Below, piece after piece: positions 1 through 60,552 of a DNA stretch of 60,552 nucleotides. Origin of the DNA: Arboricoccus pini (GTDB taxonomy: Bacteria; Pseudomonadota; Alphaproteobacteria; Geminicoccales; Geminicoccaceae); contig NZ_FYEH01000019.1 in NCBI RefSeq assembly GCF_900187945.1, positions 1 to 60,552 on the forward strand, read 5' to 3'. The notes below the pieces were generated by a model, which saw only the letters and a program-made list of their open reading frames with translations, had not been told where the DNA came from and did no database searches. Numbering within the stretch: position 1 is the first letter of the stretch; every line of letters starts with the position of its first letter. The position numbers and the translations under genes were made by a program.

Positions 1-80
1 CCTTCGCCCAGGCCGCCTTGAACGTCGACGAAGCCGAACTCGTCGAACTCTTCCTCAACCTAGCCAAACCAGTCGATTGA
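1..80 (+). CDS. 3' end of an unidentified gene (partial)
   Basis: An open frame enters from the left edge and stops at TGA 78-80, giving 25 C-terminal residues ending LFLNLAKPVD. The amphipathic, acidic helix-like tail looks like real protein, but it is too short to assign to a family. The next signal downstream is an ECF-type promoter at 117, so this gene ends a separate transcription unit. Confidence 0.5.
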   Translation, partial: FAQAALNVDEAELVELFLNLAKPVD

Positions 81-116
81 GAACTTACAACGCGCCATGA
101 AAACGCCATACGCGAT

Positions 117-142
117 GTAACCGTTGGCAGATACGGGTCGAA
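117..142 (+). promoter_or_regulatory. SigF-type ECF promoter upstream of sigma factor gene
   Basis: GTAACC (117-122), exactly 16 bases, then CGAA (139-142). This matches the promoter reported for Caulobacter SigF, GTAACC-N16-CGAA (from memory). It lies about 200 bases before the sigma factor gene at 350, so it probably makes the sigma/anti-sigma operon autoregulated. The same motif with the same spacing recurs at 1682-1707 before the MXKDX gene, which supports both calls. Confidence 0.7.
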
Positions 143-173
143 TAAGGAGTCGTCCCTTCTCGAAGGAGCCGCC

Positions 174-284
174 ATGCCTTGTCTCTCCAGATCGGCCGGG
201 CCCGCTCGACCTTGCCAGAGAAACCAGCCGATTCGCGTTTCCCGGGCAAGGCTGCTATTTTTGCCGGCAGGCTGGGCGCTATAG
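174..284 (+). CDS. Possible small leader ORF (36 codons)
   Basis: ATG 174 is preceded by GAAGGAG (162-168) with a 5-base spacer, a better ribosome binding site than the sigma factor gene itself has. The frame runs to TAG 282-284 and encodes a basic 36-residue peptide starting MPCLSRSAGPARPCQ. It sits between the predicted SigF-type promoter and the sigma factor gene, so it could be a leader peptide or just a chance frame in a long 5' UTR. I recognise no family. Confidence 0.3.
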   Translation: MPCLSRSAGPARPCQRNQPIRVSRARLLFLPAGWAL

Positions 285-349
285 CTTTCGGGCGTAGTGG
301 ATCATGCTGGACTTGATGGGGCAGTCGGTGCCGGGAGCGATTGCGTGTC

Positions 350-940
350 GTGAGCGAAGACGACATCCCCGACGATAGGGAAGCTCGGCTGGCTGCGGGC
401 ATGGCGGCAGCCCAGCAAGGCGATGCCGATGCGTATCGATTCGTGCTGCACCAGTGCGTGAGCATCATCGCTGCCACCGCGAGGGCGCGTGGCGTCGATG
501 CCGGAAGGATCGACGATGTGGTACAGGAAACCCTGATCACGATTCACCGCGCCAGGGCTACCTACGATCCGGCACGCCCTTTCCTTCCATGGCTGCGCGC
601 GATCGCCAGCCGGCGGGCGATCGACAGCCTGCGCGGCCAGGAACGACACGGCCGGCGCGAGGTGCATGACGCCTTCGCCTACGACACGCATGCCGACCCG
701 GCTCCCGGGGTCGTTCACGAGCTGGAACGGCGGGACGATCTCCGGCACCTCTCGGCCGTTGTCGAGACGTTGCCTGAAAGCCAGCGCCAGGCCGTACGAC
801 ACTTGGCGCTGGAGGAGCGCTCGCTCGGCGAAACGGCGGCCCTCACCGGCCGCAGTAAGATCGCCTTGAAGGTCAATCTCCATCGGGGCATCCGGGCGCT
901 GCGCGCCAAACTTGCAGGAACGTACGACGATCATGGCTGA
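350..940 (+). CDS. ECF RNA polymerase sigma factor (SigF-like)
   Basis: Extracytoplasmic-function sigma factor of about 196 residues. Region 2 is visible as DDVVQETLITIHRARATYD followed by PFLPWLRAIASRRAIDSLR, and region 4 as LPESQRQAVRHLALEERS plus a helix-turn-helix (LGETAALTGRSKIALKVNLH). The start is either GTG 350 or TTG 341; GGGAG at 333-337 is rather far from the first and too close to the second, so this is unsettled. The stop overlaps the start of the NrsF-type anti-sigma gene by 8 bases, so the two are probably translationally coupled. In Caulobacter the homologous SigF/NrsF pair responds to heavy-metal and oxidative stress; the same trigger here is inference. A perfect SigF-type promoter lies at 117-142. 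Confidence 0.88.
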   Translation: MSEDDIPDDREARLAAGMAAAQQGDADAYRFVLHQCVSIIAATARARGVDAGRIDDVVQETLITIHRARATYDPARPFLPWLRAIASRRAIDSLRGQERHGRREVHDAFAYDTHADPAPGVVHELERRDDLRHLSAVVETLPESQRQAVRHLALEERSLGETAALTGRSKIALKVNLHRGIRALRAKLAGTYDDHG

Positions 941-1592
941 ATGGTCCGAGGAGCAGTTGATCGACAGGCTGGCTGCGGATCTAAAGCCTGTCCGTAAATC
1001 ACCGTCAGCCTCCCTGATGGCCGGCTTATGGCTGGCCGTGGTCGTCGCGATCAGCCTGTTCCTGGCCCTGGTCTCGGACGTTGGCAGCATGCTGCACCGT
1101 CTCACGGCGGCGCCCGACATGTGGCTCGCGGTCCTGGGCTCCTCGCTGACGACCATCCTGGCGGCCATCGCTGCTTTCCAGACGAGCATTCCCGGCCGAA
1201 ATCCCTATTGGGGCCTCCTGCCTTTGCCCGCCCTGGCCATCTGGATCGGCTTCAGTGGCCTTGGCTGCCTGCGCGACCTGATCTTGCCAGACAGCGAGCC
1301 CGCGACCATCCGGCTGTCCATGGATTGCGTGTTCTTCATCCTCGGCCTGTCAGTTCCGCTATCGGCGCTCATGATCATCATGTTGCGGCGGACCTTTCCG
1401 CTGCGACCGAACCTGACCGCCTTGCTGGGCGGCATAGCGGCGGCGGCGGCGGCGGCGACGCTACTTAACTTCTTCCACCCCTTCAATGTGACGGCGAGCG
1501 ACCTTTTGCTCCATGCCCTGGCCATCGGCCTGATTGTCGGCTGCAACCGGCTCCTGGCGAAATCAGCCTACGCCCCAGGGTCCGGCCGATAA
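933..1592 (+). CDS. nrsF: NrsF-family (DUF1109) membrane anti-sigma factor
   Basis: Inner-membrane protein of 219 residues with about six hydrophobic segments. It resembles NrsF/DUF1109, the membrane anti-sigma factor that holds SigF-type ECF factors inactive. The short cytoplasmic N-terminus (MAEWSEEQLIDRLAADLKPV) would bind the sigma factor. Cysteines occur in GLGCLRDL, SMDCVFF and VGCNRLL; conserved cysteines matter for signalling in the Caulobacter homologue. ATG 933 lies inside the last codons of the sigma factor gene (8-base overlap), a normal arrangement for a sigma/anti-sigma pair. An upstream in-frame start at 912 is possible but would deepen the overlap. Confidence 0.85.
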   Translation: MAEWSEEQLIDRLAADLKPVRKSPSASLMAGLWLAVVVAISLFLALVSDVGSMLHRLTAAPDMWLAVLGSSLTTILAAIAAFQTSIPGRNPYWGLLPLPALAIWIGFSGLGCLRDLILPDSEPATIRLSMDCVFFILGLSVPLSALMIIMLRRTFPLRPNLTALLGGIAAAAAAATLLNFFHPFNVTASDLLLHALAIGLIVGCNRLLAKSAYAPGSGR

Positions 1593-1681
1593 GGCGGCAC
1601 GCCGGCCTTTACGCGATCATCCGGCCTCCGGCCCATACACCTGCCCGTGATCGCCCCTTGCCGAAAAAGTTCGCTTTGCAT

Positions 1682-1707
1682 GTAACGCGCGGTCAAACGG
1701 GGGCGAA
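1682..1707 (+). promoter_or_regulatory. SigF-type ECF promoter of MXKDX gene
   Basis: GTAACG (1682-1687), a 16-base spacer, then CGAA (1704-1707). It has the same element and spacing as 117-142, with one base change in the -35 block. It ends 54 bases before the MXKDX gene at 1761. It is likely the output promoter of the sigma factor encoded just upstream. Confidence 0.65.
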
Positions 1708-1760
1708 TATGAGGCGATTGGTCGAATGATTCGATCGACAACCCGAAAAGGAACCCTCTC

Positions 1761-2030
1761 ATGCGCAGTTGCGCCACTTTCGCCGCCGCCTTCGCGATCG
1801 CCCTCGGTGTGGCGGGTACGCCGGTCGCCTTCGCCCAAAATGCCATGTCGCCCGCGAAAGGCGACGCCATGAGCAAGGATACCATGAAACAAGGTGCCAT
1901 GAAGCACGACGCCATGAAGCACGACGCCATGAAGCACGACGCCATGAAGAAGGGTGCCATGAAGAAAAGCGAGGGCATGAACAAGAACGCGATGATGAAG
2001 GGCGCGATGGCCCCAGCCTCCGGCAATTGA
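1761..2030 (+). CDS. Pentapeptide MXKDX repeat protein, secreted
   Basis: Small protein of 89 residues with a signal peptide (MRSCATFAAAFAIALGVAG...AFAQ, cleavage expected near residue 25). It continues with a Met/Lys/Asp-rich tail built from MKHDA/MKKGA-type units, which is the signature of the pentapeptide MXKDX repeat family. Function is unknown; Met- and His-rich periplasmic tails suggest metal binding, but that is inference. It has its own predicted SigF-type promoter and AAAAGGA-type ribosome binding site. Next to a SigF/NrsF pair it is best seen as a target gene of that stress system. Confidence 0.85.
   Translation: MRSCATFAAAFAIALGVAGTPVAFAQNAMSPAKGDAMSKDTMKQGAMKHDAMKHDAMKHDAMKKGAMKKSEGMNKNAMMKGAMAPASGN
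1896..1970 (+). repeat. 15-bp tandem repeat inside MXKDX gene
   Basis: Five consecutive 15-base units begin GCCATGAAG. The first three (1896-1910, 1911-1925, 1926-1940) are identical, GCCATGAAGCACGAC, and the last two differ in the third and fourth codons. They encode the AMKHD/AMKKG repeats. Identity at silent positions points to recent slippage expansion rather than only selection on the peptide. Confidence 0.85.
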
Positions 2031-2220
2031 GGCATCGAGGCGTCCCAGGCGGCCGGGCGCCAGGTCCCACCTTGATCAACGTCGGCCATGCGCGGGCGGC
2101 GACGCTATCGGGATGAGATTGCCGTCCCCATGACGGAGAACGAGGTCGACGACCGTCAACGCAAGGAGTAGCGGGGACCAGGCGTCCACGTTCGGACGCT
2201 CCTCCCGAGACGGACCTAGC

Positions 2221-3513
2221 ATGGACGACAATTCGCCACGCGACGATACCGAGACCGACCCCGTCGACGATAATCCGCCCCCGGGCGCCTGCCGCCTGCG
2301 CCCGGGAGCGGCCATCCCGGGCCGCCGAGGCTGGCAGGTGCTGGCCATTCTAAGCACCCTCATGGGGTTCGCCTCGATCTCGACCGATCTCTATCTGCCG
2401 GCCATGCCGGCGATGAGCCGCTCGCTCCATGCCGATAACGGCACGCTGGAGTTGACGGTCTCGGCCTATCTCATGGGCTTCGCCTTCGGCCAATTATTCT
2501 GGGGGCCTATCAGCGACCGCCATGGTCGACGTTGGCCGGTGGCGATCGGCATCGTCCTCTTCGTGATCGGCTCGGCCGGCTGCGCGCTTTCCTATGGCGT
2601 CTGGACGATGATCGGCTGGCGCGTCGTGCAGGCGGCCGGTGCCAGTGCCGGCGTCGTCCTCGGGCGCGCCATGGTGCGCGATCTCTATGAAGGGGACCGA
2701 GCGGTCCAGATGATGTCGACGCTGATGACGGTCATGGCGATCGCCCCCTTGATCGGTCCCTTCCTTGGCGGTCAGATCATGGCCCTGGCCGGATGGCACG
2801 CGATCTTCTGGACGCTGGTCTGCGTCGGCCTGGTCACCCTGGCATCGTTGTCGATGCTGCCTGAAACGCTGTCGGCCGCCAGGCGCAATACCGAACCGCT
2901 CGGCATCGCGCTCGTTCGCTATGCTGAACTCGCGCTGGACCGCCGCCTCCTCGGCTATGCTGGCGTCGGCGGATTTTACTATGGCGGCACCTTCGCCTAC
3001 GTCGCGGGCTCGCCCTTTGTCTATATCAGCTATTATCACGTGCCAGCAGGGCTCTACGGGCTGCTCTTTGGCGCCGGTATCACCGGCATCATGATCGCCA
3101 ACACTCTAAATGCGCGTCTGGTCGTGCGCCAGAGCAGCGACCGCCTGCTGTTCTGGGGCACTGGCCTCGCCGCCGTCTCGAGCGTCATCGTCGCGGTGGC
3201 GGCCTGGACAAACTGGGGCGGCCTTTGGGGACTGATCCTGCCCTTATTCGTTTTCATCGCCTCCTCCGGCCTGATCGTGGCCAACTCGATCGCCGGCGCA
3301 ATGCGCGGCTTTCCGTTCAGTGTCGGCGCGGTCTCGGCCTTGGTCGGCGCCATCCAATATGGCAGCGGCATCTTAGGCTCGGCTCTGGTCGGCGCCTTTG
3401 CGGATGGTACCCCCCGCCCTCTGGGTTGTGTGATCGCGCTGGCCGGCATCGGCAGCCTCGCCTGCACACGTCTGATCGCCGCCAATGGCGACCGGGACCA
3501 CAAGCCCGGCTGA
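2221..3513 (+). CDS. MFS multidrug efflux transporter, Bcr/CflA family
   Basis: Inner-membrane drug/proton antiporter of 430 residues with about 12 predicted membrane segments. The N-terminal part has STDLYLPAMPAM, a hallmark of Bcr/CflA transporters, and MFS motif A at about residues 95-107 (GPISDRHGRRWPV). The first 35 residues are acidic, proline-rich and probably cytoplasmic, longer than usual; a later start is possible, but I see no better ribosome binding site. The gene stands alone between the MXKDX gene and a decayed region. Substrates cannot be told from sequence. Confidence 0.88.
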   Translation: MDDNSPRDDTETDPVDDNPPPGACRLRPGAAIPGRRGWQVLAILSTLMGFASISTDLYLPAMPAMSRSLHADNGTLELTVSAYLMGFAFGQLFWGPISDRHGRRWPVAIGIVLFVIGSAGCALSYGVWTMIGWRVVQAAGASAGVVLGRAMVRDLYEGDRAVQMMSTLMTVMAIAPLIGPFLGGQIMALAGWHAIFWTLVCVGLVTLASLSMLPETLSAARRNTEPLGIALVRYAELALDRRLLGYAGVGGFYYGGTFAYVAGSPFVYISYYHVPAGLYGLLFGAGITGIMIANTLNARLVVRQSSDRLLFWGTGLAAVSSVIVAVAAWTNWGGLWGLILPLFVFIASSGLIVANSIAGAMRGFPFSVGAVSALVGAIQYGSGILGSALVGAFADGTPRPLGCVIALAGIGSLACTRLIAANGDRDHKPG

Positions 3514-3767
3514 ACGCACCTCCCTCCCCTCGCCAAGATCAGCGGCGAGATTGTCGGCAAGCCTGCGCGCATGCATCGCGCGGGTATGATCTGACAAAGC
3601 CAAGATGGCCGAAAATGTCGCTCGAAATGACGGGGGTGGTCAGCTCGTCCTGGGCGAACCCGCGCATCAAGGCATTGATCTCAGGCACGCGGTCGCTGCG
3701 CCGCGCCATGGCATCGGGTCAAGGCGTGCTCAGATTACGCGGCGAGGTCTGACTCCTCGATCGCGGC
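3514..3767. other. Intergenic stretch, possible gene remnant
   Basis: No convincing gene. A 56-codon frame on the minus strand (3709 down to 3539, starting MARRSDRVPEINALMRGF) reads like protein but matches nothing I know and is cut short. Given the broken regulator beside it, it may be a remnant of the gene that regulator once controlled. Confidence 0.25.
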
Positions 3768-4262
3768 TCACTTGGGCTGCGCGCCGAACCTGCGGGAATA
3801 GTCGCGGCTGAATGGCGATGCATTTTCATAGCCGACCTTGAGCGCCACCGTCCCGACTTTGGTGCCTTCGATATCATCAGATGCCGTGCCTCCGTCAGCC
3901 GAAGTTACTTTTGATATTGAAACGGCGTCATCCTGGTCAGTTGATCGAATCGACGGCGAAAGGAGGAAGTCCCCAGCCGCGCGATCGAGGCAAGCTCGGC
4001 GATGGAGACCAGTTCGCTAACACTCTCGCGGGGACTTCGGATCGCCTCCATGACACGCATGGAATGATCACTTGCCAGGAGCAGGTTCGCGATTTTGCCG
4101 CCCGGAGCCGGCTAGTAGCCAGTAACAGATCTCCTGCTTGATCATCGGCGCCAACGTCGGCAAGGCACGCGGCCTATCGAGAAACCGCATCATGCGCAAA
4201 ACGCTATCGGCGAGTGCAGCGCTGAAATCGATGAGGACCACGCCCGCTGGAGCCCTCGTCTT
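3768..4262 (-). pseudogene. Broken AraC-family transcriptional regulator
   Basis: Three minus-strand fragments in different frames make up the C-terminal two thirds of an AraC regulator. The first (about 4260-4100) reads TRAPAGVVLIDF...LPTLAPMIKQEICYWLLAG, typical of the AraC_N domain. The second (about 4060-3910) reads MRVMEAIRSPRESV...LTRMTPFQYQK, the first helix-turn-helix, and then hits an in-frame TAA where QLRLTEAR would follow. The third, after a frameshift, reads VALKVGYENASPFSRDYSRRFGAQPK and stops at 3768. About 25 residues are also missing between the first and second parts, and the 5' third is unrecognisable. The gene cannot make a working regulator. Confidence 0.8.
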
Positions 4263-5040
4263 TATCGAGGCGCATGCCGGTTTCTTCCATCGAATGCGGG
4301 CTGAATCAGGGAGGTGGCGGATGGCGCCGCCTCGGACAGTGATGGCGACGAGCGGCCCCTTTTCGGCAGGCCGAAACCCTGCCGGGCCAGCCGGAGCAAC
4401 GGCGTCCCTGCCTGGGCAAGCGGCAATGGCGGGCCCAACGCGCGTGGATGGATTCGGAAGGCCAGGCCTTGGCGCGGGACAGGCAAGTTTACTCGCGCGC
4501 GACCGAGGCCACTTCCCTTCGCGCATTTCATGCAGCAACAAGAAAACGATCCGGCTGCCCTACCCGTCTGCCGCCAAGAGGAGCGGCTGTCCTTCGCGAC
4601 GACACCGTGGCCTGGATTATAGCACCTGTCTTGCTGTGGAATCCCGACGTTCCATCGTGTCAAGCAAGGGCAGGCCGCGTGTGCGCCGGAAGCTGCCGAC
4701 AGGACAGGACGTGGAGGTTCAGGGGGCGAATCGGGTATGGCTGCGATGCGCGAGATACCAGTTCAGCAGCCGTTTGGTGATCTCCGTCAGGACTAGCCGC
4801 CTTCCTAGACGCCCAGCTGCCGCAGCATGCGGTGCATGGCCTCCGGAATTTGGATCAAGACCAACCTCTTGCCCGGGCAGCTACTGCGTCGGGCTGCCAT
4901 CTCCGGAATTGCCTTCTGGGGACGCACTGCGAGATCGCGCGGGCTTGACCGGCTGTTCAGCCGCAGGCCCGACGGGCCGCCTCGGGGTCGTCATCGAAGA
5001 TACAGATGACATGTCAGCGGTTGCAGATTGGCCACCGGTC
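4263..5040. other. Intergenic stretch without recognisable gene
   Basis: About 780 bases between the AraC remnant and the glnII terminator. Several open frames cross it on both strands but none has family motifs, a good ribosome binding site or consistent codon use. The part next to 4262 may be the unrecognisable 5' end of the AraC pseudogene. Confidence 0.4.
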
Positions 5041-5072
5041 AAAAAAAGGCGGATCGTTTCCGATCCGCCTTT
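5041..5072 (-). terminator. Rho-independent terminator of glnII
   Basis: On the minus strand a perfect 12-base stem (AAAGGCGGATCG, loop GAAA, CGATCCGCCTTT) runs into a T tract (seven T in a row counting the end of the stem). It lies 60 bases after the glnII stop. Confidence 0.92.
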
Positions 5073-5131
5073 CTCTGACTGACTTGTCCCCGACCCGCCC
5101 AGAAGATCTGGCGGCCGAGGCGCGGAGATGA

Positions 5132-6172
5132 TCAGGCTGCGACCGAAGCAGTGGCGCCGGTCGGAACCGAAGAGATGGTCTTGAGGATCTGTGAAGCGAT
5201 CTGGTAGGGGTCGCCCTGCGAATTCGGACGGCGATCCTCGAGATAGCCCTTGTAGTCGTTTCGCGCGAAGCTGTGAGGCACGCGGATCGAGGCGCCACGG
5301 TCGGCGATGCCGTAGCTGAACTGGTGGATCGACTGCGTCTCGTGCTTGCCGGTCAGGCGCATATGATTGTCCGGCCCGTAGACGGCGATATGGTCCTCGC
5401 GAGCCGCCTCGAATGCCGCCATCAACTTCTCGAAATATTCCTTGCCACCCACTTCGCGCATGTAGCTGGTCGAGAAGTTGCAATGCATGCCGGAACCGTT
5501 CCAGTCGGTATCGCCCAGCGGCTTGCAGTGCCACTCGATATCCACGCTGTACTTTTCCGTCAAACGCTCAAGGAAATAGCGGGCGAGCCACATCTCGTCG
5601 GCCGCACGCTTGGAGCCCTTACCGAAGATCTGGAACTCCCACTGGCCCTTGGCCACCTCGGCATTGATGCCTTCGTGGTTGAGGCCGGCCGCGAGGCAGA
5701 TGTCGAGATGAGCTTCGACGATCTCGCGGGCAATATTGCCCACATTCTTAAAGCCGACACCGGTGTAGTAGGGGCCCTGCGGGGCAGGATAGCCGTTCTC
5801 GGGAAAGCCCAGGGGGCGGCCGTTCTGATAAAAGAAATACTCCTGCTCGAAACCGAACCAGGCGCCATCGTCATCAAGGATGGTGGCGCGCTTGTTCGAG
5901 GGGTGCGGTGTCTCTCCGTCCGGCATCATGACTTCGCAGAGAACAACCGCGCCGTTCGTGCGCGTGATGTCCGGCACGACGCGCACCGGCTTCAAGACGC
6001 AGTCGGAGCTGCGGCCTTCGGCCTGCAACGTCGAGCTGCCGTCGAAGCCCCAAAGGGGCAACTGTTCGAGCGTTGGAAACGCGTCGAATTCTTTGATCTG
6101 AGTCTTGCCACGAAGGTTCGGAACGGGCGTGTAGCCGTCGAGCCATATATATTCGAGCTTGTACTTCGTCAC
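5132..6172 (-). CDS. glnII: Glutamine synthetase type II
   Basis: Makes glutamine from glutamate, ammonia and ATP in the cytoplasm. At 346 residues it has the short, eukaryote-like GSII form of rhizobia and not the 470-residue GSI form. Visible family blocks are KYKLEYIWLDGYTPVPNLR near the N-terminus, LPLWGFDGSST, WFGFEQEYFF (metal-binding Glu), NHEGINAEVAKGQWEFQ, GSGMHCNFST and the C-terminal RRPNSQGDPYQIASQ. I chose GTG 6172 because VTKYKLEYIWLDGY matches the normal GSII N-terminus; the frame remains open upstream to 6244 but that stretch is not GSII-like. It has a sigma-54-like promoter (6249-6263), a strong terminator, and a divergent gstI gene. Nitrogen control through NtrC/RpoN, as known in rhizobia, is therefore likely. 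Confidence 0.96.
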   Translation of the reverse strand: MTKYKLEYIWLDGYTPVPNLRGKTQIKEFDAFPTLEQLPLWGFDGSSTLQAEGRSSDCVLKPVRVVPDITRTNGAVVLCEVMMPDGETPHPSNKRATILDDDGAWFGFEQEYFFYQNGRPLGFPENGYPAPQGPYYTGVGFKNVGNIAREIVEAHLDICLAAGLNHEGINAEVAKGQWEFQIFGKGSKRAADEMWLARYFLERLTEKYSVDIEWHCKPLGDTDWNGSGMHCNFSTSYMREVGGKEYFEKLMAAFEAAREDHIAVYGPDNHMRLTGKHETQSIHQFSYGIADRGASIRVPHSFARNDYKGYLEDRRPNSQGDPYQIASQILKTISSVPTGATASVAA

Positions 6173-6248
6173 TGCTGCATTCTCACAAACTGATGACCCG
6201 AGCCGAGTGATCGAGCATGCGGCCGCCGAGACGGCCCACGCCACCTAG

Positions 6249-6263
6249 GCGAATCCTGTGCCA
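6249..6263 (-). promoter_or_regulatory. Sigma-54-like promoter of glnII
   Basis: Minus-strand TGGCACAGGATTCGC: the -24 block TGGCAC is perfect and the GG-to-GC spacing is the required 10 bases, with one mismatch in the -12 block (TCGC for TTGC). Transcription would start near 6237 and leave a leader of about 65 bases before GTG 6172. In rhizobia glnII is a known NtrC/RpoN target. I could not find a clear NtrC dyad upstream. Confidence 0.7.
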
Positions 6264-6508
6264 GATGCCGCACCGCCGAGCGTCAATGTGATCAAACCCA
6301 CCACAGGGTATGTCGAAGCGACGCGCGACCGTCCACGCATTCACCGATTCTTAAGAGGAATCGTGTGCTCTACCGGATGACTGACGGCGACGATGTAGGC
6401 CGCGCGCGGCCCGCCGCGCAAGCCTTTCTGCCACACAAAGAAGCAGGACGTTAATTTGGCTATTTATTGGTCATTCTATGATGTTAACATAGGCATTATG
6501 CGTAAACG

Positions 6509-6524
6509 TGGTGCATCTTCTGCT
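6509..6524 (+). promoter_or_regulatory. Possible sigma-54 promoter of gstI
   Basis: TGGTGCATCTTCTGCT: GG (6510-6511) and GC (6522-6523) are exactly 10 bases apart and the flanking T and TGCT fit the sigma-54 consensus, but TGGTGC departs from TGGCAC at two positions. It lies about 55 bases before the gstI start. It would put both divergent genes under nitrogen control. Confidence 0.45.
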
Positions 6525-6579
6525 CAAATCAGTTATAGTTTCTCCCCAAATCGCGAAACGTCGGATGGAGCCACGTATC

Positions 6580-6777
6580 ATGATGACCAATCCTCCCCGT
6601 AGATCAGCGGAGATCTACCAGTTCCCGGCCCGCGGTCGATCGCTGGAAGCGACGCGCCGCGAAGCAGCGCAGAACATGGTCCGCGACCTGCCTGCCATGA
6701 ATAGCAAGATCGTCTATGGCGGCGGCTGGTATCATGAGGAAGCCATTCGGGAAGCCGAGAACCGCCGCAGGCGTTGA
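6580..6777 (+). CDS. gstI: DUF2735 protein, GstI-like glutamine synthetase translation inhibitor
   Basis: Small basic protein of 65 residues. The core RRSAEIYQFPARGRSLEATR and the C-terminal YGGGWYHEEAIREAE match the DUF2735 family. In Rhizobium leguminosarum the small gene divergent from glnII, gstI, makes an inhibitor of glnII translation; size, position and orientation here are the same. ATG 6580 is preceded by GGAG (6567-6570); a second ATG follows at 6583, and the frame is open upstream to 6508. Equating DUF2735 with GstI is from memory. Confidence 0.75.
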   Translation: MMTNPPRRSAEIYQFPARGRSLEATRREAAQNMVRDLPAMNSKIVYGGGWYHEEAIREAENRRRR

Positions 6778-7473
6778 GCGGTCCGCCATGGCTGTGCACG
6801 CATATCTGCCGGATGGCGCGGCAATGACCACATTGCATATGTCGTCGATACAGACCCGATCGGTCCTCGCAACCAGCAAGGATGCCGGCTAAGTCGAGAT
6901 TCGCCCCAAAGCTCGCGATGGACGAATCGATCGGCACATCAAAACTCCCGGCTTTGTCCTTGCTGGCGCACGTCCCACCTCGCGACGGCGGTATCTGGAA
7001 ACCCGGTGTCGATTCGGCGCACTACGGAACGACGTCCGTGCACCCTCGCGACTAGCCGCTGGCGGCCGACGACATAGGCTGAGAGGCTGCGCCAAACGGT
7101 GCCCTGCCGCCACGGACGCCGCGGACCGCAGGACCGATGATTCGGCATCTGGTGAATGCGCCCAGACCGCGAGCTGCTGATGACGCCTCACTCCTCAACG
7201 CGCTGAAGAAGTCACAATAGACACCGTCGGCTATCAGGCGGGCCGCGCATGGCACTGGAACAAAGCTAGGCGTCGCGCCACGCGGGCGGCATGCCGAAAG
7301 GCAGCCTCCCGGCACTATCGGCCGAGTATCCCGGTCCGGGGCTAGAGCCTCCTTGAGCCCTCGACTAGCGAGCCCGATGACGGCGTCGCCCGAGTGGCCG
7401 TGCGGCCTTGACAGGACGCAACAGCCAGTCTTTTAGCTGGCGCATAATAAATGCGTATCAGGGAACTAACGCG
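6778..7473. other. Intergenic region before sugar transporter operon
   Basis: Nearly 700 bases with no gene I can support. Short frames exist (for example 34 codons from ATG 6788), but none has a good ribosome binding site or family resemblance. Towards the right end there is TTGACA (7408-7413) with TTTTAG 17 bases later, a weak candidate promoter for the binding-protein gene at 7474. Confidence 0.4.
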
Positions 7474-8559
7474 ATGGACCGTAGAGGCTTGTTGAAAGCC
7501 ACAGCCAGCAGCGTGCTGCTTGGTTGCGGAGCGCTCGGTGCTGGACAAGCCATGGCCGCCGAAGCCTGCCTGAAGCCCTGGCAGGACGGAACGAAGCCGG
7601 CCCGCTGGCCGACCAAGCCCGGCCCCTACAAGATCGCGATCTCCAACTCCTATATTGGCAATACGTGGCGCACCGAGATGGTGCAGGTCGCCAAGTCTTA
7701 TGTGAGCCGGCCGGAAGTGGCCAAGGATGTAGCCAGCCTGCGTGTCGCCAGTGCTGGCAATGACGTCGCGGCCCAGATTGCCCAGTTGAACGAGATGACC
7801 CTGGCGGGGGTCGACGCGATCATCCTCAATGCCGCCAGCCCCACCGGCCTGAATTCTGCCATCAACCAGGCGGCAGCGGCCGGCATCCTGGTCGTTTCGT
7901 TCGACAATGTCGTCACGACGCCCAAGGCCATCAAGCTGAACCAGGATCAGTACCAGATGGGCAAGGCATGGGCCCAGTTCGTGCTGGACCAGACAGGCGG
8001 CAAGGGCAGCGTGTTGATGGTGCGTGGCGTGGCCGGCACCTTTGTCGACCAGGAGCGCACCCGCGCTGCCATGGAACTGTTCAAGCCATATCCCGACCTG
8101 AAGCTTACGGAAGTATACGGCGAGTGGGACGACGGCACGGGCCAGAAGGTGACGGCCAATGCGCTGGCGGCGGGCGGAAAATTCGATGCCGTCTGGTCCC
8201 AGGGCGGCACGACCGGCGTCTGCCGTGCCATCCAGCAGGCGGGGCAAAAGATCCCGCCCACGGCTGGCGAGGCCGAGAACGGTTTTCGCAAGCTTGCCTA
8301 TGAGCTTAAATTCCCAATGCTCTCGATCGGCCAATCGCCGACGCTCTCGGCACTCTCGATCATGGCAGCCGTCAACATCTTGAAGGGCGAGCCGACGCCG
8401 AGCGAAATCTCCATTCCATTGCCGGTCGTCACCAATGAGACGCTGGAGCCCGGCAAGAACTTCTTCCCCGATCTGCCCGACAGCTTGTTCACAGCAATCA
8501 ATATCGGCGCCTGCGGGCTTGAGTTCGATGTCAATGAAGTACTGGCACAGAAGGTTTAG
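7474..8559 (+). CDS. Sugar ABC transporter, periplasmic substrate-binding protein
   Basis: Captures a sugar in the periplasm and delivers it to the permeases encoded downstream. Length is 361 residues. It begins MDRRGLLKATASSVLLG, a signal peptide with a twin-arginine-like motif, and cleavage is expected after AMA near residue 28. The mature part has the periplasmic-binding-protein type I fold pattern of the ribose/xylose class (YKIAISNSYIGNTWRTEM, GVDAIILNAASPTGLN, VWSQGGTTG). ATG 7474 has GGGA 9 bases upstream. It is the first gene of a four-gene transporter operon. The sugar is unknown, and no catabolic enzyme is encoded in the operon to hint at it. Confidence 0.88.
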   Translation: MDRRGLLKATASSVLLGCGALGAGQAMAAEACLKPWQDGTKPARWPTKPGPYKIAISNSYIGNTWRTEMVQVAKSYVSRPEVAKDVASLRVASAGNDVAAQIAQLNEMTLAGVDAIILNAASPTGLNSAINQAAAAGILVVSFDNVVTTPKAIKLNQDQYQMGKAWAQFVLDQTGGKGSVLMVRGVAGTFVDQERTRAAMELFKPYPDLKLTEVYGEWDDGTGQKVTANALAAGGKFDAVWSQGGTTGVCRAIQQAGQKIPPTAGEAENGFRKLAYELKFPMLSIGQSPTLSALSIMAAVNILKGEPTPSEISIPLPVVTNETLEPGKNFFPDLPDSLFTAINIGACGLEFDVNEVLAQKV

Positions 8560-8565
8560 GCGATC

Positions 8566-10119
8566 TTGGACGCGACCTACGCGCAAGAGGGCCACCGGCG
8601 ACCGCTGCTGGCCGCCGGCGGCATCGTCAAGCGATTCGGAGGCACGCTGGCTTTGGACCGCGCGGATCTAGCCTGCTTCCCCCGCGAGATCCACGCCCTC
8701 CACGGCGCCAATGGTGCCGGCAAGAGCACCATGGTGAAAATCCTCTCGGGCATTTTCGCGCCCGATACCGGGACCATCACCCTGCGCGGCCAGCCGGTGA
8801 GCTTTGCCAACCCGCGCGAGGCCGCGAGCCATGGCATCGGTACCGTCTTCCAGGAACTCTCGCTCTTCGCCCACATGACAGTGGCCGAGAATGTCATGAT
8901 CGGCCGCGAGCCAACAGGACTTCTCGGGCGGATCGCCTCGGGCAAGCTACGACGCGACGTGCAGATCCTGCTCGAGCGGCTGAAGATCACCCATCTCGAT
9001 CCCGATGCCATGGTCGCCGACTTGTCGCTGGCCGATCGCCAATTGGTCGAAATCGCCAAGGCCTTGGCCGGCGATCCCGGCGTTCTCATTCTGGATGAAG
9101 GCACCTCGGCGCTGGCCCCGCGCGAGGTGGACAGGCTCTTCGCCATCCTGCGCCATCTCCGGCTGGAAGGCCGCGCGGTCATCTTCATCTCGCACCGAAT
9201 GGCCGAGGCGCGCGAGCTCGTCGATCGCGTTACAATCTTTAGAAACGGTCAGAGCGTCGTTACGGCACCCATGCAGGACCTCGACGACGAAGCCATTGTC
9301 GAGCACATGCTGGGCCGACGCGTCGAGCAATCCTTCGAGCGCAAAGCTGGCGTCCCGCCCAGCGTCACCCCCCTCTTGCGCGCCCGCGGGCTGACCGTCG
9401 CCGATCGCATCAAGGATCTGGATCTGACGCTTGAGGCCGGCGAGGTCGTCGGCCTGGGCGGCCGGGAGGGCCAGGGCCAGGGCGATCTCCTGCTTGCACT
9501 CTTCGGCGCCTATCGACGTCTGGGAGGTCGGATCGAATGCCGAGGTCAGCCGATCCGTACGGGGACCCCCTGGCGCGGCAAGGCTGCCGGCATCGCGCTC
9601 ATTCCTGAGGATCGCAAGGTCCAAGGCCTGCTTCAGCCCATGGGAATCCTCCCCAACCTGACGCTGGCCACCCTGCCCCGCTTTGCGCGTCATGGCCTCA
9701 TCAATCGCGGCCAGGAAGATGCCTTGGCGGGCAACCTCCAAGATCGCCTGGCCATTAAGGCGGCCTCGCTGCGCCTCCCCGTGCGCTCCCTCAGCGGCGG
9801 CAATCAGCAAAAGGTCGTCCTCGCCAAATGGCTGGCGACGGGCGCCGACATCTTCCTTTTCTATGATCCCACCCGTGGCATCGATGTCGGCACGAAGCAG
9901 AGCTTCTATCGGCTCATCGAGGAGTTGGCGGCGACCGGCAAGGCCGTCCTGCTCTATTCGACCGAGACCGCCGAACTCGTCGGCCTCTGCCACCGCGTGC
10001 TCGTCATGAACGACGGCAGGATCACGGCCGAACTCAAGGGCGATGGCTTGAGCGAGGCCGCCATCATCCAGGCCGGCGCCTCGGCCGGCGTCGCTTCGCC
10101 GGAGAGGGCCCTGCATTGA
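8566..10119 (+). CDS. Sugar ABC transporter, double ATP-binding protein (RbsA/MglA type)
   Basis: Energises sugar import; 517 residues with two fused ATPase domains. In the first, Walker A is GANGAGKST (47-55), the signature is LSLADRQ (153-159) and Walker B is LILDEGT (174-180). The second keeps the signature LSGGNQQK, but its Walker A region is degenerate (GGREGQGQGD). Its Walker B reads FLFYDPTRGID, so the usual Asp-Glu has become Tyr-Asp and this half probably does not hydrolyse ATP. The likely start is TTG 8566, seven bases after the binding-protein stop. The stop overlaps the permease start. Confidence 0.9.
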   Translation: MDATYAQEGHRRPLLAAGGIVKRFGGTLALDRADLACFPREIHALHGANGAGKSTMVKILSGIFAPDTGTITLRGQPVSFANPREAASHGIGTVFQELSLFAHMTVAENVMIGREPTGLLGRIASGKLRRDVQILLERLKITHLDPDAMVADLSLADRQLVEIAKALAGDPGVLILDEGTSALAPREVDRLFAILRHLRLEGRAVIFISHRMAEARELVDRVTIFRNGQSVVTAPMQDLDDEAIVEHMLGRRVEQSFERKAGVPPSVTPLLRARGLTVADRIKDLDLTLEAGEVVGLGGREGQGQGDLLLALFGAYRRLGGRIECRGQPIRTGTPWRGKAAGIALIPEDRKVQGLLQPMGILPNLTLATLPRFARHGLINRGQEDALAGNLQDRLAIKAASLRLPVRSLSGGNQQKVVLAKWLATGADIFLFYDPTRGIDVGTKQSFYRLIEELAATGKAVLLYSTETAELVGLCHRVLVMNDGRITAELKGDGLSEAAIIQAGASAGVASPERALH

Positions 10120-11075
10120 TCCTCACGCGCTATCGCCCCGCACTTCTGGCCCTCATCGGCCTGCCACTGATCATCATCCTTTACTGGACGCAACAGCCCC
10201 TCATCCTGTCGAGTTTCGGCGCCCGGATCCTGGCCAACCAGGGAACCACGCTGGCCCTGGCCGCCATGGCGCAGATGGCCGTCGTCCTGACGCGCGGTGT
10301 CGATCTCTCGGTCGGCGCCATGGTCGGCCTCAGCAACGCCATCGCCGCCACCTACATGGGCGACAGTCTGACCAGCGCCACGCTCACGATCATCGCCGTC
10401 CTGCTCATCGGCACGGCGGCCGGCGCGCTCAACGGCGTCATCGTCGCCGTCGGCCGCATCCAGCCCATCATCGTCACCCTGGCCAGCCTTTACATTTATG
10501 GCGGCCTTGCCCTCCTGGTCCTTCCGGAGCCTGGGGGTTCCGTTCCCGATTGGTTCGCCACCGGCCTTACCGATTCGACCGGTCCGGTGCCGAACGGACT
10601 GATCTTTCTTCTGGCCGTCATCTTTCTCGTCTGGCTGCCGATCATGAGCAGCCGCCTCGGGCGAAGCATCTATGCCGTCGGCGACAATGAAGGCGCCGCC
10701 TATGTTTCCGGGCTCAATGTCGTGCGCGCCAAGATCGTGGCCTACGCCATGAGCGGGCTGCTGGCCGCTCTGGCCGGCCTCTTCCTCACCGCCCAGACGA
10801 CTTCGGGCGACGCTACGATCGGCAGCGGCTACACCCTGAATTCAGTTGCCGCCGTCGTCTTTGGCGGCGTACCGCTGATGGGTGGCCGGGGCGTCGTCCT
10901 CGGGCCGGTGCTGGCGGCTTATTTTCTCTCGATCATCGTCTCCGTGCTCTTCGCCGCCGGCATCTCGCCCTTCTACCAGAGCGTCGTCCAGGGCGGCCTC
11001 CTCATCATCGTCCTCGCCGCGGGCAGCTACCGCGCGCTGAGTTCACCCAACTGGCTCCAGGTCCTTCGCGCATGA
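10116..11075 (+). CDS. Sugar ABC transporter permease (first)
   Basis: Membrane subunit of 319 residues with about eight to ten hydrophobic segments. It has the RbsC-like pattern GVDLSVGAMVGLSNA near residue 65 and the EAA-like loop region SSRLGRSIYAVGDNEGAAYVSGL typical of this permease family. The start is TTG 10116, overlapping the ATPase stop by 4 bases. Its own stop overlaps the next permease as ATGA. It pairs with that second, non-identical permease to form a heterodimeric channel. Confidence 0.9.
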   Translation: MILTRYRPALLALIGLPLIIILYWTQQPLILSSFGARILANQGTTLALAAMAQMAVVLTRGVDLSVGAMVGLSNAIAATYMGDSLTSATLTIIAVLLIGTAAGALNGVIVAVGRIQPIIVTLASLYIYGGLALLVLPEPGGSVPDWFATGLTDSTGPVPNGLIFLLAVIFLVWLPIMSSRLGRSIYAVGDNEGAAYVSGLNVVRAKIVAYAMSGLLAALAGLFLTAQTTSGDATIGSGYTLNSVAAVVFGGVPLMGGRGVVLGPVLAAYFLSIIVSVLFAAGISPFYQSVVQGGLLIIVLAAGSYRALSSPNWLQVLRA

Positions 11076-12046
11076 ACGCCACGCTCCAGGGCCGCCGCTC
11101 CAGTCCCGCCCTCCTCATCGCCGAGCATAGCGTGCTCGTCGCCTATATCCTCCTTCTTCTTCTGGTGGGCGTGGCCATCGCGCTCAACCCGGCGTTCGGC
11201 TCGCTCGGCAATCTCAAGGCGCAGTTGCTCATCGCCTCCTTCGTGGGGATCATCGCGATCGGCCAGACCTTCGTCATTCTGACCGGCCATATCGACCTCT
11301 CCGTCCCCTGGAATCTCACCTTCTCGGCGATCCTGGCCGCCACGTGCTACGCCAACGGCTATGGTATACCCGCGGCCTTCGGCCTCGGGATCGGTTTTGG
11401 CGCCCTGGTGGGTGCCTTCAACGCCGTGGGGGTTGCCATCTTCCGCGTCCATTCCCTCGTCTGGACGCTCGCCACAAACGCCTTGCTCCAGGGCCTGGCC
11501 CTCCTCTACATCAACGGCCAGCCGCCCCGCTCGACCATCCCGCCTTTCTGGCGTGACATGGTGACCGGCGACGTTGGCGGCCTGCCGATGGCGGCGCTTC
11601 TCTGGCTGGTGCTGGCGGTGCTGACCATCGTCGTTCTCAAACGCACCAGCTTCGGGCGCAAGGTCTACGCGACCGGCACGAATGAGACGGCTGCCTTCCT
11701 CTCGGGTATCGACACGAGGCTCGTCTATCTGACCGTCTTCATAATCTCAGGCGCAAGTTCGGCCGTGGCCGGCCTGCTCCTCACCGGCTACGCGTCCCAG
11801 ACCTATCTGGGCATGGGCAACGATTATCTCCTGGTGCCCATTGCCGCCGTCATCATTGGCGGCACGAGCGTGCTGGGCGGGACCGGTGGCTATGTCGGCT
11901 CGATCGCCGGCACGCTCATGGTAGTCGTCCTGCAAGCCGTGCTGTCGACGGCGCAGATCGGCCAGGCCGGCAAAAATATCATCTTTGGCGGCATCATCCT
12001 CCTCCTCGTGTTGCTCTATGGCCGGGCTGCCCGCGTGAACGACTGA
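11072..12046 (+). CDS. Sugar ABC transporter permease (second)
   Basis: Membrane subunit of 324 residues related to RbsC/XylH permeases, with the conserved segment GHIDLSVPWNLTFSA near residue 75 and RTSFGRKVYATGTNETAAFLSGI in the coupling loop. It begins in an ATGA overlap with the first permease and ends the operon. A 60-base gap separates it from the acyltransferase gene. Confidence 0.9.
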   Translation: MNATLQGRRSSPALLIAEHSVLVAYILLLLLVGVAIALNPAFGSLGNLKAQLLIASFVGIIAIGQTFVILTGHIDLSVPWNLTFSAILAATCYANGYGIPAAFGLGIGFGALVGAFNAVGVAIFRVHSLVWTLATNALLQGLALLYINGQPPRSTIPPFWRDMVTGDVGGLPMAALLWLVLAVLTIVVLKRTSFGRKVYATGTNETAAFLSGIDTRLVYLTVFIISGASSAVAGLLLTGYASQTYLGMGNDYLLVPIAAVIIGGTSVLGGTGGYVGSIAGTLMVVVLQAVLSTAQIGQAGKNIIFGGIILLLVLLYGRAARVND

Positions 12047-12142
12047 AAGCGCGGGCCGGGGTGGGCATTCAAGGCCCGGCTGTGCTAGGCCCTCCGCCAG
12101 CGCATCTTGCGCCAAGCTACCCCACGCCTGCGACCACAGCCG

Positions 12143-13117
12143 ATGATCTCCAGCGAACGCCTGCCTCGCCATACGGACGAACGAGATCCGCCTGCTCTGG
12201 CGACCACGGCACCCGCTCCCCCGCACCGGAACTGGGGTGCGCTCGCCGAAACCTTGGCGACCCGACTCTTCTGGGCTGTCTGCGCCCGGCTCTCGCCCGA
12301 GCATGCGGGGCAATTAGGCGCGGTGGTGGGGCGCTGCGTGGGACGCTTCTCGCGCCGACGGGACATCGTCCGACGCAATCTCAAGGTTGCTTTTCCCGAG
12401 CGCTCCAGTCGCGAAATCGAGCGGCTCGTCGGAGATGTCTTCAGCAATGCCGGGACGGTATTTGGCGAATATCCGCACCTGGCGACCATCGCTGACCCGG
12501 CCTCGGAGCGGATCACGGTCTCGGCCCACCCCGATGCCCCCACTAATGAGCCGGCCATTTGCCTGACGCCGCATCTGGCCAATTGGGAGGTGCCGCCCAT
12601 ACTGCCCCTCAGGCTCGGCGTGCATGACATCACGGTCGTCTATTCCCCCCGTCATCCAGCAATTGACGCCCGCCTCCTGGCCTTCCGTCGCGCCATGGGC
12701 ATCACCGTCATCTCGCGCGATAACAGCATGCTGACCCTCTACCGCGCATTGAAGCGCGGCGGCTCGATCGGGCTGGTTGCCGATCGTCGGGATGGCGATG
12801 GCAAGCGCCTGCCGTTCTTTGGTCGTCAGCGACCCGTGTCGCTCATCCCCGCCCGCCTCGCTATCAAGGCCAATGTGCCCATGACGACGGCCCACACGCG
12901 CCGTGTCGGGCCCGGCCGCTATCATCTGCACCTGGACGCCTCTATTCGTGCCGACCCAACGCTTCCCGACGACGAGGCGCGCGCCACGGCGATGATGATG
13001 GAGGTCAATCGCCGCTACGAGGCCTATATCAGCCAGTCGCCAGGCGACTGGTTCTGCATGAACCGCCTCTGGAACAAGAAGATCACTGGCCTGCCGCACC
13101 CAGGCGCCGAGCCTTGA
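12143..13117 (+). CDS. LpxL/HtrB-family lysophospholipid or lipid A acyltransferase
   Basis: Transfers an acyl chain to a lipid A-type acceptor at the inner membrane. The catalytic H-x4-E motif is present as HLANWE (about 144-149), followed by family blocks in the pattern of VADRRDGDGKRLPFFG and RLAIKANVPMTTAHTRR. The length (324 residues) is normal for LpxL. ATG 12143 is the first ATG, although the frame is open from TTG 12107 and neither has a clear ribosome binding site. It is probably not part of the sugar operon. Which acyl position it serves cannot be told; a phospholipid or ornithine-lipid substrate is possible. Confidence 0.82.
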   Translation: MISSERLPRHTDERDPPALATTAPAPPHRNWGALAETLATRLFWAVCARLSPEHAGQLGAVVGRCVGRFSRRRDIVRRNLKVAFPERSSREIERLVGDVFSNAGTVFGEYPHLATIADPASERITVSAHPDAPTNEPAICLTPHLANWEVPPILPLRLGVHDITVVYSPRHPAIDARLLAFRRAMGITVISRDNSMLTLYRALKRGGSIGLVADRRDGDGKRLPFFGRQRPVSLIPARLAIKANVPMTTAHTRRVGPGRYHLHLDASIRADPTLPDDEARATAMMMEVNRRYEAYISQSPGDWFCMNRLWNKKITGLPHPGAEP

Positions 13118-13190
13118 TCAGCCAGATGGCGGCCAGGCTGGCGCTCTCTCCCGCTCCGCCTACTACGGATGGCCAGCACCGCTCCGCCCG

Positions 13191-13403
13191 CTAATCCTCC
13201 AGTCGGAAGCCTACGGTCAGGACGACTTGAAAATGGCCCACTTTGCCGTCGGCGACGTGGCCGCGAATCTGGCCCACCTCGAACCACTCCACATGGCGCA
13301 GCGTCTTGGTCGCCCGCTCGATAGCGGTCTTGATGGCATCGTCGATGGAGACGGGCGAGCTGCCAACCAACTCGGTCCGGCGATAGACATGGTTCTCCGA
13401 CAT
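13191..13403 (-). CDS. Dodecin family flavin-binding protein
   Basis: Small protein of 70 residues matching dodecin, which forms a dodecameric hollow sphere that stores flavin. The family pattern is clear: YRRTELVGSSPVSIDDAIK, then the helix ending in KTLRHVEWFEV, the flavin-stacking Trp, and GHVADGKVGHFQVVLTVGF. GGAGAG precedes the ATG. It is convergent with the acyltransferase gene and stands alone. Confidence 0.92.
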   Translation of the reverse strand: MSENHVYRRTELVGSSPVSIDDAIKTAIERATKTLRHVEWFEVGQIRGHVADGKVGHFQVVLTVGFRLED

Positions 13404-13565
13404 GGTCTCTCCTCAACGGTCGCTTTACCGGAACGTCCGGTGGCATAGCTAACGATGACCGGCTGTCATCGTTCCGGATCCCGGCAAGGCAAATGCGGCG
13501 CTGGCTCGCATTGCCAGGGCCACGCGGGCCCGCCATGAAAGAGCCTGGACCTTCAGGAGTGCCAG

Positions 13566-14333
13566 ATGTCGATCGAGCTTTTCAGCCTTGCGGGGCGACG
13601 CGCGCTGATCACAGGCGCCAGTCAGGGCATCGGCCTGGCGCTGGCAACAGGACTCGGTCGCGCCGGCGCCAGCCTTGTGATCAATGGGCGCGACGTTGCC
13701 AAGCTCGAGGCCGCAAGCGATGGCCTGCGCGATAAAGGGCTCGATGTTCGCGCCATGGCCTTCGACGTCACGGACCAGGCGGCGACCCAGGCCGCGATCT
13801 CGCGCATCGAGGTTGAAGAAGGCCCGATCGATATCCTCGTCAACAATGCCGGCATGCAGCGTCGGGGCCCGCTCGAGAGCTTTGCCGCCGAGGACTGGCA
13901 CGCCATCCTGCGCACCAACCTCGACAGCGTCTTCTTCACGAGCCAGGCCGTTGCCAGACACATGATCCCGCGCGGACGCGGCAAGATAATCAACATCGCC
14001 AGCTTGATGAGCGAGGTGGCACGCTATGGCGTCGGACCCTACACGGCCAGCAAGGGTGCGGTTAAGAATCTGACGAAGGCCATGTGCACCGACTGGGCGC
14101 GGCATGGGCTGCAGGTCAACGCAATCGGTCCCGGTTACTTTGCCACGCCCTTGAACAAAGCCCTGAGCGAGGACGCGACCTTCGATCAGTGGCTGAGACA
14201 GCGCACGCCGGCCGGCCGCTGGGGCAAGGTCGAGGAACTCCAGGGGACCGCGATCTTTCTTGCCAGTGCGGCGGCCGACTTCGTCAACGGCCAGGTGATC
14301 TATGTGGATGGTGGCATCCTGGCAACGATCTAG
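13566..14333 (+). CDS. SDR oxidoreductase, gluconate 5-dehydrogenase-like
   Basis: NAD(P)-dependent short-chain dehydrogenase of 255 residues. The cofactor motif GASQGIG, NNAG, the Ser of INIASLMSE and the catalytic YTASK are all present, as is the closing DGGILATI. The overall pattern (FSLAGRRALITGASQGIGLALATGL, MQRRGPLESFAAEDW) resembles gluconate 5-dehydrogenase (IdnO). AGGAG precedes the ATG. A 44-base gap leads to a GNAT gene on the same strand, so the two may be co-transcribed. Confidence 0.85.
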   Translation: MSIELFSLAGRRALITGASQGIGLALATGLGRAGASLVINGRDVAKLEAASDGLRDKGLDVRAMAFDVTDQAATQAAISRIEVEEGPIDILVNNAGMQRRGPLESFAAEDWHAILRTNLDSVFFTSQAVARHMIPRGRGKIINIASLMSEVARYGVGPYTASKGAVKNLTKAMCTDWARHGLQVNAIGPGYFATPLNKALSEDATFDQWLRQRTPAGRWGKVEELQGTAIFLASAAADFVNGQVIYVDGGILATI

Positions 14334-14377
14334 CTTTTGTCGAGGGCTGCGCTGCCGGCAGCCGCAAGGATAGTGTC

Positions 14378-15256
14378 ATGCCGGTCATCTCGACCAAACT
14401 GACGTACCGCGAAGGCCATCCTAATCGTCCGGATCGCGCGTCGATCGGCAGGCTCCTTTGCGAGGTGTTCGGTCTGGACCTCGACATTCTGGAGGAGCTC
14501 GATCTCCGAGAGCCCACCTACAGGGCCTTTACCTACCACGACGTGACCGGCGACTGCATCGCCAGTGCCGCGGCCTTTGTCCTGCCACTCATCGTCGATG
14601 GCCGCAGGGTGCCGGCGGTGGGCGTGCAGTCGGTGGCCACTCGGCCGGACTGGCGCGGCCAGGGCCTCAGCCATTCGCTGCTGGATCGTCTTCTTCGCTG
14701 GTGCGACGAGAGACGCTGTCTCGTCTTCCTGATGACCTCGATCCCCGGCTTCTACGAGCCCATGGGATTTCGCATCCTGCCGCAGCACTTTTTTTGCGGC
14801 GAGGGACCTGCTGTCCTGCCAGCCTCAGCCATGGCGCGGCGCCTAGATCTGGGGTTGCGGCTCGATCGCCAGCTCATAGCGACGATCGCACGCCGGCGGC
14901 AGCCGGTCTCGAGGGTCTTTGCCCTCTCCGGCATGGCCGGAGCCTTCGTGCTCAATCTGCATCATGATAGCGATCTCGAGGTCTGGCACCTGGCATCCCA
15001 CGATGCCATCATCGTCATAAGGCATGAGGGAAATGCCTTGCACATCGTCGACGTCGTGGCGACAGGAATACCCTCCCTTGCGACGATCCTTGCGGCTTTG
15101 GGCCTGCCGCAGTCGCAAATCGTCGTCCATTTCCCTCCCGATCAGCTAGGCTGGCAGGGTAGCGCTACCTTGGCGACACCACCGCTTGTCTTGATGGTCC
15201 GAGGCGATCTCAATCTACCGGGTCCGGTCATGATACCGTCGACCTTGGGATTCTAG
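14378..15256 (+). CDS. GNAT family N-acetyltransferase
   Basis: Predicted acetyl-CoA-dependent acyltransferase of 292 residues. The acetyl-CoA loop is visible in the N-terminal half as VATRPDWRGQGLSHSLLDRLL, followed by LMTSIPGFYEPMGF, which is normal for strand 5 of the GNAT fold. The C-terminal half looks like a second, degenerate GNAT-like domain, as in Eis-type proteins. I chose ATG 14378 because AAGGA (14366-14370) lies just upstream; the frame is open further 5' inside the SDR gene. The substrate is unknown. Confidence 0.8.
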   Translation: MPVISTKLTYREGHPNRPDRASIGRLLCEVFGLDLDILEELDLREPTYRAFTYHDVTGDCIASAAAFVLPLIVDGRRVPAVGVQSVATRPDWRGQGLSHSLLDRLLRWCDERRCLVFLMTSIPGFYEPMGFRILPQHFFCGEGPAVLPASAMARRLDLGLRLDRQLIATIARRRQPVSRVFALSGMAGAFVLNLHHDSDLEVWHLASHDAIIVIRHEGNALHIVDVVATGIPSLATILAALGLPQSQIVVHFPPDQLGWQGSATLATPPLVLMVRGDLNLPGPVMIPSTLGF

Positions 15257-15367
15257 GCTGCGCTTGCCGTCTGCTTCGCGATGGATGGATTTCCTTGCGG
15301 GCCGGTTCCGCCATCGCGCGATCTGCTCTAGGGTCGCGCCCGCTTTTCAGCGCCGGAGTCGATTGCC

Positions 15368-16690
15368 ATGACCGCCTATGATCTAGTCCTCGCCAATGGC
15401 CAACTGGTCCGTCCCTGGGGCATCGAGCAGGCGGATATCGGGGTGCGGGACGGGCACATCGTGGCGATCGGCGATCTGCGAACGGCCGTGACGGCCGAAC
15501 GCATCGACTGCGCCGGGCTGCATGTTCTTCCCGGCCTGATCGATCCGCATGTGCATCTGCGCGATCCGGGCGATCCTGCCATCGAATCCATTCCCGATGG
15601 CACCAAAGGAGCCGTGCTGGGTGGCCTTACCGCCGTCTTCGACATGCCGAACACGGCCGAGTCGGTGATCAATAATCTGCGCCTGACGCGCAAGCGCGAC
15701 GGGATCAAGGGTCGCTCCTGGTGCGACATCGGCTTTTATGTCGGCGCCACCAAGACGAACATCGCCGAACTCGCGGCCCTGGAAGAGGAACCGGGCGTCT
15801 GCGCCGTCAAGGTCTTTGCCGGCTCCTCCACCGGTGATTTGCTGGTCGAGGACGACGAAAGCTTGCGGCGGGTGATGCTGAACGGCAGGCGGCGCATCTG
15901 CTACCATTCCGAAGACGAGGAACGCCTGCAAGCGCGCAAGCCGCTCTTTGCCGAGGGCGGTCCCTACCGCCTGCATATGGAGTGGCGCGACGTGGAGTGC
16001 GCCTATCTGGGCACGCGGCGGCTGATGGCACTGGCCCGCGAGACTGGCCGGCCGGCGCATATCCTGCACGTCTCGACCGCCGAGGAACTGGCCTATCTCA
16101 GGGATTTCCGCGACGTCGCCAGCGTCGAGCTTTTGGTCAATCATCTCACGCAGTCAGCACCGGAGGCTTATGAGCGTCTGGGCGGCTATGCGGTGATGAA
16201 CCCACCCATCCGCGAGCAGCGCCACGTGGATGCGGCCTGGGCTGCGGTGGCGGACGGCATGGTCGACACGATCGGCTCCGACCATGCACCGCATCCAAAG
16301 GCCGCCAAAGAGCGCCCCTGGCCTGCCACGGCTTCGGGCCTTACGGGCGTGCAGACCCTGGTACCGATGATGCTCGACCAGGTCAGTCAGGGACGCCTTA
16401 GCCTGACGCGCCTGGTCGACCTGATGGCGGCCGGTCCCGCCCGGATTTACGGCGCTGTCGCCAAGGGACGCCTGGCGGCCGGCTACGATGCTGATTTCAC
16501 CATCGTCGACATGGGCAGGAAACGGACGATCACCAATGACTGGATCGTCTCGCCCTGCGGCTGGACACCCTTCGACGGCCAGACCTGCCAGGGCTGGCCA
16601 GTCATGACGATCGTCCGCGGCCAACTCGTGATGCGCGAGGACGAACTCCTTGGCAAGCCGATCGGCCAGCCCGTCCGTTTCAGAAGCTGA
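15368..16690 (+). CDS. pyrC: Dihydroorotase, class I (amidohydrolase superfamily)
   Basis: Expected to cyclise carbamoyl-aspartate to dihydroorotate in pyrimidine synthesis. Length is 440 residues. The zinc-binding HxH is DPHVHLRDPG (His 61 and 63), the carboxylated lysine lies in CAVKVFAGSSTG (about Lys 148), and the catalytic Asp is in SDHAPHPKAAKERP. These three sites are the pattern of bacterial class I dihydroorotase. Allantoinase or hydantoinase share the fold and cannot be fully excluded, as no other pyrimidine gene is nearby. It stands alone, convergent with phnX. Confidence 0.8.
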   Translation: MTAYDLVLANGQLVRPWGIEQADIGVRDGHIVAIGDLRTAVTAERIDCAGLHVLPGLIDPHVHLRDPGDPAIESIPDGTKGAVLGGLTAVFDMPNTAESVINNLRLTRKRDGIKGRSWCDIGFYVGATKTNIAELAALEEEPGVCAVKVFAGSSTGDLLVEDDESLRRVMLNGRRRICYHSEDEERLQARKPLFAEGGPYRLHMEWRDVECAYLGTRRLMALARETGRPAHILHVSTAEELAYLRDFRDVASVELLVNHLTQSAPEAYERLGGYAVMNPPIREQRHVDAAWAAVADGMVDTIGSDHAPHPKAAKERPWPATASGLTGVQTLVPMMLDQVSQGRLSLTRLVDLMAAGPARIYGAVAKGRLAAGYDADFTIVDMGRKRTITNDWIVSPCGWTPFDGQTCQGWPVMTIVRGQLVMREDELLGKPIGQPVRFRS

Positions 16691-16753
16691 GCCGCTCAAG
16701 CCGTTCCGGACTCGGCTGGCCCGCCCTATCGCCTGCGACAGGAGGACCGCGTC

Positions 16754-17560
16754 TCAGGGCCTCTCGCCGCGGGCAAGCCTGCCATTGATGTCGTCGATGA
16801 CGGGGATGAGTTCGGCCACACTGTCGATGACGAAATGGGCGCCTGCCGCCCGCAGGCGCCCATAGGCAGCCTCGCGCCGCGTCGCCCGCTCGCCATGGGG
16901 CAGAGCCTCGGCGGCCTTGCGGGAAAGGCCGAAAACATTGCCGGACAGGGCGACGCCCACCGTCCAGGTGCCGCCATTCAGGCCCTCGGCAATGCCGACC
17001 TCGGTATCGTCTATCTTGACGGCCCGCCAGGCGGGCCAGATGCCGAGATCGAGGAGGGTACGGTAGATCATGAAGGGGGTCGGCCGCCCCTGCGCCGTGT
17101 CGCCGGTGCAGACCAGGCTGTCGACATCGAGGCCCTGCTCGGCGGCGACAGGCAGGATGCGCTCCATGATCTCGCGGGTATAACCGGTCGTCGAGCCGAT
17201 CTTCACGCCGCGGCTGCGCAACGCCGCCATTGTCTGCGTCACCCCCGGGATCAGGGTCGCGTAGCCGGCGGCCACGGCAATATTCTTAGGGACGAAGACC
17301 TCATAGACAGCATCGATGTCGGCCTCGCTGGGCTCGCGACCGTGCTGCTTCCTCCAGGCCGCGGCAATCCTGGGCATTGCCATCAAGGTCGCGATGTGCG
17401 GGCGCTTGGCCATCCCCATGGGCCCCCGGGCCTCGTCGATCGAGATCGCGACGCCGAACTCAGCGAAGGTTTCGACGAAGGCGCCCATCGGGGCCAGCGA
17501 ACCATAGTCGACGAGCGTGCCCGCCCAGTCGAAGATGGCACAGGTCAGTCGGTTGATCAT
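16754..17560 (-). CDS. phnX: Phosphonoacetaldehyde hydrolase (phosphonatase)
   Basis: HAD-superfamily enzyme that cleaves phosphonoacetaldehyde to acetaldehyde and phosphate. The nucleophile Asp11 is in FDWAGTLVD and the Schiff-base lysine is Lys52 in MGMAKRPHI, one residue off the positions known for Bacillus cereus PhnX (Asp12, Lys53). GSTTGYTREIM and VKIDDTEVGI complete the HAD motifs. Length (268 residues) is normal. ATG 17560 overlaps the upstream sulfatase-like gene stop as ATGA, so translation is probably coupled. No 2-aminoethylphosphonate transaminase gene (phnW) is in the window. Confidence 0.93.
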   Translation of the reverse strand: MINRLTCAIFDWAGTLVDYGSLAPMGAFVETFAEFGVAISIDEARGPMGMAKRPHIATLMAMPRIAAAWRKQHGREPSEADIDAVYEVFVPKNIAVAAGYATLIPGVTQTMAALRSRGVKIGSTTGYTREIMERILPVAAEQGLDVDSLVCTGDTAQGRPTPFMIYRTLLDLGIWPAWRAVKIDDTEVGIAEGLNGGTWTVGVALSGNVFGLSRKAAEALPHGERATRREAAYGRLRAAGAHFVIDSVAELIPVIDDINGRLARGERP

Positions 17561-19104
17561 GCAAGCCCCATATCGCGTGTGGCGTCGTCCTGGTCCTCGT
17601 AGAGCCTGCCACCTCTTGCCATCAAGCCCGTAAGCGTACGCTCCTCGGCTCGCTGCCGCCAGGTCAGCAGCCGCTCCATGCCCTCGATCCTGAGTTCCCG
17701 GGCTTTGGGATCGGCGGCCCGGTTCACAGTCTCCATCGGATCCGCCACCAGGTCGAAGAGCACGGGCGGCAGGCCGGCGAAATGGACATATTTCAACTTC
17801 TCTGTACGGACGACCGAAAGGTTGCACCATTCCGAGGGCAGACCGAAGGCCGTCTCGGCGGCACGACCGGCAAGATCGCGAAAATCATGGGCCCAGAAGA
17901 CAGCGTCACGCCAGGCTTTGGGCGTCTCGCCCCGGATCCAGGGCGAGAGATCCCGGCCGTCGGCGTTGCGCGGCGCCGCCAACCCGCTGGCCGAGAGCAG
18001 GGTTGGCAGCAGGTCGATCGCCTCGCTGAAAGCCTCCACCCGGCGACCACGGCCCGGATCGGCCGCCGCCCTTGGGTCGCGCAGGATCAAGGGGATATGC
18101 GCCGACTGGTCGAAATAGGCTGTCTTGCCCAGGAGGCCGTGGTCGAACAATTGCTCGCCATGATCGGCCGTAAATACAATGAGCGTCCGCTCCCACCGCC
18201 CCTGCTGGCGCAGCGCCTGGAAGATGCGGCCGAGATTGCGGTCGACCTCCCGCGCCAGTCCGGCATAGACCGCCCGGATGCGAGCGACCGTATCCGCGTC
18301 GATATCGGCAGCCGGACCGCTCAGTCCCGGCACGAAATTGGCGATGTCGATTCGCTCCAGGAGCCACGCCAATAAGGGGTGCTGGAGGCGTTCGGCCGCG
18401 TGGCCTGCGGCGCCGATCGGCGGCGGCAAGGACGCGGGATCGACAAGCCGGTCGAATGGCTCGGGTGCCACGAAAGGCGGGTGCGGCGCGATGAAGGAGA
18501 GATGGGCGCACCAGGGCGTCGCACCTGCCACCGCCAGCCAGTCGATGAACCGGTCGGCAAGGAAGGCGGTCTCGCTGTCCCGGGCGTCATAGATCGCGGG
18601 TGCCGGAAAAGGGGCCCGATCGAAAACACCGCCCCTGCCCGCGTCGGGATCGGTCGGCGGATAGCCGGCCCGCCGCAGATGAGCCAGCCAGGGAGCCGCC
18701 GCCTCGTTCAGGAGCATCTCGGGCAGGATGCCCGGGGCGATGTTCTCGTAATTGCCGAGATCGGGATCGGCCGGCGGGCGGCCACGCGGGTCAAGCGTCG
18801 TGTCGGTATAACCAAAGAGACGCGGCTGGTAGCCCGCCCCGCGCAGCAACTGGAACAAGGTCGGATGGCGTGCGTCGAGCGGGGTGCCGTTTTGAATGCT
18901 TCTGTGCTTGTGCGCATAAAGCCCGGTCCAAAGGGAGGCGCGTGCCGGACCGCAGGGATAGGCCTGGTTGAAATGACGCTCGAAGGTGACACCCTCGGCC
19001 GCCAGCCCTTCCAGGGCCGGAAATGGGCCGGCCAGGCGCATGAGATCGCCTCGCCACTGGTCGGCGGTGATCAAGAGGATGTTCAAGGGTGCATTGTCGG
19101 CCAT
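17557..19104 (-). CDS. Sulfatase-fold hydrolase, probable phosphonate monoester hydrolase
   Basis: Alkaline phosphatase superfamily enzyme of 515 residues. The formylglycine motif C-x-P-x-R is CGPAR at residues 51-55 (Cys51 becomes formylglycine). Metal ligands are visible as TADQW near residue 15 and FTADHGEQ about two thirds along. The spacing and the DQ/DH pairs match phosphonate monoester hydrolases of the Rhizobium/Burkholderia PMH type, which also act on phosphodiesters and sulfates. Coupling to phnX by an ATGA overlap strongly supports a role in releasing phosphonates from esters. No signal peptide is seen, so it should be cytoplasmic. An anaerobic-type or FGE formylglycine maturase is not encoded nearby. 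Confidence 0.85.
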   Translation of the reverse strand: MADNAPLNILLITADQWRGDLMRLAGPFPALEGLAAEGVTFERHFNQAYPCGPARASLWTGLYAHKHRSIQNGTPLDARHPTLFQLLRGAGYQPRLFGYTDTTLDPRGRPPADPDLGNYENIAPGILPEMLLNEAAAPWLAHLRRAGYPPTDPDAGRGGVFDRAPFPAPAIYDARDSETAFLADRFIDWLAVAGATPWCAHLSFIAPHPPFVAPEPFDRLVDPASLPPPIGAAGHAAERLQHPLLAWLLERIDIANFVPGLSGPAADIDADTVARIRAVYAGLAREVDRNLGRIFQALRQQGRWERTLIVFTADHGEQLFDHGLLGKTAYFDQSAHIPLILRDPRAAADPGRGRRVEAFSEAIDLLPTLLSASGLAAPRNADGRDLSPWIRGETPKAWRDAVFWAHDFRDLAGRAAETAFGLPSEWCNLSVVRTEKLKYVHFAGLPPVLFDLVADPMETVNRAADPKARELRIEGMERLLTWRQRAEERTLTGLMARGGRLYEDQDDATRDMGLA

Positions 19105-19431
19105 GAATTTTACCGTTGCCCGCAGGGTACGGGTGCTATGGTCGGGATTCGCCTGGGCGGCAATCCAGCGGCACTCAGGTCAGGCCTCGCCGGATGATAG
19201 AGGGCGGGATCGGCCGCGTCGGCCGAGCGGGATCGTGAGCGCCTGCTCCTTGTTCAACGAAGCGTCAAAGGCGTCAACGCCAGACCCATGGGCGTCTCGA
19301 TCCGACCGGTTGCCATGGCCTTGACGCGGATGCCGTGCGGGCCGGGCTCGACCGCAAGATGCTAACGAAGCCAGTGACGATCTTGTCGGCCAGCCGGATC
19401 TCACAAAGAGGACGAGCTAACGCAATAAGGG
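19105..19431. other. Intergenic region between phosphonate genes and LysR gene
   Basis: About 330 bases holding the promoter region of the phosphonate operon (minus strand). No further gene is seen, and I could not identify a convincing Pho box. Confidence 0.4.
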
Positions 19432-20337
19432 TCAAGCCCGCGAGGAATGACCCTCCGGCGCCCGGCTCATCACGTCCTCGACGAAGGCAGCGAATTGCCG
19501 AGCCTTGGCGCTGACCATTCGGCCGGAAGGGAAGACGCCCCAAAGGTCGATCGATGGCAGGGCCCAGCCCTCGAGCACGCGGCTCACCGCGCCGCTCGCC
19601 AATTCCTCGGCGAACATCCAATCCGAGGCGATGGTGAGTCCCATATCCGCCAGCACGGCGGCGCGTATGCCCTCAGCGGCACTCACCCGCACACGCCCGC
19701 GCACCGCAACTGATACCTCAGCGCCCTCGCGTGAGAATGACCAGACACTCCTTGTCCGGCTGTAGATCACGGCCTCATGCATGGCGAGATCGGCGGGGCT
19801 GCGCGGCATGCCCGCGCGGGCGAGATAGGCGGGCGTCGCGACGACTGAACGCCCGCCCGTCGCCAGCTTGCGGGCGACTGCCGCGGAGTCGGTGAGTTCA
19901 CCCATGCGTAGCGAGATATCAACACCCTCAGCGACGAGATCGATGATCCGATCATCCAGAATGATGTCGATGTGGAGATCGGGATGTTGTGCCAGGAAGC
20001 GCGGCAGGTGCGGCACGATATGCAGCCGCGCGAAGGTTGTCGCCGCCGACACGCACAGCCGGCCGGAAAGACCAGCGCCGGCACCGCGCGCAGCCAGATC
20101 CGCTTCGTCGGCTTCCGCGATCGCCGCCCGGGCGCGCTCATAGAAACGCAGCCCGGCTTCGGTAGGGGCGAGACCGTGGGTCGAACGGACAATCAGGCTG
20201 ACCTGAAGCCGGTCTTCCAGTTGCGCGATCGTCTTGGAAACGGCGGGCTGGCCGACACGGAGCTGGCGGGCGGCAGCGGAAAAGGAGCCAGTCTCCACAA
20301 CCCGCACGAAGGTCGCCATCGCCTGATATCGGTCCAT
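19432..20337 (-). CDS. LysR-family transcriptional regulator
   Basis: DNA-binding regulator of 301 residues. The N-terminal winged helix reads MATFVRVVETGSFSAAARQL and VGQPAVSKTIAQLEDRLQV, and the effector domain follows with GRLCVSAATTFARLHIVPHLPRF. The class resembles the LysR regulators that sit beside redox and SDR genes. ATG 20337 is preceded by GGGAGGA. It is divergent from the peroxiredoxin-like gene at 20600, so it probably regulates that gene and itself from the shared 262-base gap. Confidence 0.9.
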   Translation of the reverse strand: MDRYQAMATFVRVVETGSFSAAARQLRVGQPAVSKTIAQLEDRLQVSLIVRSTHGLAPTEAGLRFYERARAAIAEADEADLAARGAGAGLSGRLCVSAATTFARLHIVPHLPRFLAQHPDLHIDIILDDRIIDLVAEGVDISLRMGELTDSAAVARKLATGGRSVVATPAYLARAGMPRSPADLAMHEAVIYSRTRSVWSFSREGAEVSVAVRGRVRVSAAEGIRAAVLADMGLTIASDWMFAEELASGAVSRVLEGWALPSIDLWGVFPSGRMVSAKARQFAAFVEDVMSRAPEGHSSRA

Positions 20338-20338
20338 G

Positions 20339-20357
20339 CCATTCCTCCCAGGAATGG
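20339..20357 (-). promoter_or_regulatory. Hairpin over the LysR ribosome binding site
   Basis: On the minus strand a perfect 7-base inverted repeat (CCATTCC, 5-base loop TGGGA, GGAATGG) ends one base before the LysR start codon, and the GGGAGGA ribosome binding site falls in its loop and 3' arm. It could limit translation or, as DNA, be an operator. Confidence 0.45.
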
Positions 20358-20599
20358 GCGTTATTGCGCCGACAACTCTGCCATGTCGAGTGAAGTGGAG
20401 GCATGTCTGAGCCCGCACCCCTGCCACACCGTTCCCGCCACGCGGCAGGGCTTTTGGAGACTGACAGCGCGACCGACCGTCATGCCCTGCCCCTACAATC
20501 GGTCGGTCCGGCTTTTTCCAGTGCGTTGCCGGAGAGCCGCAAACGATCGGCGTCGAGCACTTCCGCCATCATTCCACCAACCCATCCAAGGAGTTTCCC

Positions 20600-21274
20600 A
20601 TGACCCTGCAAGCCAGGCTCGATGCGTTCAAGGCCGACTTCGAGGCCGGAAAGCCACCCTACAACGTGCCTCCCGCGGTGATCGAGACGATGCATCGTGC
20701 CACCGCCGAGCTGATCGCCAGCGGGGCTGCCGCCCGCGCACTCAAGGCTGGCGACGAGGCTCCCGCCTTCACGCTCAATGATCCGGACGGCAAGCCCGTT
20801 GCGTCCGCCGATCTGCTGGCGCGTGGCCCGCTGGTGGTAAGCTTCTATCGCGGCGCTTGGTGCCCCTATTGCAATATGGAGCTTCAGGCATTGCAGGCAG
20901 CACTGCCCGAGTTCGAGAAGCTGGGTGCTGGCCTCGTCGCGATCTCGCCGCAGACCGCGGTGAACAGCCGCAAGTCGATCCGTCAGAACGGACTTGGCTT
21001 TCCTATCCTTTCAGACCCGCACAACGACGTCGCCGCCGCTTTCGGCCTGCGCTTCGCGCTGCCCGAATACCTGGTCGAGCTCTATAAGAACCTGAAGAAC
21101 GACCTGCCAGCCTTCAATGGCGACCCGAGCTGGACGCTGCCAATGCCCGGGCGCTTTGTCATCGGCCAGGACGGCACGATCCTCTATGCCGAAGTGAACC
21201 CGGACTATACCCGCCGGCCCGACCCCGAGGACATGCTGCCGGCACTCCGCCGCGCCGCCGAGATCGCGGCCTGA
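20600..21274 (+). CDS. Peroxiredoxin-like AhpC/TSA family protein
   Basis: Thioredoxin-fold protein of 224 residues that probably reduces peroxides. The active-site region reads SFYRGAWCPYCNMELQAL, with a CPYC pair where typical peroxiredoxins have one peroxidatic Cys in PxxxT/SxxC. It therefore belongs to the AhpC/TSA group with a CxxC-like centre. An N-terminal helical extension of about 45 residues precedes the thioredoxin fold. It is divergent from a LysR gene and followed after 26 bases by an SDR gene, probably in one operon. Confidence 0.85.
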   Translation: MTLQARLDAFKADFEAGKPPYNVPPAVIETMHRATAELIASGAAARALKAGDEAPAFTLNDPDGKPVASADLLARGPLVVSFYRGAWCPYCNMELQALQAALPEFEKLGAGLVAISPQTAVNSRKSIRQNGLGFPILSDPHNDVAAAFGLRFALPEYLVELYKNLKNDLPAFNGDPSWTLPMPGRFVIGQDGTILYAEVNPDYTRRPDPEDMLPALRRAAEIAA

Positions 21275-21300
21275 GATCGCCCCCGCCCCAGAGGTCAGCC

Positions 21301-22017
21301 ATGGCTCGCAGCTTTCTCATAACCGGCGCCAGCAAGGGCATCGGTCTTGCCTTGTCGCATCGCCTCGTCCGGGCCGGGCACCACGTGGTCGGTATCGCAC
21401 GACGGGCGAGCGCCGATTTCCCCGGCGAAATGGTCGCCCTCGACCTAGCCGATGCCACGGCGACCGACGTCGTATTGCGTGAACTCGATAGCCGCTTTAC
21501 TTTCGATGGCGTCGTCAACAATGTCGGCCTCGTGCGCCCGCAGCGCCTGGCCGAGGTCGAGATCGAGGCACTGGACGACGTTCTGCGCGTCAACCTGCAT
21601 CCGGCACTGAAGGCCGTTCAGACCACTCTACCCGGCATGAAGGCGCGCGGCTGGGGCCGCATTGTCAACATCTCCAGCCTCACCGTGCTGGGTGCCGTTC
21701 AGCGCACCGCCTATGCTGCCGCCAAGGCGGCATTGGTGAGTTTCACCCGAAGCTGGGCGCTGGAGTTGGCGACCACCGGCATCACCGTCAACGCCGTGGC
21801 ACCGGGCCCGACCGAAACCGAACTTTTTCGCGCCAACAACCCACCCGGCAGCGAGGGCGAGCGCCGCTATCTGGCCGGAGTGCCGATGCAGCGCTTCGGC
21901 AAGCCGGACGAAATCGCCGCCGTGATCGCGTTTCTACTGTCGGACGAAGCTGCCTTCATGACGGGCCAGACGCTGCATGTCGACGGCGGCGCGTCGATCG
22001 GCAAGGCCGCGTTCTGA
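21301..22017 (+). CDS. SDR family oxidoreductase
   Basis: Short-chain dehydrogenase of 238 residues. The cofactor motif is GASKGIG, the Asn-rich strand is VNNVG (normally NNAG), the catalytic Ser is in NISSLTVLG and the Tyr/Lys are in YAAAKAA. The tail GQTLHVDGGASIG is typical. Lying 26 bases after the peroxiredoxin-like gene, it is probably co-regulated by the divergent LysR protein. The substrate is unknown; 3-oxoacyl-ACP reductase-like enzymes share this pattern. Confidence 0.87.
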   Translation: MARSFLITGASKGIGLALSHRLVRAGHHVVGIARRASADFPGEMVALDLADATATDVVLRELDSRFTFDGVVNNVGLVRPQRLAEVEIEALDDVLRVNLHPALKAVQTTLPGMKARGWGRIVNISSLTVLGAVQRTAYAAAKAALVSFTRSWALELATTGITVNAVAPGPTETELFRANNPPGSEGERRYLAGVPMQRFGKPDEIAAVIAFLLSDEAAFMTGQTLHVDGGASIGKAAF

Positions 22018-22133
22018 TCGTCACGACGTCGCTCGAGGGCTGAAGCCGTCGCCTATTTCCAGCGCCAGACTTCTTCCGCCCTCCTCCTCCGCTATATGCC
22101 ATGAATGACCATGGCCACTTCCAGGAGGACGCC

Positions 22134-22652
22134 TTGAACGACAACCAGAAGCCCGAAGGCTTCGATGACGAGACCCTCGAGCTTGCTGCCCGGATCTTTG
22201 GCTATGCAAGGAGCGGCAAGGCAGCCGAGCTGGCGGAAATGCTTGAGGCCGGCGTGCCGCCAAATCTGCGCAACGAAAAGGGCGATTCGCTCCTGATGCT
22301 GGCTAGCTATCACGGCCATGTCGAGGCTACCGAAGTGCTCCTGAAAGCCGGCGCCGACCCCAATCTCGCCAATGATCGGGGTCAGATGCCGCTGGCCGGT
22401 GCCGCCTTCAAGGGGGAAATCGGCGTGGCGCGGTTGCTGCTGGAACACGGCGCCAACGTGGATGGAACCGGTCCAGACGGACGCACGGCTCTCATGGTGG
22501 CGGCCATGTTCGACCGGCTGGAACTGATCGACCTCTTCTTGGCCAAGGGTGCCGACGCCAAGGCCGAGGATGCCGCCGGGAATACTGCGCTGGGGGCGGC
22601 CCGCGCCATGGGCGCCGTGGCAGCGGCTGATCGTCTGGCCGCGCAGACCTGA
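22134..22652 (+). CDS. Ankyrin repeat protein
   Basis: Protein of 172 residues made mainly of about four ankyrin repeats (for example GDSLLMLASYHGHVEATEVL, then DRGQMPLAGAAFKGEIGVAR). It probably binds another protein; no signal peptide is seen. I prefer TTG 22134 because a perfect AGGAGG (22123-22128) precedes it by 5 bases; ATG 22101 in the same frame would add 11 residues but lacks a ribosome binding site. The partner is unknown. Confidence 0.85.
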   Translation: MNDNQKPEGFDDETLELAARIFGYARSGKAAELAEMLEAGVPPNLRNEKGDSLLMLASYHGHVEATEVLLKAGADPNLANDRGQMPLAGAAFKGEIGVARLLLEHGANVDGTGPDGRTALMVAAMFDRLELIDLFLAKGADAKAEDAAGNTALGAARAMGAVAAADRLAAQT

Positions 22653-22729
22653 TCGTCATCTGACGCACTGGTTGATCTCGCGAGGGGGCCCCAGAACGAG
22701 ATCAGCGTGGCTGAAGCGTCGGAGGCTCC

Positions 22730-23521
22730 ATGGAGTTCATTGCAGGCAAGCTCCTTTGGGCAGTGATGAAGCCCAGCGTCTTCATGCTGGTCTTGGGGCT
22801 CCTCGGCTGGATTCTCCTTCTGAGCCGAAAGCGACGCAGCGGTGTCACGCTGATCGCCCTTTCATTTTGCTATTATCTGCTGGTGCTGGCCCTGCCGGTC
22901 GACATCTATGCGGCAAGGCCCCTGGAAAACCGTTTCCCGCATCCGGACATGCCTCCTGCCACCTTTACCGGCATCATCGCCCTTGGCGGCTCGATGGATC
23001 TGCGGCTGTCGGCCGACCGACGCCTGCCCACCTTGAATCAGGAAGCCGAGCGGCTGATCTCCTTCGTCGACCTTGCCCGCCGCTACCCGCAAGCTCGCCT
23101 GGCTTTCACCGGCGGCAGCGGCGCCATCACCAGCCAGCCGATCACCGAAGCGGACGTGGCGCGGGCGATCTTCGCCCAGGAGGGCCTAGGCGATCGGCCC
23201 GTCACCTACGAGGACCGCTCGCGCAACACCTATGAAAATGCGCGTTTTCTAGCCGCGATGATCAAGCCTCGCCCGGACGAGACCTGGCTGCTCGTAACCT
23301 CGGCGCTCCACATGCCGCGCTCCGTCGCCTGCTTTCGTGCAGCTGGGTGGAACGTCGTAGCCTGGCCGGTCGCCTACAAGACACCGGCGCGCGGCACTGC
23401 CGGAATGGATCTCGACTTCGCCTCCAAGCTCTGGCTGGTCGATGCTGCGGCAAGGGAGTGGACGGGCCTCATAGCCTACCGGCTGACCGGACGGACGAAC
23501 GAACTCTTTCCCGCTCCTTAA
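22730..23521 (+). CDS. YdcF/ElyC-family (DUF218) membrane protein
   Basis: Protein of 263 residues with two N-terminal membrane segments (about residues 10-30 and 40-60) and a C-terminal DUF218 domain: IIALGGSMD, ARLAFTGGSGAI, EDRSRNTYENARF and LLVTSALHMPRSVACFRAAG. The family includes ElyC, linked to envelope and lipid-carrier integrity, and vancomycin-sensitivity SanA-type proteins. It is convergent with a LysR gene 7 bases away. Confidence 0.88.
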   Translation: MEFIAGKLLWAVMKPSVFMLVLGLLGWILLLSRKRRSGVTLIALSFCYYLLVLALPVDIYAARPLENRFPHPDMPPATFTGIIALGGSMDLRLSADRRLPTLNQEAERLISFVDLARRYPQARLAFTGGSGAITSQPITEADVARAIFAQEGLGDRPVTYEDRSRNTYENARFLAAMIKPRPDETWLLVTSALHMPRSVACFRAAGWNVVAWPVAYKTPARGTAGMDLDFASKLWLVDAAAREWTGLIAYRLTGRTNELFPAP

Positions 23522-23528
23522 GCTTCAC

Positions 23529-24467
23529 TCATGCCTGGATGCCGGCGCCCGCGGCGGCCGCTTCCTCCAGCAGCCACGCGCGCACGGTCTCGACCTCGGT
23601 GCGCGCAGACACGCCCCGTCGCTCGACGATATAATAGCTCTCGGGACTGCGGACGACCGCTTGGTAGGGTGCTATCAGCGTCCCTTCCGCCAGCTCGGCT
23701 GCGACCATGCCGAGATCGGCCATGGCGATGCCCCGACCGAAGCTGGCGGCCCGGACCGCCATGTCCAGCATGTCGAAGACCTGGCCATGGGCCACGTCGA
23801 AAATAGGCCCGCCCCAACCTTCGGCCCAGACCCGCCAATCCTGGTGATCAGGGTCATTGTGCAGCAAAGGAGCTGCCGCGAACTCTGCCGCTGTCTTCGG
23901 CAATCGGTGGTTTTTCAGAAAATCCGGCGAGCAGACGGGCGTCAGATACTCGCCCAACAGGCGTATCACCGCTCGACTGCCGGGCCAGGCACCGCGTCCG
24001 CACCGGATGCCGAGATCATGGTCGAGATCGTCGGGCTCGAAGGCATTCCACAAAATGTCGGCCTTGAGCCGGATCGAAGGATGACGTTCCTCGAAGCGGT
24101 GCAGGCGGGGCCACAGCCAGCGAATGCCTATCGTCGGCAGGACGCACAGGCGGACGGTACCCCGGTCGGCCCGCAGCCGATCGACCGCCTGGCTGATCTG
24201 CCCGAAGGAGCGGGTGAGAGTCGCAGCCAGCGCCTGCCCATCGGCGGTAAGCACGACGCCACGATGCACGCGCTTGAAAAGGCAAAGTTGAAGCTCGGCT
24301 TCGAGTGCCGTGATCTGACGGCTGGCGGCACTCTGCGTCACATGCAGGGACTGGGCCGCCCTAGCGATGCCGCCCAGCCGAGCGGCGGCCTCGAAGACAC
24401 GTAAGGCCGTCAGCGACGGCAGGCGACCGGCAACCGGACCGGCAGGAGATGTCGGTTTCATTCGCAT
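23529..24467 (-). CDS. LysR-family regulator, GcvA-like
   Basis: Regulator of 312 residues. The helix-turn-helix reads LRVFEAAARLGGIARAAQSL and VTQSAASRQITALEAEL, the form seen in GcvA/AmpR-type LysR proteins (LPSLTALRVFEAAAR). The effector domain includes DLGIRCGRGAWPG and LLGEYLTPVCSPDFL, also GcvA-like. A second ATG lies two codons after the first. The nearest divergent gene encodes the small DUF1127 protein, and no target is evident. Confidence 0.9.
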   Translation of the reverse strand: MRMKPTSPAGPVAGRLPSLTALRVFEAAARLGGIARAAQSLHVTQSAASRQITALEAELQLCLFKRVHRGVVLTADGQALAATLTRSFGQISQAVDRLRADRGTVRLCVLPTIGIRWLWPRLHRFEERHPSIRLKADILWNAFEPDDLDHDLGIRCGRGAWPGSRAVIRLLGEYLTPVCSPDFLKNHRLPKTAAEFAAAPLLHNDPDHQDWRVWAEGWGGPIFDVAHGQVFDMLDMAVRAASFGRGIAMADLGMVAAELAEGTLIAPYQAVVRSPESYYIVERRGVSARTEVETVRAWLLEEAAAAGAGIQA

Positions 24468-24563
24468 GACTTAAACGCAAGCGAAGACGTCACAAAGAGA
24501 ATTTGAGAGCTAGGCGGTTCGACGGCATTTTGCGCTACAGCAGTGACACTGGCCAAAACGCGC

Positions 24564-24782
24564 ATGACTCCACATCATCAATGCCTGAACGTGCGCCGTC
24601 CGATCAGGATCATGTCACCAGGTCGGCGTCTGACGCGCTGGCTGGCGGATATCGGCATCGAGCGGCAGCGTCGACGGGACCTTCGTCGCCTGCTCGATAC
24701 CGGGCATCATCTTCTCATCGATATCGGCATCGAGCCGGCCGATGCCTATGGGGAGACGATCAAGTCCCCTTGGCGGCGCTGA
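24564..24782 (+). CDS. DUF1127 domain small protein
   Basis: Basic small protein of up to 72 residues ending with the DUF1127 pattern: RQRRRDLRRLLDTGHHLLIDIGIEPADAYGE. Small DUF1127 proteins in alphaproteobacteria bind RNA and affect phosphate and carbon metabolism (for example CcaF1 in Rhodobacter). The start is uncertain: ATG 24564, a GTG at 24543, or ATG 24612, which would give the usual size of about 56 residues. It is convergent with the dihydroxyacetone kinase gene. Confidence 0.72.
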   Translation: MTPHHQCLNVRRPIRIMSPGRRLTRWLADIGIERQRRRDLRRLLDTGHHLLIDIGIEPADAYGETIKSPWRR

Positions 24783-24791
24783 GCCGGCCGC

Positions 24792-26429
24792 TCATCCCGC
24801 GACCGCCACCAGGGTGGCAAAGACCCTGGCCACGATCTCCGCGCCGGGATCGATATGGCCGGACAGCGATTCCGCGCGGATATAAGAAGCCCGCCCGGCG
24901 CGCGCTTCCGCCATGCGCGTGGTTTCGTCAGCGCCTTTGCGTGCGGCGTCGGCCGCCGCGCGAAGCGTCTCGCCACGGGCAAGACAGCCGATGGCCGGTG
25001 CCAGGGCGTCGATCATCGTCCGGTCCCCGGGCTTGGCCCCCCCATAGGCCATCATCTTGTCGAGACCGGCCTGGAGCGCCTTGCCGAGGTCGGGGGCCGA
25101 CTCGTAGGCAGTTCCGGCGGCGGCGAAGAGGATGGCCAAAAGAACGCCGGAAGAGCCGCCGGCGTGACGCTCGAGAAGATGGACGAGGGCGAGCATGAGC
25201 TTGCCGGGCTCGGCCAGCGGCAGGTCGTCGAGATGCGCGCTGACGGCCCGGCCGGCAAGCGCGAAGGTCGTGCCGGCGTCGCCGTCGCCGACCTTGCCGT
25301 CCAGGGCGTTGATCTCCGCCTCCGACGATTCCAGCATCGCCAGAACCTTCTCGATGACGGCGCGGAGTGCCGGGTTGGCGGAGGGTGCCGCCGTCTCGCG
25401 TTCAAGCGCCGGCTTTGGCCGCAGCGAGGCAGCGCCCCAAGGCCTGATCCCCGGCCAGGCCGAGGCTGTGGTCGGCGCCGCCAGGCCTTCGAGCCTTGCC
25501 GGGCTCGCCTCCAGGAGCGAGAGAGAAAAGCCGTTCATGTCGAGCGAGGTCATGAGGGACGCCGGCCCCACGATCTGGTCGACCAGGGGACCAAGCTCGC
25601 TCGCGAGCACAGCCTTGGCTAGAATCGACATCTCGATAGGCGGCACACTGCCCAGGTTATTCAGCATCAAGACCTGCCGAGCGGGATTCGGGCCGAGCGA
25701 CGCCAGCAGCGGCGCGACGACGCGTCCGACCAGGGTTTGGGCGTCGCCCATTTGAATGGTGGCGGCACCGGGCTCGCCGTGAATGCCGAGCCCGAGTTCC
25801 GCCTGGCCCTCGGCAATCCTCTGTGGTCCCGCTTCGCCGAAGCCGGTGCCGTTCGTCAGCGCCAGACCCAGCGAGCGGACATGCGTGGCTGCATCCCTGG
25901 CGGCGGCTAGTACTTCCGGCAGGGGCAGCCCCGCCGCCGCAGCCGCTCCTGCTAGCTTATGGACCAAGACGGTGCCGGCAATGCCGCGCGGCTGTGGATT
26001 GTCGGGCAGCGCCACGTCGTCGCCAACAATAACCATCTCGACCTTGAGGCCCCGTGCACGCGCCTGCTCGGCGGCAAGACCAAAATTGAGCCGGTCGCCC
26101 GTATAGTTCTTGACGATCAGGAGAGCACCCGCGTCACCGGTGACGGCAAGGAGGGCTGCCAGCACCGCCTCGACACTGGGTGAGGCGAAGACCTCGCCAC
26201 AAACCGCCGCGGTCAACATGCCCTTGCCTACATAGCCCGCATGGGCAGGTTCGTGACCGGAACCGCCGCCGCTGATGACCGCCACGCCCTCCTTGGCCCA
26301 GTCGGACCTCAGGACGACCTTGACGTCGGGAAAATCGTCCAGCCGGGCAAGACCGGGGCCACTGGCGGCGAGGAAGCCGTCCAGGGCGTCAGTGACGATG
26401 GCGGTACGCGCGTTGATGAAGTGCTTCAA
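24792..26429 (-). CDS. Dihydroxyacetone kinase, DhaK-DhaL fusion, ATP-dependent
   Basis: Single-chain kinase of 545 residues that phosphorylates dihydroxyacetone or related short ketoses with ATP. The DhaK half contains SGGGSGHEPAHAGYVGKGML and the substrate-binding histidine in GLGIHGEPG (about 220). The DhaL half has GKVGDGDAGTTFALAG, with the Asp residues that bind Mg-ATP, and AGGSSGVLLAILF. The start is probably TTG 26429, with GAGGG just upstream, because LKHFINARTAIVTDAL is the normal N-terminus. A role after the FucA-type aldolase further right is conceivable but unproven. Confidence 0.92.
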   Translation of the reverse strand: MKHFINARTAIVTDALDGFLAASGPGLARLDDFPDVKVVLRSDWAKEGVAVISGGGSGHEPAHAGYVGKGMLTAAVCGEVFASPSVEAVLAALLAVTGDAGALLIVKNYTGDRLNFGLAAEQARARGLKVEMVIVGDDVALPDNPQPRGIAGTVLVHKLAGAAAAAGLPLPEVLAAARDAATHVRSLGLALTNGTGFGEAGPQRIAEGQAELGLGIHGEPGAATIQMGDAQTLVGRVVAPLLASLGPNPARQVLMLNNLGSVPPIEMSILAKAVLASELGPLVDQIVGPASLMTSLDMNGFSLSLLEASPARLEGLAAPTTASAWPGIRPWGAASLRPKPALERETAAPSANPALRAVIEKVLAMLESSEAEINALDGKVGDGDAGTTFALAGRAVSAHLDDLPLAEPGKLMLALVHLLERHAGGSSGVLLAILFAAAGTAYESAPDLGKALQAGLDKMMAYGGAKPGDRTMIDALAPAIGCLARGETLRAAADAARKGADETTRMAEARAGRASYIRAESLSGHIDPGAEIVARVFATLVAVAG

Positions 26430-26534
26430 GCGGCCCTCGCTCTCTTTGTTTCGTCGGGAAACTAGGGCAGACCGGCTCGAATGGGAGCCAAGACGGCCGG
26501 ACGAAGACACACGAAAACATGAAGGCCGCCAAAG

Positions 26535-26564
26535 AAAAAGGGGCGCCCTGGTAAGGACGCCCCT
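26535..26564 (-). terminator. Rho-independent terminator of cyo operon
   Basis: On the minus strand AGGGGCGTCC, loop TTACCA, GGGCGCCCCT (10 base pairs counting one G-U), followed by TTTTT. It begins 22 bases after the cyoD stop. Confidence 0.9.
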
Positions 26565-26586
26565 CGTGCAACCGTCGGACCAGCGC

Positions 26587-27006
26587 TCAGGGTGTGGTGG
26601 AGTGGTCCATGTTCTGCATGTCCATCGGCGCCTCGCCGCCATTGGGCAGCTCGAGCTCGGGCGATGGACGGACCATGCCGGGCATCATGTTGTTGTCCAA
26701 GTGATACATGATCCAGATCGAGCCCATGATGACGAAGGCCACGGTGACGATCGTGAAGACCATCGAGAGGATGGTCCAATGCTGCTCGGCCGAGCCATCC
26801 ATGTGGAGGAAATAGACGAGGTGGACCACAATCTGGATGACGGCGAAGACGAGCGCGATCAAGGCAAGCGTGGTTGGCGAAAAGGCCTTGGTCATGATCA
26901 GCATGAACGGCACGACCGTCAGGAGGACCGCCAAGACCAGACCGCTCACATAGCTGCCGACGCTGCCATGACCCGTACCGGAATGAACGTCGCGGGCACT
27001 GCTCAT
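26587..27006 (-). CDS. cyoD: Cytochrome o ubiquinol oxidase subunit IV
   Basis: Small membrane subunit of the bo-type quinol oxidase, 139 residues, with three hydrophobic segments (GLVLAVLLTVVPFMLIM, LALIALVFAVIQIVVHLVYF, ILSMVFTIVTVAFVIMGSIW). The block VFAVIQIVVHLVYFLHMD is the CyoD signature. The Met- and His-rich C-terminal tail (MQNMDHSTTP) is longer than in E. coli. ATG 27006 lies directly after the cyoC stop. It is the last gene of cyoABCD; no cyoE follows. Confidence 0.95.
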   Translation of the reverse strand: MSSARDVHSGTGHGSVGSYVSGLVLAVLLTVVPFMLIMTKAFSPTTLALIALVFAVIQIVVHLVYFLHMDGSAEQHWTILSMVFTIVTVAFVIMGSIWIMYHLDNNMMPGMVRPSPELELPNGGEAPMDMQNMDHSTTP

Positions 27007-27007
27007 G

Positions 27008-27634
27008 TCAGATCGCTCCCAGCAGATAGACGACGGTGAAGACACCGATCCAGATCACGTCGAGGAAATGCCAGAACACGCCAAGGCAGGCGAGCCGCGT
27101 CTGGTTCACGCCGGTGATGCCCCGCAGCATGACCTGGATGAGAAGGACGATCATCCAGACCATGCCGGCCGTGACATGCAGGCCGTGAGTCGCCACCAGT
27201 GTGAAGAAGGACGAAAGAAAGCCGCTGCGATCAGGCCCGAAGCCCTCTTTGATCAGGTGATGGAACTCATAGACCTCCATCGTCAGGAATGCCGCGCCGA
27301 GGATAAAGGTGGCCCCCAGCCAGCGGAACAGCATCTTCCGGTCGCCCTCGCCCATGGCAAGCATGGCGAGGCCATAGGTGAAGCTGCTGAAGAGCAGGAT
27401 AAACGTCTCGGCCAGCACGAAGGGCAGCTCGAAGATCTGCTGCCCGGTTGGGCCGTCCGCGACGTTGCCGCGGAGTACAGCGAAGGTTGCAAAGAGCGCT
27501 GCAAAGAGAATGCAGTCGCTCATCAGGTAGATCCAAAACCCCAGCGTGGTCGTCGACCCGCTGTCGTGATGCTCTTCCTGGGAATCGTGGGTGTCGGCCG
27601 CGTCGTCCACGGCTGTCATCGCTTGCGTGCTCAT
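27008..27634 (-). CDS. cyoC: Cytochrome o ubiquinol oxidase subunit III
   Basis: Membrane subunit of 208 residues in the heme-copper oxidase subunit III family, with five hydrophobic segments. [19 protein letters not shown] and [19 protein letters not shown] are clear family blocks. A hydrophilic His/Asp-rich N-terminus precedes the first helix. The gene follows cyoB by 3 bases. Confidence 0.96.
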
Positions 27635-27637
27635 CGC

Positions 27638-29662
27638 TCAGGCATGCTCCGGCGCGATCTGGGTCGAGGGCTCGCCCAGGGCGGACTGGCCGCCATACTG
27701 GGCGACTTCCCGCTGATGCTCATTTTCGATTGCCTCGATCTCCTCGGGCTGGACCCAGTAGGCCGTGTCCTCGCTGAAGGAATAGATGATCGAGGCCAGG
27801 ACGATCACGGCGGCTGAAACGATGGCGAGCCACCAGATGTGCCAGACCAAAGCAAAGCCCAGGGCCAATGAGAAGGCGCCGATGATGACGCCCGTGCCGG
27901 TGTTCTTCGGCATGTGAATGGGCTGGTAGGGCGCATGGTTCTGCGTCTGGCCGGCCTCCTTCATTGCCCAGTAGGCATCGAGGTCATCGACATGCGGCGT
28001 CTTGGCGAAGTTATAGAAAGGCGCCGGCGAGGAGACCGACCATTCGAGCGTACGGCCGCCCCAGGGATCGCCGGTGTGGTCGCGCAGCTTCTTCTGGTCG
28101 CGGATGCTGACGGCGATCTGCAGGAGCTGGAAGACAATGCCGGCCAGGATCACGACGGCACCCACGAAGGCGATGATCAGCCAGGGCCGCCAGTCGGGAT
28201 TGTCGACGTGGTTGAGCCGGCGCGTCATGCCCATGAAGCCCAGCACGTAGAGGGGCATGAAGGCCAGGTAGAAGCCGATCAGCCAGCACCAGAAGGCATA
28301 GACGCCAAGCTTCCTGTCGAGCCTGAAGCCCATGGCCTTGGGGAACCAGTAATACATGCCGGCGAAGGCACCGAAGACGACACCGCCAATGATCACGTTA
28401 TGGAAATGCGCGATCAGGAACAGGCTGTTGTGCAACACGAAGTCGTTCGAAGGGATCGCCAGCATGACACCTGTCATGCCGCCGATGGCGAAAGTGACGA
28501 TGAAGCCGATCGCCCAGAGCATGGGGGGCTCGTAGCGGATGCGGCCACGATACATCGTAAAGAGCCAGTTGAAGATCTTAACACCGGTCGGGATCGAGAT
28601 GATCATCGTCGTGATGCCGAAGAAGGCATTGACGTTGGCACCGGCGCCCATCGTGAAGAAATGGTGCACCCAGACGACAAAGGAGAGGACCGTGATGCAG
28701 ACCGTGGCGTAGACCATCGAGGTGTAGGCGAAGAGCCTTTTGCCCGAGAAGGTCGAGACGACCTCGGAGAAGACGCCGAAGGCCGGCAGGATGAGGATGT
28801 AGACCTCCGGATGGCCCCAAATCCAGATGAGGTTGACATACATCATCGGGTTGCCGCCGGCGTCATTCGTGAAGAAATGCGTGCCGATATAGCGATCGAG
28901 GCTGAGCAGCGCCAACGTGACGGTAAGGACCGGGAAGGCCGCGACGATCAGGATGTTGGAGCAGAACGCGGTCCAGGTGAAGACCGGCATCCGCATCATC
29001 GTCATGCCAGGTGCGCGCATCTTGATGATGGTCGTGACGAAATTGACGCCAGCCAGGAGTGTCCCGACACCCGATATCTGGAGTGCCCAGATATAGTAGT
29101 CCATGCCGACATCGGGGCTGAACTGCAGGCCCGAGAGCGGCGGATAGGCCAGCCAGCCGACGCGGGCGAAATTGCCCACCGCCAGCGAGACATTGATGAG
29201 GATGGCACCGGCCGCGGTCAGCCAGAAGCTCAAATTGTTCAGATAGGGAAAGGCGACGTCGCGGGCACCGATCTGCAACGGCACGACCACGTTCATGAGA
29301 CCGATCACGAAGGGCATCGCCATGAAGAAGATCATGATGACGCCGTGGGCCGTGAAGACCTGGTCGTAATGGTCAGGCGGCAGGTAGCCCGGGCCGCCAC
29401 CGGAGGCCAGGGCCAGCTGGGTGCGCATCATGATGGCGTCGGAGAACCCGCGCAGCAGCATGACGATCGCCAGAATGAGATACATCACGCCGATCTTCTT
29501 GTGGTCGACGGAGGTCAACCACTCGGTCCAGAGCCATTTCCAGAGCTTGAAATAGGTCAACGCCGCAAAGACCGCGATGCCGCCGACGACCATGAAGCCG
29601 ACCGCACCCATGACGATCGGCTCATGGAAGGGGATGGCGTCGAGAGTAAGTTTGCCAAACAT
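27638..29662 (-). CDS. cyoB: Cytochrome o ubiquinol oxidase subunit I
   Basis: Catalytic subunit of 674 residues that oxidises ubiquinol, reduces oxygen and pumps protons. The CuB/heme ligands are visible: [13 protein letters not shown] with the cross-linked His and Tyr, [10 protein letters not shown] with the CuB His pair, and HFHNVIIGG with the heme-ligand histidines. The N-terminal [13 protein letters not shown] is a family hallmark. Length is normal for CyoB. The gene starts 3 bases after the cyoA stop. Confidence 0.97.
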
Positions 29663-29665
29663 CGC

Positions 29666-30724
29666 TTAATTTCCCGATTTCGACGGCGAGGGTGTGGTGC
29701 TCTCGTCGATCTTCTGGGCCATCTCGGGTTCGCGCGCCGCGCCTGCCCAGCAAAGGTCGGAACCCTTCTGCATGCAGCTATGCACGATCTTGCCGAACAT
29801 GCCCTCGTCAATGGAGCCGTAGTAGGTGACCGGGAAGTACCCGTCGTTGCCGACCGCCAGCTTCTTGTAGCTGTCGACGTCGAGCGTCTGGCCGGCGCCA
29901 CGCACCTTGGCGACCCAGCTGTCGAACTCGGACTGACTCAAGGCGTGAGCCTTGAAATACATGTTCGAGAAGCCGCCACCATTATAGTTGGCCGAAGCAC
30001 CATCGAAGGTGCCGGCATGATCAGCGATCAGGTGAAGCTTCGTCGTCATCGCCGGCATCGTGTAGACCATGCTGCCCAGAGCCGGGATGAAAAAGGAGCT
30101 CATCACGGTCGACGAGGTCAGGCTGAAGTTCACGGGAACGCCTTCGGGAAAGGCCAGCTCGTTGACCGAGGCGATCTTGAGGTCCGGATAGATGAAGAGC
30201 CATTTCCAGTCGAGCGAGACGACCTCGACATTGATGGGCTGCTTGTCGCTGGTGAGCGGCCGGTAGGGGTCCAGCGTGTGCGAGGTTATGTAGGTGATCG
30301 TCGCCAGGATCAGGATGATCACGCAAGGCACGCCCCAGACCACGACCTCGATCTTGTTGGAGTGCGCCCAGTTCGGATCGTAGGACGCCTTGGTGTTCGA
30401 GGCGCGATAACGCCAGGCGAACACGAACGTCATGATGATCACCGGGATCACGACGAGCAGCATCAGGAGCGTCGTCGTGATGATGCCCCACTTAATATTG
30501 TGCCCGACCTCACCTTGCGGATTGAAGATGACCATCTGGCATCCGGCCAAGGCCGGCATGACCAGAAGGGCCATGCAGGCCATCCAGAGCGAGCGGGCTC
30601 TGCTTCGACCTATGCCTCGACGCTGCGTATGCTCTCCTGCATGAACCGGCGAGGATCGCGTCGCGCTGTCACGCAGAGATCGGCGGGAGAGTGCTCCCCC
30701 GCCCTTCGGCTCCGGCTTTTCCAT
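29666..30724 (-). CDS. cyoA: Cytochrome o ubiquinol oxidase subunit II
   Basis: Membrane-anchored subunit II with a periplasmic cupredoxin-like domain that lacks the CuA ligands, as expected for a quinol oxidase. The lipoprotein signal ends LVMPALAGC (Cys about 62), then come two membrane helices and the domain with VVSLDWKWLFIYPDLKIASVNE. From ATG 30724 the protein has 352 residues and an unusually long, basic, 47-residue stretch before the signal sequence. ATG 30583 would remove it, but neither start has a clear ribosome binding site. It is the first gene of cyoABCD. Confidence 0.93.
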   Translation of the reverse strand: MEKPEPKGGGALSRRSLRDSATRSSPVHAGEHTQRRGIGRSRARSLWMACMALLVMPALAGCQMVIFNPQGEVGHNIKWGIITTTLLMLLVVIPVIIMTFVFAWRYRASNTKASYDPNWAHSNKIEVVVWGVPCVIILILATITYITSHTLDPYRPLTSDKQPINVEVVSLDWKWLFIYPDLKIASVNELAFPEGVPVNFSLTSSTVMSSFFIPALGSMVYTMPAMTTKLHLIADHAGTFDGASANYNGGGFSNMYFKAHALSQSEFDSWVAKVRGAGQTLDVDSYKKLAVGNDGYFPVTYYGSIDEGMFGKIVHSCMQKGSDLCWAGAAREPEMAQKIDESTTPSPSKSGN

Positions 30725-31191
30725 TATCTCAACACAAATCCCACTGGAACATTGGCCGCAAATGACTATGGGGCCCTTGGAGTGTCAACGAGATGCGACC
30801 TTTTTGCAGAGCCCCGTCAATTACTGCGTAATTAAATTTGAGGCGCTGAAAAATTCCGCTTGGCCCGCCAATCCTTCCTTAGAACAAAGAATTTCAATCC
30901 AGACTCTCGATGCTCATCCCCGCCCGCACGGTCAGCCGCATGGCTGCCACCCAGTAACGCATTGATGGATAGGCCGCCATCATCCCCGCTCGGCGGGACG
31001 AAAATGTGATCGCACCGGGCATGGAGAACCATACCGGTCCCCACCATTGGCAACCATCCAACGGTGAGCGTGGCCGGCTTGCAGTTTCGCCGGGCCAAGC
31101 TGAAAAAGAAACCATAGCGCGATGGCAAGTGCCTGGCTTCCCGTTCTATAGAGGACTGGTTTAGCTTCTCCAGCCTCGATCGCGGTGTCCC
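30725..31191. other. Intergenic region between cyoA and the EamA gene
   Basis: About 470 bases between divergent genes. The left half is AT-rich and holds the cyo promoter region; TTGACA lies on the minus strand at 30783-30788, with a weak -10 at best 17 bases on. The right half has short frames on the minus strand that I cannot assign to any family. Confidence 0.4.
30819..30833. promoter_or_regulatory. Palindrome upstream of the cyo promoter
   Basis: AATTAC-TGC-GTAATT, a perfect 6-base inverted repeat in an AT-rich patch, about 30 bases upstream of the minus-strand TTGACA. Its position suits an activator or repressor site for the cyo operon. The protein that binds it is unknown. Confidence 0.4.
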
Positions 31192-32088
31192 ATGGAAACC
31201 AGTGTGGTGAAAGGCGTCGCCCTCGCCTTTCTTGCCTATGCCACCTATGCGTTGAGCGATGCCTCGATCAAGCTGCTCGATGGATCACTTGATCCTTTCC
31301 TCGTGGTCTTCATTGGCGCCCTCTTCGGCATCCTGGCCATACCCTTCGTCAAGCGACCGGGCGATCGCTGGATCGATCTCGTCCTCAGCCGCAACTGGCC
31401 CATGTGGGGGTTGCGCGCCATCATGGCGGCAACGGGCAGCCTTGCCTCCGTCGTGGCGTTCACGGCCCTGCCCATGGCCGAGGCTTTCGCGCTGATCTTC
31501 CTGCTGCCGGCCTTCGTGACGATCCTCTCCGTCCTGTTCTTGAAGGAACAGGTCGGCTGGCGGCGCTGGACGGCCGTTCTCATCGGTTTTGGCGGTGTCT
31601 TGATCGTGCTGCGGCCCGGCTTTCGCGAACTCGGCATCGGTCATCTGGCGGCGATCGCCAGCGGGTTTTCCGGTGCCGTCACGATCATCCTCCTGCGCAA
31701 GCTGGGCGGTACTGAGAAGCGGATCAGCCTCTATAGCGCCGGCCTGATCGGCCCGATCGTCCTGAGTTTCATCTTGATGCTACCGCATGCCAGCTGGCCC
31801 AGTTCAGGCCAGTGGCTCTTCTTGACCAGCTACGGCGTGCTGTCCGCAGCCGGCAACGTCTTCTTGATGCTGGCTTCGGCGCGTGTCGCCGCCAGCCTGG
31901 TCGCGCCGACCCAATACAGCCAGATGGTCTGGGCGATCATCCTCGGCTACACTGTCTTTGGCGACCATCTTGACCTCTACATGCTGGTGGGCGCCACGAT
32001 CATCGTCGCCGCCGGCCTCTTTACCTTCGTGCGTGAAAAGCAACGAGCGCCCTGGGGCCGCCGCCATCCCTCCGTGCATCCTCAGTGA
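31192..32088 (+). CDS. EamA/DMT-family membrane transporter
   Basis: Inner-membrane protein of 298 residues with ten hydrophobic segments in two EamA halves. The N-terminal block GVALAFLAYATYALSDASIKLL and the central FLLPAFVTILSVLFLKEQVG followed by RRWTAVLIGFGGVLIVLRPG are typical of drug/metabolite exporters. The gene stands alone, and its substrate cannot be told. Confidence 0.9.
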   Translation: METSVVKGVALAFLAYATYALSDASIKLLDGSLDPFLVVFIGALFGILAIPFVKRPGDRWIDLVLSRNWPMWGLRAIMAATGSLASVVAFTALPMAEAFALIFLLPAFVTILSVLFLKEQVGWRRWTAVLIGFGGVLIVLRPGFRELGIGHLAAIASGFSGAVTIILLRKLGGTEKRISLYSAGLIGPIVLSFILMLPHASWPSSGQWLFLTSYGVLSAAGNVFLMLASARVAASLVAPTQYSQMVWAIILGYTVFGDHLDLYMLVGATIIVAAGLFTFVREKQRAPWGRRHPSVHPQ

Positions 32089-32192
32089 GGGACTGGCTGC
32101 CATCAAATCAGCATCTGCCACCCTCTTATTCTTGATGACCGCCAGCGGCGATACAGTCTCTAACAGCGATAGCTCAACTGCTAGGAAAGAAG

Positions 32193-34595
32193 ATGATGGC
32201 CGAAACGCAGCAGGAGGATTTCGCCAGGATCGACGCCTACTGGCGGGCGGCCAACTACCTCTCGATCGGCCAGATCTATCTCTTCGACAATCCACTGCTG
32301 CGCGAGCCTTTGACGCGCGCCCATTGCAAGCCCCGTCTGGTTGGTCATTGGGGCACGACGCCCGGCCTGAACTTCATCTATGCGCACCTGAACCGGGTCA
32401 TCAAGGCGCAAGATCTCGACATGATCTATGTCATCGGTCCCGGGCATGGCGGCCCGGGGCTGGTGGCAAACGCCTATCTGGAAGGCACCTATAGCGAGGT
32501 CTATCCCGACGTCTCGCAGGACGTCCGTGGGATCAAGAAGCTCTTCAAGCAGTTCAGCTTTCCAGGCGGCATCCCGAGCCATGTGGCGCCGGAGACCCCG
32601 GGCTCGATCCACGAGGGCGGCGAGCTCGGCTATGCCCTCTCGCACGCGTTCGGCGCCGCCTTCGATAATCCCGACCTCATCGTCGGCTGTGTCGTCGGCG
32701 ACGGCGAGGCCGAGACCGGGCCGATGGCGACCAGCTGGCATTCCAATAAGTTCCTCAATCCCGCCAGGGATGGCGCCGTCCTGCCGATCCTCCACCTGAA
32801 CGGCTACAAGATCGCCAATCCCTGCTTTCTTGCCCGCATTCCCGAAGAGGAATTGCTAAAGCTCTTCGAGGGCTATGGCTGGGCGCCTGTCCTCGTCGAG
32901 GGCCACGAGCCCGACATCATGCATCCCAAGATGGCAAAGGCCGTCGACGCAGCGATCGCGAAGATCAAGGCGATCCAGGCGGATGCCAGGACGAACGGCT
33001 TTAACGGCCGGCCAAGCTGGCCCATGATCATCCTAAAGACGCCTAAGGGCTGGACATGCCCCAAGGAGATCGATGGTCTGCGGGCAGAAGGCTACTGGCG
33101 CGCGCATCAGGTGCCGATGGGCGACATGGACAAGCCCGGCCATGTCCACATCCTCGAGAAGTGGATGCGCTCCTATCGGCCTGAGGAACTGTTCGACGAG
33201 GACGGCGCGCTGATCCCCGAATTGCAGGAGCTGCCGCCCAAAGGTAGCCGCCGGATGAGCGCCAACCCGCACGCCAATGGCGGCCTGTTGTTGCGCGACC
33301 TGCGCCTGCCCGATTTTCGCGACTATGCGCAAGATGTGCCGGCACCGGGCGGCTCGATGGCGGAAGCGACCCGCGTCCAGGGCGAGTTCCTCCGCGACGT
33401 CATGCGGCTCAACCTGCAACAGGGCAATTTCCGCGTCTTCAGCCCGGACGAGAACAACTCCAATCGTTGGCAGGCGATCCTGGAAGTCACGAATCGCTGC
33501 TATGTGGCTGATATTTATGACTATGATGACCATCTCTCACCTGATGGGCGAGTGATGGAGGTCTTGAGCGAGCATCAATGCCAGGGGTGGCTGGAAGGTT
33601 ATCTCCTGACCGGGCGGCACGGCTTCTTCTCCTGCTACGAAGCCTTCATCCACATCATCGATTCGATGTTCAACCAGCACGCCAAGTGGCTGAAAGTCTG
33701 CAACGAAATCGGCTGGCGACGACCGATCGCCTCCTTGAACTATCTCCTGAGCTCGCATGTCTGGCGCCAGGATCATAACGGCTTTTCGCACCAGGATCCG
33801 GGCTTCCTCGACCACGTGGCCGCCAAGAAGGCGGATGTCGTCCGCATCTATCTGCCGCCCGACGCCAACACGCTGCTCTCGGTCACCGACCACTGCCTGC
33901 GCAGCCGCAACTACGTGAATGTCGTCGTCGCCGGCAAGCAGATGGCGCCGAACTGGCTCTCGATGGACGATGCCATACGCCATTGCACGGCCGGCATCGG
34001 CATCTGGACCTGGGCCAGCAATGACGAGGACAGCGAGCCCGACGTCGTCATGGCCTGCTGTGGCGACGTGCCGACACTGGAGACCCTGGCTGCTGTCGAC
34101 ATGCTTCGTCAGCAACTGCCCGAGCTCAAGGTGCGGGTCGTCAACGTGGTCGATCTCATGAAGCTGCAGACCCCGCAGCAACATCCCCATGGACTGTCCG
34201 AGGGTGACTTCGACGCCCTCTTCACGCCGGACAAGCCGGTCATCTTCGCCTTCCACGGTTATCCGGCCCTCGTCCATCGCCTGACCTACAAGCGCCGCAA
34301 TCACCAGAACATCCACGTGCACGGCTACCAGGAGGAAGGCTCGACCACGACGCCCTTCGACATGACCGTGCTCAACCACCTGGACCGCTTCTCGCTGTTT
34401 CAGGCCGTGATCGACTGGGTGCCCCGGCTCGCGACCAGGGCCGCCTATGCCAAGCAGGCTATTCGCGACAAGCTGCTCGATCACAGGCGCTATGTGGACG
34501 AGCATGGCGAGGATCTGCCCGAGGTGCGCGACTGGCGCTGGGGCGGCGGGAGGATCTCGAGCCGAATCGCCGACACCTCGGCGGACAATGTCTAG
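32193..34595 (+). CDS. xfp: Xylulose-5-phosphate/fructose-6-phosphate phosphoketolase
   Basis: Thiamine diphosphate enzyme of 800 residues that splits xylulose 5-phosphate (and often fructose 6-phosphate) with phosphate into acetyl phosphate plus glyceraldehyde 3-phosphate or erythrose 4-phosphate. Family hallmarks are the N-terminal [19 protein letters not shown] and [17 protein letters not shown], then GPGHGGPG, the ThDP motif [19 protein letters not shown] and the C-terminal [20 protein letters not shown]. Two ATGs lie in tandem at 32193 and 32196 after AGGAAAGAAG. An acetate kinase or phosphotransacetylase gene is not adjacent. Confidence 0.96.
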
Positions 34596-34609
34596 GACAG
34601 ACATTTTTT
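34589..34609 (+). terminator. Weak rho-independent terminator after xfp
   Basis: TGTCT, loop AGGAC, AGACA, then TTTTTT, directly over the xfp stop codon. The stem is only 5 base pairs, so strength is doubtful, but position and T run fit. Confidence 0.5.
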
Positions 34610-35204
34610 AGCCATCAGGTGATCATCGCGTTCCAATATCTTGCGATAGTTGGATTATGGGGCGGCGTGCTGGCCGGATAACGGCCGCCGCCACGTCGAT
34701 TGGACTGCCGCCGCGGTCCGGAATTCGGCTCGCCTTGGCTTCGATAGCCTGTGGGAACGCCGGGGTCTTCAGGGTCATGCCCTTGATCTTGTGCCGCGCG
34801 CGGACCTGCGACCCATGCCCGCGGCAGCGGCACGCCCTGGATGTTGTTCCCTGAAAGACAGCATTTGGATGGAATTATGATTTTCTTTTGTTTCCCAGCC
34901 CTTTATGGGATTTAATTAATTCTTCCCGGCATCAAAGCCTTGCTAGCCTGAAAAAGTCGGCGCTCTTTGCCGCCGACGCCCTGACCCCTGGCCGAAGGAG
35001 CCTCTATCTCCGGCCAGGCTGATGCCGGCGCTTTTCCGGCGAAGGCTGGCCCGATACGAGAGATCGACACCCTGGGCGGGCGACGTGCATTTTGTCGGAC
35101 ACCCCCGGCGATCCCGATCACCACCGCCCTTGCGCCTAACCCTGGCGGCCGGGCCGGCTCTTTGCTAGGCGGACGCATTCTCGCTTTCGAACCTGGAGCC
35201 ACGC
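34610..35204. other. Structured intergenic region between xfp and amidohydrolase gene
   Basis: Nearly 600 bases without a convincing gene. It contains an AT-rich patch (about 34865-34925), a terminator-like hairpin on the minus strand (34951-34976) and a strong hairpin at 34987-35018 (CCTGGCC pairing with GGCCAGG, and GGAG with CTCC inside it). The structures could belong to a small RNA or to a leader of the downstream gene. Confidence 0.45.
34951..34976 (-). terminator. Orphan rho-independent terminator, minus strand
   Basis: On the minus strand TCGGCG, 8-base loop, CGCCGA, then CTTTTTC. No minus-strand gene ends here; the nearest genes on both sides read plus. It may end a small RNA transcribed leftwards from the region before the amidohydrolase gene. 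Confidence 0.5.
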
Positions 35205-36875
35205 ATGGCCGATAGAGCCGATCTCGTCATTCTGAATGGCCGCATCCTGACGATGGACGAGGCGGAACCGCGCGCGGCGGCGCTGGCGATCCAGGGAAAC
35301 CGGATCGTTGCCCTTGGCAGCAACGAGGAGATCGCCGCCTGGTGCGGCCCGGCGACCAAGCGGATCGATGCCGCCGGGGCCACGGTGCTGCCGGGCTTCA
35401 ACGAAGGGCACATGCATCTTTTCCAAGGAGCGTGCGAGCTCGAGCAGCTCAACCTTCTGGGCGTCATGGGCAAAGAGGCCCTGACCGAGGCGGTGCGGAC
35501 CTATGCCGCTGGCAAGCCCGATCTGCGCCTGATCATCGGCCAGCAGGCAAATTACACGGTCCTGGGCGTCGATCATCCGGTGAGCCGGCAGGACCTCGAC
35601 CAGATCCTGCCGGACCGGCCGCTCCTCCTCTTCTCCCCCGATCATCATACGGCTTGGGCCAACAGCCTGGCTCTGGAACAGGCCGGCATCCTGAGGGGAC
35701 GCGATGTCGGCGTCGGCAATGAGATCGTCATGGGCGCGGACGGCCTGGCGACGGGCGAACTGCGGGAGAATCGGGCGATCGATCCCGTGGCCAGTCTCTC
35801 CGACACCGGCGGCCGCGAGCGGCTTGGCGTTCTGACCGGTGGGGACCCGGAGCCGCCGCCGACGGCAGCCGAGCGGGCCGGCGACCTCGAGAGAATGCGT
35901 CGGGGCCTCGCCTATTGCGCGACGCTGGGCATCACCTCGATCCAGAACATGGATGGCAATCTCTACCAGCTGGAGCTGTTGGCCGAACTGGAGCGCCGGG
36001 GGCAGCTTACCCAGCGCGTGCGCATTCCCTTCCATATGAAGAATTTCATGCCGCTCACCGCGCTTCAGGAGGCGGTGGCACGCAAGGAACGATTCGCCGG
36101 ACCCAAGCTCAAGGCCGACTTCGTCAAGGTTTTCATGGACGGCGTGCTCGATTCCTGGACGGCCGTCATGGTCGACGATTATGCGGATCGACCTGGCTGG
36201 CGCGGTGAGCCGCTCTTCAGCGCGGACCACTTCAATGCGCTGGCCATCGAGGCGGACCGTCTGGGCCTGCAGATCGCCGTTCACGCCATTGGCGACGGCG
36301 CGGTGCGCATGGTGCTTGATGGCTATGAGGCGGCCAGGGCGGCGAACGGACCGAACGACCATCGCCATCGCATCGAACATATCGAGCTCCTCCACCAGGA
36401 GGACGCACCGCGCTTCGCCGAGCTTGGCGTGGTGGCCTCGATGCAGCCCGTGCATCCGCCGGGCTCGGCCGGCCTGCCGCTTGAGCCCACGGTCTCGCGC
36501 ATCGGGCGGGCACGATGGGGCGATGCCTATCCCTGGAAGACGCTCCAGGACCAAGGCGTACCCATGGTCTTCGCCACCGACTGGCCGGTCTCGCCCCTCG
36601 ATCCACTCTTTTGCCTCGGCGAGGCCCTCAAGCGCCAACCCTGGGCACCGGGCCTCCCCGATCATCGTCCGAGCCTGCACGAGGCTCTGCGCTCCTACAC
36701 CGCGACCAGCGCCTGGGTATCGTTCGAGGAGAGCAGCAAAGGTCGCCTGCGACCAGGTTATCTGGCCGATATCGTCGTCCTCTCGGGCGACATCGAGGCC
36801 ACCTCACCCGACGCCATTGCTGATCTGAGACCAGTTTTGACCATCTGCGATGGCGAGATCACCCACCAAGCATGA
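35205..36875 (+). CDS. YtcJ-like amidohydrolase (Amidohydro_3)
   Basis: Metal-dependent hydrolase of 556 residues. The N-terminal beta domain (ADLVILNGRILTMDEAEP) leads into LPGFNEGHMHLFQGA with the HxH metal ligands; VHAIGDGAVRMVLDGYE, HRIEHIELLHQEDAPRFAEL and FATDWPVSPLDP give further metal and catalytic positions. The pattern is that of the YtcJ/N-substituted formamide deformylase group. The natural substrate is unknown. It is a single gene in a 1.6-kb space; GGAGCC precedes the ATG. Confidence 0.9.
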   Translation: MADRADLVILNGRILTMDEAEPRAAALAIQGNRIVALGSNEEIAAWCGPATKRIDAAGATVLPGFNEGHMHLFQGACELEQLNLLGVMGKEALTEAVRTYAAGKPDLRLIIGQQANYTVLGVDHPVSRQDLDQILPDRPLLLFSPDHHTAWANSLALEQAGILRGRDVGVGNEIVMGADGLATGELRENRAIDPVASLSDTGGRERLGVLTGGDPEPPPTAAERAGDLERMRRGLAYCATLGITSIQNMDGNLYQLELLAELERRGQLTQRVRIPFHMKNFMPLTALQEAVARKERFAGPKLKADFVKVFMDGVLDSWTAVMVDDYADRPGWRGEPLFSADHFNALAIEADRLGLQIAVHAIGDGAVRMVLDGYEAARAANGPNDHRHRIEHIELLHQEDAPRFAELGVVASMQPVHPPGSAGLPLEPTVSRIGRARWGDAYPWKTLQDQGVPMVFATDWPVSPLDPLFCLGEALKRQPWAPGLPDHRPSLHEALRSYTATSAWVSFEESSKGRLRPGYLADIVVLSGDIEATSPDAIADLRPVLTICDGEITHQA

Positions 36876-36920
36876 TCTCGATTGAGCAGATGGTCGTAGT
36901 TCGTTGAAAAATGGCGTTTT

Positions 36921-37406
36921 TTAGAATCGCCACAGCGGGATCTGAGGCAAGACGATACTCTCGCGCTCGTCACGGCCCTCGTGTCGCAATCCGGGATCAG
37001 GAGCGACGGGCGGGCCGGCCGCCGTGAATTGGTCATAGCTAAGGGCTGTGCCGCCGTCACCGTAGGATCGGATCAGACTGGCCCAGTCGGTGGTCGCCAA
37101 CTCAGCCCGAGTCGCCACGCCATCGCCATTTTTATCGGCCGCGGCGACGATGCCGGGCGCCTCCTTGCTCTGCAGCAGACCGTCGCCATTGGAATCCAGC
37201 GCCATGACCCTCGCGCGCAGCTCGTCGGAGTCGATCTGGCCGTCGTGATTCCGGTCAATCTGGTCGAAAAGCTGCCGCGTCGCGGCCTCGTCGGCACCCA
37301 CCGATTGCGTGGGCGGCGGCGGCAGATCGAGCTTCTTGACGATCGTGTCATCGCCGCAGGCGGCAACGACGAGAAACAACAGAGGAAAGGTCCACTTCGC
37401 CTGCAT
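36921..37406 (-). CDS. EF-hand calcium-binding lipoprotein
   Basis: Predicted lipoprotein of 161 residues: the signal ends LFLVVAACGDD, with the lipidated Cys at about 17. Three EF-hand loops follow: DRNHDGQIDSDE, DSNGDGLLQSKE and DKNGDGVATRAE, all with acidic residues at the calcium positions. I chose ATG 37406 (MQAKWTFPLLFL) because it gives a normal signal peptide; an upstream ATG at 37430 is possible. It is convergent with the amidohydrolase gene and divergent from another lipoprotein gene. Confidence 0.88.
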   Translation of the reverse strand: MQAKWTFPLLFLVVAACGDDTIVKKLDLPPPPTQSVGADEAATRQLFDQIDRNHDGQIDSDELRARVMALDSNGDGLLQSKEAPGIVAAADKNGDGVATRAELATTDWASLIRSYGDGGTALSYDQFTAAGPPVAPDPGLRHEGRDERESIVLPQIPLWRF

Positions 37407-37516
37407 GGCCGGCCTCGCCAGCAACCCCATTGATCTTCCCTTGGTAAATCATCATCAGCCCCTAGACTGGGCGCAATAGAGATGATGGATCGGTACGGAA
37501 TGGCAATTGGAGGACC

Positions 37517-38587
37517 ATGCTAAGTTTTGGCAGAGTGGCAGCGCTGCTGCTGATAGGATGCATATTGCTGCAAGGCTGCACCTCGCTCGGACCCTCCAGC
37601 GTGCTGGCCGACCGAAACTCCTTTGGCGAAACCAGCAACGAAAGTGCGAAGCAGGAGTTGCTCCTCAACCTTGTGCGCCTGCGCTACGGCGATACGCCAA
37701 GCGTGGTCCGGATCAATCAACTGGTGGCCGGCTACAACCTGGAAGGCCAGGTCAATATCGGCTCGTCGCTGTTCTCGGACGGATTTTCCATCCGCGCCAA
37801 CGACGCGCTGAGTGGTGGTGTGACCTATTCGGACCACCCGACCATCACCTATGCGCCGATCCGTGGTGCTGATTACGGCGCCTTCCTCATGACGCCGCTA
37901 GCGCCCTCCGAGATCCTGGCCCTGATTATGTCCGGGGCTCCTGGCGACGTCGTCATCACATTGGGGGTGCAGGCCATCAATGGCCTGCGCAACCGCTTCG
38001 ACAGCGGCCTTGGCCATCCGCAATCGGATTTGGGCTTTCGCACGGCGATGTATCTGATCGAGCAACTGGGCAATGCCGGCAAGCTCGGCATGCGGTTCGA
38101 GAACCAGGGCGAAAACCGCGCCGCCTATTTCGTATTCTACGACAACGGCAAGGACATGGACCCGGCCGAGCAACGGCTGCGCAAGGTCCTCAAGCTCGAT
38201 CCGACGCGACGCGAATTCAAGGTCGTCTTCGGGCTGACGCCAGATCATCCTGATGAAATAGCATTTTACACGCGTTCCTTAATACAGACCATGAACATGA
38301 TTGCCGACAGCATCGAAGTGCCGGAAGACGATATCTCCAGTGGCCGCACACGGCCGACCGAAGCGCCTGACCCTAGCGACCAGGCGCTCCCCGCCTTGCA
38401 TATCACCAGCCAGCGCCTGCCGCCCGTCAACGCGTTCGTCAGCGTCCGCTACCGCGATCGCTATTTCACGGTCGACGATCGCGACCTCGCCTCGAAGCGG
38501 ATGTTCTCGATGCTCCAGCTCCTGGCCACGATATCGGATCGCGGCCGCAATGACGCCAGCCCGATCATCACCATCCCCAGCGGCTGA
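37517..38587 (+). CDS. Uncharacterised lipoprotein
   Basis: Protein of 356 residues with a lipoprotein signal peptide (MLSFGRVAALLLIGCILLQGC, lipidated Cys 21). The following part (RNSFGETSNESAKQELLLNL and VRLRYGDTPSVVRINQLVAG) matches, from memory, a widespread family of unknown-function proteobacterial lipoproteins of the same length. The beta-rich composition and periplasmic sorting suggest an envelope role; nothing more can be said. It is divergent from the EF-hand lipoprotein gene, and the 110-base gap would hold both promoters. Confidence 0.8.
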   Translation: MLSFGRVAALLLIGCILLQGCTSLGPSSVLADRNSFGETSNESAKQELLLNLVRLRYGDTPSVVRINQLVAGYNLEGQVNIGSSLFSDGFSIRANDALSGGVTYSDHPTITYAPIRGADYGAFLMTPLAPSEILALIMSGAPGDVVITLGVQAINGLRNRFDSGLGHPQSDLGFRTAMYLIEQLGNAGKLGMRFENQGENRAAYFVFYDNGKDMDPAEQRLRKVLKLDPTRREFKVVFGLTPDHPDEIAFYTRSLIQTMNMIADSIEVPEDDISSGRTRPTEAPDPSDQALPALHITSQRLPPVNAFVSVRYRDRYFTVDDRDLASKRMFSMLQLLATISDRGRNDASPIITIPSG

Positions 38588-38944
38588 TCCTGAGGCCGCA
38601 AGACCTACAGCTAGGCCCCCCTCATCCCCGAGGCTGCCGGCACCGACACAGGAAGACAGCACCTCGATCCGCGCATCGTCATTGGACTGACGGAAAAAGC
38701 GGACTGACGGAAAAAGCCGATGTCATCGCAGGCCCAGTTGATCGGGGCCGCGACCGCAAGACAGTTGCCGGGGCCCCGTCAGAAGGCCCTAAGGTCGATC
38801 GCCGGATTGGCTGTCATCGTCATAATAGCTGGCATCCCCTGCAAGAGGGTGCGTTGGCCGGGGCTTGACCACGAGGCGTGTCAGGTGCCGCTGCCCGTCG
38901 GTCACGGCCTGGTTGTGAATCGGCACTTCCCCCGGTCCGTCTAA
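38588..38944. other. Intergenic region with a 17-bp tandem repeat
   Basis: No convincing gene. A 74-codon frame (38720-38944) abuts the next gene but lacks family resemblance. GGACTGACGGAAAAAGC occurs twice in direct succession (38684-38700 and 38701-38717). Confidence 0.45.
38684..38717 (+). repeat. 17-bp direct tandem duplication
   Basis: Two identical copies of GGACTGACGGAAAAAGC without a spacer, in non-coding DNA about 100 bases after the lipoprotein gene. Confidence 0.85.
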
Positions 38945-39862
38945 ATGGCTATCCGCAAGGGACAAATCGCGCTGCTGGATATGACCATGAAGCCTGTCGA
39001 CGAAGCCAAGATCGGTGTTGCCTGCATCCAGATGGAGCCGGTCTTCGGCGAGGTGGAGATAAATGTCCGCCGGTCGATCGCTCTGATGACGCAGGCGGCC
39101 CAGAAAGGCGCCAACCTCGTCGTCCTGCCCGAGCTCTGCAACACGGGATATGTCTTTCAAACCCGTGAGGAAGCGCACGCTTTGGCGGAGAGCCTGGACG
39201 ATGGCATGACCGTCAAGGCTTGGCAGGCGGCCGCACGCGAGTTGAACCTTTATCTCGTGGCCGGCATCACCGAGCGCGACGGCGCGAAACTTTATAATTC
39301 CGCGATCATCCTCGGGCCGGATGGTCCGGTCGGCCGCTATCGCAAGAACCATCTCTGGGCCGACGAGGCGCTCTATTTCGAGCGTGGTAATCTGGGTTTC
39401 CCCGTCTTTGACCTGCCCTTTGGCAAGCTCGGCTGCCTCATCTGCTACGATGGCTGGTTTCCCGAGGCCTATCGCCTCCTGGCCCTCCAAGGCGCCGAGA
39501 TCGTCTGCGTGCCGACCAACTGGGTGCCCGTTCCCGGCGGTCAGCCCGATGACAAGGCGATTGCCAATGTTTTGACCATGGCCGCCGCGCACTGCAATTC
39601 GATTTTCGTCGCCGCCGCCGACCGCGTCGGTACAGAGCGTGGACAGCCTTTCATCGGCCGCAGCCTGATTGCCGCGCAGACGGGCTGGGCGGTGGCCGGC
39701 CCTGCCAGCGCGCGCGAGGAAGAGATCATCACAGCCGAAATCAATCTCGCGGCCGCGCGGCGAGGCCGTAACTGGAACGCGTTCAATCAGGTGCTGCGTG
39801 ATCGAAGGCGCGACCTCTATGACGAGATGCTGGGGGCAGAGGCGGCCAGCCGCTGGTATTGA
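38945..39862 (+). CDS. Nitrilase-superfamily amidohydrolase
   Basis: Carbon-nitrogen hydrolase of 305 residues. The Glu-Lys-Cys triad is visible: Glu in NLVVLPELCNTGY, Lys in GRYRKNHLWADE and Cys in LGCLICYDGWFPE. The start could be ATG 38945 or, more like the family, ATG 38981 or 38987, just before KPVDEAKIGVACIQMEP; none has a strong ribosome binding site. The substrate is probably a linear amide or carbamoyl compound. It may join the other amide-handling genes of the window, but they are not linked in an operon. Confidence 0.88.
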   Translation: MAIRKGQIALLDMTMKPVDEAKIGVACIQMEPVFGEVEINVRRSIALMTQAAQKGANLVVLPELCNTGYVFQTREEAHALAESLDDGMTVKAWQAAARELNLYLVAGITERDGAKLYNSAIILGPDGPVGRYRKNHLWADEALYFERGNLGFPVFDLPFGKLGCLICYDGWFPEAYRLLALQGAEIVCVPTNWVPVPGGQPDDKAIANVLTMAAAHCNSIFVAAADRVGTERGQPFIGRSLIAAQTGWAVAGPASAREEEIITAEINLAAARRGRNWNAFNQVLRDRRRDLYDEMLGAEAASRWY

Positions 39863-41553
39863 GAACCGCCGCGCGCGAAGCCACCCGCGCTCGATCGCCG
39901 ATGCCCACCCGGTCCTGCCGTGCGGGCATCGCTTGTCCTATCCTTGATCAGAAAGCTGTTTGATCGCGGCCTCGGCCATCCGTCAGCGCGGCGGCGTGAG
40001 GACCGGCACGACCGTCAAGGTCGGTGGGAAGAGAAGGCGAATGCCACTGGCCAGACGGATGAAGTCGAGATCTGAGTGACACTCACCGTTGGCGGTCGTC
40101 AACGAATCGATCTTGCCGCGCGCGACGACAGCATCCGGCGTATGGATCTCGACCCTCGATATTGTATCCGCTGCCATGAAGACTATATCGTTGGCAGAAT
40201 CGGGGATCAGATCGTCGATATTAAGCTTAAGATTATTGGACGGTGCTATAGTATCGACGTCACGCGGCAGCAAACCTCGCATCTCTTCCTCTCGTTCGGC
40301 GGCGTTGATTGAGCTTGTTTGCTCAATTCCATGCAAAATTGGGGCAAGTACAATAATCAACTTAAAGGTTACAGATCGCCGATCCCAGCAACCTTGGATT
40401 GTATTTCATCGCACTGTGTAGGTTGGCAGCAACACTACCTCATTTTAACTCGCATGCCAGCACCAAATTCTTGCAGTGCCTGGGATTTGACCTTAATTTC
40501 TGCGTTAGCATCCCGCTCTTTCTGGACAACCGCCATGGTGCACGTTGCTGACGCCGCTTCTGTGTTCTCGATTGAACTCGACCCCAAAGTGATCGAGATT
40601 GGCGATAAGGCGGTGGCACTCGTTGCTGCTGGCCGCGTTCTTCTTTGCGATCGCGACGCTTGGCTTGAACGCGAGGCACATAAGGCTCTCGTCGCCGCGG
40701 CCGAGCAGCTCGTCCTCGTCGTTCCCCTCGAGGTGCGGGACTGCCTCTAGACCATCAAACGACTCAAACTTGGCGATCTTGACGCTACCGCCCGTCCTTG
40801 CGGTGGCGATCCAGGCCAGGCGCGTAACGACCAATCCCTGTATAGGGACCAGGTGGAACCGTTCGGTCCAGCACCGTTGGTTGCGTTGCCATGCCGCACG
40901 AAGGCTTGGCAACTCGACAACCGCCGGCCCTCAAGGAATAAAGACCGCGATCCGACAAGCCTGGATGGTCAGCCGATGGCAACCGCTAGGCCAACGGAAC
41001 CTGCGCTCCTGATCGGCAAGTGATTGATGCAGGCAAGCCGATGGGCCTTGACGCCTCTCGCGTTAAAGACCCGACTATCGTTGCCGCAGGACCGGAAGCC
41101 GCAGTCGTTGCGGCACGCATAGGTAAAGCGCAGGGCGATCCTGGCTTCAGCTGGCGGTTCATACATAGTTCTCTGACAAGGCAATACTTCGGCTCACGCG
41201 TCCATTTATTGCGCCCGACGCAATCTGGCTTAGGCCATCGACACTCGGACGGGATCGCGACTGCTCCAGCCATCCTCGGCGAGACGTACCTTTCGCACCG
41301 CAATGGCGCGATCGAAGGGCGGCCCGAGACTGTCGCCATGGTCACACTCTCAAGCCGTGGCGGTTGAGGAGAAGCCACGATCTTGCCTTCCCTGACGAGA
41401 GGCAAACGCCTACCGGGCTCAAACCGACGTTCGCATAAGGCCCCTGCGATCGGACCGGTGGACGCGGCAAGGCGGCGACCGATAACGATGCCACCCGTTG
41501 TCCGCCTGATCGCCCCGTACGTATCTTGAACGGATGGTAAGGCCTCCAATATT
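39863..41553. other. 1.7-kb region without recognisable gene
   Basis: This stretch has overlapping open frames on both strands but no family resemblance and no clear ribosome binding sites. The part around 40080-40500 is poorer in GC than the rest of the window. The best protein-like frame is on the minus strand at 39983-40360. Others, such as plus 40319-40750 and minus 40505-40912, overlap each other and cannot both be real. It may be eroded DNA or a recent insertion. Confidence 0.4.
39983..40360 (-). CDS. Hypothetical protein (doubtful)
   Basis: Frame of 125 codons starting MIIVLAPILHGIEQ and ending LTVVPVLTPPR. The composition (acidic, with Ile/Val/Leu strands) is protein-like, but I see no motif, no signal peptide and no good ribosome binding site. 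An internal ATG at about 40282 would give a shorter form. It lies in a stretch of lower GC than its neighbours. Confidence 0.3.
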   Translation of the reverse strand: MIIVLAPILHGIEQTSSINAAEREEEMRGLLPRDVDTIAPSNNLKLNIDDLIPDSANDIVFMAADTISRVEIHTPDAVVARGKIDSLTTANGECHSDLDFIRLASGIRLLFPPTLTVVPVLTPPR

Positions 41554-41570
41554 CTTTGAATGATTCTAAA
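41554..41570 (+). promoter_or_regulatory. Irr-type iron control element (ICE) before mbfA
   Basis: CTTTGAA-TGA-TTCTAAA. The right arm is a perfect match and the left arm matches five of seven bases of the rhizobial Irr box TTTAGAA-N3-TTCTAAA (from memory). It ends 15 bases before the start codon. Irr binding there would repress mbfA under low iron, as known for MbfA genes in rhizobia and Agrobacterium. Confidence 0.65.
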
Positions 41571-41585
41571 AAATGAGTTCCTGAC

Positions 41586-42494
41586 TTGCGTAGCCCTACC
41601 GAGTTGAACGAACGCGAATGGCTGGCGTTGGCGATCCATGGCGAGGCCGAGGATGCGTACGTCTGTGCGGATTTCGCGCGCCATCTCGAGCCGTCGCCGG
41701 AGGCGGAGCGGCTATTGGAAATCGCGGCCGCTGCCCGCCGCCAGCACGACCGCCTCCTGGATCTCTACACCCAGCGATTCGGCACGCATGTCCCCTATAT
41801 GCGGCGTCAGGACGTCAAGGGCCTCTTCGTTCACCCGCCGGTCGGCGAGACCTGCGCCAAAGGCCGTCGGGTGATCGAAGAAGAAGTGGGGCGGATGACA
41901 CAAGCGGCCGCCAGTCTCTATGCTGGGCTCGCCGCCAGGACGACGGACACGCCGACAAGCCGGCTTTTCGACGAGCTTGCAAAGGAAGAGCGCGCCAGCA
42001 CGCCGACGCCGGAGGATGCCGAGGCCGCGCGCAAGCGGATGATCCTGCAGATCGTTCAGCCCGGGCTGGTCGGCCTCATGGATGGGTCGGTCTCAACATT
42101 GGCCCCCGTCTTTGCCGCCGCCTTTTCCACTCGCGATCCCTGGAACGCCTTCCTCGTCGGCCTAGCCGCATCATTGGGGGCCGGCATCTCCATGGGCTTT
42201 GCGGAAGCACTGGCCGATGATGGCAAGCTGTCAGGCCGGGGCGCGCCAATTTTGCGTGGCCTAGTTTGTGGTTTGATGACTGTGGCGGGCGGCATCGGCC
42301 ACACCCTTCCCTACCTCATCAAGGATTTCGTCACCGCGACGGTCGTGGCCGGCATCGTCGTCGTCATCGAACTGTTGACGATCGCCTGGATCCAGTGGCG
42401 CTTCATGCAAACGCCACCCGTCTCGGCCGCCGCCAAGGTCATGCTGGGCGGTGGCCTCGTGCTGGCGACAGGCATCCTGATCGGCAGCGGCTGA
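41586..42494 (+). CDS. mbfA: MbfA-like ferritin/VIT1 fusion membrane protein
   Basis: Protein of 302 residues: an N-terminal ferritin-like helical domain (1-145) and a C-terminal VIT1/CCC1 domain (about 150-302, VQPGLVGLMDGSVSTLAPVF, GLAASLGAGISMGFAEAL). MbfA proteins export iron and protect against peroxide. TTG 41586 is the likely start, because MRSPTELNEREWLALAI aligns with known MbfA N-termini. Two diiron-site motifs appear damaged: the first ExxH reads RRQH (51-54) and the second reads ERAS (135-138). The VIT1 part is intact, so it may transport iron or manganese without ferroxidase activity. An Irr-like box precedes it. Confidence 0.87.
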   Translation: MRSPTELNEREWLALAIHGEAEDAYVCADFARHLEPSPEAERLLEIAAAARRQHDRLLDLYTQRFGTHVPYMRRQDVKGLFVHPPVGETCAKGRRVIEEEVGRMTQAAASLYAGLAARTTDTPTSRLFDELAKEERASTPTPEDAEAARKRMILQIVQPGLVGLMDGSVSTLAPVFAAAFSTRDPWNAFLVGLAASLGAGISMGFAEALADDGKLSGRGAPILRGLVCGLMTVAGGIGHTLPYLIKDFVTATVVAGIVVVIELLTIAWIQWRFMQTPPVSAAAKVMLGGGLVLATGILIGSG

Positions 42495-42563
42495 GCGAAT
42501 GGCCGCCGGCCAGGCAGGCGGTTTCCTGCGGTCAGGAGCCCGGCGAGATAGGGCTTGTCCGCC

Positions 42564-43544
<981 letters not shown>

Positions 43545-44066
43545 TTAGGAGGCTTGCCAGAGACGCGTCAATGCGCCGGCACGGCCGGTCACCGGATCGC
43601 TCGCCGGTACGGGCAGGCCATCGATGCATGCCAGCATGGCGGCATCCGCCGGGCCACGGTGAAGATCGGCCCGCTGGCCCGGCGGATAGGCTCCCATGAC
43701 GAGCAGGTCGCCCGCGTCGCTGAGCCGGCGATGGCCGGTTCCCGCCGGCAGGATGGCGACGTCGCCGGCGCCGATCTCCACCTCCTGGCCGAGCGGGCCG
43801 CCCAGCATGAGCCGGGCCTTGCCACCGGCGAAGCCCAAGGTCTCGTGCGCGGTGGCATGATAATGGTGGAACGGATAGACGCCGTTGCGCCAGGCGGGTG
43901 GCCAGCCATGCCGGGCAAAGAGCGCCTCGAAGGCCGAAGCCGGATCCTGCGTGTCCGCCGGCAGGACGCGCCGATAAAGGAGGATGGGCAGCCTTGGATT
44001 GTTCGGGACCCAGTCCCGCCGCTGTAATCTCAGTATCTCTGGCTGGCCGGGCGCCTGAAGCGGCAT
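43545..44066 (-). CDS. Cupin domain protein (YjlB-like)
   Basis: Protein of 173 residues with one cupin barrel: [21 protein letters not shown] gives the metal-binding His/Glu motif and [15 protein letters not shown] the second motif. The N-terminal [21 protein letters not shown] is typical of YjlB-type cupins. ATG 44066 is preferred over an upstream ATG at 44123 that adds an unlike stretch. It ends 27 bases before the prolyl aminopeptidase gene, probably in one operon with it. The function is unknown. Confidence 0.82.
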
Positions 44067-44169
44067 GGAGGTCTCCCCGATGGGCTGGAGGGCCAGGGTA
44101 GGTGGCGCGCACGGCAAGGTCATTGCATGGGAGAGACTGGATCATCCTTTAGCCAAGGATCTGCCCCCG

Positions 44170-44562
44170 ATGCAGTTCAATCATATCGCCAACCGCCTGG
44201 ACGAAAGGCATTTCGACACCATCGTCGAGCTCTTCAAGGCCAGGCTGGGCTTTGTACAGTTGCGCCGGACGGAGCGGGCGATCTGGTTGCGCCAACCGCA
44301 GACCAATATCGACCTGCAGTTCAGCATGAGCCGCGAGGCCAAGCGTGACGGCGATAAGTTGCGCTCGCAGATCGCCTTCCTGAGCGAAACTCCCAAGGCT
44401 GACCTCGAGGAACTGGTCCCTTGGCTGGCGGAGAAGGGGCTAGAAGCCTCGGTCGGCGCCTATTCCACCACCGAGTTCTATCTGGACGTGCCGGCGGCCT
44501 TCGTCGATTTCGTCATCGAGGCGATGCGCCCCGAGCTTGCGGTCTATGACGTCGAGGTGTGA
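44170..44562 (+). CDS. VOC/glyoxalase-fold protein
   Basis: Small protein of 130 residues with a glyoxalase/bleomycin-resistance-like pattern: MQFNHIANRLDERHFDTIVEL, then FKARLGFVQLRRTERAIWL and the C-terminal TTEFYLDVPAAFVDFVIEA. The metal ligands of active VOC enzymes are not obvious. ATG 44170 is the chosen start; the frame extends upstream to 44065 with no family match. Its 3' end overlaps the end of the convergent small gene at 44544 by 19 bases. Confidence 0.7.
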   Translation: MQFNHIANRLDERHFDTIVELFKARLGFVQLRRTERAIWLRQPQTNIDLQFSMSREAKRDGDKLRSQIAFLSETPKADLEELVPWLAEKGLEASVGAYSTTEFYLDVPAAFVDFVIEAMRPELAVYDVEV

Positions 44563-44909
44563 CGATCGTTAGGGATCGCCGCCGCACGGAAAAGAATGAT
44601 CTTTCGAGCACGCGTCGGATCGGCCAGAACCGGACGCGCCAGGCCGAAGCGGCCCAACGCCAAGAGCACGGCCCCGGCAGCCTTGGGCGAGAGGGCATGG
44701 CGAAGAAGCCAGGGATTGACCCTGGCATCAAAGCCTCTTGCCACGAGATCGACGGCAACATCTTCGATCGCCGCGACGGCGAAGTCTCGGGGCGGCAGGC
44801 CCGATTGCTTCACGCAGGCAAGACAGGCGAACAGGATGTCGGCCACGCTCTCGACACGGCCCCCGGCGAAGGGGGCCCCTAAGGCGTTCGCCTCAGGCGA
44901 CGACGACAT
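44544..44909 (-). CDS. Unknown small protein, last gene of amidase-like operon
   Basis: Protein of 121 residues that I do not recognise. It is mostly alpha-helical in composition, with ADILFACLACVKQSGLPP near the N-terminus (a CxxC) and an Ala/Leu-rich middle (PKAAGAVLLALGRFGLARPV). ATG 44909 lies inside the last codons of the Rieske-like gene (17-base overlap), so it is translationally coupled to it. The tight link suggests it is part of the same functional unit. The end overlaps the convergent VOC gene by 19 bases. Confidence 0.62.
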   Translation of the reverse strand: MSSSPEANALGAPFAGGRVESVADILFACLACVKQSGLPPRDFAVAAIEDVAVDLVARGFDARVNPWLLRHALSPKAAGAVLLALGRFGLARPVLADPTRARKIILFRAAAIPNDRHTSTS

Positions 44910-45729
44910 TATAGCGCGTGTTGCGCGGATAGGCGCTGCCCTGGAGACGGGCCGCCGGCGGCCGGCCCATGAGGGGTGCCGCCCAGGCCGCGAAACGGTG
45001 CTGCAATGTCGGGTCGGGCTCGGTGCCAGACGTGCCCGTCAGTCGTTCCAGCCAGAAGGCTGGCGCTCCCGCCTGGCCCTGTCCGCGCGCCCAGAGTCGG
45101 CAGGCCGTCTGCGTCGGGGCTACGGGCTGGAGGATGAGGAGAGCCTCGCCGTCCAGCCCCCGCAGGTACACAAGGTTGGGAAACATCCAATGTCGCAGTA
45201 GGCCGCCCAGGCGGGGGGGCACCTCGTGCCAGGCCAGGGCCAGCATCGTCTGTGCCATCGCCCCGCCGTCCCGCCAGTCCGACAGGCCGTCGGGCAAGTG
45301 GAATTCCAAAGGTGCCCCGCTGGCGTGGACGAAGATCAGTCCTGCCTCTTCCCGTACGGCGAGCGGGGCCAACAATTCCGGCCTGGCGCCGCGAAAGGCC
45401 AGGCGCTCGGGTGCCTCCTCGTCCGGCAAAGGAGCCGGCAGCGGGCCGCGATCCAGGCTATAGCCGCAGGAGGTGAAGCCGCAGCGGATCTTGCGCCCGC
45501 TCCGGCATTGGATCGGCACCATGACACAACCGCCATGCTGTGCCCGGTTCAGCCGCGCGGCGAGGCCGCCCCTCGCCAGGCGCTCGACATGGATGCCGAG
45601 GCTGCCCAGCGTGTAGGGCAGGATGTCGCCCTCGGCCGGGATCTGCGCGCCAAGGCCGATGCAGGTCCAGACGAAGGGCCAGAGCCGCTCCTCCTCGAGG
45701 AGCGTGGTCGAGGCCTCGGGCGCGTTCAA
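44893..45729 (-). CDS. Rieske oxygenase-like protein lacking normal iron ligands
   Basis: Protein of 278 residues resembling the alpha subunit of Rieske non-heme iron oxygenases: LLEEERLWPFVWTCIGLGAQ and IPAEGDILPYTLGSLGIHVER match their N-terminus, and RHWMFPNLVYLRGLDGEALL their late barrel strand. The Rieske pattern C-x-H ... C-x2-H is not kept: the first pair aligns as A63-x-H65 and the second as C83-x2-T86. Cysteines at 68, 75, 83 and 88 instead make a C-x6-C-x7-C-x4-C cluster. It is about 100 residues shorter than active oxygenases, and no mononuclear-iron 2-His-1-Asp triad is visible. The start is TTG 45729, overlapping the stop of the amidase large subunit gene (TTGA). Confidence 0.72.
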   Translation of the reverse strand: MNAPEASTTLLEEERLWPFVWTCIGLGAQIPAEGDILPYTLGSLGIHVERLARGGLAARLNRAQHGGCVMVPIQCRSGRKIRCGFTSCGYSLDRGPLPAPLPDEEAPERLAFRGARPELLAPLAVREEAGLIFVHASGAPLEFHLPDGLSDWRDGGAMAQTMLALAWHEVPPRLGGLLRHWMFPNLVYLRGLDGEALLILQPVAPTQTACRLWARGQGQAGAPAFWLERLTGTSGTEPDPTLQHRFAAWAAPLMGRPPAARLQGSAYPRNTRYNVVVA

Positions 45730-48098
45730 GGCCGCAGGGCCGCCGGGTCGTAGTCGGCGCGGCCGCGCGGCTTGATCGCCTCGGGCGGCGGCGGCGGCAG
45801 GGGACCATCCTGCATGAAGCGGTCGAGGACGTTCTTGGTCAGCCGGGAGATATTGTTCCGGCCCTCGTTCCAGGGCAGTGAGCCGCAATAGGCGATCGAG
45901 CTGAAGGCAAAGCAGGCCCCGCCATTGGGCGTCTCATGGAAGGCGAGGTCGGCGCGCACGCGGGGATGCTGTGTGCCGTCGATGCCGGGCTGGCTCAGGC
46001 CGTAATATTCCATGACCAGCAGATAGGCCTCGGTGTGCCGGCCGGCGGACGTGGCCACGCCCAGCGTGTGGGGCGGCGAGCCCAGCATGGTATCGATGAT
46101 GTCGACCTCGAGGCCGGCGGCACCGCCGCCGCAAAGGCCGAAATTGCCCAGCTTTTCCTCATAGCCGATGCCCTCGAAGGCCCAGGCGATGCGCGGATCG
46201 AGGCTGTCGGGCGTGCGGGTGAAATAGGTCGAGACATCGAAGCCCTGCGCCGCCATGCCCGCGCCGGCCACGGCGTGCAGGTTGCGCCCGCGAAAGCGCC
46301 ACATGCCGCCAAGCTCGCCCGTGCTCTGATGATAATATTCGCCCGGGCCGGCCTGCCAGCCGCGAATGCCGGATTCGCAGCGCCTGAGCTCGGTGACGAC
46401 GCCGCGCCCCAGATGGTCGTAGCCCGGATGATAGGTCTGCACCCAGTACCAGCCATCGCCGCCCAGATACATGAGCCGGCCGCCGCGCTGCGTGTAATCG
46501 TGCAAGGCATCGATCTGCGGCCCGGAATTATGCTCGGGATGCGAGCCCGTCAGGACGACATTATAGCGGGAGAGGCGACTCAGCCCCTCATAGGTAAGGT
46601 CCTCGTCGGTGAAGACCTCATAGTCATAGCCCATGACGTCCAGCCAGTAGATCAGATGCAGATCGGCCGGATACTGCCAGGGTGCCTGGGCGATGAAGCT
46701 GTCATATTTGGGGCGCATCGAGAGGATGGGCCGAAGGCGCGTCGAGAAATGGTTGCCGCTGCCATCCGTGTGCACGTCATATTGCGAGGCGCCATATTCG
46801 CGGTGCTCGGCAAGGAACAGGTTCTGATCCTGCATGATCGGCACGCGAAAGGAGAGCAATTCCGCGCCGGCACCATTCGTCGCCATGTGCTCGTTGGCAT
46901 AGGCCATGTAGCTGATCGTCGGGATCATGACGCCGATCTTCTTGGCGGGCGAGCCCAGCCTGGCCACCACCCAAAAGGGCACGTAATCCTCATCGCCCTC
47001 GCTGGTGGTCAGCTTCAAGGCGTAGGAGCGGCTCTCCTGCGTGGCTGGTACCTCCCAGAAAAGACTCTCCTCCCAGCGGGCATCGTCCAGGTCATCGTCA
47101 TGGAAGTGGATGGCGCCATACTCATCCCTGGCGTGCTTCCAGTCGAAATTCTCGCCTTGCCAGTTATGCCCGGTGACCGCCCGGAGCGGGCAGTTGACCA
47201 GGGTGGCGTCGAGCTTGAACGGTCCGGCATCCGTGGCGGTCAGGGTGGGGATGCCGATGCTGAAATCCCAGGCCGCCACGAGGTCGGCGGCCAGCGCCGG
47301 CGTCGGGCCCGCATGGGTGCGCTCTGTGAGGCCGCGCGCGGCACCCGCCTTCAAGAACTCGATCTCAAGCCTGGAGAGCGCGCGGCTGGCGAGACGCGGC
47401 CCGTCGATCTTGCCGTTATAATGCCCGATCGTCACATGGCCCGAGGGATGCTGCCGGTTGCCGGGCGCCGCGGCGCCGGCGAAGGCGGCCAGGAGCAAAG
47501 GTGCCGTCGTCTTTCCTGCCCCCAGAGGAAAATGGGCCTCGACCGGCGCTGGAGGCGGGTCCAGCGCATAGACGATCTGCGGCTCGTGATGGAGGACGGC
47601 CTTGCCGGTCGCCGCATCGTAACTCGCCGCCACGAAATGCCAGGCATGGTCGCGCAAGGGATAGGAGGAGCGCAGGCTCTGCGTACCGACGCGCAGCTCG
47701 ACATGGCCGTGAGCGTCCAAGAACAGGCCGTACCCCTGCCCTTCGCTCCATTTGGTGAGGATTCCCTGCGGGCCGTGGCGCCAGTAATGCGGGTCGGTCC
47801 TGGGCGTGGTCGGCCAGATCCAGCATTGCAGCGTGAAGCTCGCGGGGGCAAGGAGCGGATTGTCGGGCACGAAGCCGTAGGAACCGCTGGCGATGGTCTG
47901 CCGCCGACCTGGATAGACGCCCTCGGCCGTCGAGGGTACGGGCCGCTCGATGAACCCCGGACCGCGGGGATTGGTATCGCCCAGCACCATCTCGACGATC
48001 TCCGCGCGAAACGCGGAAGGGCCGTCGCAATTGACATAGAAGCGTATCAGCTCGCCCGGATGGACGCTGAACTTGTCGGCATAGCCAGTAAGGCGCAT
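45726..48098 (-). CDS. N,N-dimethylformamidase-like large (beta) subunit
   Basis: Protein of 790 residues related to the large subunit of N,N-dimethylformamidase, an iron-dependent hydrolase of dialkylamides. A LamG-like beta domain (about 85-250, FTLQCWIWPTTPR and HVELRVG) is followed by a glutamine-amidotransferase-like catalytic domain. The Paracoccus enzyme binds iron with Tyr399, Tyr440 and Glu521 (from memory). Here TISYMAYANEH (Tyr400), YGASQYDVHTDG (Tyr440) and GSHPEHNSG (His520, Glu522) fit. The substrate need not be dimethylformamide. The small subunit gene precedes it by 78 bases, and the Rieske-like gene follows in an overlap. Confidence 0.87.
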   Translation of the reverse strand: MRLTGYADKFSVHPGELIRFYVNCDGPSAFRAEIVEMVLGDTNPRGPGFIERPVPSTAEGVYPGRRQTIASGSYGFVPDNPLLAPASFTLQCWIWPTTPRTDPHYWRHGPQGILTKWSEGQGYGLFLDAHGHVELRVGTQSLRSSYPLRDHAWHFVAASYDAATGKAVLHHEPQIVYALDPPPAPVEAHFPLGAGKTTAPLLLAAFAGAAAPGNRQHPSGHVTIGHYNGKIDGPRLASRALSRLEIEFLKAGAARGLTERTHAGPTPALAADLVAAWDFSIGIPTLTATDAGPFKLDATLVNCPLRAVTGHNWQGENFDWKHARDEYGAIHFHDDDLDDARWEESLFWEVPATQESRSYALKLTTSEGDEDYVPFWVVARLGSPAKKIGVMIPTISYMAYANEHMATNGAGAELLSFRVPIMQDQNLFLAEHREYGASQYDVHTDGSGNHFSTRLRPILSMRPKYDSFIAQAPWQYPADLHLIYWLDVMGYDYEVFTDEDLTYEGLSRLSRYNVVLTGSHPEHNSGPQIDALHDYTQRGGRLMYLGGDGWYWVQTYHPGYDHLGRGVVTELRRCESGIRGWQAGPGEYYHQSTGELGGMWRFRGRNLHAVAGAGMAAQGFDVSTYFTRTPDSLDPRIAWAFEGIGYEEKLGNFGLCGGGAAGLEVDIIDTMLGSPPHTLGVATSAGRHTEAYLLVMEYYGLSQPGIDGTQHPRVRADLAFHETPNGGACFAFSSIAYCGSLPWNEGRNNISRLTKNVLDRFMQDGPLPPPPPEAIKPRGRADYDPAALRP

Positions 48099-48176
48099 TC
48101 GATTCCTCTTTGCGACGACGTCGCACCGGGGCTGGCCCGGCGGCAGCGGGCCCGATGATGACGCAAGAAGCCGGCC

Positions 48177-48611
48177 CTAGAGCCAGTTGTGGCGGCCGCG
48201 TTTCCAGCCTTCGTCGAAATGTTCCGGCATGCCGTCCTCCGCCGCCATCTCGTCCAGGCGGCGAAGGAAGATGGCGTGCTGGACCTCCTGCTCGTCGGTA
48301 AAGACGCACTCGTCGACGAAGCGGGGCGGCACGCCCGGGACGCCCGAGAGCCGCGCGATGCGCCACTCGGCGTCTACCTTGGTGCAGACGGCCACGAGCT
48401 TGCCCCGGGTCGGCTGGCCGCGCATGCGCTGGAGCACCGCCCGGAGAAGCGGGTCCTCGGTGATGCCCCCTGACAGCGACGTCGTGTCGCCCGGTGAGCC
48501 GCAGCGCAGGATGGCGCAGCCGGCTACCCCCTTCATAGAGCGGATGCAGCGCTCATGTTCGTCGATCAGTCTCTGCCGCTCGGGAGTGCCCGGACCGGGG
48601 ATGGTGATCAT
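48177..48611 (-). CDS. N,N-dimethylformamidase-like small (alpha) subunit
   Basis: Protein of 144 residues. The C-terminal part (EWRIARLSGVPGVPPRF, DECVFTDEQEVQHAIFLRRL) corresponds to the end of the 15-kDa small subunit of dimethylformamidase, recalled as ERFKTEEEAMHAVFLRRIE. The N-terminal 85 residues diverge. ATG 48611 has AAGG at a good distance. It is the first gene of a four-gene operon that continues with the large subunit, so an alpha-beta complex is expected. The small subunit is needed for stability in the known enzyme. Confidence 0.78.
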   Translation of the reverse strand: MITIPGPGTPERQRLIDEHERCIRSMKGVAGCAILRCGSPGDTTSLSGGITEDPLLRAVLQRMRGQPTRGKLVAVCTKVDAEWRIARLSGVPGVPPRFVDECVFTDEQEVQHAIFLRRLDEMAAEDGMPEHFDEGWKRGRHNWL

Positions 48612-48741
48612 GTCCGACCTTGGCTGATCTAAGGAATGGCGGCCGTCCTGGCCGCGCTCGGGACCAGGGAACGCAAGTTTTATTCCAAAGCCGGGCCGCC
48701 CTGCCCCCGCGTGACTGAAAAATCGACCGAATCACTGCTGT

Positions 48742-48755
48742 TTGACCTTGGTCAA
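48742..48755. promoter_or_regulatory. FNR/FixK-type box
   Basis: TTGACC-TT-GGTCAA, which satisfies the FNR/FixK pattern TTGA-N6-TCAA with 6-base perfect arms. It lies 55 bases before the alcohol dehydrogenase start and 131 bases before the divergent amidase small-subunit start. It probably activates adh under low oxygen, and an effect on the divergent operon is possible. Confidence 0.65.
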
Positions 48756-48809
48756 TGCCGGGGAGGAAAAACAGTTCATATTGTCATGCAGACAAGCAGG
48801 AGTCCGGCG

Positions 48810-49838
48810 ATGACGAAGACCATGAAAGCCGCGGTCGTGCGCGAGTTCGGCAAACCGCTCGTGATCGAAAATGTACCCGTGCCGGTGCCCGGGCCGGGTG
48901 AGGTGCTCGTCAAGACGGTCGCCTGCGGCGTCTGCCACACGGACCTGCATGCGGCCGACGGCGACTGGCCGGTCAAGCCGACACTGCCCTTCATTCCCGG
49001 CCACGAGGCAGCCGGCATCGTCGTGGCCGTGGGTCCGGGGGTCACTGAGGTGAAGGAAGGCGACAATGTCGGCGTCGCCTGGCTGCACGATGCCTGCCTG
49101 CGCTGCGAGTATTGCGAGACCGGCTGGGAAACGCTTTGCGAGCACCAGCATAATTCGGGCTACAGCGTGAATGGCGGTTTTGCCGAATATGTGATCGGCG
49201 CTGCTCCCTTCGTCGGCAAGCTGCCGAAGAAAGTCGATTTCGCCGCAATCGCCCCCATCCTTTGCGCCGGCGTCACGACCTATAAGGGTCTGAAGGAGAC
49301 CGAGGTCCGGCCGGGCGAGTGGGTGGCGATCTCCGGCGTGGGTGGCCTGGGCCAGGTCGCCATCCAATATGCCAAGGCCATGGGGCTGCACGTCGTTGCC
49401 CTCGATATTGCCGAGGACAAGCTGGCCCTGGCAAAGGAGACCGGTGCTGATGCCGTCGTGAATGCCCGCTCCGCCGATGCCGTGGCGGCGGTGCTCGAGG
49501 CAACAGGCGGGGGTGCCCATGGCGTGCTCGTCACCGCCGTCTCGCCGCCGGCCTTCAGCCAGGCCCTGGGCTTCGTCCGTCGGCGGGGCACGGTGGCACT
49601 GGTCGGCCTGCCGCCCGGCCAGTTCCCCACTCCCATTTTCGACGTGGTGCTAAAGCGCATCACCGTGCGCGGCTCGATCGTCGGCACCAGGCGCGATCTG
49701 GCCGAGGCCCTGGCATTCGCCGCCGAGGGCAAGGTGAAGTCGACCATCAAGAGGGCCCCGCTTGAGAAGATCAACGAGATCTTCACCGACCTTCGCGCCG
49801 GCAAGGTCGAGGGACGCATGGTGCTCGATTTCGCCTAA
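48810..49838 (+). CDS. adhP: Zinc-dependent alcohol dehydrogenase, AdhP type
   Basis: NAD-dependent medium-chain dehydrogenase of 342 residues interconverting alcohols and aldehydes. The catalytic zinc ligands are in [18 protein letters not shown] and FIPGHEAAG. The structural zinc has four Cys in [15 protein letters not shown], and the cofactor motif is [20 protein letters not shown] precedes ATG 48810; the frame is open upstream but not family-like. An FNR/FixK box in the promoter suggests expression in low oxygen. It ends about 100 bases before a very strong hairpin. Confidence 0.93.
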
Positions 49839-49944
49839 GGCCGGCCAGACCGGGGCAGTGCCCTCGGCCTCGAGCGACACCCGGCGCCAGCTTGCGGCCA
49901 TGCGGCCATGCACGAGAGGCCGGCTTCTCCCCTACAGATCTCGC

Positions 49945-49997
49945 CGCTAGTCTTCCCTCCGGGCCGCCGCGACGGCGGCCCGGAGGGAAGACTAGCG
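49945..49997. repeat. Perfect 25-bp inverted repeat (long hairpin)
   Basis: Left arm 49945-49969 and right arm 49973-49997 are exact reverse complements around a CGA loop. With one bulged base the pairing extends a further four bases on each side. The arms contain CTTCCCTCCGGGCC and GGCCCGGAGGGAAG. There is no T tract on either strand, so it is not a textbook terminator. It lies between the adh stop and the GFA gene start. Confidence 0.9.
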
Positions 49998-50012
49998 GGA
50001 GACGCGGGCCAG

Positions 50013-50438
50013 ATGGTGAACGAGGCAAACGTTCGAGCCGGCCAGTGCCATTGCGGCGCGGTGCGCTTCGAGGTGACGCTCAGCGACGGCTTCAACACGA
50101 TCCGCCGCTGCACCTGCTCCTATTGCCGGATGCGTGGCGCCGTCGTCGCCATGGCGGCCATGGGGGGCGTCAAGGTCCTGCGGGGCGAGGACATGCTGAC
50201 GACCTATCGCTTCCATAGCCGGTCGGTGCAGCATTTCTTCTGTTCCCGCTGCGGCATATATACCCATCATCAGCGCCGCTCCGACCAGAATCTCTACGCG
50301 GTCAACGTGGCCTGCCTGGAAGGGGTCAGCCCGTTCGACTTCGCCGAAGTGCCGGTCATGGATGGCATCAATCATACCAACGATACGGGCAAGCCGACGC
50401 GCCGGGCAGGCACGCTCCGCTTCATCCCGGCCGACTGA
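50013..50438 (+). CDS. GFA-domain zinc protein
   Basis: Protein of 141 residues in the GFA (glutathione-dependent formaldehyde-activating enzyme/centromere V) family. Zinc-binding cysteines are visible in QCHCGAVRFEV, CTCSYCRMRGA and FFCSRCGIYTHHQ. Family members are mostly uncharacterised, and formaldehyde activity should not be assumed. ATG 50013 gives the normal N-terminus; an upstream ATG at 49908 would read through the long hairpin. It starts 16 bases after that hairpin. Confidence 0.88.
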   Translation: MVNEANVRAGQCHCGAVRFEVTLSDGFNTIRRCTCSYCRMRGAVVAMAAMGGVKVLRGEDMLTTYRFHSRSVQHFFCSRCGIYTHHQRRSDQNLYAVNVACLEGVSPFDFAEVPVMDGINHTNDTGKPTRRAGTLRFIPAD

Positions 50439-51707
50439 CGATCGCCGCCCGCTTGGGCGGCCCGCCCTCGTGAACGTCGGACATGGGCGATGTCGTCGAG
50501 GTCGAGGACAGAGATGCCTACACGCCACCACCGGACCGCGTGAGTAAGACGACAGCGCTGCTGGCTCGCGCCGCATTGCCCGGCAGGAAGCCCTGCGGCG
50601 CCACGCAACAGTCTATCAACCCAAGATGAATAACTATGCCCGCGGATGTCCCGGCAAGAAGCGTTTCTCACGCCACGTCGGCGCGGGCCGCGAGGCCGGG
50701 ATGCTCCGCGCCGAAATTCCGCGGTCTGGCGATGACGAGGCCATCCTCCGCCTCAACCGCCATAAGATGAATCTCTCCTAAGCTTCATTCAACCTAAGAT
50801 GCTCGTTTGCAGTTGGCGTCAAGATCGCTTTATCGCCGCCGGTTGCTTGGCCCGATTTGAGCTCAATTGCTTGCCTTATCTGGGATCGGCGCCGTTCGGA
50901 ATGCCGCGATACCTCCCATAGGCGGAAAGTTTTTTGCAACCCTTAGGCAAAACGCTAGACAACTTAAGGGTTAACCAATATCGTTCATTCTATCCTCTAG
51001 ATTGGATGGCGGACGGAATGTTCCAGTTGATTTCGGCGATGTTCGCCCGGCTGTTCGCGTCAATCGACGACGAAGATCAAAGGCTCATGGACGCGCTCGG
51101 CGCCAAGGTCCAAGTCGTCTTTCTGGACTAGACAAATGATCAACCTTACGTTGCGGAGCGTCGAGCCAGAATCGCAGCAAGCCGTCAAAGGCATCCCTGT
51201 CTGGCTAGGACTTGGCGGCGCTTTTGCCGCTTCCGCCGTGCTCTGGACGGTAGGCTGGCTGTCGCTGGCATCACTGGCAGCAAAATAAAGCCGGGCCGCC
51301 GCCTTCTACATTCGACCTCATCGCACCATGTGGCGGGAGGCAGAAGCTGACTTCTCCCAGCTTCGATGGCTGAGCCACAAGCTCGCCGCTTGGAACCCTG
51401 AAATCCATGGCCGCTGGAACCGCGCCAAGCGGACTCGAGCACACCTTGGCGGCGACCTGCCTGAGAGCGCCCCGCGCCGAACGCCCGACCCTGAAGAACC
51501 ATCAGGCCCAAGATCGCAGGTTTATCATCGCCCCGCGTCGACGCACCCCGATCCACGGTTAGCGCTCTGACCGCTCTCGTCGGACACACGCCGGAACCCA
51601 TCAGGCGACGCGCCCCTCTCCCGCGCAGATCGAAGCGGCGTGGCCCGCAAACAGGCCACGGCCTTTTCACTTGCATCAGCCGCGCAAATTGCGTAGATCG
51701 GCCCACA
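50439..51707. other. Intergenic region with only doubtful small frames
   Basis: About 1.3 kb. Apart from a doubtful 50-codon membrane peptide at 51136 and a 65-codon frame just before it (50934-51131), I see no supported gene. The part from 50790 to 51000 is less GC-rich than the surroundings. There is no recognisable RNA gene or mobile element. Confidence 0.4.
51136..51288 (+). CDS. Possible small membrane protein (50 aa)
   Basis: ATG 51136 to TAA 51286-51288. The peptide starts MINLTLRSVEPESQQ and has one hydrophobic segment (VWLGLGGAFAASAVLWTVGW). It directly follows another small frame (stop at 51131), so the two could be a unit. No clear ribosome binding site and no family match. Confidence 0.3.
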   Translation: MINLTLRSVEPESQQAVKGIPVWLGLGGAFAASAVLWTVGWLSLASLAAK

Positions 51708-51719
51708 TAAAACGTTTCA
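51708..51719. promoter_or_regulatory. LacI-family operator candidate
   Basis: TAAAACGTTTCA, one base from the palindrome TGAAACGTTTCA often used by LacI-family sugar regulators, 36 bases before the lacI-type gene. Autoregulation is likely. I did not find a second copy before the transporter operon. Confidence 0.5.
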
Positions 51720-51754
51720 AGAGCACGCTCAGCGTGCGATCATGGGAAGCTATC

Positions 51755-52873
51755 GTGCCGGCAAAGCGCGGCCCTTCACGCCCGACGGTTCTGGATGTCG
51801 CACGCTTGGCGGGCGTCTCGCCGGCCACCGTGTCGAACGTCCTGACCGGGCGGCGCGTCCGCGCTGAGTCCGCGCAGCGGGTCAAGGAAGCGGCATCCAG
51901 TCTGGGATACGCCGTCGACAGGGCCGCATCGCAGCTCAGAAGCGGCCGCGCGCGGGTGGTGGCCATGCTGGTGCCGAGCCTGGAAAATCCGTTCTTCACC
52001 TCAATCGTCGCGGCGGTCGAGCGGCGACTTCGGACGGATGATCACGATCTTGTCGTCGCCAGTGCGGCGGACGATGTGGCAACCGAACACAGCCGGCTGC
52101 AAGCCCTGCTCTCCTGGCGGCCGGCTGGCATGATCGTCATCCCCTGCACCGACGACTTTGCCGGCGCCAGCCTACTGGCGGCGGCGGGAACACCTTATGT
52201 CGTCCTTGACCGTGTGGGCGGTGCGCACAGCGCCGATACGGTCGCTGTAGACAATGTAACAGCAGGACTCGAGGCGGCCCGTCACCTGATCGACCTTGGC
52301 CATCGACGTCTCTTGATCGTCGCATCGGCCAGAACACTCAGCAACATCAAGCTGCGCTGCAAGGGCATCGTCGAGGCCTGTGCGGCGGCCGGCCTGGAAG
52401 AGCCCGCCTTGATCGAGGTCGGCTTCGATCTCGAGAGCGCAGTCGACCGTCTGCAGACCTGGCTCAGCACGCATGAGCGGCCAAGCGGGATCATCGCCCT
52501 TACCAACTTTGCCACTTTGGGCGCCCTTGCCAGTCTCGCGCGTTTTTCCGTCAGCATCCCGGGCGAAGTCTCGCTGGTGGGGTTCGACGATTATGCCTGG
52601 ATGCGGGCGGCAGCACCCTCCATCACCGCGATCCGGCAGCCCGTCGAAGCCATGGCGGAGCTGGTCTGGGATCGCCTGCGCGCGCGGATCGATGGTGATA
52701 GCAGCCCGGTCGTCCAGGCAATGCTGCCGGTCTCGCTGGTCATCCGCGCGTCGACGGCCAGATGCCAGACGGGTGATCCGGCCGCCGGGCTACCGGGCCA
52801 GGGTCTGCGCCGGCCATCGCGTACGGGCGGGAGGCAGCGGGAGCAGGGAACCGGGAGAGGCGCCAAGGCATGA
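51755..52873 (+). CDS. LacI-family transcriptional regulator
   Basis: Sugar-responsive DNA-binding protein of 372 residues. The helix-turn-helix is PTVLDVARLAGVSPATVSNVL, the hinge helix lies in ASSLGYAVDRAASQLRSG, and a periplasmic-binding-protein-like effector domain follows (RVVAMLVPSLENPFFTSIV ... GEVSLVGFDDYAW). I prefer GTG 51755; the frame is open back to ATG 51671, but the extra 28 residues are not LacI-like. The C-terminal 30 residues are a basic tail. It sits 132 bases before the sugar operon on the same strand and is its likely regulator. Confidence 0.9.
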   Translation: MPAKRGPSRPTVLDVARLAGVSPATVSNVLTGRRVRAESAQRVKEAASSLGYAVDRAASQLRSGRARVVAMLVPSLENPFFTSIVAAVERRLRTDDHDLVVASAADDVATEHSRLQALLSWRPAGMIVIPCTDDFAGASLLAAAGTPYVVLDRVGGAHSADTVAVDNVTAGLEAARHLIDLGHRRLLIVASARTLSNIKLRCKGIVEACAAAGLEEPALIEVGFDLESAVDRLQTWLSTHERPSGIIALTNFATLGALASLARFSVSIPGEVSLVGFDDYAWMRAAAPSITAIRQPVEAMAELVWDRLRARIDGDSSPVVQAMLPVSLVIRASTARCQTGDPAAGLPGQGLRRPSRTGGRQREQGTGRGAKA

Positions 52874-52892
52874 GCACAAATCGCCGGAGATC

Positions 52893-53005
52893 TTGCGAAG
52901 TCTTCGACGCGATGATAAAGTAAATAAATAATAATATATTCATCATCAAAGCAATAAAAGATGGTGAATTAAAAAATACGCGATCAAATCAGGGAGATGT
53001 GATCC
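52893..53005 (+). promoter_or_regulatory. AT-rich promoter region of sugar operon
   Basis: A stretch of about 90 bases (52910-52990) that is mostly A and T in an otherwise GC-rich window. A possible promoter is TTGCGA (52893-52898), a 17-base spacer, then TAAAGT (52916-52921). GATGAT (52911-52916) and ATCATC (52942-52947) form a spaced inverted repeat that could be an operator. AGGGAG (52991-52996) is the ribosome binding site for the gene at 53006. Confidence 0.45.
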
Positions 53006-54010
53006 ATGTCAATGAATAGACGCAGTCTTTTGCTGACCGCCGGCATCGGAACGTTGGCGCTGACCAAGGGCGCCGCTTTGGCACAGGCAACTGAGGTGCC
53101 GCAAATAGCGATCGTCGCCAAGATCGGCGGCATCCCCTGGTTCAACGCGATGGATGCTGGGATCAAGAAGCAGGCGGAGGCCCTGAAGGTCGATGCCTGG
53201 ATGGTCGGGCCGACCCAGGCGGATGCCGCTCAGCAGGTCCGCGCCGTGGAAGACCTGATCGCGCGTAAGGTGAACGTCATCGGCGTGGTGCCGAACGACG
53301 CCGCGGCCCTGGAGCCGGTCCTGGCCCGCGCCAAGGCGGCGGGCATCAAGGTCCTCACCCACGAGAGCCCGGACCAGAAGGCGAATGACTGGGATCTCGA
53401 GCTGACGACGGTCGCGGCCTATGGCGAGGCGCATATGGACCTGCTCGCCAAGGAGATGGGCGAGGAGGGCAAGTATATCGTCTATGTGGGGTCGCTCACA
53501 GTGCCGCTGCACAATGCCTGGGCCGATGCCGCCATCAGCTACCAAAAGACGAAATATCCCAAGATGGAGATGTTGGGCGACCGGTTCGGCGTGGCCGAGA
53601 GCCTGGACGACTCCTTCCGCACGACGCAAGACCAGCTTCGCGCCCACCCTGACATCAAGGGCATCTTGACCTTCGGCTCGCAAGGTCCGATCGGCGCCGG
53701 CAAAGCGCTGGACGATCGCGGCAAGGCGAAGTCCGTGGCACTCGTTGGCGGCTACTCGCCCGGTCAGGGGCAAAAATACGTCAAGCAGGGCATCATCAGG
53801 GGCGGGTTTATCTGGAATCCGATGACCGCTGGCGAATGCCTGGTCCAGGTGGCCAAGATGCTGGCGGAGGGCAAGGAGCCTGCCGACGGCATGGAACTGG
53901 TCGAGGTCGGTGCGGTCAAAGTCGACAAGGCCAAGCGGCTGATCCAGGCACAAAAGCTGGAATCGCTGGACAAGGCCAACATCGACCGGCTCGTAGCGCT
54001 CGGCCTCTGA
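53006..54010 (+). CDS. Sugar ABC transporter substrate-binding protein (RhaS/AI-2 type)
   Basis: Periplasmic binding protein of 334 residues. The signal peptide is MSMNRRSLLLTAGIGTLALT... with cleavage near ALA-QA (about 27). The mature part (IAIVAKIGGIPWFNAMDAGI, VNVIGVVPNDAAALEPVLAR, GILTFGSQGPIGAGKAL) resembles the rhamnose/autoinducer-2 class of sugar-binding proteins. It is the first gene of a seven-gene operon with ATPase, two permeases and three catabolic enzymes. The ligand is probably a pentose, deoxyhexose or ketose. Confidence 0.88.
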   Translation: MSMNRRSLLLTAGIGTLALTKGAALAQATEVPQIAIVAKIGGIPWFNAMDAGIKKQAEALKVDAWMVGPTQADAAQQVRAVEDLIARKVNVIGVVPNDAAALEPVLARAKAAGIKVLTHESPDQKANDWDLELTTVAAYGEAHMDLLAKEMGEEGKYIVYVGSLTVPLHNAWADAAISYQKTKYPKMEMLGDRFGVAESLDDSFRTTQDQLRAHPDIKGILTFGSQGPIGAGKALDDRGKAKSVALVGGYSPGQGQKYVKQGIIRGGFIWNPMTAGECLVQVAKMLAEGKEPADGMELVEVGAVKVDKAKRLIQAQKLESLDKANIDRLVALGL

Positions 54011-54012
54011 CG

Positions 54013-55512
54013 ATGCCGGCGGCATCGACGCCCTATCTCCGCCTGGCCGGCATCAGCAAGAGCTTTGGCGGCGTCAAGGCGCTCTCGGACATCGACTGGG
54101 ACGTACGCCCAGGCGAGATCCATTGCCTCGTGGGCGAGAATGGGTGCGGCAAGTCGACCTTGATCAAGACTGTGGCGGGAGTGCATGCCCCCGACCCGGG
54201 CGGCGTCGTCCTGATCGACGGCGAACCCGTCCTGCCCCTCAATCCCGCCAAGGCAAGAGCACTGGGTGTGCAGGTCATCTTTCAGGACCTGGCCCTCTTT
54301 CCCAACCTGTCGGTCGCCGAGAACATTGCGATCGAGCGACATCTTAACCGGCCGGCGGTGCCGGTCAGTCAAGCCCGCATGCGCGCATTGGCGCTAGCCA
54401 CCTTGCAGCGGCTGGATTTTCCGCTTGATCCAGATAAGGCGCTTTCCGAGCTTTCGGTCTCCGAGCGCCAGATCGTCGCCATCTGCCGGGGTCTGGCCGC
54501 CAAGGCCCGGCTTATCTTCATGGACGAGCCCACGGCCTCCCTGACCCGCGCCGAGGTCCGTCGTCTCCTCTCGATCGTGCAAAAGCTGAAGGCGGACGGC
54601 ATCGCCGTCGTCTTCGTCTCGCATCGCCTGGAGGAAGTGGTCGAGATCGCCGAGCGCGTTACCGTCTTTCGCGATGGCCGCAAGGTTGGCACCTGGCCGG
54701 CGGCCGAGGTCGACCAGGCCAGGATCATCAGCCTGATGACGGGCATGGACATTTTCCATGGCGTCGTGGCGCGCGACATGACGAAGGCGCCACCGCTGCT
54801 CGAGGTGGAGGGCCTCTCGCGGGCCGGCGAGTATCGCGACATCAACCTGACGATCCGCGCGGGCGAGGTCGTGGGCCTGACGGGTCTCCTGGGTGCCGGT
54901 CGGACCGAGCTCGCCCTCTCGCTTTTTGGCATGACGCGGCCGGATAGCGGGCGCATCAAGCTGGACGGCCAGGTGTTGAACCTCACCTCCAACCGGGCAG
55001 CGCTCAAGGCCGGCATCGCCTATGTCTCCGAGGACCGGCTGAGCCTGGGTCTCGTGCTGCGCCAGTCGATCGCCGCCAACGCCGTCCTGGCTGTCATCGA
55101 CCGGATGAAGAATGGCCTGGGCCTGGTCGGGGAAGGCCGGCGACGCGCCTTGGCCGACGATTGGGTCAAGCGGCTGGCGATCAAGATCCCCGGGCTGGAC
55201 AAGCCCGTCCAGACCCTCTCAGGCGGCAATCAGCAGCGCGTCGTCCTGGCCAAGTGGCTGGCCGCGAAGCCCCGATTATTGATCCTGGATAGCCCCACTG
55301 TCGGCGTCGACATCAAGAATAAGAAAGGCATCTACGACATCGTGGCCGCCCTCGCCAGGGAAGGTGTCGGGATCTTGCTGATCTCGGACGAGGTCATCGA
55401 GACCTTCGCCACCTGCGATCGGGTGCTCCACATGCGCCAGGGACGGATCGTCGGCGAGGCCGTGCCGGGTCAGGTGTCGGAGCAGGCCCTGGAGGCCGAG
55501 ATCTATGCATGA
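54013..55512 (+). CDS. Sugar ABC transporter double ATP-binding protein
   Basis: Protein of 499 residues with two fused ATPase domains. First domain: Walker A GENGCGKST (41-49), signature LSVSERQ (147-153), Walker B with DEPTASL (171-177), all consistent with activity. Second domain: Walker A region GLLGAGRTEL lacks the Lys, the signature is LSGGNQQR, and Walker B reads LLILDSPTVGVD, with Ser in place of the catalytic Glu. One site is therefore probably non-hydrolytic. It starts 2 bases after the binding-protein gene and overlaps the next permease by 8 bases. Confidence 0.92.
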   Translation: MPAASTPYLRLAGISKSFGGVKALSDIDWDVRPGEIHCLVGENGCGKSTLIKTVAGVHAPDPGGVVLIDGEPVLPLNPAKARALGVQVIFQDLALFPNLSVAENIAIERHLNRPAVPVSQARMRALALATLQRLDFPLDPDKALSELSVSERQIVAICRGLAAKARLIFMDEPTASLTRAEVRRLLSIVQKLKADGIAVVFVSHRLEEVVEIAERVTVFRDGRKVGTWPAAEVDQARIISLMTGMDIFHGVVARDMTKAPPLLEVEGLSRAGEYRDINLTIRAGEVVGLTGLLGAGRTELALSLFGMTRPDSGRIKLDGQVLNLTSNRAALKAGIAYVSEDRLSLGLVLRQSIAANAVLAVIDRMKNGLGLVGEGRRRALADDWVKRLAIKIPGLDKPVQTLSGGNQQRVVLAKWLAAKPRLLILDSPTVGVDIKNKKGIYDIVAALAREGVGILLISDEVIETFATCDRVLHMRQGRIVGEAVPGQVSEQALEAEIYA

Positions 55513-56521
55513 ACAATCGACCTTTCTGAGCCGGCTGCAGCGCCGACCGGAGGCCTGGCTGCTTGCCGTCATCCTCCTGGCCGGGCTGGCGCTCAGCCTT
55601 GCCAGCCCTACCTTCCTGACGTTGCCCAATATTGTCGATCTCTTGGAGAGCTATGCCGTCCAGGCGATCATGGCGCTTGGCCTCTTCGTCGTCCTGGTCT
55701 CGGGCGGCATCGACATCTCCTTTGCCGCCACCGCCTCGGTGGCCCAGTACGTGGCGGCCGCCATGGCCGCCTATGCGGGCCTGCCGCCGCTCGTCTGCAT
55801 CGGTGCCGGCCTTCTGATCGGCGTGGCGCTGGGTCTCCTTAACGCCGCCCTCATCCACTATGTGCGCATCACCTCGATCATCGCCACGATAGCGACGATG
55901 AGCGTCTATTTCTCCTTCCTCATGTATGTCACCGGCGGCCGCTCGATCTACAACCTGCCCGACTGGTGGACGGACCGGATCACCTTCTACGAGACCGAGA
56001 CCACCTCGGGCGATCTCGTCCGCATCACCCTGCCGATCGTGGCGCTTTTGGTGGCGGCATTGCTTACCTGGCTGCTCATGACGCGCAGCAAGGTCGGCCG
56101 CCAGCTCTACGCCATGGGCGGCAACCCGGAGGCCGCAAGGCGCATCGGCATCAACATCGCCGGCATGCAGTTCTTCGCCTACGGCTTCCTGGGCTTCATG
56201 TCGGCCGCCGCCGGCCTCCTCCAGGCGCACCGCGTCGGCGAGAGCGTGCCCAATGCGCTTTATGGCAACGAGCTCGCCGTCCTCTCGGCGGCGGTCCTGG
56301 GGGGCGCCAGCCTGACGGGCGGCATCGGCACCGTGCCGGGGGTGCTCCTGGGCATCGTTCTTCTGGCCATGCTGCAAAACGGCCTGAATCTCCTTGGCGT
56401 CTCGTCCTACTTTTTCCAGATCGTCATCGGCCTCGTCATCCTGATCTCGACCTCGATCACGGTCTTGAGTGCGAGACAGCGCCGTCGCCGTCGTCCCATC
56501 GGGGAGGCCCTCAATGTCTGA
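55505..56521 (+). CDS. Sugar ABC transporter permease (first)
   Basis: Membrane subunit of 338 residues of the RbsC/RhaP family with about nine hydrophobic segments. VLVSGGIDISFAATASVAQY near residue 65 and MTRSKVGRQLYAMGGNPEAARRIGI (the ATPase-coupling loop) are clear. Its start overlaps the ATPase gene by 8 bases and its end overlaps the second permease by 8 bases. Confidence 0.92.
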   Translation: MHEQSTFLSRLQRRPEAWLLAVILLAGLALSLASPTFLTLPNIVDLLESYAVQAIMALGLFVVLVSGGIDISFAATASVAQYVAAAMAAYAGLPPLVCIGAGLLIGVALGLLNAALIHYVRITSIIATIATMSVYFSFLMYVTGGRSIYNLPDWWTDRITFYETETTSGDLVRITLPIVALLVAALLTWLLMTRSKVGRQLYAMGGNPEAARRIGINIAGMQFFAYGFLGFMSAAAGLLQAHRVGESVPNALYGNELAVLSAAVLGGASLTGGIGTVPGVLLGIVLLAMLQNGLNLLGVSSYFFQIVIGLVILISTSITVLSARQRRRRRPIGEALNV

Positions 56522-57596
56522 GCCCCTCCTGGGCGATGGCCCTGCCGCCGGTCACGGCCTGGGCTCCCTGACCGCGCGGCTCCAGGGCGGCCTGCCCATG
56601 AGCGAGATCGGCCTGCCCGTCCTGCTGCTGGCGCTGGTCCTGGGATTTGCCCTCTTCGTGCCGCAGTTCGCGACGCTCGGCACGTTCCAGTCCTTCATGT
56701 ACCAGATCGCCATGCTGGGGCTGCTCTCGCTGGCCATGGTCGTGCCGCTCATCTCGGGCGGTCTCAACCTCGCGATCATCGCCACCGCCAATCAGTCGGC
56801 GCTGTTGATGGCCTGGCTGATGAAGGCGCTCCTGCCTGCCAGTGCCGGCGGCCCGACGCTCCTTCTCGTCATCCTGGCGGCCCTGGTCGCGGGCCTGCTC
56901 CTTTGCCTCCTGATCGGTTTCCTGACCGGCGCCCTCATCGCCTATACCGGCGTCCACCCGATCCTGGTGACCCTGGGGACCAAGTCGCTTATCGACGGGA
57001 TCAGCATCTACCTCACCCGCGGCACCGTCATCTCGGGCATCCCGGACATCTTCGCCGCCACCGGCAACGCCACACTGTTGGGCATGCCCGTCGTCTTCCT
57101 CATCTTCATTCTGGCGGCCGTCGTCCTCGGCATCGTCCTCCAGGGCACGCCGTTCGGCCTCAAGGTGGCGATGATCGGCTCCAACATCGAGGCCACGCGC
57201 TACTCGGCGATCGACACGCGCCGCACGCTGGTTGGCGTCTATGTCACCTCGAGCGTCCTTTGCTTCGTTGCCTCCATCGTCATGCTGGCGGCCTTCAACT
57301 CCGCCAGTGCCGGCTATGCGCAATCCTATCTGCTGGTCACCATCCTGGCGGCCGTCCTGGGCGGCGTCGATCCGTTCGGCGGCTTTGGCAAGGTGGCCGG
57401 ATTGATGGTGGCCCTGGCGATCCTCCAGGTGATCTCCTCGGGCTTCAATCAATTGGGCCTCTCCAACTATCTCACCGTCGCCATCTGGGGCCTCATCCTG
57501 ATCGCCGTCGTCGCCGCGCAGACGATCCACCAGTCGGGCTGGCTGGTCCGCCGGCTGCGTTTCCGGGCCGCCCCTTCCCCCGCATCAAAACCATGA
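56514..57596 (+). CDS. Sugar ABC transporter permease (second)
   Basis: Membrane subunit of 360 residues of the same family, partner of the preceding permease. VVPLISGGLNLAIIATANQS near residue 85 and GTPFGLKVAMIGSNIEATRYSAI in the coupling loop identify it. ATG 56514 follows GGGAGG at a good distance. The end forms an ATGA overlap with the SIS-domain gene. Confidence 0.92.
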   Translation: MSEPLLGDGPAAGHGLGSLTARLQGGLPMSEIGLPVLLLALVLGFALFVPQFATLGTFQSFMYQIAMLGLLSLAMVVPLISGGLNLAIIATANQSALLMAWLMKALLPASAGGPTLLLVILAALVAGLLLCLLIGFLTGALIAYTGVHPILVTLGTKSLIDGISIYLTRGTVISGIPDIFAATGNATLLGMPVVFLIFILAAVVLGIVLQGTPFGLKVAMIGSNIEATRYSAIDTRRTLVGVYVTSSVLCFVASIVMLAAFNSASAGYAQSYLLVTILAAVLGGVDPFGGFGKVAGLMVALAILQVISSGFNQLGLSNYLTVAIWGLILIAVVAAQTIHQSGWLVRRLRFRAAPSPASKP

Positions 57597-58159
57597 GCCA
57601 TGCCATGACCGATCTCTACGCCCGCGCCTTGAGCGAGCTGCGAACCGTCTTCGAGCGCCTCGACGACAAGGCCGTCGACCATGGTGTCGAGCGCATCGCT
57701 GCCGCCCGCAAGGTCGTCGTCTATGGCGGCGGCCGCGAGGGGCTGCAGGTCAAGGGCCTGGCCATGCGCCTCTTCCACATGGGCCTCGATGTGGGCGTCG
57801 TCGGCGACATGACGGCACCCTATCTGGGCAAGGGCGATCTCTTCGTCGTCACCTGCGGCCCGGGCGAGATCTCGACCTCGGTGGCCCTCATGAACGTCGT
57901 CAAGGAAGCCGGCGCCGAGACGCTCGTCGTCACGGCGCAGCCCAGAGGCCGCGTACCCTCCATGGCTGATTCCGTCATCACCATCCCGGCCCAGACCATG
58001 GCCGACGACCAGGGCGACGCCGCGACCTCGGTTCTCCCCATGGGCTCGCTCTTCGAGGGCGCCCTCTTCATCCTCTTCGAGGTCATGATCCTGAAGCTCA
58101 TGGAGCGCCTGGGCGTCACCGCCGAGGCCATGCGCGCCAACCACACCAATCTCGAATAA
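57593..58159 (+). CDS. SIS-domain sugar-phosphate isomerase (6-phospho-3-hexuloisomerase-like)
   Basis: Protein of 188 residues consisting of a single SIS domain: RKVVVYGGGREGLQVKGLAM binds the sugar phosphate and LFVVTCGPGEISTSVALMNV is the second conserved block. The length and pattern fit 6-phospho-3-hexuloisomerase (HxlB), which converts a 3-keto to a 2-keto sugar phosphate. No hexulose-phosphate synthase gene is nearby, so it probably isomerises the sugar phosphate made in this operon. It is coupled to the permease by an ATGA overlap and is followed after 1 base by the kinase gene. Confidence 0.82.
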   Translation: MSHAMTDLYARALSELRTVFERLDDKAVDHGVERIAAARKVVVYGGGREGLQVKGLAMRLFHMGLDVGVVGDMTAPYLGKGDLFVVTCGPGEISTSVALMNVVKEAGAETLVVTAQPRGRVPSMADSVITIPAQTMADDQGDAATSVLPMGSLFEGALFILFEVMILKLMERLGVTAEAMRANHTNLE

Positions 58160-58160
58160 C

Positions 58161-59546
58161 ATGAGCCACGTCGCCGTTTTCGACATCGGCAAGACGAACG
58201 CCAAGCTCAGCGCCGTTGGTGCCGACGGCCAGCTCGCGCTGACGCTGGGCACCCCGAACCGGACCCGGCCGGGACCGCCCTACAGCCATCACGCGCTGGA
58301 CGAGATGGAGGCCTGGCTCTGCCAAAGCCTGGCGGAGCTGCACCGGCGGCATCCGATCGAGGCGATCGTCCTCTCCGGCCATGGTTCGGGCGGCGTCCTG
58401 GTCGACGCGGACGGCCCGACCATGCCGATGATCGACTACGAGACGACGACTCCGCCCGATGTCGATGCCCGCTACCAGGAGCTCGTGGGCTCCTTCGTCG
58501 AGCGCGGCAGCTCGATCATGCTGGGCGCGGCCCATCTCGCCCGCCAACTGCTCTGGCTGGAGACCGGCTGGCCGGAGCAGGTGGCCGGTGCGCGCTACTT
58601 CCTGCCCTTGCCGCAATATTGGGCCTGGCGGCTCTCCGGCGTGGCTGCCACCGAGGTCACCAGCCTCGCCGCCCAGTCGCATCTCTGGAACGTCACCGAG
58701 CGCCGCTTTGCCAGCATCGTCGGCGCGTGCGGCTGGACGCGGCTGATGCCGCCCTTGACGCCGGCCTGGACGACGCTCGGCCCCCTGACCGAGGAAATGG
58801 CAACCCGCATCGGCCTGCCGCACCGGACCCGCGTCCTTTGCGGCATCCACGACAGTTCCGCCAATCTCTATCGCTACCAGGCAGCCGGCCTCGCCGACAT
58901 GACGGTCGTCTCGACCGGCACCTGGCTCGTTGCCATCAATGACCGGCCGGACGTCACCGCCCTGGCCGAGCAGGCCGGCCTCTCCTGGAACAGCGACGTG
59001 CGAGGGCAGCCGCTGGCCGGCGTCCTGACCATGGCCGGCCGCGAATACGGGATCCTGACCGGCAACGCCCCGCCTGTCGCGCTCGAGCTCGGCGACGTCG
59101 CCGAGCTTGTCGCGGCCGGTACCATGGCGCTGCCCTCGTTCGGTGCGGATGACGGCTTTTTCCCCGGCAGCGCCGGCAAGGGCATGATCGCCGGTCCCGC
59201 GCCGACGACACCGGCCAGCCGCCAGGCGCTGGCCGTCCTGCACATGGCGCTCCTGACTGATACGGCGCTGAACCAGCTGCCGCCTACTGCCAAGATCATC
59301 CTGGATGGCAGCTTCGTGCGCGAGCCCCTCTTCCCGGCCCTGGTCGCTGCCCTGCGCCGGGAACCGGTTTTCGTCAGCGCCGACCGCTACGGCACCGCCA
59401 CGGGGGCAGCGCTCCTGGCCAGCCATGCCGGCCGCGTGGCGCCAGCACCAATCACCCTAGCTCGCGCCGAGCCCGCCTCGATCGCCGGGCTCGACATCTA
59501 TCACAAGACCTGGCGCGAACGCGTCGGAACAAGGAGTGGACGATGA
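58161..59546 (+). CDS. FGGY-family carbohydrate kinase
   Basis: Sugar kinase of 461 residues using ATP. VAVFDIGKTNAKLSAV is the N-terminal phosphate-binding motif, MPMIDYETTTP lies in the sugar-binding region, GIHDSSANLYRYQAAG carries the catalytic Asp of the family, and MTVVSTGTWLVAIN and ILDGSFVREPLF are late FGGY blocks. The pattern is closest to L-fuculokinase/rhamnulokinase-type kinases. Its stop overlaps the aldolase start by 4 bases, so the phosphorylated product is almost certainly the aldolase substrate. Confidence 0.9.
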   Translation: MSHVAVFDIGKTNAKLSAVGADGQLALTLGTPNRTRPGPPYSHHALDEMEAWLCQSLAELHRRHPIEAIVLSGHGSGGVLVDADGPTMPMIDYETTTPPDVDARYQELVGSFVERGSSIMLGAAHLARQLLWLETGWPEQVAGARYFLPLPQYWAWRLSGVAATEVTSLAAQSHLWNVTERRFASIVGACGWTRLMPPLTPAWTTLGPLTEEMATRIGLPHRTRVLCGIHDSSANLYRYQAAGLADMTVVSTGTWLVAINDRPDVTALAEQAGLSWNSDVRGQPLAGVLTMAGREYGILTGNAPPVALELGDVAELVAAGTMALPSFGADDGFFPGSAGKGMIAGPAPTTPASRQALAVLHMALLTDTALNQLPPTAKIILDGSFVREPLFPALVAALRREPVFVSADRYGTATGAALLASHAGRVAPAPITLARAEPASIAGLDIYHKTWRERVGTRSGR

Positions 59547-60235
59547 GCGACACCATGCAGCTCAGGCAGGAGATGGTCGAAACCTGCCGTAAGATGAACG
59601 CGTCCGGCATCAACCAGGGCACGTCCGGCAACCTCTCGGTGCGCAACGCCGAAGGCTTCCTCATCACGCCGACATCGCTGCCCTACGACCTGATGCAGCC
59701 GGAAGACCTCATCCAGATGAAGTTCAGCGGCGAATACGAGGGTGCGCGCCGCCCCTCCTCCGAATGGCGCTTCCATCGCGACATCCTGAAGGCCCGCCAG
59801 GATATCGACGTCGTGCTCCATTGCCACTCGGTCTACGCCACCACGCTGGCCTGCCACCACAAAACCATCCCGAGCTTCCACTACATGACGGGCGTGGCCG
59901 GCGGCACCACCATACGCTGCGCCAAATATGCCACCTTCGGCACCCAGGCCCTCTCCGACAACGCGCTCGAAGCCCTCCAGGATCGCCTGGCCTGCCTGCT
60001 CGGCCAACACGGCCAGATCTCACTCGGCAAGACCCTTTCATCCGCCCTCTGGCTCGCCATCGAGGTCGAGACCCTGGCAAGGCTCTACGTCCAGGCACTG
60101 ACCCTGGGCGAACCCCCTATCCTCTCCGACGAGGAAATGGGCCGCGTCCTCCAGCAGATGAAAAACATGAGCTACGGCCTGGCCCCCGACCTCGAGGGCG
60201 TCAACGACACCGCACGGGCGGCCAACGCCTCCTGA
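59543..60235 (+). CDS. fucA: Class II aldolase, L-fuculose-phosphate aldolase-like
   Basis: Zinc aldolase of 230 residues that splits a ketose 1-phosphate into dihydroxyacetone phosphate and an aldehyde. The catalytic Glu is in RPSSEWRFH, zinc ligands are in VVLHCHSVYAT (His-x-His) and LLGQHGQISLGKT (third His), and HYMTGVAGGTTIRCAKYATFG is the FucA-specific block. GGAG precedes the ATG, which overlaps the kinase stop. It is the last gene of the operon, and a short hairpin follows. Confidence 0.88.
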   Translation: MSDTMQLRQEMVETCRKMNASGINQGTSGNLSVRNAEGFLITPTSLPYDLMQPEDLIQMKFSGEYEGARRPSSEWRFHRDILKARQDIDVVLHCHSVYATTLACHHKTIPSFHYMTGVAGGTTIRCAKYATFGTQALSDNALEALQDRLACLLGQHGQISLGKTLSSALWLAIEVETLARLYVQALTLGEPPILSDEEMGRVLQQMKNMSYGLAPDLEGVNDTARAANAS

Positions 60236-60281
60236 ACTCGCCAATGCGTCACCCGAGCACGGCTAGGAGGGCCTTCGGCGA

Positions 60282-60303
60282 CCAGGGGCCGAAAGGCCCC
60301 TGG
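60282..60303. repeat. REP-like hairpin after the sugar operon
   Basis: CCAGGGGCC, loop GAAA, GGCCCCTGG: a perfect 9-base-pair stem with a GNRA-type loop, 47 bases after the aldolase stop. There is no T tract, so it may protect the 3' end of the mRNA or be a dispersed palindromic repeat rather than a terminator. Confidence 0.7.
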
Positions 60304-60388
60304 ACCCCATGGGGTTGGGGTGGGGCGGATAGCGGGCGGCGTATGAGACCGATTGTATAAAGACTATATTCCTTGTACAGTGGGCCCC

Positions 60389-60552
60389 ATGGACTGGACC
60401 GATCGCCTCGCCCCCAAGCCGCCACGGCGCCGCTACCCCTTCTGGGCCAGGCGCGACCGCAGGCGCACGGCCCAGGCCATGGCGGCCGGACGCAGTGCCG
60501 AGGAGATGGCGCTCGTCAACCGCGTTCCCGTCATGGAAGTCGAGAAGCTGCT
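60389..60552 (+). CDS. 5' end of an unidentified gene (partial)
   Basis: ATG 60389 opens a frame that runs off the right edge (54 complete codons). The product starts MDWTDRLAPKPPRRRYPFWA, is strongly basic (RRDRRRTAQAMAAGRSAEEM) and continues with ALVNRVPVMEVEKLL, which could be a small helix-turn-helix. The upstream 60340-60388 is AT-rich and could hold its promoter. I recognise no family. Confidence 0.5.
   Translation, partial: MDWTDRLAPKPPRRRYPFWARRDRRRTAQAMAAGRSAEEMALVNRVPVMEVEKL

Follow-up and report, generated by a model that had tools for sequence, protein, structure and literature searches.

An MbfA-derived membrane protein of Arboricoccus pini with lost diiron ligands, a conserved VIT1 domain and a predicted Irr box

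Introduction

Iron exporters of the MbfA type (NCBIfam family NF045676), described from Bradyrhizobium, Agrobacterium and Rhodobacter, join a ferritin-like domain (FLD) to a VIT1-type membrane half, and their genes are preceded by an Irr box. According to a review (PMC7762939, part of the text), the FLD of the Bradyrhizobium protein acts as a ferroxidase, and transport depends on it; in the same genus Irr represses both mbfA and the bacterioferritin gene bfr with high affinity (PMC4902296, part of the text). The role of the ferritin half in export is nevertheless not settled. Ligand mutants of the Bradyrhizobium protein reportedly lose export, E20A and E107A being said to abolish it in a JBC study of 2014, whereas related VIT domains occur without an FLD.

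Such stand-alone VIT proteins make up nine of 17 plasmid records, from Thermus and Deinococcus. Two more are encoded in the same class as the gene studied here (L139 in genome G060 and L140 in genome G305); they have 162 and 165 aa and are close to the MbfA membrane half, and G305 carries its copy alongside a full-length MbfA. The plant protein VTL8 is described as transporting iron while lacking a cytoplasmic metal-binding domain, and in EgVIT1, where such a domain lies between TM2 and TM3, residues Asp43 and Met80 are essential (PMC10794610, part of the text).

The gene described here lies in a 60,552-nucleotide stretch of the Arboricoccus pini genome (contig NZ_FYEH01000019.1), called the window below. 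It bears on the question of whether export depends on iron oxidation at the FLD or can do without it.

Results

Gene organization and comparison with described systems

The following features were assigned.

41586-42494, plus strand: ORF for a membrane protein of 302 aa derived from MbfA, start codon TTG (NF045676, 347.5 bits, cut-off 450)
41586-42044, plus strand: FLD, residues 1-153, diiron ligands lost by ligand count (PF02915, 32.5 bits, cut-off 22.8; predicted fold)
41736-41747, plus strand: RRQH, residues 51-54, replacing the helix-2 ExxH (translation and alignment with relatives)
41898-41900, plus strand: T105, replacing the family Glu107 (alignment with relatives)
41988-41999, plus strand: ERAS, residues 135-138, replacing the helix-4 ExxH and adjoining a deletion of about 14 residues
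42045-42491, plus strand: VIT1/CCC1-type transporter domain, residues 154-302, conserved (PF01988, 35 bits, cut-off 28.1; EgVIT1 fold match)
41554-41570, plus strand: predicted Irr box (ICE-like dyad), two mismatches to TTTAGAA-N3-TTCTAAA, at a distance to the start as in relatives

Both Pfam domains, Rubrerythrin (PF02915, residues 11-136) and VIT1, score above their curated cut-offs. The MbfA family covers residues 2-301 without reaching the curated equivalog cut-off; with the same library, seven of eight relatives gave 485-525 bits and the eighth, L068, 448.5. The family profile aligns across residues 1-301 in a single frame. On this sequence evidence the protein clearly descends from MbfA, yet it scores below the level set for a curated equivalog. 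TTG is the start in seven of 124 start codons, that of the window included, as counted with a start-picking script that favours ATG.

The two-domain layout, the VIT1 half and the box before the gene are shared with described MbfA systems, and so is a bfr gene behind a similar box, as in Bradyrhizobium. In contrast to these, the window protein is without three or four of six ligands by alignment, is about 14 residues shorter at helix 4 and falls about 100 bits short of the family cut-off. Stand-alone VIT proteins have the same transporter domain (51-58% identity) and, as predicted for the window protein, no diiron centre, but they are without an FLD, of which the window protein retains 153 residues. 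Like the plant protein MtVTL8, as described in part of PMC10794610, and judged by residue comparison, the window protein would transport iron with no cytoplasmic metal-binding domain, and both have an uncharged residue at the position of EgVIT1 Glu72 (A195 here, placed by motif spacing; A or S in the 182 relatives also); VTL proteins are eukaryotic and have no FLD. EgVIT1 (PDB 6iu3, 6iu4) has the fold of residues 154-302, and its metal-binding domain is absent from the window protein.

Diiron ligands of the ferritin-like domain

Relatives were collected by one scan of genome contigs (best 80 of 586 loci) and by searching genomes of the own family, one sample of the class and two of the order. 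The six family ligands, E20, E52, H55, E107, E137 and H140 in the numbering of L052, were assigned by the ferritin-like ExxH pattern, which matches the residues E20 and E107 reported for Bradyrhizobium MbfA. They read EEHEEH in all 182 full-length relatives (170 distinct sequences, some species being present through two collections), and the sextet was kept by every relative at 103, at 152 and finally at 182 sequences. At the same columns the window protein reads E-R-H-T-E-S, with a gap in place of S in the 103-relative alignment. It retains E20 and the helix-4 Glu (E135), has other residues in place of E52 and E107, and lacks H140 next to the deletion.

The state of H55 depends on the register. 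It is retained as H54 when a one-residue gap is placed inside helix 2, and an ungapped helix gives the pair A50/Q53 instead. The gapped register scores higher (mean 28.8 versus 18.6 before gap cost), the ungapped one being better in one of 122 comparisons; in the AlphaFold2 model, helix 38-65 runs unbroken across the region where that gap would fall. By alignment, three or four of the six diiron ligands are thus lost, H55 being doubtful. A normal two-iron centre in this FLD is very unlikely, and a single-metal site may exist. The preliminary description had placed RRQH and ERAS at residues 51-54 and 135-138, which is correct, and had concluded that one Glu and one His ligand were lost; the alignment with relatives confirms the loss of the diiron site and revises its extent to E52, E107 and H140, with H55 in doubt.

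Two cysteines, C27 (41664-41666) and C90 (41853-41855), are found in the FLD at places where none of the 182 relatives has Cys; the C27 position is Tyr in 178 of them.

A ligand loss like that of the window was found neither among the own-family matches read (24 of 31 genomes matched, the window included), nor among those read from the class sample (385 genomes) and one further genome, nor in the best 80 of 586 loci of the contig scan. The two order samples (395 and 397 genomes) gave none in the 30 matches read from each, out of 221 and 226 matched genomes, and other broken FLDs may be among their weaker matches. No relative read shares the loss, which leaves its age, or selection on it, without support; there is only one genome in the genus, and hence no sibling by which the loss could be dated. 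Among the papers listed in literature searches, none describes an MbfA that lacks the diiron ligands. Judged by alignment, the window protein is a genuine variant of a known exporter, the only one of its kind so far, and its ferroxidase centre is destroyed.

Contrast between the two halves

The losses are concentrated in the FLD. Among 123 aligned rows, the window protein has lost 14 of 35 conserved FLD columns versus one of 61 in the VIT half (Fisher p 1.1e-6), and the intact VIT1 domain reported earlier is borne out by the 60 columns retained. The rows comprise the window and 122 relatives, four window copies, two short proteins and one with a stop having been dropped; at most six FLD columns are lost in the 122 (L068), and 97 of the 123 rows have lost none. 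Among pairs of relatives whose VIT identity is 0.85-0.91 (n=213), FLD identity has a median of 0.71 and a minimum of 0.39; the window and L034 share 0.88 in the VIT half and 0.37 in the FLD.

On a VIT-domain tree of 23 rows, the end branch of the window is mid-range for the VIT half (0.11) and the largest of all for the FLD (2.00), where lengths fitted on that tree may be inflated. In the comparison with L034, the FLD has pN 0.44 at pS 0.68 and the VIT half pN 0.08 at pS 0.60; with synonymous sites close to saturation, the FLD value does not distinguish relaxed from altered constraint. Judging from these comparisons, ordinary purifying selection seems to have acted on the VIT half over a span in which the FLD changed heavily. 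D166 and M203, which correspond by motif to EgVIT1 Asp43 and Met80, are present in the window and in all 182 relatives.

L068 (5001-5939), a member of the same clade, also has a fast FLD, with the second largest end branch (1.05; VIT 0.11), six conserved columns lost and all six diiron ligands present. It may stand at an earlier point of the same trend.

Predicted fold

AlphaFold2 with 46 sequences gave a helical bundle followed by a VIT fold (mean pLDDT 88.1, pTM 0.54). By VIA-align, residues 154-302 match EgVIT1 (6iu4) with Z 18.2 and rmsd 2.0 over 144 aligned residues. Residues 2-154 match the ferritin-like chain 2fzf (Z 16.8, rmsd 4.2) and many Dps and bacterioferritin chains at 14-16, to be read against a VIA Z of 13, given as common for helical bundles, where the ferritin-like matches lie at 14-17. 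A Foldseek search with the model returned nothing at E <= 0.001. By sequence, no solved structure was significant for the whole protein or the VIT half; the family profile, unlike the single sequence, matches solved ferritin-like chains. Folded from its single sequence, the FLD alone reached a mean pLDDT of 63.4, with 35-49 over about residues 81-130, so that its good fold leans on the alignment of relatives. According to the model, the FLD is probably still a four-helix bundle.

Irr box and regulation

The dyad CTTTGAATGATTCTAAA at 41554-41570 is separated by 15 bases from the TTG start (41586), as had been described, and was scored against the Irr consensus TTTAGAA-N3-TTCTAAA. With up to two mismatches, this pattern occurs once in the window and in none of 100 shuffles, so the dyad is not a chance match. 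The upstream regions compared (n=126, window included) contain a match with up to three mismatches in 26 cases versus 0.6 for mononucleotide shuffles; sixteen of these boxes begin 29-42 bases before the start (the window at 32), and the other ten at 46-79.

Three sites genome-wide have up to two mismatches: the window box, one on contig C8 inside a mechanical 471-aa ORF, and one on contig C9 that ends 35 bases before a bacterioferritin start. At up to three mismatches no enrichment was found across the genome (19 sites versus 29 in the reversed control), and the genome-wide evidence therefore consists of the three two-mismatch sites and their places. The genome has two Fur-family genes. One is irr (IrrA 185 bits, cut-off 150; Irr 172.6, cut-off 170), and the other is nearest to Zur, below the cut-off. 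With box and regulator gene both present, the Irr control proposed earlier stands on sequence grounds. The box and the similar one before bacterioferritin point to iron as the metal; manganese, offered in the preliminary description as another substrate, finds no support of its own.

Phylogeny and origin

In a VIT-domain tree of 40 chosen rows, the window gene falls outside the mbfA genes of its own family; it belongs to a 14-member group (98/92) that also contains Acetobacteraceae, Lichenihabitantaceae and others. Joining it with one own-family group was rejected (p-AU 5e-05), and with a second group was not rejected at the 5% level (p-AU 0.058). A larger quick tree agrees, but none of its starred sets holds the window. 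This placement suggests a horizontal origin of the gene. The second, intact MbfA that had been envisaged elsewhere was not found in the assembly, given as 99.32% complete, which has one VIT1 gene and one MbfA match only; a further copy could lie in an assembly gap. Horizontal replacement is likely, given this single VIT1 gene and the placement away from the own family.

Discussion

The reading we favour, with a probability of about 0.55, is that of an iron-regulated VIT-type Fe(II) exporter that would work without a ferroxidase centre, the FLD being a surviving scaffold. When iron is plentiful, Irr would leave the box at 41554-41570 and the gene would be expressed. Fe2+ would then pass from the cytoplasm straight into the VIT1 pore, the route proposed for plant VTLs that lack a cytoplasmic metal-binding domain (PMC10794610, part of the text), and be moved out without prior oxidation or collection at the FLD, whose four-helix bundle would persist without a diiron centre. 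From the sequence and the model we infer the folding of the FLD, the binding of Irr, the export of Fe2+ and the scaffold role. An exporter freed from its diiron centre is favoured because VIT proteins without an FLD exist, because VTL8 offers a parallel, and because D166 and M203 are kept. The normal constraint on the transporter half, the Irr box with an irr gene, and the finding of no other VIT1 gene also speak for it. Against it count the requirement of the FLD for transport in Bradyrhizobium (PMC7762939, part of the text), the reported loss of export in the E20A and E107A mutants, E107 being among the residues missing here, the TTG start, the lack of a relative sharing the loss, the poor single-sequence fold and the possible inflation of the FLD branch.

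Several of these points would equally suit a gene in early decay, in which a horizontally acquired mbfA is no longer needed and the FLD decayed first, the transporter half being not yet damaged. The Bradyrhizobium requirement, the TTG start, the deletion of about 14 residues, the tree position away from the own family and the isolation of the window among the relatives read all fit this course. A useless gene, however, would decay in both halves, whereas the FLD branch has 2.0 changes per site and the VIT branch 0.11; it would also lose its frame, yet the profile runs through in one frame, and the Irr box is retained. We rank early decay second, as rather unlikely. A third-ranked and doubtful reading gives the FLD a new use, as a non-catalytic docking or dimer domain (for example for iron from bacterioferritin) or as a new site built on E20, E135, C27 and C90. 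A two-hybrid assay showed the Bradyrhizobium MbfA FLD to interact with Bfr, and that FLD reportedly forms dimers (PMC4902296, part of the text); the window genome has bfr behind an Irr-like box, the two cysteines occur in none of the 182 relatives, and the helices are kept in the AlphaFold2 model; but no sibling sequence exists to show conservation of the new residues, and Bfr binding by a ligand-less FLD is hypothetical.

A further reading, rather unlikely, is a naturally evolved, ferroxidase-free MbfA whose old FLD is kept for docking or gating and which exports Fe2+ handed over directly, for instance from bacterioferritin. If so, what the FLD does as a ferroxidase would be separated from its structural role. 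That an ordinary mbfA was garbled by assembly or sequencing is very improbable. The variant is known from one genome only, which an error could explain, but the 14 changed columns are spread over the FLD, its gaps are in-frame, and the genome is given as 99.32% complete with 0.2% contamination. Decay of the whole gene is disfavoured by the contrast between FLD and VIT domain. A pair of frameshifts in the FLD was also considered, and inspecting helix 2 by eye in a different frame revealed nothing family-like.

With its transporter normally constrained and its iron control indicated by sequence, a natural protein that appears to have no diiron centre would be a natural test of whether export needs the FLD.

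Sequences upstream of mbfA genes

The 1.7 kb or so before the window gene (39863-41585) has a lower G+C content, 0.556 at 40001-41000. Seven ORFs between 39986 and 41684 gave no family above cut-off (five against Pfam, two against NCBIfam), and the region may be insertion debris.

Upstream of mbfA in L079, L086, L097 and L105, a TTGAGAAGCATTCTCA-like dyad takes the place of the Irr box and begins 67 bases before the start. It resembles a Fur-type box, and a switch of regulator between groups of mbfA genes is possible from these sequences.
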